The translations under genes were made by a program, and so were the position numbers. From Candidatus Omnitrophota bacterium (lineage in GTDB: Bacteria; Omnitrophota; Gorgyraeia; Gygaellales; Profunditerraquicolaceae): a stretch of DNA of 33,330 nt. The notes under the pieces were generated by a model, which was given only the letters and a program-made list of their open reading frames with translations, did no database searches and had not been told where the DNA came from. How positions within the stretch are numbered: position 1 is the first letter of the stretch; each line of letters opens with the position of its first letter. The stretch lies in NCBI GenBank assembly GCA_020058085.1, contig JAGVER010000004.1:1-33330 (forward strand), read 5' to 3'. This document shows positions 1-33,330 of this stretch, one piece after another.

Positions 1-197
1 GGCTTGGAAACAAGGGTTTCATGAGCTGATATTTCAACTTCAAAACTACCCCTTACGCCCGATATCTTAAGCCCTTCTTGATTAATCGCGTGAATTGACT
101 CGGGCCGGCCAACTAATGATACATCTTCACCTTTTAACTTGAGATAACCTGCGACTAAAGCGCCTATTGCGCCTGCTCCGATTACCGCAATTTTCAT
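1..197 (-). CDS. panE: 2-dehydropantoate 2-reductase (ketopantoate reductase, ApbA/PanE family), N-terminal part; truncated by window edge
   Basis: Reverse-strand translation MKIAVIGAGAIGALVAGYLKLKGEDVSLVGRPESIHAINQEGLKISG...: Rossmann GxGxxG and typical PanE N-terminus; runs off position 1. Confidence 0.8.
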   Translation of the reverse strand, partial: MKIAVIGAGAIGALVAGYLKLKGEDVSLVGRPESIHAINQEGLKISGVRGSFEVEISAHETLVSK

Positions 198-460
198 CTG
201 ATAGGCCTGGGGAAACCGTATTTTTTATAGTCAAATCCGGTCTGATCTAAGAGCCTTACCATCATGCTATAAAAGGGAGATGGTACACCGGAGAAGAATG
301 CAGCCACAACATCCTGCTCTTCCACCTTTGAACCGTTTCTCACCCGGACATTTTCCTCGGCCATTTTCATTACCGCTTCTTCGGTAATATGGCGGTGGAA
401 GATGGGAATTTTTGAGATGAATATCTTGAATTTATCTTGTGTTCTAAGATCCCAATCCAT
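194..460 (-). CDS. Small stand-alone PCP_red-like domain protein (resembles the C-terminal domain of light-independent protochlorophyllide reductase subunit B)
   Basis: 88 aa ORF; pattern 'KIPIFHRHITEEAVMKMAEENVRVRNGSKVEEQDVV' resembles PCP_red domains; overlaps panE start by 4 nt. Confidence 0.55.
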   Translation of the reverse strand: MDWDLRTQDKFKIFISKIPIFHRHITEEAVMKMAEENVRVRNGSKVEEQDVVAAFFSGVPSPFYSMMVRLLDQTGFDYKKYGFPRPIR

Positions 461-470
461 AATTTAATGA

Positions 471-578
471 GCACATAACTTACGAACACGCCAGTGTGAG
501 TAAGTTATTGTGCGAATTAATCCCGTTGAGTGTGGCAAAATTATCGAAAGAATTTTGCCACAGCCTACGAAACGGGAT
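471..578 (-). other. Highly structured leader region (nested/tandem stem-loops) upstream of the PCP_red-like gene
   Basis: TGTGGCAAAATT (531-542)/AATTTTGCCACA (551-562) perfect 12 bp stem nested in ATCCCGTT (520-527)/AACGGGAT (571-578); second hairpin GCACATAACTTAC (471-483)/GTAAGTTATTGTGC (500-513). Confidence 0.7.
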
Positions 579-638
579 CTACGCATTTAATAAACGCATA
601 ACTCATATAGTAAAATTTGACTATCTAAATCTAAGATT

Positions 639-667
639 ATTTTATAATTTTCGGGGGCTTATGTCAA
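639..667 (-). promoter_or_regulatory. Sigma70-type promoter for PCP_red-like/panE operon
   Basis: On minus strand TTGACA (662-667), 17 nt spacer, TAAAAT (639-644). Confidence 0.7.
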
Positions 668-676
668 GTTAATATT

Positions 677-830
677 GAGCTCCTTAAGCTTTGGTCTAGC
701 GCACCTTGCCAAATAGGATTGGCAAGTGCGCACTGGCTGTGCGAAATTTGAACTCCTCAAGGTTTTATCTAGTGAAATCCTTGTTGCCGTAGGCAACAAG
801 GAAGTTGATCGAACAATAGTGAGATCAAGT
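677..830 (+). repeat. Modular intergenic repeat cluster 'a': core + inserted hairpin cassette + core + GTA-loop hairpin + GAAC..GTGA-loop hairpin
   Basis: gagctccttaagctttggtctagcg ... cgaaatttgaactcctcaaggttttatctagtgaaaTCCTTGTTGCCgtaGGCAACAAGGA ... TTGATCgaacaatagtgaGATCAA; core shared with clusters at 1462, 7773, 11310, 15521 and 28081. Confidence 0.8.
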
Positions 831-841
831 ACAAAAAGAGA

Positions 842-1333
842 TTACTGAGATATTTTAGCTAAGGCTTCGGATATTTCCTTGTTCAGAAATACCTCGTTAC
901 CAACATCATCCCAATGCACAAAAACATTGGCTACTGCAGAAAGGCCCTTCTTCTTAAGTAGGGATTCAACATATTCTGAACATCTCTGAGCACTAGCCTT
1001 AAAACTATAAATATAAAAACATAAAGCTTTTTTACCAGCTACGCCCTTAGTAAGAAGCAGGTATTTAGTGACCGGGGCTGATGGCCGTCCGCCCCATACC
1101 GGTATCCCCACGCAGAATAAATCATATTCCTTAAGATCGGATTTTATCGTGGCGAGCCTGACAAACATAGGAAAGAATCTGTAGAATGTCCGCTTCAACA
1201 AATTCTGCCTCTTATCTCGATATTCAATCTCGGCAATATTAGCCTCGCCTTTCTTGCGTAAAACATCTGATATTAGATCTGCTACTCGTGCGGTATTGCC
1301 ATAACGAGAATAATAAACTATTAAGCTTTTCAT
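842..1333 (-). CDS. Flavodoxin-like protein
   Basis: MKSLIVYYSRYGNTARVADLISDVL... flavodoxin phosphate-binding loop (YSRYGNT) plus 'GIPVWGGRPSAPVTKYL'. Start moved from the ORF-track M to MKSLIV at 1333; the upstream extension is repeat/intergenic sequence. Confidence 0.8.
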   Translation of the reverse strand: MKSLIVYYSRYGNTARVADLISDVLRKKGEANIAEIEYRDKRQNLLKRTFYRFFPMFVRLATIKSDLKEYDLFCVGIPVWGGRPSAPVTKYLLLTKGVAGKKALCFYIYSFKASAQRCSEYVESLLKKKGLSAVANVFVHWDDVGNEVFLNKEISEALAKISQ

Positions 1334-1461
1334 CCAACCTCCTTGCACAGCAAGTACACATTCCGCAGAAGCGGGATACTCGACACTCGCCTCAGATGAG
1401 GCGCACTTTGCCTCGATTGGTAAAGGTGCATTTATGTCGAGGTACCGACCTATCAAATATT

Positions 1462-1530
1462 GAGCACCTTATATTTTTAGTCTAGCCCTAAAAACTGGAT
1501 CCTTGATCGAACACAAGTAAGATCAAGGAA
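1462..1530 (+). repeat. Modular intergenic repeat 'b'
   Basis: gagcaccttatatttttagtctagc core followed by TCCTTGATC-gaacacaagtaa-GATCAAGGA (1500-1529) hairpin. Confidence 0.7.
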
Positions 1531-1547
1531 GGCCGGGTGCCAGACAA

Positions 1548-1838
1548 TTAACTAATCTCCTCAATCGGAAAAACAAACGCTTTGATCCCCTCGTGGCCAA
1601 CTTTACTCTTTAAATTCCTGACTCCGGAAAGCATCTCTTTGACCTGCAACCCCTCACAAGCCACATAGATAATATTATTTAACCCCGGCCAAATATCATT
1701 CCCTAAATGAGTCCCGCTTGAGGTACCGCGGCCAAAAACCCTGGAAACCTTAGTATAGTTTTTCATAATACAACTTTCTAATATTTCCATAACCTCATTA
1801 TCCAGTGCCTCATTATAGACGACCATGAGCATTTTCAT
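1548..1838 (-). CDS. PG0541-like transporter-associated small protein (P-II-like)
   Basis: 96 aa, [21 protein letters not shown]...GTSSGTHLGNDIWPGLNNIIYVA; overlaps RND permease stop; this family typically sits next to RND transporters. Confidence 0.6.
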   Translation of the reverse strand: MKMLMVVYNEALDNEVMEILESCIMKNYTKVSRVFGRGTSSGTHLGNDIWPGLNNIIYVACEGLQVKEMLSGVRNLKSKVGHEGIKAFVFPIEEIS

Positions 1839-4800
1839 TTCTTATTCACCCCCGGTAAAGCTGATTTCCTATGAAATACTGCGTAAAGCGTAGGAACAAA
1901 TAACATCGTAACCAAAGTAGAAACCGAGAGGCCACCGATCATAGTAATACCCAAAGGCTGCCAGACCTCGGACCCTTGACCGTGAGAGATAGCTAAAGGC
2001 AAGAGACCCACAATGGTAGTAATTGTAGTCATAAGCACCGGGCGCAAACGATCCTTGCCCGCGACTGTCACGGCATCATACATGGAAAAACCGCGCGCGC
2101 GCAGCATAATAATATAGCTGATAAGAACGATAGCGTTATTTACTACTATGCCCAGAAGCATAACTATGCCCAGAAAAGTAGTTATACTTAAGGTGGTTTG
2201 AGTTAATATAAAGCCCAAGATTACTCCGATAAAAGTAAAAGGTATGGCAAACATAATTATAAAAGGATCTAAGAGTGATTCAAACTGCGCCGCCATAACC
2301 ATATAAACAAGCACAATGCCTAAAATAAGCAGGAGCGTAAGATCAGTAAAAGCCTTCTTCTGCTCCTCTGCCTCTCCGCCTATATTTATAGTAATGTCCG
2401 CTGGTAATGTAATCTTATCAATCTCCTTCTTTAAATCCTCAACAATCTTTCCCGAAGACCGTTTATAAGCATTGCATTGAACCCTTACCATTCTTTCGCG
2501 ATTTTTACGCTCAATTCTATCAGGCCCGCTTGTTTCATAGATCTTGGCTATATTACTAAGCTTAATCTGTTTCCTATTATTCCCTAAGCGGCTCTCTAAC
2601 GCTTCTAGCTCCACAAAAGGAGTATTATCTTCGGGTAGCGGAGCAACTATAGAAATATTTTCTATATCTTCTAATTTCGTACGCGAAAAATCCTCAAGCC
2701 TGACATAAATATCATAAGTCTTGCCCTTTTCGCGATATTTCGTAGCAGTCGAACCCTGGATAAAAGTCTTTAAGGTAGAGGTTATAGTACTCATATCCAA
2801 CCCGAGGCTTGCTGCTTTTTCTCTATCCACATCAATCTCTAATTCCGGGCTGTTTGCTTCTCGAGAAATACTGACATCAACGGTCCCGGGGATCTCCTCC
2901 ATAATCAATTTTATCTTCTGCGCCAAAAGATTCGTCTGCTCAAAAGAATGCCCGATTATTTCAAGCTGCACAGCCTTGCCGCCTGTACCGGTAATAAGGC
3001 GGCCAAGAGGATTACCTACAGAGATATCCGTCCTCAATACTCCGGGGATAAGCTTAATCTTATTTCTTAATGCCTGACCTACCTCTCCCACCGAACGCTT
3101 TCTTTCTTGCTTTGGAATAAGTTTTGCTCCGGCAGAAACTATATGTGTCCCGGAAGAACCGCCTATTAATCTACCCACGCCGGCGACCTGTCCACTTCTT
3201 ACATAATAATATTTTGCCTCCGGAATATCTTTTTTTAAGATCTCTTCTATTCTTTGTGCTACCTTATCTGATTCCTCAATACGCGTTCCTATAGGCAAAT
3301 TAATAGTCAGGCGTAAATCACCAGAATCCTCTTCAGGCATAAATTCATTTCCTACAAACGGTACAAGGAGTAAGCTCAAAATAAAGACAGCAGAAAATCC
3401 CATAAGAATTAGTTTCTTGTGCCTAAGTGAGAATCCTAATGCTCGGCTATAAGAACTCTCCCAACTCTTAAACCATCTCTCTGAAGTCGCGTGAAACCGA
3501 GAAATTAACCTTGATTTTCCATTCGTGTTATTAAAACGCAACCACTTAGCGCAGAGCATGGGAGTAAAACTGGTAGCGGTGAATAAAGAGGCCATAAGGG
3601 TTACAACGATAATTATCGCTAAACCGCCGAAGATTATCCCGACTACTCCCGGGATAAATAACATCGGCATAAATACTACCACAGTAGTTAATGTCGAGGC
3701 TGCTATCGCCAGAAATATTTCTGAAGTCCCAAAGATAGCAGCTTCCGAAGGCCTATTCCCTCTCTCCAGCCTTCTAAAAATATTATCCACAACTACAATG
3801 GCGTTATCTACTACCATTCCGGTAGCAATAGCTAAAGAAGAGAGACTTATGGTATTAATTGTGCCTTTACTTAAGAATAAATAGATAAAAGCGATTAGAA
3901 GAGAAAACGGTATAGTCAAAGCAATAATCAAGCTTGGCACAAATGACCGGAGGAAAAACCATACCACTAAAACTACAAGGACTATACCCAGCCATACCGA
4001 AGACTTGAGAGAATCTAGGGAATTTATAATATCTTCAGAGGTATCGAATATAACATTTACCTTAATATCTACGGGAAGGGTTTTAGCTAACTCATCCATT
4101 TTTTTCTTTACTCTATTGGTAACCTCCACTGTATTTATCCCGCTCTGTTTCTGAACCATCATCATAATCCCTGGGTGTTGGTTAATACGAACCAAGCTAG
4201 TAATCTCTTTAAAACTATCCTCTATCCTAGCAACATCTTTTAGATATACAGACTTTCCATTGCGCTTACCTAAAATTAAAAGATTGATCTCCTCAGGTTC
4301 AGCAAATTCTCCAGGAATACGTATAAGATAATCAGTGAGCCCGGTTTTCAAGCTCCCTATTGGCTGGGTTATATTCTCCTGTTTTAATTTATTTTGTATA
4401 TCAAGAACGGAGTACCCATACCCCTCTAGGCGTTGCCTATCAATCCAAATATTAATCTGACGTTCCATCCCACCGCCATTTATCTGAACTGTACCTACGC
4501 CCGGAAGTTGCCTTAGGGCATCCCCAATTCTTTTATCGACTAAATCATATAACTCGGGATATGACTGTTTAGCAGTTATGCCAAAATAGACTATAGGTAT
4601 ATTAGCTGTATTGAATTTAAAGATGATTGGATTATCCATCTCATCAGGGATATCGGGAAGGAAGCGTTTAGCTCTATCAATACGGTCGCGGACATCATTA
4701 GACGCCTCATCAAGATTCGTCCCCCAGATAAATTTAAGGGTAATTAAAGAACTCCCCTCTGAAGATGTCGAAGAGATCTTCTCTAAACCCGGAGTTGTCC

Positions 4801-5014
4801 CTAGTTGATTTTCAAGCTCTTCAGTTACATTTATTTCTACATCCTCAGAACCTGCCCCGGGATAAGAAGATATTACGCTTATAGATGGCGGCTCAATCTC
4901 AGGCATCATATCAATACCCAGTCTGCTCAAAGAATAAAGAGCCAAAATAACGATCGCAGAAAAAATCATCAAATTGGTAACTGGTTTCTTTACGCCAAAT
5001 TCCGGTAAATTCAT
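1835..5014 (-). CDS. RND efflux transporter permease (AcrB/HAE1-like)
   Basis: 1059 aa with internal duplication, '[14 protein letters not shown]', '[14 protein letters not shown]', multiple TM segments, [18 protein letters not shown] start. Confidence 0.95.
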
Positions 5015-5889
5015 TATTCCTCAACCTCCGGTTCAACTCTTGCGCCATCAAAAAGTATTTGCTGACCCACAATCACTACCGAATCTCCTTCTTTTAAGCC
5101 TTCTTGTACTTCATAATAAGAACCTTGACGTATACCAAGCTTTACTTTCTTCGCAACAGCTTTCTTGCCTTCAGCCACGAATACGTAATTATCAGGCGAG
5201 CGGCCTAGAACCGCCTCTTTAAGTATTACCGGTACACTTCTCCTGACTTCCAATGCCAATCTTACTTTAGCAAACATTCCAGATTTAAGTTGATGATCGA
5301 AATTATCCAAAGTTATTTCGATAGGGGCAGTACGGGTAGATAAATCTACGACGGGACTGATCTTAGTTACTACTCCTTTAAATTCTACAGACGGATAGGC
5401 GTCTACGGTAATTATCGCCTCCTGGTCTATATTTACCTTAGGTAAATATCTCTCCGGTATATCCAGATCTATTTTTACCTTATCCATGCTCACTACCAAG
5501 GCTATCGAAGTTTGTGCAGTTACATTTTCTCCGATATCAACATATACCCTCCCCACGATACCAGTTAAAGTGCTTTCTACAGGAGCCTTTTCAAATTTAA
5601 GCCCGACTTCATCACGATCAATAAAACAGATAGCTTCTCCTTTATTGATAGAATTCCCGTCTTGCTTTACCTTTTCAATAATCTTGCCACTTACCTTAGG
5701 ATAAATTATCGCCTCATCTTTAGCCTTAATATCCCCAGTATAATCCAAGGTTTCATAAAGCTCTTGCAATTGAACCTTATCAACCTTAACCGGGATAGAT
5801 TCCTCAAGTCTGGCCTTATCAAGTTTTGATTGGCAGCCAACGATTGAAACTACCAATATTAATAAAATTATCAATTTAGAGAAGCTCAT
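5014..5889 (-). CDS. RND efflux periplasmic adaptor subunit (membrane fusion protein), lipoprotein signal
   Basis: MSFSKLIILLILVVSIVGCQSK lipobox; biotinyl-lipoyl-like 'GDIKAKDEAIIYPKVSGKI..GEAICFIDRDE'; start refined to 5889. Confidence 0.9.
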   Translation of the reverse strand: MSFSKLIILLILVVSIVGCQSKLDKARLEESIPVKVDKVQLQELYETLDYTGDIKAKDEAIIYPKVSGKIIEKVKQDGNSINKGEAICFIDRDEVGLKFEKAPVESTLTGIVGRVYVDIGENVTAQTSIALVVSMDKVKIDLDIPERYLPKVNIDQEAIITVDAYPSVEFKGVVTKISPVVDLSTRTAPIEITLDNFDHQLKSGMFAKVRLALEVRRSVPVILKEAVLGRSPDNYVFVAEGKKAVAKKVKLGIRQGSYYEVQEGLKEGDSVVIVGQQILFDGARVEPEVEE

Positions 5890-7199
5890 TAAATCCCTCC
5901 TGTGGCTTTGGCTATCGGAAGCCAAACCACGGCCTCCTGGCCTGTCGCTTTTTCAAAATTTGCTTTAGCTATCGTATAATCATAAGCGGCCTGATTTTGA
6001 TTAAATCGTGATACTTCATATTTTATTTCGGCATTACTTTTATCCAGAAAACTTAACTCTCCTCTTTTATACTTCTCACTTACGCTTTGATAATTATCAT
6101 AATACACCTTATAATCTGATTGGCTGGATTTAATCATAGCGATAGCATCTTTTAAGCCTAGATACGCGTCTTTCAGCTCTAATATTATATCTTTTATCGC
6201 TTTCTCCTTAAGTAGCTGCGTCTGTCTTAAATCAATGACCGCCTGCTCTACTTTTGCTTTTGTCCGCCAGCCATCAAATATCGGCCATGAAAATGTGACC
6301 CCGAGAATATTATAATCGTTCCAATTCCTGGTATTTACTGTGGTAGTTACCGCGTGTGATCTACTGTAATAATCCCAAGATGCATAAATATTTGGCCGCG
6401 TATCTGATTTAGCTATCTCTATAGAACTTTTATCTGCTTTAAGTTGCGCCGTATGCTGTCTGATCTCAGGCCTCTCCTCAAGAGCCTTTAATAAACCTTC
6501 GTCAAAAGCAATCTCCCGGCTTTCATAATTAAATTCTCCGACGGCTTTTATATTAACATCTTTATCCAAATATAACAAATTAATCAAAACCGCCTGCGCG
6601 AGGCTTACTTGATTCAGAGAAGATTCATAAACTTGGCTCAAATCGTTTAGCGATGACTCTGCCCTTAAAACTTCGGATTCTGATACTTCACCGGCTTTAT
6701 ACCTTTCTTTAATGAATCTAAGTTGCTCTTTGCCATTATCGAACATCAGCTTATTGAGTTTAGTAAAATCCTGGGCCAATAAAAGCGTGAACAAACCCTT
6801 CTTGACATTTAAGGCCGTCTCTATTTTTACTTTATCCAGAAGCGCTTTGGTGACTTCAAATTTGTAGCCATTATATTTTATAGTATTAAAGGTTTTGCCT
6901 CCAGTATAGAGATTTTGCTTTAAATCAATCTGCGAACTAGTCTGACTTATATCTTTAGAGTAATACCCCCTTGTATGTGTCCAATTGCCAGTAAATGTTA
7001 AAGCAGGAAAAAGATCGGCGTGGCTTTCAGCTATCTTTACCTTAGCCTTTTTTAAATCGCCTGCCTTTAGAAGTATATCGCGGTTATCCCTTAAGGCAAT
7101 TACCAGCGCCTCATCTAAAGAAAGGCTTACCTCTTCTGCCTTAGTATAGGTAACAAAAAGAAAAACTGTTAATATTGCAAGGGGCCAGACCTTCTTCAC
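5889..7199 (-). CDS. TolC family outer membrane efflux protein
   Basis: Signal peptide VKKVWPLAILTVFLFVTYTKA (GTG start at 7199) then TolC-type coiled repeats 'EVSLSLDEALVIALRDNRDIL'. Confidence 0.9.
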   Translation of the reverse strand: MKKVWPLAILTVFLFVTYTKAEEVSLSLDEALVIALRDNRDILLKAGDLKKAKVKIAESHADLFPALTFTGNWTHTRGYYSKDISQTSSQIDLKQNLYTGGKTFNTIKYNGYKFEVTKALLDKVKIETALNVKKGLFTLLLAQDFTKLNKLMFDNGKEQLRFIKERYKAGEVSESEVLRAESSLNDLSQVYESSLNQVSLAQAVLINLLYLDKDVNIKAVGEFNYESREIAFDEGLLKALEERPEIRQHTAQLKADKSSIEIAKSDTRPNIYASWDYYSRSHAVTTTVNTRNWNDYNILGVTFSWPIFDGWRTKAKVEQAVIDLRQTQLLKEKAIKDIILELKDAYLGLKDAIAMIKSSQSDYKVYYDNYQSVSEKYKRGELSFLDKSNAEIKYEVSRFNQNQAAYDYTIAKANFEKATGQEAVVWLPIAKATGGI

Positions 7200-7200
7200 A

Positions 7201-7644
7201 TTATTCTCCGGATAATATATCCTTAATGCGCATAAGTATACGCAGATAATCTTGACGATCCTGTTCTGAAATCTTACTAAAGATACTGATCGCCATCTTG
7301 CGCCTTTCATAAGCCAGTTTTTTCATTAACGCCAGACCTTTCGGGGTTATCTTTACCTTAATAATACGGCGGTCTTCTTGATCAAAAACTCTCAGAACGT
7401 AACCTGATTTGACTAATCTATCTACGATTCCTGTTGTTGCGGCAGTACTCACTTTCATAAAGCTAGCGATGTCTGTCATCTTAATCGATTCTCGCGAACT
7501 CAGATGCTGCAATATTAATACCTGAGGTAGAGTAACTTTACCTTTATAGATCTCCGCTGGTTGCACACGGGCAAACTCTCGCATAAGCACTGGCATAATC
7601 TCATTTAATTTATCGGCAAATTCAGGCAAAGATACAAAAGACAT
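7201..7644 (-). CDS. MarR family transcriptional regulator
   Basis: MSFVSLPEFADKLNEIMPVLMREF...LTQVLILQHLSSRESIKMTDIASFMKVSTAATTGIVDRLVKSGYVLRVFDQEDRRIIKVKITPKG: MarR wHTH and DRR wing motif. Confidence 0.92.
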   Translation of the reverse strand: MSFVSLPEFADKLNEIMPVLMREFARVQPAEIYKGKVTLPQVLILQHLSSRESIKMTDIASFMKVSTAATTGIVDRLVKSGYVLRVFDQEDRRIIKVKITPKGLALMKKLAYERRKMAISIFSKISEQDRQDYLRILMRIKDILSGE

Positions 7645-7700
7645 GCTTATCCTCCTTGCGCAGTAGCGCACACTGGCGCATCATATTACGCCAGATGTTA

Positions 7701-7737
7701 ATTATTAACTATGTTAAATATCAACTACATTAATAAT
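7701..7737. promoter_or_regulatory. Candidate MarR operator (imperfect palindrome)
   Basis: ATTATTAActatgttaaatatcaactacaTTAATAAT: perfect 8 bp inverted arms with further internal partial symmetry, upstream of marR start and overlapping the inferred -10. Confidence 0.55.
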
Positions 7738-7763
7738 ATGCCATATAAATCTGCTTATGTCAA
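7735..7763 (-). promoter_or_regulatory. Sigma70-type promoter for marR-efflux operon
   Basis: Minus strand TTGACA (7758-7763), 17 nt, CATATT (7735-7740) preceded by TGG (extended -10-like). Confidence 0.6.
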
Positions 7764-7772
7764 GGCAAAAGT

Positions 7773-7855
7773 GAGCACCTTGAATCTATTGTCTAGCGAA
7801 ATTTGAACACCCTAAATCTTTTGTTTAGTGAAATCCTTGCGCGAAGCGCAAGGAC
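7773..7855 (+). repeat. Modular intergenic repeat cluster 'c'
   Basis: gagcaccttgaatctattgtctagcgaaatttgaacaccctaaatcttttgtttagtgaaaTCCTTGCGCgaaGCGCAAGGA. Confidence 0.8.
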
Positions 7856-7880
7856 CTAATCATTAGCAGGGCCAAGGAGA

Positions 7881-8396
7881 TTAGAGGTTTTTGATTAAAC
7901 TGGAGAGAAATTGCGACTCGGCTTCAAGCATCTTAAGATTATGCTCTAGAATCTGAGATAATGAAGAATGCTTCCTATTTGTTTTGGATTCAAACATTTG
8001 CATTAAACCAAGAGATATTTTATTTAAGATGCTAAGCCGTGCGCGCAGCCTACGCCGGGCAGATAGAGGTTTTAAATAGTGCAGAAAATAAAGACTTAAG
8101 TCTAAGCTAAACTGTGGACGCTTAAGTTCTAATATGCTCCTGCTTAATAATTCATTAAAGCGAGTTTTTCCTTTAGCGGTTAAGGTATAAACAATACGCT
8201 TAGGCCTCTTGCCAATCTTCTTTATCTTCTTGGCTATCAAGCCTTTTCGTTCCAACACTTCTAAAGGATAATATATGGACTTAAGCTGGATTCCGGCAAA
8301 CAAAAAAAGTATCTGTTTGACCTTAACCTTTATATCATAGCCATGTTTAGGGCCTTCGCGCAGAAGCCCTAATAATAATAATTCCTGTTCAATCAT
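7881..8396 (-). CDS. PadR family transcriptional regulator
   Basis: MIEQELLLLGLLREGPKHGYDIKVKVKQ...IYYPLEVLERKGLIAKK..KRPKRIVYTLTAKGKTRF: PadR wHTH signature. Confidence 0.85.
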   Translation of the reverse strand: MIEQELLLLGLLREGPKHGYDIKVKVKQILFLFAGIQLKSIYYPLEVLERKGLIAKKIKKIGKRPKRIVYTLTAKGKTRFNELLSRSILELKRPQFSLDLSLYFLHYLKPLSARRRLRARLSILNKISLGLMQMFESKTNRKHSSLSQILEHNLKMLEAESQFLSSLIKNL

Positions 8397-9343
8397 GCTA
8401 TGATACCCATATTACGGAATTTGTGATACCTAGATTCAAGAAGGACTTCTTTTTTAAGACTTTTTAATTCCTTGATATCCCTAATGAGCACTTCTTTGAT
8501 ATTCTGCGCCGTCTTCTCATGGTCTCGATGCGCACCCCCAAAAGGTTCAGGAATTACTGCATCTATCACTTTGAGTTTAATAAGATCCTCTCCGGTCAAC
8601 TTTAAAACTGCCGCTGCCTCAGAGGCCTTTGAACCATTCTTCCACAAAATAGCAGCGCAACCTTCAGGAGATATAACCGAATAATACGAATTTTCCAATA
8701 TATAAACACGGTCTGCGACTCCTACCCCAAGCGCTCCGCCCGATCCACCCTCGCCAATAACTATAGAAATGATGGGAGTAGCGATTGAAGCCATATCTCT
8801 TAAGTTTGTGGCAATTGCCTGAGCTTGACCGCGCTCCTCTGCTCCTATCCCCGGATAAGCCCCCGGAGTATCAATAAAGATTACAATCGGAAGATTAAAT
8901 TCCTCGGCTAGCTGCATCATCCTTAGGGCCTTACGGTATCCTTCGGGATGAGCACAGCCAAAATTACGCTTAAGGTTCTCTTTTGTATCACGGCCTTTTT
9001 GATGGCCTATAACTACAATTTTTTGTTTATCTAATTTCGCAAACCCGGAAACAATAGCTTTATCATCGGAAAAAAGTCTATCTCCGTGTATCTCTAAAAA
9101 ATCTGTCATTAAGAAATTGATATAGTCTAGCGTGTAGGGCCTTTGAGGATGTCGCGCGAGCTGGACTCTTTGCCAAGGGGTGAGATTAACATAGGTATCT
9201 TTCTTTAGATGCTCAAGCTTATCTTCTAGCCTTTTAACCTCGGAAGAAAGATCGATCTTTTTGTCCGCGATAAAATGCCTAAGTTCATGGATTTTCTTTT
9301 CAAGTTCAGCAATAGGTTTCTCAAAATCAAGTCCAGCAGCCAT
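8393..9343 (-). CDS. accA: Acetyl-CoA carboxylase carboxyltransferase subunit alpha
   Basis: 316 aa, 'RVQLARHPQRPYTLDYI', 'FGCAHPEGYRKALRMMQLAEEFNLPIVIFIDTPGAYPGIGAEERGQAQAIA'. Confidence 0.97.
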   Translation of the reverse strand: MAAGLDFEKPIAELEKKIHELRHFIADKKIDLSSEVKRLEDKLEHLKKDTYVNLTPWQRVQLARHPQRPYTLDYINFLMTDFLEIHGDRLFSDDKAIVSGFAKLDKQKIVVIGHQKGRDTKENLKRNFGCAHPEGYRKALRMMQLAEEFNLPIVIFIDTPGAYPGIGAEERGQAQAIATNLRDMASIATPIISIVIGEGGSGGALGVGVADRVYILENSYYSVISPEGCAAILWKNGSKASEAAAVLKLTGEDLIKLKVIDAVIPEPFGGAHRDHEKTAQNIKEVLIRDIKELKSLKKEVLLESRYHKFRNMGIIA

Positions 9344-9357
9344 AGGGAAAATTTGGT

Positions 9358-10188
9358 TTAGTCAACGATAACCACTTCTGTGCCGATAGGAATAATAGTA
9401 TAGAGCTCCTCGACATCATGATTACTCAAACGCACACATCCTTGGGTAACCTGTTGTCCAAGATTTTGAGGTTCGGTTGTCCCATGTAGGCCATAGCTCG
9501 GCAGGTCAATTCCCATCCAACGTGTACCCAGAATATTTTCCGGGCTGCCTGCGGGTACAACTACTCCCGACTTATACCAAGTAGGATTAATTAATTTAGA
9601 GGTAATTTTGAAGTTTCCTATAGGGGTAGAATTATTCTTGCCTGTAGATATAATATAGTTCTTTATAATCTCCTCATCGCTCTTAAGAATCAAAATGTTC
9701 TGCGATTTATCTACAAGTATGCTAAAAGGCACAGTCCAGACTTTTATCTTCCTACCCGGTATAATTTTATCACCGCTTAAATTGTTGCTTATTTTGATTA
9801 AATCAAGCGTAGTCTTAAATTCACGCGCGATCTTGGCTAGAGTATCTCCGGGCTTAATCTCATAAAGCACACTCTTAGGAGTTATAACTAAAGAGAAGAG
9901 TAATTTTATATTTATATCATCTATTTTTTTCTGCCAATTCATTACCTCGTTAGAATTCGGGAAATCATTTACTAATTGCTGGAATACATTTTTGAGGCTT
10001 ACCAAATCTCCTTTAGCTTGCAAATCCTTAGCTTTATTTAAAAGCGCTGAAGCAGAGACCGACCCGCCTATTTTCTGCAAGGGAATATTATTGTTACTTC
10101 TAAAGAAAAACGTCAAAATAAGAATCAAAACTAATATTGTTACAATCGCTAATACAACAGGAATTCTTCTAACCACTTTAATCCTCAC
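9358..10188 (-). CDS. LysM domain L,D-transpeptidase (YkuD)
   Basis: LysM 'YEIKPGDTLAKIAREFKTTLDLIKISNNLSGDKIIPGRKIKV' plus YkuD 'GLHGTTEPQNLGQQVTQGCVRLSNHDVEELY'. Confidence 0.92.
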   Translation of the reverse strand: MRIKVVRRIPVVLAIVTILVLILILTFFFRSNNNIPLQKIGGSVSASALLNKAKDLQAKGDLVSLKNVFQQLVNDFPNSNEVMNWQKKIDDINIKLLFSLVITPKSVLYEIKPGDTLAKIAREFKTTLDLIKISNNLSGDKIIPGRKIKVWTVPFSILVDKSQNILILKSDEEIIKNYIISTGKNNSTPIGNFKITSKLINPTWYKSGVVVPAGSPENILGTRWMGIDLPSYGLHGTTEPQNLGQQVTQGCVRLSNHDVEELYTIIPIGTEVVIVD

Positions 10189-10634
10189 TATCTAGCTAAA
10201 ATCGCTATCGAAACACCTAATACAAAACCAGCAATGACCTCAACCGGAGTATGGCCAACTAGTTCACGCAGGCGGCCTTCGGGAACTTTACCTTTCCAAT
10301 AAATATCTTCGGTTATTTTATTTAAAATCCGCGCCTGCCTGCCGGTTGCCCGACGCACACCTTGAGCGTCAAACATAACTACAATGGCAAAAGCCGCTGC
10401 CAAAGTAAAATAAGGACCATTAAAACCATACTCAAAACCCATTGCTGCAGCCAGACAAGAAGCGCCCGCGACATGAGACGATGGCATTCCCCCTGTGCCA
10501 ATAATCCAGCGGAAATCAAACTTCTTTTGACTAATTGCGCCTGTAAAGACCTTAATAGCTTGAGCAACCAACCAAGCTGAAATCGTGGTCATAAAGATCT
10601 TGTTCTGGAATATCTGGGTAAATATCTCTTTCAT
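10188..10634 (-). CDS. Divergent PAP2 family protein (YuiD-like)
   Basis: 'GGMPSSHVAGASCLAAAMG', 'VVMFDAQGVRRATGRQARILNKI', 'ELVGHTPVEVIAGFVLG'. Confidence 0.9.
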   Translation of the reverse strand: MKEIFTQIFQNKIFMTTISAWLVAQAIKVFTGAISQKKFDFRWIIGTGGMPSSHVAGASCLAAAMGFEYGFNGPYFTLAAAFAIVVMFDAQGVRRATGRQARILNKITEDIYWKGKVPEGRLRELVGHTPVEVIAGFVLGVSIAILAR

Positions 10635-10635
10635 A

Positions 10636-11196
10636 TTATTTGCCCGGGGCTGGAACTACCTCTATTTTTACTCTGGTAGCAGGTATGCTTTGGCCGCCTT
10701 TAATCAAGAATCCGCGATTACCAGTAAACCTTGCCAACCTCTTTAATTCTTGGATTGCTGCTTTAAGCTCAGGGATAGAAGTTAATGTTGATTTAAAAAC
10801 CTCATTCTCTTCGGTAAGCTTAATTTTATCTTCCGAGAACGCAAGATTTTCTGCTTTTAGGACAGAAATTCGCGAATTCAACTCTTCGAATCTCTTTTCT
10901 GAAAGCTTTAAGTCTAAGAATGACCTATCTAATCTTTTATGAACGGCCTGCAAATTGCTTTTTAAACTATTATTCTTCAGCTTAAGCTTCTCTACGGTAT
11001 TTTTTTCTTTCTCTAGCTCTTGCAATAGGTTTTGCTTCTGGCTTTCAAGGTTCTGCTTCTGGCTTTCAAGGTTCTGCTTCTGGCTTTCAAGGTCTCTGAT
11101 ATTCTCTTTTAAATAAGAAACATACCTGAAGACCCCAAAAACTAGAGTGCTGGCCAATAAAAGAATTAATATATTCTTAATAAATTTCTTGTTCAT
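10636..11196 (-). CDS. Membrane-anchored coiled-coil protein of unknown function
   Basis: N-terminal TM then long coiled coil with exact heptad repeats LESQKQN x3. Confidence 0.7.
   Translation of the reverse strand: MNKKFIKNILILLLASTLVFGVFRYVSYLKENIRDLESQKQNLESQKQNLESQKQNLLQELEKEKNTVEKLKLKNNSLKSNLQAVHKRLDRSFLDLKLSEKRFEELNSRISVLKAENLAFSEDKIKLTEENEVFKSTLTSIPELKAAIQELKRLARFTGNRGFLIKGGQSIPATRVKIEVVPAPGK
11030..11092 (-). repeat. In-frame 21-bp tandem repeat x3 (encodes LESQKQN heptads)
   Basis: TTTTGCTTCTGGCTTTCAAGG, TTCTGCTTCTGGCTTTCAAGG, TTCTGCTTCTGGCTTTCAAGG. Confidence 0.95.
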
Positions 11197-11204
11197 AGGG
11201 GAAT

Positions 11205-11232
11205 ATTATATAATCTAGGGCTTAAATTGCAA
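11205..11232 (-). promoter_or_regulatory. Sigma70-type promoter for coiled-coil/PAP2/LDT/accA/padR operon
   Basis: Minus strand TTGCAA (11227-11232), 16 nt, TATAAT (11205-11210); the -10 is only ~8 nt from the ATG. Confidence 0.55.
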
Positions 11233-11309
11233 GCCTTTTCTTAATCAAATCTCCCCTTTATTCCTTGGCTCAAACCTGAATAAAATATTTTTGGTATCGC
11301 CAAGGATTT

Positions 11310-11399
11310 CGCTAGATCAAAGCTTATTGTTATGCCCATACTTGTCCTCACTAAAAAGTTCGGACAAGTATTTCGCTAGATCAAAGCTTGAGGTGCTCA
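11310..11399 (-). repeat. Modular intergenic repeat cluster 'd' (opposite orientation to the others)
   Basis: Plus strand ATACTTGTCCtcactaaaaagttcGGACAAGTATttcgctagatcaaagcttgaggtgctcaa; second core ggatttcgctagatcaaagctta upstream. Confidence 0.75.
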
Positions 11400-11457
11400 A
11401 TTTTATTTAGTTAGATTTTACCTCCTGCTGCGTCTATTGTATCAGGAGGAGAGAAAA

Positions 11458-12987
11458 ATGATCGCAAAAGTCTTAAGTTTCGGCTTGCAGGGTATTGAGG
11501 CATATCCTATAGAAATTGAAGTCGACGTCTCACGGGGGCTCCCGGTAGTAAATGTTGTAGGCTTACCAGATTCAGCAGTCAGAGAAAGCCGGGAGAGAGT
11601 TAAATCCGCGATTAAAAACTCCGGATTTGACTGGCCGGCAGAGAGAATAACTATAAGCTTGGCGCCTTCAGGGATAAGAAAGGAAGGCGCCTGCTTTGAT
11701 CTAGGCATAGCCTTGGGGATACTCTGCGCTACAGAACAGATTGGAAAATCAAATTTAGGCAACTATTTCATTCTAGGTGAACTTTCTTTAGACGGCCAAC
11801 TACGTCCGGCGCGCGGAATCTTGCCTATTACCATGGAGATAGCTAACTTTAAAACAAATAATATTGTTATCCCTTGGGAAAACGCCAAAGAAGCAGCAAT
11901 AGTCTCCAGAGTTAATGTATTCCCGCTTAAAACCCTAAAGGAAACCGTAGAATTCTTGAATAATCCCCAAATACCACCTTTTAAGGTAGACTTGGAAGGC
12001 TTATTTAAAGAGAACAATCATTATAATATTGACTTCTCAGAAGTAAAAGGACAGTATCTGGCTAAGCGAGCGCTTGAAGTAGCTGTAGCAGGAGGGCACA
12101 ATATCGCCATGATCGGACCACCGGGAAGCGGAAAGACTATGCTTGCCAAAAGAATCCCTACTATTATGCCCGAACTAACCTTAGAAGAATCACTAGAGAT
12201 AACTAAAATACATTCGATAACCGGAAATCTAATAAATAAGGAAGGAGTTGTCTCTACCCGGCCATTTCGCGCCCCTCATCATAGCATATCCAGCGTAGCC
12301 CTAGTAGGAGGCGGGCCATTGCCTATCCCTGGAGAGATAAGTTTAGCACACCGAGGCGTATTATTTTTAGATGAACTCCCGGAATTTCAACGCGCGAGCC
12401 TAGAGGCGCTGCGTCAACCTCTTGAAGATGGTAAAATAAATCTCTGCCGCATCAGAAAAAGCCTCACCTTCCCTGCTTCCTTTATCCTTAGTGTAGCTTT
12501 TAATCCCTGTCCCTGCGGATATTTTGGTGATCCCCAAAAAGCCTGTCATTGCAATACTACAAAGATAGAAAATTATATAGGCAAAATATCCGGACCATTA
12601 TTAGACCGGATTGATATCCACATTGAATTACCTAGGGTTAAATATAAAGATCTAGCTGAAACAAAAGAAGCAGAAGCATCAATGATAATAAAAACCAGAA
12701 TTGAGAAGGCCCGCGCCGTACAGAGAGAGCGCTTTAAAGATGAAAGAGAACGAATCTTCTACAACTCCCGAATGAACAACAAACTTATCAAGAAATATTG
12801 TTTCTTAGGAAACGAAGCAAGAGACCTATTGCGCTTAGCCTTAACCGAATTAGGATTATCAGCAAGGGCTTATGACAAAATTTTAAAAGTTGCCCGGACT
12901 ATTGCGGATTTAGCTGAAGTCGAAGTAATTCAACCCGAGCATATTTCAGAGGCAATACAATACAGGAGTTTAGATAGAAAGTGGTAA
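11458..12987 (+). CDS. comM: YifB/ComM family Mg chelatase-like AAA+ ATPase
   Basis: MIAKVLSFGLQGIEAYPIEIEVDVSRGLPVVNVVGLPDSAVRESRERVKSAI; Walker A 'IGPPGSGKTMLAKRIP'; RBS aggagga upstream of ATG at 11458. Confidence 0.95.
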   Translation: MIAKVLSFGLQGIEAYPIEIEVDVSRGLPVVNVVGLPDSAVRESRERVKSAIKNSGFDWPAERITISLAPSGIRKEGACFDLGIALGILCATEQIGKSNLGNYFILGELSLDGQLRPARGILPITMEIANFKTNNIVIPWENAKEAAIVSRVNVFPLKTLKETVEFLNNPQIPPFKVDLEGLFKENNHYNIDFSEVKGQYLAKRALEVAVAGGHNIAMIGPPGSGKTMLAKRIPTIMPELTLEESLEITKIHSITGNLINKEGVVSTRPFRAPHHSISSVALVGGGPLPIPGEISLAHRGVLFLDELPEFQRASLEALRQPLEDGKINLCRIRKSLTFPASFILSVAFNPCPCGYFGDPQKACHCNTTKIENYIGKISGPLLDRIDIHIELPRVKYKDLAETKEAEASMIIKTRIEKARAVQRERFKDERERIFYNSRMNNKLIKKYCFLGNEARDLLRLALTELGLSARAYDKILKVARTIADLAEVEVIQPEHISEAIQYRSLDRKW

Positions 12988-13012
12988 GTTCATTGCCTAC
13001 TCCCTAAACCCT

Positions 13013-14206
13013 TTAGTTAATCAACAACCATTCCCGATAAGATTTAGCAATATGATTTTCTGGATTATGCAGCAATATCTCTTCGCATCTCTTAAGCGCT
13101 TTATCTCTTCCATTTTTCTTCAAATACCAATTTATTATGGGAGAAACTATTGTATTATTATCGCTATAGTTAGAAGATAATAATGCTTGCGAGTAGCACC
13201 CCCTCGCGGCTTCGCTATTTCCGATTTCCATATAAATATGGCCCAAATGAATTAACTCAAAGGGATATTCGTTTGAATTCTTACTTTGCGTTATCCTTTC
13301 TTCTTGCAACTTAATCATTCGTTCTGTTTCGTTATTATTTAAGTAGAAGCCTTTCTCTTCAAGCTTCCATAGAAGCGGGTTTATTTTAATACCTAAATAG
13401 GCCTGCTGAAGAAAGAGGCGCTCATACAGTTGTTCCGCAAAAAACTTATACCCCAGATAGTTCATATGAGAGATATCCGGAGAAATATATCTTTGCCTTT
13501 CTCCTCTTTTAAATAACGACTTAAAATCACTGGTGAAATCTAAATAAGGAATATTATATTTATAAGCAAAATCTCTTGTCACGCTATCTGAACTATTATA
13601 ATATGAAAGCAGGACTAGCTTTGAGCCTCTATCCAGGCATAATTTTCTTATTTTTGCTAAGTAAAAATTTAAATAATCAGCATACCTCTGATCGTAAACA
13701 AGCCTCTCACTACTATCTTGCTCTTTGCTTATCTTTAGAATACGGGCAGATATTACTTTTAAAAATTTAAAACTTCTTAAGCTACCGAGATAATATGTAA
13801 TCTTATTATATGATGATCTATTTCCCCATTGCTTTATTTCAATATCATTGTTTCTTCCGGTAAGCCAAATAACGATTCCGGCATAATTATTCTCAAAATA
13901 AGATTGCAATTCCTGGGCTTGGCGTTTTGTACTCGAGCCAGGAATGCCTAAATTAATAATAGAAAAACTTTGAGCTTTATTGTTTGTATTTAATAATGTT
14001 TCTTCCTGCTTAGGGTAACCATACTGGGCTGAAGTCCCTACGCCAAAGGTATGAGAATCTCCTATACAAACTATTGATATAGTGCCTTTTGTACAGGTTC
14101 TTCTCTGCAATAGTAAAAAACGTCCAACACAAAATAACCCGAACTCAAATAAGGCAAATAAAATACTAACTGAAACCAACCAAATAAATGGTTTAAAACT
14201 CTTCAT
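13013..14206 (-). CDS. SGNH/GDSL hydrolase-like protein with N-terminal TM and C-terminal TPR-like tail
   Basis: 'TISIVCIGDSHTFGVGTSAQYGYPKQEE', '..DISHMNYLGYKFFAEQLYERL', TPR-like C-terminus 'IHLGHIYMEIGNSEAARGCYSQALLSS'. Confidence 0.75.
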   Translation of the reverse strand: MKSFKPFIWLVSVSILFALFEFGLFCVGRFLLLQRRTCTKGTISIVCIGDSHTFGVGTSAQYGYPKQEETLLNTNNKAQSFSIINLGIPGSSTKRQAQELQSYFENNYAGIVIWLTGRNNDIEIKQWGNRSSYNKITYYLGSLRSFKFLKVISARILKISKEQDSSERLVYDQRYADYLNFYLAKIRKLCLDRGSKLVLLSYYNSSDSVTRDFAYKYNIPYLDFTSDFKSLFKRGERQRYISPDISHMNYLGYKFFAEQLYERLFLQQAYLGIKINPLLWKLEEKGFYLNNNETERMIKLQEERITQSKNSNEYPFELIHLGHIYMEIGNSEAARGCYSQALLSSNYSDNNTIVSPIINWYLKKNGRDKALKRCEEILLHNPENHIAKSYREWLLIN

Positions 14207-14282
14207 GCGCTTTATTATCTTATAACTATAAAAAAATACAATTATATTTAACTTTTTATATTATCATAGGATAAATGAAGCT

Positions 14283-14378
14283 CCGCGGGCTAAAGCCCGC
14301 GGTTTCTTGAAGCGAAATACTTGAGCGGCCATTATCCATCCTTGCCTTGAAAGGCAAGGTTTTTGGCCGCGAAAGTAT
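14283..14378. repeat. Intergenic double-hairpin element 'e' related to the repeat family
   Basis: CCGCGGGCT-aa-AGCCCGCGG (14283-14302) then ATACTT-ga-GCGGCC...(CCTTGCCTT-ga-AAGGCAAGG)...GGCCGC-ga-AAGTAT (14318-14378); contains agcgaaatacttg shared with the other repeats. Confidence 0.7.
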
Positions 14379-14483
14379 AAAAATTACGAATATCAACCCA
14401 TTCATAGAGTGGTATGCCATAGCTAAAAACCAGCTAAATATGCAAAGCTAATCTTTATTTTAGGTAAATACGAGGAATTTTTA

Positions 14484-15443
14484 TTATTTATTTATTACTT
14501 GGATAGAAACACTAGAAGAAGAAACCATCCCTTTATTATCTGTCACAGTAAGCGTAGCAATAAATTCTCTTGTTCCGTAGGTAGTGCTCCAGTAGGTATT
14601 CGAGGGGTTAGGTTTATTAGATTTGTCTCCATCACCAAAATCCCAAGAATAGGATACTACTCTTCCATTAGGCGATGAAGACTTTTGACCGGAGAAATTT
14701 ACCTTTAGCGGAGACTGGCCGCTCTGGGGTTTAACAATAATCATAGCAGTTGGATTAGGCAAAGATAATTGTGGTTTAATTTCTTGGGGTTTCAGCTCTT
14801 CGGCCGCTGATGTTGATTTGAGATCTTCTTGAATAGCCATGGCTTTTTCTTGAACCTCTGGTTTTATTGTTTCGGCAAGCTTAGCCTCGGGTTCTACTAG
14901 AGCCAAGGCTGGTTTTGCCTCTGGCTCAACTATCGCAGGCTTTAATTGTTCTTCAACTTTAACACCTCGCTCCTTGCTTAAATCTTCCTTTGTATATTCA
15001 CTTAATTTATCCTTAAACACTTTAACTCGGGCCCTTTCGACATTATATTCTTCATCTTCAAGCTTATCTACTTTCTCCTTATATTGCGGATTATGATTAT
15101 ACCTATAATCTGCTACGGCAATAAAAGGAATACGGAATATTCCGACAATAAGCTGAACAAGTGTAAGCGGAGGCTCTACAAATACTTGCCTAAAACGATT
15201 TTCCATAAAACCCATTTGCTTATAATAATATTCTACCTCGGATCTGCGCCTCTTAAAACGTTCCCTAGCCTTCTCTTTATCAGGAAGAGAGTTACTAATG
15301 CCAACGGTATACTCTGGTATTACTTTACCGTACCTTGAAACAACAAAACCGCTATCATCAGAAGGCTTGCTCTGCTGAATCTTATAAGTAGCGCATCCGG
15401 ATAATAATATGCTAGAAACCAGTATTACATAAAATCTCTTCAA
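14484..15443 (-). CDS. PKD domain lipoprotein
   Basis: MKRFYVILVSSILLSGCATYK lipobox; C-terminal PKD 'VSYSWDFGDGDKSNKPNPSNTYWSTTYGTREFIATLTVTDNKG'. Confidence 0.85.
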   Translation of the reverse strand: MKRFYVILVSSILLSGCATYKIQQSKPSDDSGFVVSRYGKVIPEYTVGISNSLPDKEKARERFKRRRSEVEYYYKQMGFMENRFRQVFVEPPLTLVQLIVGIFRIPFIAVADYRYNHNPQYKEKVDKLEDEEYNVERARVKVFKDKLSEYTKEDLSKERGVKVEEQLKPAIVEPEAKPALALVEPEAKLAETIKPEVQEKAMAIQEDLKSTSAAEELKPQEIKPQLSLPNPTAMIIVKPQSGQSPLKVNFSGQKSSSPNGRVVSYSWDFGDGDKSNKPNPSNTYWSTTYGTREFIATLTVTDNKGMVSSSSVSIQVINK

Positions 15444-15481
15444 GTTATCTCCCTTTCTTAGAAAAATAAAATATTAATGAT

Positions 15482-15510
15482 ATATTACTACTGATAGCAT
15501 ACCATGTCAA
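15482..15510 (-). promoter_or_regulatory. Sigma70-type promoter for the PKD lipoprotein gene
   Basis: Minus strand TTGACA (15505-15510), 17 nt, TAATAT (15482-15487). Confidence 0.7.
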
Positions 15511-15520
15511 TTTTTATATT

Positions 15521-15793
15521 GAGCACCTTGAGCTTTGGTCCAGCGAAATACTTGACCGAACGAAAGTGAGGTCAAGTATAAGAGCACCTTATGCTTTGAT
15601 CTAGCGCACCTTGCCAAATAGGCACCTTTGCCTATCGGAAAACAAAGTGCGCCTCTTGCGAGGCGATTGGCAAGTGCTGCAGAAAGCAGCACACTCGCAC
15701 TTCGGTCGAGGCGAGGTGTGCGCACATGCTGTGCGAAATTTGAACACCAAAAGTTTTTATCTAGTGAAATCCTTGCGCGAAGCGCAAGGACCT
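15521..15793 (+). repeat. Modular intergenic repeat cluster 'f' (three cores plus large multi-hairpin cassette)
   Basis: gagcaccttgagctttggtccagcgaaATACTTGACCgaacgaaagtgaGGTCAAGTAT; agagcaccttatgctttgatctagcg + cassette; cgaaatttgaacacc...tagtgaaaTCCTTGCGCgaaGCGCAAGGA. Confidence 0.85.
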
Positions 15794-15836
15794 AAGTATA
15801 GTCAAGGATAAGATTGGTTTTTGTTAAGGAAAGATT

Positions 15837-16178
15837 TTAGAATCTGGAGTTTATAGTCCTTAAAACTAGTGGGATTGGTTTTAGCCGGGTATTTTTTAAC
15901 TTTAAGCCGCAACGGTAACTGCCGGTTCCGTTGCATTTAGACCATAAAGCCTCGACATCTAATGCGATCTCTTCGCCGTTATCTGGCATAACAAGGCATA
16001 TATTTAATGCGGTATTTAACGGAAGTTCTTCGGCTGTAATTAAACCCAGGCCTTCAACGCTGATGTCGCTTGTTACAATATTAGTTAGTTGTTTAATACT
16101 CATTTTGACATATTTTAAAGGAATAGAGATTAAGAAGCGGGCAAATTTTCTTTTTTCAAGAAACTCTTCATTAGGCAT
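15837..16178 (-). CDS. PilZ domain protein
   Basis: 'EKRKFARFLISIPLKYV...TSDISVEGLGLITAEELPLNTALNICLVMPDNGEEIALDVEALWSK': RxxxR...D.S..G PilZ pattern. Confidence 0.8.
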   Translation of the reverse strand: MPNEEFLEKRKFARFLISIPLKYVKMSIKQLTNIVTSDISVEGLGLITAEELPLNTALNICLVMPDNGEEIALDVEALWSKCNGTGSYRCGLKLKNTRLKPIPLVLRTINSRF

Positions 16179-16209
16179 AGCTTAAGAATCCTCTTTGACC
16201 TTCTATTTG

Positions 16210-16239
16210 AGTATGCCATATAATAATACCCTAATTCAA
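16210..16239 (-). promoter_or_regulatory. Possible promoter for pilZ gene
   Basis: Minus strand TTGAAT (16234-16239), 18 nt, TGG-CATACT (16210-16215), extended -10-like. Confidence 0.4.
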
Positions 16240-16252
16240 GTTTTTTTCTTGC

Positions 16253-16278
16253 CGGAAAGAAAGCGCTTCCTTTCCGGA
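16253..16278. other. Stem-loop downstream of folE stop
   Basis: CCGGAAAG-aaagcgctt(c)-CTTTCCGG; no U-run on the folE-sense side, so not a canonical intrinsic terminator. Confidence 0.5.
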
Positions 16279-16288
16279 GAAATATATC

Positions 16289-17827
16289 TTACGGCTTAAT
16301 TAGCGCTAATGTCTCTGAACGCGTTTTCTCATTCTCTTTAAAGATACCGCGTACTGCCGAAGTAACAGTCATCGTCCCGGGTTTTCTTACTCCGCGCATA
16401 GACATGCAATTTCCACAAACAGCTATTTTCCCATTCCTCCTCACCAGAATTAAACCCTTGGGTACGGATACGCAAAAAACATTTCCCTTGTATTCTTGAA
16501 ACGAAAAATTACGCGGCATAAGCTTAGAATACCATTTATCAAAACCAGACTTTGTTCGGTGTGTTTCCATCCGAAAATATTTTTTATTATTTTGTTTCGT
16601 ACAACCTATACCTAATTTAACGCACACCTCCTGCAAATCATTTATCAACTTCTCTGATTTAGAAACAAAATGTACCGCATTATTTTTCTTTATATGCCCA
16701 TCTCCCTTTATATACCAATCAAGAAATAATCTTAATAACTTAGGAGGAGAGTTTTTTATAAATCCGGGAATATACTTATCTTCTGACTTACCGAATTTCT
16801 TAAAATACTCGTAAAAATCTTCACCCTCTATCCTAAACTGAATAGTTTTGCCACTCTTACATTGTATATATTTGACTCTTAGGCCGTCAAATAAATCCTT
16901 AATTTCCGAAAAACTCTTTGATTTTGGACTTTGAGAAACAACAACAAATTTGCGTTTTCCGGTCTGAGTAACACAACCTTCACTAACCCAAATTCCAAAG
17001 AATTTCGCAAATATATCCGCGGATAAAGTATACCTGCCAATCTTTATATTATTAACATTCTTACCCAACCAATTGCATGCCCGGGGAATTACAATATACC
17101 TACCCACTAATTCCTTTGCCGGAGAAATACGCCAATTATCATTACCGTTATAAAAATCCCACTCTGAAGAATAATAAAACCTATGGTCGGGAGTAACCAG
17201 CAGATCTACGGAAAGACTTTTAGCTCTTATCATATCCCCACTATATCTGTAAGAAACAAATCCTTTCGGCTTAACAAAAGATAACTGCCTTGTTAAAGGA
17301 TCCACTTGTGCTACTTTATCATGATTCTTCAAGGCCTTGAATAACTTCCAACTATTCTCTGTCAATATCTCTGTTTTTTCATCATAACAGAGGTGCTCCG
17401 CTTCAATAACTACCATAACACCTAAAGGCTTTAACTTAGACATAATAATATCAGCAATCTGTGTGGTTAGACGTTCCTGTACCTGCGGCCTTCGGGATAG
17501 AATATCCACTACCCGCGCTATCTTACTTAAACCAGTAACCCTACCATTTTTAGGGATATAAGCTATATTCGCTCTACCCATAAACGGCAAGAGATGGTGT
17601 TCACAGCAGCTGTATAGAGGAATTCCTTTAAGTAGAATTATCTCATGATGTTTCTGGTCTAAAATAACTTCTAGCTCTTCTTCGGGGTTCTGCTTGATCC
17701 CGGCAAAGATCTCTTCATACATTTCTGCGACACGTTTAGGAGTATCTAAAAGGTCTTTTCTATTGGGATTTTCTCCTATCGCCTCTAATATCTCACGGAT
17801 AGCTTTCTCGATCTTCTTTTTATCCAT
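16289..17827 (-). CDS. folE: GTP cyclohydrolase I interrupted by an in-frame intein
   Basis: N-extein residues 1-146 ([32 protein letters not shown]...VVIEAEHL) and C-extein residues 474-512 ([23 protein letters not shown]) rejoin as canonical FolE; 327 aa extra between. Confidence 0.96.
16409..17389 (-). mobile_element. Intein with LAGLIDADG-type homing endonuclease domain, inserted in folE
   Basis: Begins C1 [13 protein letters not shown] (block A), TPDHRFYY (block B), FFGIWVSEG and [11 protein letters not shown] (LAGLIDADG-like), ends [25 protein letters not shown] (blocks F/G, +1 Cys). Confidence 0.94.
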
Positions 17828-17836
17828 AACTTTAAA

Positions 17837-19216
17837 TTATTTACCAATACAAAACTCTGAAAATATCCTATCTAGCAGGTTATTGGAGAACCTTTTCCCT
17901 AAAATTTCATCCAAGAAACCCAAAGCCTCTCTTATATCTTGAGCAATAAACTCTAATGGTAACTTATTATCTAACGATTCACTGGCTTGCGCAATGTTTT
18001 TTTGTGCCTTGCGGATTAACTGTATATGCCTTAAATTACCTACCATTGCAGATTCAGCATTTAAGACTAACCCGCCATAGATTAAATCTGCGATCCCCTT
18101 CTCCAACAATGCTATATTCTTACTTCTTTTAGCTGAAATATCTATAACATTCTTAAATTCTGAGAAAACCTTCTTACGCTCTATCTTTTGCTTAAGGTCA
18201 ATCTTATTTATTACGGCAATAACGGTTTTTTTCTTTAGTTTCTTTATCAGAAGGGCATCTTCTTCTGATAATCTTTTGCTTCCGTCAAATAAAATAATTA
18301 CCAAATCCGCAGCGCCAATCTCTTTCCTTGAACGGATCAACGCTTTCTTCTCTACTAAATCTCTTGGTTCTAAGATTCCGGCCGTATCTACAATCCTAAC
18401 GGGAATACCTTTTATATCAATTACCTCTTCAATTGTATCACGGGTAGTTCCAGCAAGAGGAGTAACTATCGCACGCTCTTCTTTAAGTAAAGCGTTTAGT
18501 AGCGAAGACTTTCCTACGTTGGGTTTTCCACAAATAACCAAGTGGACTCCCTCACGTAATATACGAGCGGATCTTGAATTATCAACCAAACCTTTTAAGC
18601 CATTACTAATCTCTTTTATTTCTCCGGCAAGATCTTTTAAATCCGCTCCGGATATCCCCTCATCAGGAAAATCGATGCTTGCTTCCAGTTGCACAAGGAT
18701 ATCCAGTATTGATTCTCTATATTTATTAATCTCTCCCGATAATTTACCTTTTAACTGGTTTAATCCTAGCCTTAAGGCAGAATCGGTTTTAGCGCGGATA
18801 ACATCGATTACCGCTTCTGCTTGAGCAAGGTCAATCCTACCATTTAAAAAAGCGCGCTTGGTAAATTCCCCCGGATGAGCCAGCCTCGCTCCATTTTTTA
18901 GAACTAACTCCAACACATCGCGCAAAGCCACAATACCGCCGTGACAATTGATCTCAACAATATCTTCCCTAGTATAAGTTTTCGGGGCACGCATAACTGT
19001 CAGGATCACTTCATCTACAACCTTAGAAGATTCAACAATTTTTCCATAATGGATAGTGTGGGTCTTAAAATCTGAAGGCGTGCCACTGGAAGAGATAAAT
19101 ATTCTATCGGCAATCATTAAGGCATTCTGTCCGCTTATACGCACAATACCAATTCCACCTTCTCCTATAGGAGTGGATATTGCCGCGATCGTATCAGTTA
19201 GATTCTCTTTTTCCAT
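17837..19216 (-). CDS. mnmE: tRNA uridine-5-carboxymethylaminomethyl(34) synthesis GTPase MnmE
   Basis: 'DTIAAISTPIGEGGIGIVRISG', G1 'GKPNVGKSSLLNALL', 'AGTTRDTIEE', C-terminal 'IFSEFCIGK'. Confidence 0.97.
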   Translation of the reverse strand: MEKENLTDTIAAISTPIGEGGIGIVRISGQNALMIADRIFISSSGTPSDFKTHTIHYGKIVESSKVVDEVILTVMRAPKTYTREDIVEINCHGGIVALRDVLELVLKNGARLAHPGEFTKRAFLNGRIDLAQAEAVIDVIRAKTDSALRLGLNQLKGKLSGEINKYRESILDILVQLEASIDFPDEGISGADLKDLAGEIKEISNGLKGLVDNSRSARILREGVHLVICGKPNVGKSSLLNALLKEERAIVTPLAGTTRDTIEEVIDIKGIPVRIVDTAGILEPRDLVEKKALIRSRKEIGAADLVIILFDGSKRLSEEDALLIKKLKKKTVIAVINKIDLKQKIERKKVFSEFKNVIDISAKRSKNIALLEKGIADLIYGGLVLNAESAMVGNLRHIQLIRKAQKNIAQASESLDNKLPLEFIAQDIREALGFLDEILGKRFSNNLLDRIFSEFCIGK

Positions 19217-20474
19217 ATTTAAACTCGCCTATAACAAATAAAGACCCCGCAACTAAAATTAGGTCCTCTTTTGCCGCCAAACGCATACTCAATATCTTCG
19301 CTTGGCTAACTCCATTAGTAATATACTTCTCTTTATCCTTAAAATACCCCGCTAAAACCTTAGGATCGGCTGCTCTTATGCTCTGCGCTTTGGTTAAAAT
19401 AATTTTATCCGCTAGATCATGGAGCTCGGAACATATACCTCTAATATCCTTATCACTTGAAATACCTAATACTAAGATTAATTTCTTATATCTTCTAGCG
19501 GAGAAATTATCTTTAATAGTTTCTTTTAAGGCCCTAGCCGAAGCGATATTCTGCGCTCCATCTATAATAACATAAGGATCACGGCTTAGGATCTCGCATC
19601 TTCCCGGCCAAATAGTATTAAATAGCCCCCGCCTGATAGAATCAATTCCTATTTCAATACCATAAATATTTAATGCCTTAATTACACTTTCCGCCACCGT
19701 AGCATTCATAAGTTGATGCTTGCCAATTAATCTTATTTTTAAATTCTTAGATCTATTTACCTTATACAGCTTAGCTTGAAAAAACTTACATCGCGCGCGA
19801 ATAATATCCTTCGCCTCTTTTTCCTGCGGCGCGCTGACTACTATTGATCCTTTATTCTTAATAATTCCTGCCTTCTCGCCGGCGATGCTTTTTAAGCTTC
19901 TCCCAAGCTTATCCATATGCTCATAGCTTATTGGAGTAATCACAGAGATAATGGCATTAACTGCATTAGTAGCGTCTAGTCTGCCGCCTAAACCAGTCTC
20001 TAAAACGGCGAAGTCAACTTTGTTCTCTTTAAAATAAACCAAAGCTAAAGCAGTATATACCTCAAAAAAAGTAAGCGGCCCGTATCGCGATTTACGATTA
20101 TATTCTTCTATTCTAGGTTTTACTCTTTCAACCAATCTTTTTAGAGCGAACCTAGGAATCATCCCTTCAAATTCAGTCTTTTCTTTACCCGGTAAAATAC
20201 GTATTCTCTCCCTTAAGTCTGCCAAATGAGGAGAAGTATATAAACCTACTTTATATCCGGCTTCCTTTAATATATAAGCGATAAAGGCACTGGTTGAACC
20301 TTTTCCTTTTGTGCCCGCAACATGTATGCATTTAAAATTATCCTGCGGATTACCAAGCAAGCCTAAGAATTTCTTGATACGTTCAAGCTTTAAGGATCTT
20401 TTATAGCGGTAGGAAGTAACCTTTTCGAAATTAATAAAAGATTCCAGATAGGAGATAACCTGCGGATACAACAT
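19194..20474 (-). CDS. folC: Bifunctional folylpolyglutamate synthase/dihydrofolate synthase
   Basis: 'HVAGTKGKGSTSAFIAYILKEAGYKVGLYTSPHL', 'FAVLETGLGGRLDATNAV', 'IIDGAQNIASARAL'. Confidence 0.95.
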   Translation of the reverse strand: MLYPQVISYLESFINFEKVTSYRYKRSLKLERIKKFLGLLGNPQDNFKCIHVAGTKGKGSTSAFIAYILKEAGYKVGLYTSPHLADLRERIRILPGKEKTEFEGMIPRFALKRLVERVKPRIEEYNRKSRYGPLTFFEVYTALALVYFKENKVDFAVLETGLGGRLDATNAVNAIISVITPISYEHMDKLGRSLKSIAGEKAGIIKNKGSIVVSAPQEKEAKDIIRARCKFFQAKLYKVNRSKNLKIRLIGKHQLMNATVAESVIKALNIYGIEIGIDSIRRGLFNTIWPGRCEILSRDPYVIIDGAQNIASARALKETIKDNFSARRYKKLILVLGISSDKDIRGICSELHDLADKIILTKAQSIRAADPKVLAGYFKDKEKYITNGVSQAKILSMRLAAKEDLILVAGSLFVIGEFKYGKRESN

Positions 20475-20477
20475 GCC

Positions 20478-22034
20478 TTAATGCTTGAAGTGCCTAATGC
20501 CGGTTGTAACCATAGCAATCTTATATTTATCACAAGCCTTAACTATCTCCTCGTCGGCAATAGAGCCTCCGGGTTGAATTATGGCCTTAACTCCGGCTTT
20601 ATGCGCCCAAGAAATTGCATCTGGTTTAGGGAAGAAGGCATCCGAAGCCAAACAGGATCCTTGGCTTGCCTTACCGGATTTATACTTAGCAATCATTACC
20701 GAATCCACGCGGGACATCTGCCCTGCGCCAATACCAACAGTTCTAGTCCCTTTGCTTAAAACAATTGCATTAGACTTAACATGCTTAGCCACTATCCAAC
20801 CAAAGATCAAACTCTCCATATCTTTTTTACTCGGTCTCTTCCTGGTCACTATCTTAAGATTACTTAGTTCTAAATTTACTAAATCTTTATCCTGTAAAAG
20901 CAGGCCTCCGCTAACGCGCTTGAAATCCAAATCAGCCCGAGAATCTAAATCGCTAATCTTTAGGATACGCAGATTCTTTTTATCTTTAAACAAAACCAAT
21001 GCTTGCGCATCAAAACCCGGAGCAATTATACATTCTAAAAAACCGCTTCTAACTATAGCTTTTGCGGTTTTAAGATCCATTATGCGGTTTAAGGCTACGA
21101 TCCCACCGAAAGCGGAAAGCTTATCAGATTTCCAAGCATTTAAATAAGCCTTTTCAAGAAGCTTGTCCTCAGCTACCCCACAAGGATTATTATGTTTTAC
21201 AATAACCGCGGCTGGCCGTGTAAACTCTTTTACCAGTTCAAGGGCGGCATTAAGATCGAATATATTATTAAAAGAGAGCTCTTTACCCTGTAATTGTTTT
21301 AAATTAACCAAACCAAAGTTCTTACCTTTTTCTTTATAAAATGCCGCCTTTTGATGCGGATTTTCTCCATAGCGTAAATTCTGCATTTTTTCAAAATTAA
21401 AAGCTATCTCTTTAGGGAAATTCTCCGGCTCTTTGTTAACGCTAAAATGATCCTTGAGAAAGATATTAATCGTTTTATCGTATTCACTGGTCCTGGCATA
21501 GACTTCAATCGCCAGATCACGCATAAATTCTTCAGAGAGGCTACCCTTATTTTTCTTCAACTCATTGATAATCTGGCTGTACCAGCTAGGATCACAAACT
21601 ACTGCCACAAAACGATAATTCTTGGCAGCAGAACGCAACATCGCTGGCCCGCCAATATCAATATTTTCAATAACTTCTTCTATACTTACTCCCGTTTTTT
21701 GAATTACCTTTTCAAAAGGATAAAGGTTAACTACAACCATATCAATTAACCCGATCCCGTGTTCTTTTATAATTTGCATATGCTCCTGGTTATCCCTTAA
21801 AGCAAGCAGCCCGCCGTGAATCTTAGGGTGTAATGTTTTAACTCTTCCGTCGAGCATTTCAGGAAATCCTGTGTAATCAGATACATCTTTGACGGGTATA
21901 TTGTTCTCACGGAATAATTTTGCCGTGCCCCCGGTAGAAAGAATCTCTACCCCGGTTTTATTTAACTCTTTGGCTAGATCTAAAACTCCGGTTTTATCTG
22001 AAACGCTGATTAACGCGCGCTTAATTTGAACCAT
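20478..22034 (-). CDS. purH: Bifunctional AICAR formyltransferase/IMP cyclohydrolase
   Basis: 'ALISVSDKTGVLDLAKEL..GVEILSTGGTAKLF', 'MLDGRVKTLHPKIHGGLL', 'NLRYGENPHQKAAFY'; start refined to MVQIKRA at 22034 with GGAGG upstream. Confidence 0.97.
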   Translation of the reverse strand: MVQIKRALISVSDKTGVLDLAKELNKTGVEILSTGGTAKLFRENNIPVKDVSDYTGFPEMLDGRVKTLHPKIHGGLLALRDNQEHMQIIKEHGIGLIDMVVVNLYPFEKVIQKTGVSIEEVIENIDIGGPAMLRSAAKNYRFVAVVCDPSWYSQIINELKKNKGSLSEEFMRDLAIEVYARTSEYDKTINIFLKDHFSVNKEPENFPKEIAFNFEKMQNLRYGENPHQKAAFYKEKGKNFGLVNLKQLQGKELSFNNIFDLNAALELVKEFTRPAAVIVKHNNPCGVAEDKLLEKAYLNAWKSDKLSAFGGIVALNRIMDLKTAKAIVRSGFLECIIAPGFDAQALVLFKDKKNLRILKISDLDSRADLDFKRVSGGLLLQDKDLVNLELSNLKIVTRKRPSKKDMESLIFGWIVAKHVKSNAIVLSKGTRTVGIGAGQMSRVDSVMIAKYKSGKASQGSCLASDAFFPKPDAISWAHKAGVKAIIQPGGSIADEEIVKACDKYKIAMVTTGIRHFKH

Positions 22035-22052
22035 CTTATAAAACCTCCGCAA

Positions 22053-22754
22053 TCACTTGTTAAACCGAAAATTCGCCAGATCACAATCCTGCATTATATA
22101 ATCTTTTTGTTCAAGACGAAGCTTACCAGCTTGCTTTGCCGCACTCTCGCCTCCGAACTGGATGAAATCATTAAAACTTATAATCTCGGCACGGATAAAT
22201 CCTTTTTGTATATCTGAATGTATCGCCCCGGAGGCCTCCCATGCTGTTGCGCCTTTCTTAATCAGCCAGGCACGAGTATCTTTTTCACCGGTAGTAAAAA
22301 AACTCATAAAACCGCTCTCCTGGAATACCCTAAAAAATAATTTATCCAGATCTTCTAATTCCTCTTTTCCTGCCATTACAACAGGTTTGATTGTAATTAA
22401 CCCATAACCTGAAATTATCTTCTTCTCTTCTTCGCTTAGAACAATACTAGAGATAAATTCTTCTTTCTCCAATACATTCTTAAATTTAATCAGAAGATTT
22501 TTTTCCGGATCATCAATAACTTTAGCTAAACGATTTTCTACAAATTCAAGGTCGGATAAAATAATATCAGTACGCGCTTCTTTTGCGACAAGAACTAGAT
22601 CCGCATCCAAAACCGAATCCTCTCCGGATAATTCTACCTGAATATATACTTTTTTCTTAGACTTTGTAATCTTATCTACTTGATCCAAGCGTTCATCTTT
22701 AATATCCTGCTTTCCCGGTGTTATCTCCGGGAGAGAAAATAGTCCGATTTTCAT
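22053..22754 (-). CDS. YchF-related protein (DUF933/TGS-like C-terminal domain) lacking a recognisable P-loop GTPase core
   Basis: C-terminus 'TRAWLIKKGATAWEASGAIHSDIQKGFIRAEIISFNDFIQFGGESAAKQAGKLRLEQKDYIMQDCDLANFRFNK' matches YchF C-terminus; N-terminus has no GxxxxGKS. Confidence 0.8.
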   Translation of the reverse strand: MKIGLFSLPEITPGKQDIKDERLDQVDKITKSKKKVYIQVELSGEDSVLDADLVLVAKEARTDIILSDLEFVENRLAKVIDDPEKNLLIKFKNVLEKEEFISSIVLSEEEKKIISGYGLITIKPVVMAGKEELEDLDKLFFRVFQESGFMSFFTTGEKDTRAWLIKKGATAWEASGAIHSDIQKGFIRAEIISFNDFIQFGGESAAKQAGKLRLEQKDYIMQDCDLANFRFNK

Positions 22755-22760
22755 AAGCTA

Positions 22761-24713
22761 TTATTCTTCCTGTTTTTTGGTGGATTGATAATGAGTAATA
22801 ATTGGCGAGGATACTTTATGCGGCACCTCTTCATAATGCGAGAAGTGCATAATATACATGCCCCTGCCACCAGTAATTGAACGTAAATCATTAGCATATT
22901 TAAACAACTCGGATAAAGGAACCTGTGCTTTAACTATCTGCTCTTTTCCTTTTACCTCCATACCCATAATTCTGCCTCGGCGTGAATTAATATCACCAGA
23001 TATAGCTCCAAGAAATTCCTCGGGGATAGATACCTCTACATCCATTATCGGTTCCAATAGTACCGGACCCGCCCCTATGACAGCCTTTCTTAAGGCCATG
23101 GCTCCGGCAATCTGGAAAGCCATATCTGAAGAATCTACTTCATGGTATGACCCATCTACAAGTGTAACTCGGATATCTTCTATAGGATAACCTGCAACTG
23201 CTCCTTCCAATGATGCCTGACGCACGCCTTTTTCTACTGAAGGAATGAAATTTCTCGGGATCGCTCCTCCGAATATCTTATCTACAAACTCTAATCCCTT
23301 CCCTCTTGGCAGCGGTGAGACTTCAATCCAACAATCACCGTATTGCCCACGTCCTCCTGACTGCCGCTTAAATTTACCCTGAACTTTCGCCCCTTTAGTA
23401 ATCGTTTCTTTATAGGATACTTTCGGAGTCCCTAATTCCACCGATACATTGAATCTTTTTTTAAGACGGCCGACCATTGTTGCCAAATGAAGATCCCCGA
23501 GCCCTGAAATAATCAATTCTTTTGTCTGCGGGTTATGAGTGAATTTAAATGTCTGATCTTCTAGCACAAGCTTATGCAGAGCATCGGAAATTTTTTCTTC
23601 ATCTTCCCGCGTTTTTGGTTTAACCGAAGCAGATATCGCCGCCTCGGGAAAAATAAGCGGATTGAACAAAAATTGCTCTTTATCCCCGGAAAGGGAATCT
23701 GAAACTCCTGTATCTTTCAATTTAGTAAGAGCTATGATATCACCGCAAGAAGCAAGATCCAGATTTCTCTGCTCTTTGCCTTGTAAGACATGGATCTGGC
23801 CTATTCTTTCTTTTGTTTTTTTGTTTACATTATAAAAACCGGTATTCGAAGCAATGGTCCCGGAAAAAACACGCAAGAGACTTAACTGGCCTACGTACGA
23901 ATCAGAAATATTCTTAAAGACAAAGGCGGAAAAAGGCGCATCTTCCTTTAATAACACCTCTTTCTTTTCATTTTCCTTCAAAGGATCAACTGCAATCAGA
24001 GGGCTTCTCTCCATCGGATTGGGTAAATATTGTAAAATGTCATCTAAGAAATCCTTAATGCCTTTATCGCTTAGTGCAGAGCCCACAACAACCGGAAAAA
24101 GCTTGCGCTTAATTACTGCTTGAGCCAAGCCTCTCTTGATTTCATCCACTGAAAGACGTAATACCGCCAAATATTTCTCTAATAAACTATCATCACTTTC
24201 AGCGATAGCTTCCATTAAAAGAGGGTCTTCCAAAGATTCTATAATTACACAGTTCTTAGAGAGACTTGATTTTAAATCCCCAAGGAGAATGTTTATGGCA
24301 ACCCCTTCTTTATCTGCCTTATTAATAAAGATCATGCAGGGAAGATTGGCTTCCTCTAACAACTGCCAAGCTCTCTCTGTGCCTACTTGTACGCTGCTAG
24401 CGGCATCTACTACAATAATCGCGCTATCTACTGCCCGCAACCCGGATATAACCTCCCCGCCGAAGTCAGCATAACCGGGAGTATCTACAATCTGAATACG
24501 ATGCCCCTGGTATTCACAAGAAAGAAGGCTTAAATTTATAGAGTTCTTTCTCTCAATCTCATCAAAACTGTAGTCACTTACAGTTGTACCGTCTTCAACC
24601 TTACCTTTACGAGTAGTAGCCTTACAATAATAAAGCAGGCTTTCGGCGAGTGTAGTTTTACCTGACTGAGCGTGGCCTAAGAGGATAAAGTTGCGCTTAC
24701 TTTTAGGATCCAT
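22761..24713 (-). CDS. Elongation factor G-like GTPase
   Basis: 'LLGHAQSGKTTLAESLLYY', 'IVDTPGYADFGGEVISGLRAVDSAIIVVDA', 'NKAD', C-terminal 'RRGRIMGMEVKGKEQIVKAQVPLSELFKYANDLRSITGGRGMYIMHFSHYEEVP'. Confidence 0.92.
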   Translation of the reverse strand: MDPKSKRNFILLGHAQSGKTTLAESLLYYCKATTRKGKVEDGTTVSDYSFDEIERKNSINLSLLSCEYQGHRIQIVDTPGYADFGGEVISGLRAVDSAIIVVDAASSVQVGTERAWQLLEEANLPCMIFINKADKEGVAINILLGDLKSSLSKNCVIIESLEDPLLMEAIAESDDSLLEKYLAVLRLSVDEIKRGLAQAVIKRKLFPVVVGSALSDKGIKDFLDDILQYLPNPMERSPLIAVDPLKENEKKEVLLKEDAPFSAFVFKNISDSYVGQLSLLRVFSGTIASNTGFYNVNKKTKERIGQIHVLQGKEQRNLDLASCGDIIALTKLKDTGVSDSLSGDKEQFLFNPLIFPEAAISASVKPKTREDEEKISDALHKLVLEDQTFKFTHNPQTKELIISGLGDLHLATMVGRLKKRFNVSVELGTPKVSYKETITKGAKVQGKFKRQSGGRGQYGDCWIEVSPLPRGKGLEFVDKIFGGAIPRNFIPSVEKGVRQASLEGAVAGYPIEDIRVTLVDGSYHEVDSSDMAFQIAGAMALRKAVIGAGPVLLEPIMDVEVSIPEEFLGAISGDINSRRGRIMGMEVKGKEQIVKAQVPLSELFKYANDLRSITGGRGMYIMHFSHYEEVPHKVSSPIITHYQSTKKQEE

Positions 24714-24732
24714 AAACTTGCGCTCCTAAAAT

Positions 24733-25920
24733 TTACTCTAGGTAGGTATAAATTTTACCTTTGTAGTTACGCAGAACGTATTTCCCTTTTGCCTGCGAAA
24801 GAATATAATTGGGCCCAACGGGAATTTTTCCTCCGCCGCCGGGTCCGTCAATAACATAGGTAGGTACCGCATAACCTGAGGTGTGCCCGCGCAATTTCTC
24901 CATAATGTTGATTCCTGCGGCAACAGGAGTCCTAAAATGTTGGGTACCCCTTACCGGATCACACTGATAAATATAATATGGCCTGACTCTTATCTGCAAT
25001 AATTCATGCACAAGTTTTTTCATAATATAAGGTCGGTCATTTATCCCTTTTAAAAGCACGGTCTGGGAACCTAAGGGGAGTCCTGCTTCAGAGAGCATAT
25101 CACAGGCAATTTTACAGCGCTTAGTAATCTCTTTAGGATGATTAAAGTGTATGCTTATCCAAATAGGAGAATATTTCTTAAACATATTCACTAATTTCTC
25201 TGTGACCCGCTGCGGTAAAGTTACAGGAACGCGAGTACCAAGTCTTAAGAGTTCTACGTGAGATATAGAACGCACCTTCTGGATTAAATCTTCCAGAGCA
25301 TCGTCTTCTAATATCAGAGGATCTCCGCCTGAAATAAGCACATCGCGTATCTTACGGTTACTCTTAATATACTCTATGGCTGCATCGAATCTATTCTGGG
25401 CATTCTCTTCTTTTTCTTCGTGGTCACCTACCAAACGCCTACGCGTGCAATGACGGCAATACATAGCGCAATGATCAGTGGAAAGCAACAAAACTCTGTC
25501 TGGATAACGATGAACCAAATGTGGAGCAGGAGAATCCCTATCTTCCGCGCATGGATCGGTCATTTCATGCGGGGAAACAATAAACTCTTCAGCCACAGGA
25601 ATAGCCTGCCTGCGAAGAGGACAAGTTGGATCTTCCGGATCTAAAAGCATCCCCCAGTAAGGGGTTATCGCCATAGATAATCTTCCCTTAGCCTTATCTA
25701 TGCCTTTTTCTTCTTCGGGAGAAAGCTTGATAATTTGCGATAAAACATCTTTTGTGCAAATTCTATTCTTAATTTGCCAATGCCAATCCTCCCAATCAAG
25801 GGGATTCACATCTTTATAAATAGAGACCTGCTGGTAATCACGCGGTTTTCTGGTAGTCCGTTGGGGAAGTACTACCTCTTGTTGAAGTTTCTGATTTTCA
25901 GCTGCCTGAAGGTTACTCAA
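24733..25920 (-). CDS. kamA: KamA family radical SAM protein, predicted lysine 2,3-aminomutase
   Basis: 'RVLLLSTDHCAMYCRHCTRRRLVG' (CxxxCxxC), 'YYIYQCDPVRGTQHFRTPV', 'PTYVIDGPGGGGKIPVGPNYIL'. Confidence 0.9.
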   Translation of the reverse strand: MSNLQAAENQKLQQEVVLPQRTTRKPRDYQQVSIYKDVNPLDWEDWHWQIKNRICTKDVLSQIIKLSPEEEKGIDKAKGRLSMAITPYWGMLLDPEDPTCPLRRQAIPVAEEFIVSPHEMTDPCAEDRDSPAPHLVHRYPDRVLLLSTDHCAMYCRHCTRRRLVGDHEEKEENAQNRFDAAIEYIKSNRKIRDVLISGGDPLILEDDALEDLIQKVRSISHVELLRLGTRVPVTLPQRVTEKLVNMFKKYSPIWISIHFNHPKEITKRCKIACDMLSEAGLPLGSQTVLLKGINDRPYIMKKLVHELLQIRVRPYYIYQCDPVRGTQHFRTPVAAGINIMEKLRGHTSGYAVPTYVIDGPGGGGKIPVGPNYILSQAKGKYVLRNYKGKIYTYLE

Positions 25921-26918
25921 TTTAAACTTTTCCTTTCTGAGGCGCTTAAGAGTATTGCCTCGATGAGATCCTCATATTTCATACCTGCAGCATAAGCCAT
26001 AATGGGAAAATTAGATTCTTTAGGGTCAAGGCCGGGTAATGGATTAATCTCTAAAACATAAGGTACGTTATTCTTATCTAAACGTATGTCGGTGCGCGAA
26101 ATATCCAAACACCCAACCGCCCGATGCGTCTTAAGAGCCACCTCTTTGACTAATTCTTCGGTTTCCCTGTCTAATCTGGCTGGACAATGAAAAGAAGGAG
26201 TAAGCCCCAGCTCCCTATCCCCTTGATACTCTTTCATCCGCCACGAATAAAAATATTCTCCGCTATTATTACAATTAGAAAAATCTATCTCTAAAATCGG
26301 CAAAACCCTGGTCTTGCCATTCTCTAGAATACCAACCGTAAGCTCCTTACCGTCAATAAATTCCTCGACCAAAGCCTCCTGATGATAAATATCTAAAATC
26401 TCCCTGACTATTTTTAAGAGATCCTCTCGATTATTAACCACATTGGCCTTGCTTATCCCCTTAGCTGAACCTTCACAATTAGGCTTTACTATTAGAGGGA
26501 ATCTTAAAGAAGCATCCAACTCTTCGTTGCCTTTAGAAAAAACCTGAAAATCCGGAGTAGGAATATTCTCTGCTCTAAGTATCTTCTTAGTAAGCGCTTT
26601 ATTTAGGGCTAGAGCCAAAGAAAATGTCCCTGAACCAGTATAGGGTATATTTAAATAGTCTAATATTGCCGGCACTTCGGATTCTCGAAACTTACCATGA
26701 GCACCTTCGGCGATATTAAAAACCATATCAACATTATTCTTATTAAAATAAGAAAAGAGTTTCGGATATTCTACATTAATGGCCTCAACGCTATGCCCTT
26801 TTGTTTCTAAAGCAGCAACGATTGATCCTATGGTTTCCTCGGAGTCGCACTCAGAAAAATAATCCGCAGGCTTAGTATCGTCTTTTCTCTTTAAATTATA
26901 GGTTAAGGCTATTTTCAT
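25917..26918 (-). CDS. ATP-grasp ligase, D-alanine--D-alanine ligase-like (paralog 2)
   Basis: 'VPAILDYLNIPYTGSGTFSLALALNKALTKKIL', 'PLIVKPNCEGSAKGI', 'VLEINPLPGLDPKESNFPIMAYAAGMKYEDLI'. Confidence 0.88.
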   Translation of the reverse strand: MKIALTYNLKRKDDTKPADYFSECDSEETIGSIVAALETKGHSVEAINVEYPKLFSYFNKNNVDMVFNIAEGAHGKFRESEVPAILDYLNIPYTGSGTFSLALALNKALTKKILRAENIPTPDFQVFSKGNEELDASLRFPLIVKPNCEGSAKGISKANVVNNREDLLKIVREILDIYHQEALVEEFIDGKELTVGILENGKTRVLPILEIDFSNCNNSGEYFYSWRMKEYQGDRELGLTPSFHCPARLDRETEELVKEVALKTHRAVGCLDISRTDIRLDKNNVPYVLEINPLPGLDPKESNFPIMAYAAGMKYEDLIEAILLSASERKSLN

Positions 26919-26940
26919 TCTTGTAATTCCCCTGCTATGC

Positions 26941-27927
26941 CTAAAAATTATACCTCTTAATAGCGCTATTTAAAATCTTGCCGATAATATCTTCATAAGT
27001 AATCCCGATACTTTCGGCAACCAACTTAAATACATCTTCCGTAGATAAAGACGGTAGAGGGTTAATCTCCAAAACATAAGGCTTGCCTTCTTGATCCACG
27101 CGAAAATCCACACGGCCAAAATCACGGCACTCAACTGCACGGTAAGTTTTTAATGCGAGCTCATTAAGGCTCTTTTTTAATTCCGCGGATATTTTAGCCG
27201 GACAAACATATTCTAATCTATCCGAGGTAATCCGGGCAAAGGTATAGAATTTATCATTGAGTTTTAACTTTCCATCGATCTTTATCTGTACTACAGGCAT
27301 GATCTCAGGCTCATCATTACCTATTATAGCAACAGTAAACTCTTGACCTGAAATAAATTCTTCGATTAATGCTGGCTGTTTATAAGTATTGATTATATAT
27401 TCAACTTGTTCCCGCAACTCTTCCTTGGTCTGAACCCGGGAACTCTCGCTTAACCCCTTAGATGAACCTTCAAAGCGCGGTTTCACGATTAAAGGAAATT
27501 TATGATGATTAGTATTATTTAACTGCTCGCTTGAATTGACTTCAAAAAATCTTGGTGTGGGTATTTTATCAGCGATAAATATTTTTTTAGCCATAACTTT
27601 ATCCAAGGTGAGGCCTAAGGTTAAAGCATCCGCCCCTACAAAAGGAATACCAGCCATCTCTAAAATAGCCGGGACTTGAGATTCCCTGTTCCTTCCGGAG
27701 ACTCCCTCGGATATATTAAAAACAATGTCTACTTTTAAAGAAGCTAGCCTCTCTAAAAGATTACCCGCATTACCAATCCTCTCTACTTTAAAACTATTAG
27801 CCTCAATAGCACTAGCAATTACGTCAATTGTAGAAGGATGGTCAAATTCGGCGTTGGCATCCGCAGGATCCCCATCCTTAAATTTATAATCCGTCTTTAA
27901 ATCGTAAGTTAATCCAACAGTTTTCAT
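26941..27927 (-). CDS. ATP-grasp ligase, D-alanine--D-alanine ligase-like (paralog 1)
   Basis: 'VPAILEMAGIPFVGADALTLGLTLDKVMAKKIF', 'PLIVKPRFEGSSKGL', 'PYVLEINPLPSLSTEDVFKLVAESIGITYEDII'. Confidence 0.88.
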   Translation of the reverse strand: MKTVGLTYDLKTDYKFKDGDPADANAEFDHPSTIDVIASAIEANSFKVERIGNAGNLLERLASLKVDIVFNISEGVSGRNRESQVPAILEMAGIPFVGADALTLGLTLDKVMAKKIFIADKIPTPRFFEVNSSEQLNNTNHHKFPLIVKPRFEGSSKGLSESSRVQTKEELREQVEYIINTYKQPALIEEFISGQEFTVAIIGNDEPEIMPVVQIKIDGKLKLNDKFYTFARITSDRLEYVCPAKISAELKKSLNELALKTYRAVECRDFGRVDFRVDQEGKPYVLEINPLPSLSTEDVFKLVAESIGITYEDIIGKILNSAIKRYNF

Positions 27928-27935
27928 AAGTCTAC

Positions 27936-27968
27936 AAAAAAAGCTCTCGCTTAGATTACAAGAGCTTT
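27936..27968 (-). terminator. Terminator-like hairpin with T-run in the leader of the ATP-grasp/kamA operon
   Basis: Minus strand AAAGCTCT-tgtaatctaagcg-AGAGCTTT followed by Ts (7 T, 27942-27936), ending ~9 nt before the ATG at 27927. Confidence 0.6.
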
Positions 27969-28044
27969 AAGAAATAACGTCTATTTTTCCAATTTGAACT
28001 TAATGCCTCCTAAGAATTAAACCTAAATATTGTATTTATACTAT

Positions 28045-28073
28045 TTTTTATCACAATATATTGTCCTTGTCAA
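28045..28073 (-). promoter_or_regulatory. Possible sigma70-type promoter for ATP-grasp/kamA operon
   Basis: Minus strand TTGACA (28068-28073), 17 nt, TAAAAA (28045-28050); the -10 is weak. Confidence 0.45.
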
Positions 28074-28080
28074 GGAAATT

Positions 28081-28223
28081 GAGCACCTTAAATTTTTATC
28101 TAGCGAAATACTTGACCGAACGAAAAATGAGGTCAAGTATAAGAGCACCTTAAGTTTTGATTTAGCGAAATTTGAACACCATGAGCTTTTGTTTAGTGAA
28201 ATCCTTGCGCGAAGCACAAGGAC
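28081..28223 (+). repeat. Modular intergenic repeat cluster 'g'
   Basis: gagcaccttaaatttttatctagcgaaATACTTGACCgaacgaaaaatgaGGTCAAGTATaagagcaccttaagttttgatttagcgaaatttgaacaccatgagcttttgtttagtgaaaTCCTTGCGCgaaGCACAAGGA. Confidence 0.85.
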
Positions 28224-28291
28224 CAAACATAAGCGAGATCAAGGATAACTTCTGGTGGGATCTTAATAAGCAGTTTTATCGACGAGAGATG

Positions 28292-29029
28292 CTATTTGCT
28301 AAATTCTATCTTTCCCCAACTGACCAAATTATTCTTTAAAATAATTACCACGCCTAAAACACCTTTAATCTGACGCGCAAAATCAAGAGCGCGGGCAAGA
28401 TCTTGCTTAGATTTTATACGATTACAGGTAGCTGTAGCTACGGCATCAGCTAAACTTACATTTTTTGATAATATTACAACACTATCAGCAGAGCCGAAAC
28501 TTAGTGAATGCCCGATTGTTCCGGAAGAAGTACAGATGCCTAGAGGAGTTTCTTTAGGTTTTATTTTCAAGCAAAGATTATCCCACAACTTGGAACGCCC
28601 CGAATAAATCCCGATTAATCTGGTCTTCCGGGTTTTTAGGAATATATCCCCACCATTCTCAACAATAACATCTTTATACCCTTGCTTCAATAAATCACGG
28701 CCCAAAGATTCGGAGATTGCCCCTGCCACTGTAGCCATAGGCCCAACGTTAGCCTTTCTCGCTTCCTCGGCCATCTCTCTAATAATTAAAGGTGCGTTTA
28801 ATTCTACGGATAAAGGCTTAAGCGCGGTTAAAAAACGGTGGTCTTTATTTATATACTTTTCAATATCCAAGCGACAAAGCCTTATCTTATTCTCGATAAA
28901 ATCCTTATCCGCTTTTTTGTTAGTAGTGACTCTAATGTCCGTCTCATTAGCTATGATCTGTGTAACATAAAGCCCTTTATCCTTAACCCAATCTCTGTAA
29001 AATCTTCTCTGGTATTTGCTGGTTTTCAT
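28292..29029 (-). CDS. UPF0280 family protein (ApbE-like superfamily)
   Basis: 'RFYRDWVKDKGLYVTQIIANETDIRVTTNK', 'VGPMATVAGAISESLGRDLL..GYKDVIVENGGDIFL', 'GICTSSGTIGHSLSFGSADSVVILS'. Confidence 0.85.
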   Translation of the reverse strand: MKTSKYQRRFYRDWVKDKGLYVTQIIANETDIRVTTNKKADKDFIENKIRLCRLDIEKYINKDHRFLTALKPLSVELNAPLIIREMAEEARKANVGPMATVAGAISESLGRDLLKQGYKDVIVENGGDIFLKTRKTRLIGIYSGRSKLWDNLCLKIKPKETPLGICTSSGTIGHSLSFGSADSVVILSKNVSLADAVATATCNRIKSKQDLARALDFARQIKGVLGVVIILKNNLVSWGKIEFSK

Positions 29030-29643
29030 ATTACCCCCAAATTTATAAGATCACTTTTTAATTTTTTGTAATCGGTAAAAACAAAACCGTTTATCTTAAG
29101 CGCTGCCGCACTCTTAACTAATTCCTCTCTATCGTCAGTATAAAAAACTTCTTCTGGCTTGACATCTAATGCCTCAAGCACCTGCTTATAAATTCTAGGA
29201 TCTGGCTTAATTAAACCCATTTTACAAGAAGCAAACACTTCATTGAAAATATTAAAAACCGGAAAATATTCTTTAATATAATCATAATGCAACATATTAG
29301 TATTGGATAATACTGCTATTCTATAATTATTTCTCAAATTATTGGCTAAGCTATAAACAGAGCGGTTTTTGGCGCTCAAAAAGAAAACCTCATTCCAGAT
29401 AGGAATAAACCTTGCGTAAGAAATATTCAAATCAAGCATATCTTTTACCTGAGAAAAAAAATCCTTGGGAGAGATTTTGCCCTCTTCAAAAAGGTTGATT
29501 ATATTAGAACTCAAAAAAAGGCCGGTTATCTCCTTGGGGCCCTTCTCGCAGAAATAGGCAAATCTTTTAGCGGCAATACTAAAATCGAAATCTATCAACA
29601 CGTTGCCTAAATCAAATAAGATTACCTTTATTCCTTGGCTCAT
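29026..29643 (-). CDS. HAD superfamily hydrolase
   Basis: 'VILFDLGNVLIDFDF', 'IAVLSNTNMLHYDYI', 'IKPDPRIYKQVLEALDVKPEEVFYTDDREELV'. Confidence 0.9.
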   Translation of the reverse strand: MSQGIKVILFDLGNVLIDFDFSIAAKRFAYFCEKGPKEITGLFLSSNIINLFEEGKISPKDFFSQVKDMLDLNISYARFIPIWNEVFFLSAKNRSVYSLANNLRNNYRIAVLSNTNMLHYDYIKEYFPVFNIFNEVFASCKMGLIKPDPRIYKQVLEALDVKPEEVFYTDDREELVKSAAALKINGFVFTDYKKLKSDLINLGVI

Positions 29644-30611
29644 TAGTTATTCTTCCCGTCGGACTTCTTGAATAAATCCAAAAACCTGTCTTCGTATTCT
29701 TTATAAACATTCCATTTATCCAATTCTGCCTTCAGCTCCGCTGCTTTAAGATTATCGGATTTCGCCAAAGTGAAAAGTTCCTCAATCTTTTCCTTGATAG
29801 ATAAAGGAAGCTTAGTAAGCTGGCTTAACGAACTTTTAATCTTTTCGATATCCTCTTCACTAATTGGGCCAGCAGCTTGCCCTCCAAGCTTTAAATAATC
29901 CAAAAGCTTATTGATTTCCGTTTCCATATTTTTAGCCTGACTGACTAAACCCGAGAGGTCAATTTTAAGCCCCGATATTCTAGATAATGCATTCAACACC
30001 GCATAAGATGCCTTAGGATTATCAATCTGGATAGTATAAAGAGGTATCCCACCTAAAAGGCAGAAACCCTTTAATCCTTCTCTTTTCGCTATGCCTAAAA
30101 ATAGGCCGTTCATACCGCTAATTGCGCCTTCGGATAAAGCATTTAAGCCTATTCCCTTGAAGTCTTTGCTTAATTCAGGAGATGTTGCGGCAAACCAAAC
30201 CTCGGGCTCATAAGTATGGTCGATACCTAAAGGCATTGAAGCAAAACTTACAACCGTATCAACCTTTAAATTCTTGGCTACCTGAATAATTCTCCGCGAA
30301 TATGCGTCTGCGCGGGCTAAATCCGGCTGGGCATTGCTTAAGAAAACAATAAAATCATTCTTTCCGGATTTATTCTTATAATAATAGAACTTGCTATGAG
30401 GCAGCTCCGGGACGTTTAATACCCCTTGATTAACTAAGCTACTGGTGAGATAAAAGAAATCTTCCGCCGGAATTGAGGCAAATTCCTCAAATTTTAGCTG
30501 CTCTACCAAATAGCTTGCCGCCCTAAAAGCCACTTCACCCATCCCGGGCCAAGCAACAATCAAATATGGCTTCCTTAGCCGTGGCCTCTTAGAAAATTTT
30601 ATTTCATCCAT
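29643..30611 (-). CDS. PAC2 family protein (proteasome assembly chaperone-like)
   Basis: 'PYLIVAWPGMGEVAFRAASYLVEQLKFEEFASIPAEDFF', 'GISGMNGLFLGIAKREGLKGFCLLGGIPLYTIQIDNPKASYAVLNAL'. Confidence 0.8.
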   Translation of the reverse strand: MDEIKFSKRPRLRKPYLIVAWPGMGEVAFRAASYLVEQLKFEEFASIPAEDFFYLTSSLVNQGVLNVPELPHSKFYYYKNKSGKNDFIVFLSNAQPDLARADAYSRRIIQVAKNLKVDTVVSFASMPLGIDHTYEPEVWFAATSPELSKDFKGIGLNALSEGAISGMNGLFLGIAKREGLKGFCLLGGIPLYTIQIDNPKASYAVLNALSRISGLKIDLSGLVSQAKNMETEINKLLDYLKLGGQAAGPISEEDIEKIKSSLSQLTKLPLSIKEKIEELFTLAKSDNLKAAELKAELDKWNVYKEYEDRFLDLFKKSDGKNN

Positions 30612-30637
30612 TTGCTTTGAGCTCCTTAATTTTTTGT

Positions 30638-31789
30638 TTACTGGTATATTTTCAGAAAATTCTCTAATACTAACGTACCCTTATAAAGATTATTTATTTC
30701 AACATATTCATCTGCTATGTGCGCGCAGGTTGGAACTCCAAAACCGGTCGCAATTGCCGGAATACCTTTTTCCTGAAAGAATGTTATCACCGTAGCGCCT
30801 TCTGATCCTTTAATTAAAGGAATAATATGCGCGGCACGCAAAGCATCTTTTAGGTAATTTACTAAAGGGTGTTTTTCTGAAATATCATATGGTTCCTGAA
30901 TGCCTTCTATTTCTATTCTTCCCGCTTTTAATGGCACTCCGGTAAGACGGGAAAAATTTTTGGCGTGTTTATTTAAGATATTTTTAAGCTTATTCAACAT
31001 TATTTCCACTTTCATCCCGGGTAAGAATCTAAAATCTAATTCGAATTCACACCAGTCAGCTACCACATTAACCTTATCTCCTCCCTTTATTGTCCCCAGA
31101 CTAACCGTAGGCGGCTTTAAATATCTATGCTTCCGATAAGAGAATCTCTGGCTTTTTATCTCACGGATAACCGCCATAGCTATATCTATGGCGTTAACTC
31201 CTTGATCCGGATATGCCCCGTGCGCTTTTTTGCCTTTAATCTTAACCTTAAGATGCATTAGGCCTTTCTGTGTAGTAATAATATCGAAATCATCAGCATC
31301 CAAAACTAACGCTGCATCCGGCTTTAATATACCTTTATTTAAGAGCGGAATAAGGCCAAATCTTGAACCGGACTCCTCATCTGCGGTAGCAGCAAAGATA
31401 AGATTATACGGCAAAACTACACCTTCTTCAACAATACTATTTATCGCCTCAATGAGAGAAGCAAGATTACATTTACAATCAGTGGCCCCCAGACCGTAAA
31501 TCCTTTTCTTGATTATTCTAGCGGCAAAAGGGTCAACTCTCCAGCTCTTACCGGAAGGAACAGTATCTAGATGCGGGGTGACGAGAAGCGAGCTCTTGCT
31601 TCCTGTGTTAAGATACGCTATTACATTAGGACGCCTACGCTTAAACTCGTAAATTTCAACCTTCAGGCCAAGCCTTTTAAGATAGCTCTTAACGAAAGCG
31701 GCGATAAGGCGTTCGTCCCCGGGAGGATTCTCGGAATTGATACGAATCAAATCTTGTGTAAGTTTTACTAAACGTTTGCGGTTTATCAT
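30638..31789 (-). CDS. M20 family metallopeptidase (ArgE/DapE/CPG2-like)
   Basis: 'LLVTPHLDTVPSG..WRVDPFAARIIKKRIYGLGATDCKCNLASLIEAI', 'FAATADEESGS', 'KGSEGATVITFFQEKGIPAIATGFGVPTCAHIADEYVEINNL'. Confidence 0.92.
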   Translation of the reverse strand: MINRKRLVKLTQDLIRINSENPPGDERLIAAFVKSYLKRLGLKVEIYEFKRRRPNVIAYLNTGSKSSLLVTPHLDTVPSGKSWRVDPFAARIIKKRIYGLGATDCKCNLASLIEAINSIVEEGVVLPYNLIFAATADEESGSRFGLIPLLNKGILKPDAALVLDADDFDIITTQKGLMHLKVKIKGKKAHGAYPDQGVNAIDIAMAVIREIKSQRFSYRKHRYLKPPTVSLGTIKGGDKVNVVADWCEFELDFRFLPGMKVEIMLNKLKNILNKHAKNFSRLTGVPLKAGRIEIEGIQEPYDISEKHPLVNYLKDALRAAHIIPLIKGSEGATVITFFQEKGIPAIATGFGVPTCAHIADEYVEINNLYKGTLVLENFLKIYQ

Positions 31790-31806
31790 TATTGCTTACT
31801 GAACCA

Positions 31807-33330
31807 TCAATCTTTAATTTCCAGGGGGTTATAATTATTATGGGCAAAGAAAGCATAAGCGGTCCCGGCAAGAGAGCCCGTAGATTTGCCTTTAGGAGTA
31901 AGCCAGCCATGTCCGGTATCCACAAATTCTTGGGTAGCGTAAGGCAGGCAACTCTCCCCCTGCCCGGATGGCGAAGGGCTCGATATTATCATATTCCCTA
32001 AAGAAGATAAATACTCATCAGCTTTATTCTTATACCCACGAGCTTTGGCAGTCATGCCTTTCTTAGAATAAAACTCTTCCATGATCCTAAAAGAGATCAC
32101 CATCTGCGCTGTCCACTCTGAAGAAACAACCCCTCCGCGAGCAACGTGCCTCTGGGGAGCAAAATCAAATCCTTTAATCTTAATTACCATACCTTCAGGA
32201 CGAGTATATTCAACTTCTACAGAACAATTAGACTCGGCAAACTCCATAATCCTATCCGGACTCATCCCAATTCTTTCTAACTTCTCCGGACCGATAGCGG
32301 CAATTGACCAAGCGTAAGTATCCGTGGCAATAGTAGAATCCCCCTTACCTCGTTTAATCGGTAAGCCGGGCTTATCATAAGTATGTTTTACCAACCAATT
32401 CAAAACTTTATTTGCACAATCTGTATATTTAGTCTTACCGGTAATTTTATAAAGCATATTGAAGAAAGCGTAGGCGTCGAGGTTATGTTCGGTTGCATAC
32501 CAATCAGCATTAGGACCGCCACGGATTCCTCCATCCTCATCCTGATCCTGCAATTTAATAATTGCTTGAGCAATCTCTTCAGCTAGCGCTAAATACCTTA
32601 TATCTTGAGACTCATAGGTATATTGAGCTATGGCCAAACCCACCCAGATATTCGGGCCACTATGCACAATATATTCGGCAGGTTCTCCATCTATAACATA
32701 ATAGGCATTGAAAAACAGCCCATCTTTTTTCTTGGCCCGATCACGGAAAAAATCCAAGACCCTATGGGCAGACGTAAAATCTGAATAATACGTATAGACC
32801 TGCGCAGCTAAAGACTGGTCATAGATAAAGGCCCAGCCCTTAATATCGCTATCACCCTCGAAGCTCATAACCAATCCGGTGCGCTGATTTTGATGCGCCT
32901 TAACCCATTGATACATCTTACCCGTATTTGCCTTTTCTAAGGTTGCTCTTTTTTTATCCAAACGCAAAAGTTCATCAACGGCAATATTCTCTTTTCGCCC
33001 CATCAGGTCAAGCTCTTCCTTAAGTACATTTTTCTCTTGAGATAATGTATAGATAAGATTACTTAAACTTTCCAGCTTTTTTGAATACTCATCGATCTCT
33101 ACTTTGTCTTTATCCCCCAACCTTGATTTTTCGGCGGCTGCACTGCTAATACGTAATTCTAAGGCCTGTATCTTGATCTTTAAATCCTCTCTCTCCCTAC
33201 TTATCTCTGCTACCTTTTCCTTGACTATATTGGAATCCTGGATGGTTCCGACTAATTGCTGCACCAAGGCCTTATTGCCTCGGATCAATTTCATATTTAT
33301 AAAACTATTCGCTACAATAACTAACCCCAA
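31807..33330 (-). CDS. Coiled-coil + alpha/alpha-toroid (six-hairpin glycosidase-like) protein; N-terminus beyond window edge
   Basis: N-terminal coiled coil then 'GWAFIYDQSLAAQVYTYYSDFTSAHRVLDFF...GPNIWVGLAIAQYTYESQDIRYLALAEEIAQAI..LQDQDEDGGIRGGPN...TEHNLDAYAFFNMLYKITG'. Confidence 0.6.
   Translation of the reverse strand: MGLVIVANSFINMKLIRGNKALVQQLVGTIQDSNIVKEKVAEISREREDLKIKIQALELRISSAAAEKSRLGDKDKVEIDEYSKKLESLSNLIYTLSQEKNVLKEELDLMGRKENIAVDELLRLDKKRATLEKANTGKMYQWVKAHQNQRTGLVMSFEGDSDIKGWAFIYDQSLAAQVYTYYSDFTSAHRVLDFFRDRAKKKDGLFFNAYYVIDGEPAEYIVHSGPNIWVGLAIAQYTYESQDIRYLALAEEIAQAIIKLQDQDEDGGIRGGPNADWYATEHNLDAYAFFNMLYKITGKTKYTDCANKVLNWLVKHTYDKPGLPIKRGKGDSTIATDTYAWSIAAIGPEKLERIGMSPDRIMEFAESNCSVEVEYTRPEGMVIKIKGFDFAPQRHVARGGVVSSEWTAQMVISFRIMEEFYSKKGMTAKARGYKNKADEYLSSLGNMIISSPSPSGQGESCLPYATQEFVDTGHGWLTPKGKSTGSLAGTAYAFFAHNNYNPLEIKD

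Follow-up and report, generated by a model that had tools for sequence, protein, structure and literature searches.

The 42-nt insert at positions 702-743 of the window (the whole 33,330-nt stretch of DNA analysed) is a double-hairpin element (DHE), one of an Omnitrophota family of mobile-like elements that occur in tens of copies between genes of some of these bacteria. It is a real cassette, recently active, site-specific and self-nesting; the initial annotation was right to read it as a cassette and wrong to read its flanks as a target duplication. The DHEs are likely to be a mobile-like double-hairpin family that is copied in trans, inserts site-specifically and into its own copies, and makes no general target duplication.

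Structure and distribution of the element

DHEs are 41 to 46 nt long and have no coding capacity. Hairpin I is a stem with a bulged C (YAC-C-N6-loop8-N6'-GTR), comprising YAC, the bulged C, six variable base pairs, a loop of about 8 nt (TAAAGGAT, TATCGGAT, TAAATGAA, TATTTGAG and others) and GTR; hairpin II, which follows directly, has 5-6 bp and a loop such as TTACT. The elements start with YACC, and the bulged C and the loops are conserved. The covariance model was built from 16 copies, all of 42 nt, because MAFFT mis-sets hairpin II loops of unequal length; the insert at 702-743, itself one of the 16 model-building sequences, scores 62.3 bits (E 2e-16). Among these 16 copies 98.2% of cells are paired and both sides have changed in 10 of the 14 pairs, while none of 500 shuffles is as good. 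No match to the DHE above the gathering score is found in Rfam.

The source metagenome-assembled genome (MAG), G000, is an Omnitrophota assembly of 665 kb, 58% complete, of which 663,257 of 665,029 bases were analysed; the window is its contig 15. A structural descriptor has 62 matches in it and 5 in the reversed genome, and a stricter one 22 and 0, respectively. With the covariance model, G000 yields 53 copies (61 when the cut-off is relaxed), the sister species G003 58, and three other congeners 0, 4, and 2; G029 carries 85 copies and G035 carries 44, and at least one DHE is present in 38 of the 59 genomes. In a search of one genome for each of 84,980 species, an exact 27-nt pattern matched 24 contigs, 23 of them labelled Omnitrophota. 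The remaining one (L308) is labelled Planctomycetales, probably a problem of the taxon label, because its sequence and context are the same as those of a DHE locus of the genome G009. A non-exhaustive search for viral carriage, with one CACCCGG-type pattern, gave no exact matches.

Insertion sites in the window

The window holds DHEs, a core repeat and two hairpin modules, H1 and H2:

677-701, plus strand: left-hand core repeat of cluster a (GAGCTCC..TAGCG), by pattern search
702-743, plus strand: DHE between two cores, hairpin I at 702-728 and hairpin II at 729-743, by covariance model (62.3 bits)
744-774, plus strand: AAATTT and the right core copy of cluster a, by sequence and pattern search
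779-802, plus strand: hairpin module H2 (CCTTGTTGCCGTAGGCAACAAGGA)
805-829, plus strand: H1-like hairpin module (TTGATCGAAC..GTGAGATCAAG)
1362-1444, minus strand: composite of nested DHEs, in the leader of a flavodoxin-like gene (842-1333, minus strand), by covariance model
1461-1527, plus strand: core and H1 module set into the loop of hairpin I in the outermost DHE of the flavodoxin-like leader, by direct reading
7657-7697, minus strand: DHE immediately 5' of AGGAGG and ATG, by covariance model (33.8 bits)
7773-7829, plus strand: cluster c, core-core tandem, junction unfilled after 7798
7835-7853, plus strand: H2-type hairpin of cluster c
10176-10188, minus strand: empty site between two genes (TAGTGAGGATTAAAGTG), by comparison with the G003 ortholog
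11374-11398, minus strand: core repeat of cluster d, then an H1-type hairpin, by pattern search
15521-15606, plus strand: cluster f, core, H1 hairpin and core
15607-15735, plus strand: outer DHE of cluster f holding two nested DHEs, by covariance model
15623-15665, plus strand: sense DHE within the loop of the outer element's hairpin I (AATAGG^ATTGG); its counterpart at C4:24235 matches the covariance model
15675-15718, minus strand: antisense DHE separating the two hairpins of the outer DHE, by covariance model
15742-15766, plus strand: right core of cluster f, by pattern search
28081-28198, plus strand: cluster g, core, H1, core and core, junction unfilled after 28167

The core repeat (TTTGARCWCC-N6-TTTNRTYTAGYGAAA) has 28 copies in 665 kb at up to two mismatches, and the reversed pattern none; the strings quoted in the initial annotation are all present where it placed them. 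A core is followed by module H1 (CCTTGATCGAAC..GTGAGATCAAGG), by H2 (CCTTGTTGCCGTAGGCAACAAGG), or immediately by another core, and in the last case the junction is either empty, with the cores abutting, or filled, with CACCTTGCC..GTGCG between them. G000 has four filled junctions, at 702-743 (cluster a, 42 nt), 15607-15735 (cluster f, 129 nt), C4:24278, and C5:94976, and three empty ones reading TAGCG|AAATTTGA, at about 7794-7804 (cluster c), 28163-28173 (cluster g), and C5:118664. In G003 three are filled and one is empty, and the filled ones lie at a position identical to that in G000, which bears out the claim that related inserts occupy one precise site. The insert of cluster f does begin and end as the element does, at the same junction, but its length is 129 nt and not the ca. 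125 nt first given: the element is no different, but carries two more DHEs nested in it, one in reverse orientation.

In silico excision brought six such nested composites to light in G000, against zero in the control. Nested DHEs follow a G in the hairpin I loop (AAAGG^AT, AAATG^AAT, AATG^GAT, AATAGG^ATTGG), stand at the hairpin I foot (CCGG^TG) or, as in cluster f, lie reversed between hairpins I and II; the non-nested insertion points are the core junction (TAGCG^AAAT) and positions 5' of Shine-Dalgarno sequences. In the composite at 1362-1444 the outer TACCTCGACATAAATG^..AGTGTCGAG element contains a 41-nt DHE at about 1388-1428, and the insertion point of the core and H1 module at 1461-1527 reads CACCCGGCCTT^ATATTTGATAGGTCGG on the minus strand.

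Flanks of the element and a proposed guide-like rule

The GCG on both sides of the insert had been taken for a target duplication, and it does stand on both sides in clusters a and f, at C4:24278, and at three G003 sites, as it would after classical DNA transposition of a miniature inverted-repeat transposable element (MITE) with a 3-bp target duplication. The flanks GCG/GCG are, however, not universal: C5:94976 reads TAGGG|..GCG and a G009 site TAGCAG|..GCG, the same right end following other left flanks, and further sites lack them as well. The right-hand GCG is the foot, or 3' arm, of hairpin II (CGCAC..GTGCG). Filled sites without duplication retain this arm intact and paired (AAAGG|CACC..GCGGGA|AT and AATG|TACC..GCGGCA|GAT), and a third filled/empty pair, TTAAAGG|..GGCGAA|AATTG, likewise has no duplication. 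Moreover, no terminal inverted repeats span the DHE. Classical transposition of this kind is thus very improbable, and the DHE does not qualify as a MITE derived from a DD(E)D transposon, as neither terminal inverted repeats nor a general target duplication are seen in the filled/empty pairs.

Between the 5' flank and the first bases of hairpin II there is a tendency to complementarity, over 1-2 nt. Of 107 classes, 61 have position -1 of the flank complementary to position +1 of hairpin II (expected: 46.6) and 32 have position -2 complementary to position +2 (expected: 21.4), values reached in 2 of 2000 shuffles each; at positions -3 and -4 complementarity is not significant. The correlation is modest, and shared descent leaves the subfamilies less than fully independent. 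When 695-746 is folded as a single strand, the prediction pairs the 5' flanking GCG with the 5' arm of hairpin II, and hairpin II is not formed. We infer that this complementarity reflects a guide recognising both the target and the right end. The 5' arm of hairpin II would have two alternative partners, the element's own 3' arm at the right end and the target flank on the left side, and such pairing would give rise both to strand-specific insertion and to the apparent GCG..GCG. Copying of the DHE would take place in trans, through an enzyme that is encoded by the host or by an IS and acts on a folded single strand, which may be DNA during replication, or RNA with subsequent reverse copying. 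If the guide rule is true, the element offers a minimal design for single-strand insertion that lends itself to testing.

Guide/target base pairing is a feature of IS200/IS605 elements, and DHEs, like them, insert in a site- and strand-specific manner without target duplication. A more specific version of the copying in trans is that the DHE is a REP/REPIN-type or IS200/IS605-derived element moved by a Y1 (HUH) transposase whose substrate is the single-stranded hairpin. The short bulged hairpins, one-sided target specificity, strand-specific insertion, lack of duplication, and guide-like complementarity follow the logic of IS200/IS605 and REP elements (PMC8266576), and Y1 genes of some kind are present in 42 of the 59 relatives. 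Nevertheless, the foot of the DHE lacks GTAG/CGTC, the number of Y1 genes does not follow that of DHEs (rho -0.07), and no Y1 gene is present in G034 (98% complete, 15 DHEs) or G035 (89% complete, 44 DHEs), so that a Y1 enzyme is a possible but doubtful mover. In the 58% complete G000 no Y1 TnpAREP gene was found, and DHE-like ends were not seen by eye at the one tnpA locus inspected, the best IS605-like copy in G003. In the 5' flanks of 112 covariance model hits the last base is mainly G (61) or A (43), and a common GTAG is absent.

Comparison with known systems

The kinds of element closest to DHEs are REP/REPIN and the mitochondrial double-hairpin elements. With REP, REPIN, and BIME sequences served by TnpAREP (RAYT), DHEs share extragenic hairpins of 20-50 nt in high copy number, a stem bulge present in some of them, and proposed non-autonomous transposition (PMC8266576); they differ in the missing GTAG/CGTC foot, the two-hairpin unit, self-nesting, and the absence of a tie to a Y1 gene. 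The likeness to IS200/IS605 lies in one-sided target specificity, no target duplication, and guide/target base pairing (PMC8266576), whereas DHEs have neither a transposase gene nor a linker between the hairpins, and their proposed guide lies 3' of hairpin I, not 5'.

Double-hairpin mobile elements have already been described in mitochondria. The mitochondrial DHE of Allomyces and the repetitive hairpin elements of sponges likewise consist of adjacent short hairpins located in intergenic regions or tolerated RNA loops, and their copy number is patchy between close relatives; in sponges larger composites are copied as units (PMC2800124). The Allomyces elements, like the present ones, have no flanking duplication, which is reported to have been the argument for their possible RNA-mediated spread (PMC2800124). 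The Omnitrophota elements differ from the mitochondrial ones in sequence, in their location on bacterial chromosomal contigs of MAGs rather than in organelles, in the precise site and strand rule, and in the Shine-Dalgarno neighbourhood, and no evidence of common descent of the two was found. The GC clusters of yeast mitochondria (GC42) are also about 42 nt long, hairpin-forming, and site-specific, with rapid turnover and merging of copies (PMC4478555), but carry AG or ACT flanking repeats, while DHEs have no general duplication. A bacterial counterpart combining self-nesting, lack of target duplication, and clustering at ribosome-binding sites was not found in the open-access papers searched.

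Gain and loss of copies

A modular gain and loss of cassettes, likened initially to that of a miniature mobile unit, is seen in filled and empty versions both within the genome and at orthologous loci. The check proposed with that claim, a search for filled and empty alleles in relatives, was carried out on 196 syntenic intergenic regions of G000 and G003, whose orthologs have a median protein identity of 77%. An element is held by 22 regions in either genome, 13 in G000 only, 6 in G003 only, and 3 in both, so that 19 differ. One G003-only site falls within the window, at 10176-10188, where the G003 ortholog has two DHEs in tandem, with AGGAGG after them. The congeners G002, G003, and G004 and the outgroups G005, G006, and G009 all lack cluster g at the orthologous site; the flanks can be aligned on the stop-codon side and on the TTGACA promoter side, and the cluster was therefore most likely gained on the G000 side. 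Copies of the DHE have been gained or lost after the divergence of closely related species. An FMN riboswitch (RF00050, 85 bits; L033:13687-13895, corresponding to C4:33687-33895 of G000) carries antisense DHEs in both variable arms, and loci of G003, G017, G029, and G041 have a similar sequence context with a DHE; since such arms are occupied in several genera, not every copy is recent.

Two composites, C8 (near 39397-39647) and C11 (near 53828-54024), are near-identical from CACCCGG to just past AAGGAGG and differ by one clean 41-nt DHE and a few substitutions. Their loci are unrelated outside the composite, the homology stopping at the element boundaries. Copying of composites could in part be homologous recombination between repeats. 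Palindromes promote template switching, and the copying of composites as units would also be expected if the hairpins spread by replication template switching or palindrome recombination with no dedicated enzyme; yet the boundaries are exact to the base, the targets recur, and the conserved loop and bulge sequences need either a recogniser or constant recopying, which makes such enzyme-free spread unlikely.

A separate palindromic insertion of ca. 300 nt (TACTGAGTCATCAGCAAATAATGG..), possibly a different MITE, occurs in G000 at C5:96246-96555 and C4:54581 and is absent from the G003 ortholog.

Relation to genes

According to a simple ORF caller, the downstream gene shares the strand of the DHE in 40 of the 47 intergenic cases in G000, while the bias is weaker in G003 (16 same, 8 opposite). 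A Shine-Dalgarno-like sequence lies within 2 nt of the DHE 3' end in 14 of 45 cases in G000 (background 1.7%) and in 3 of 33 in G003 (background 2.0%). In several cases the joined flanks make an intact Shine-Dalgarno sequence, e.g., ATAAAGG^AGGTAAGTATG at C7:138758 and TTAAAAGG^AGAGACCGATG at C5:10838. The orientation of DHEs and their spacing to start codons suggest that the surviving insertions are those which leave or supply a usable ribosome-binding site.

The many sense-oriented, Shine-Dalgarno-adjacent copies and the strong RNA-like covariation are also what inherited regulatory RNA leaders, acting in translation or attenuation and evolving by duplication and loss with no mobility, would display. 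Against this, the presence of DHEs is not tied to genes, as the 19 of 22 differing syntenic sites of the sister species indicate; antisense copies lie in cores and riboswitch arms, the elements nest in one another, and their number ranges from 0 to 58 inside one genus. Immobile leaders are hence improbable. Regulation by CsrA through a GGA loop and the Shine-Dalgarno sequence was excluded because csrA is absent from G000; it was found in 1 of the 59 genomes.

With the DHEs taken as mobile-like elements, some of what looks like leader RNAs or expanded riboswitch arms in Omnitrophota may consist of mobile insertions. A bolder and rather speculative proposal is that of a bacterial mobile element class reduced to two hairpins, with the 5' arm of hairpin II as a switchable guide and with a preference for single-stranded, Shine-Dalgarno-like targets that include the loops of its own kind, which would build nested RNA leaders and reshape translation starts genome-wide.

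In G000, 22 of the 26 intergenic cores (simple ORF caller) lie on the strand opposite to that of both neighbouring genes, and the cores of clusters a, c, f, and g lie about 7-12 nt upstream of the TTGACA -35-like box of the next gene, in the gene direction. Two further observations concern the window itself. The leader upstream of a Ddl-like gene (27928-28080, minus strand) comprises a promoter, then a conserved AGGAGG with a very short TTG-GAA-AAA-TAG frame, and then a terminator-like hairpin with a T run; it is kept across many relatives and looks like an attenuator. Three tandem direct repeats (AGGTTCTGCTTCTGGCTTTCAAGGT) with 21-nt spacing are located at 11027-11093, within the ORF 10636-11196.
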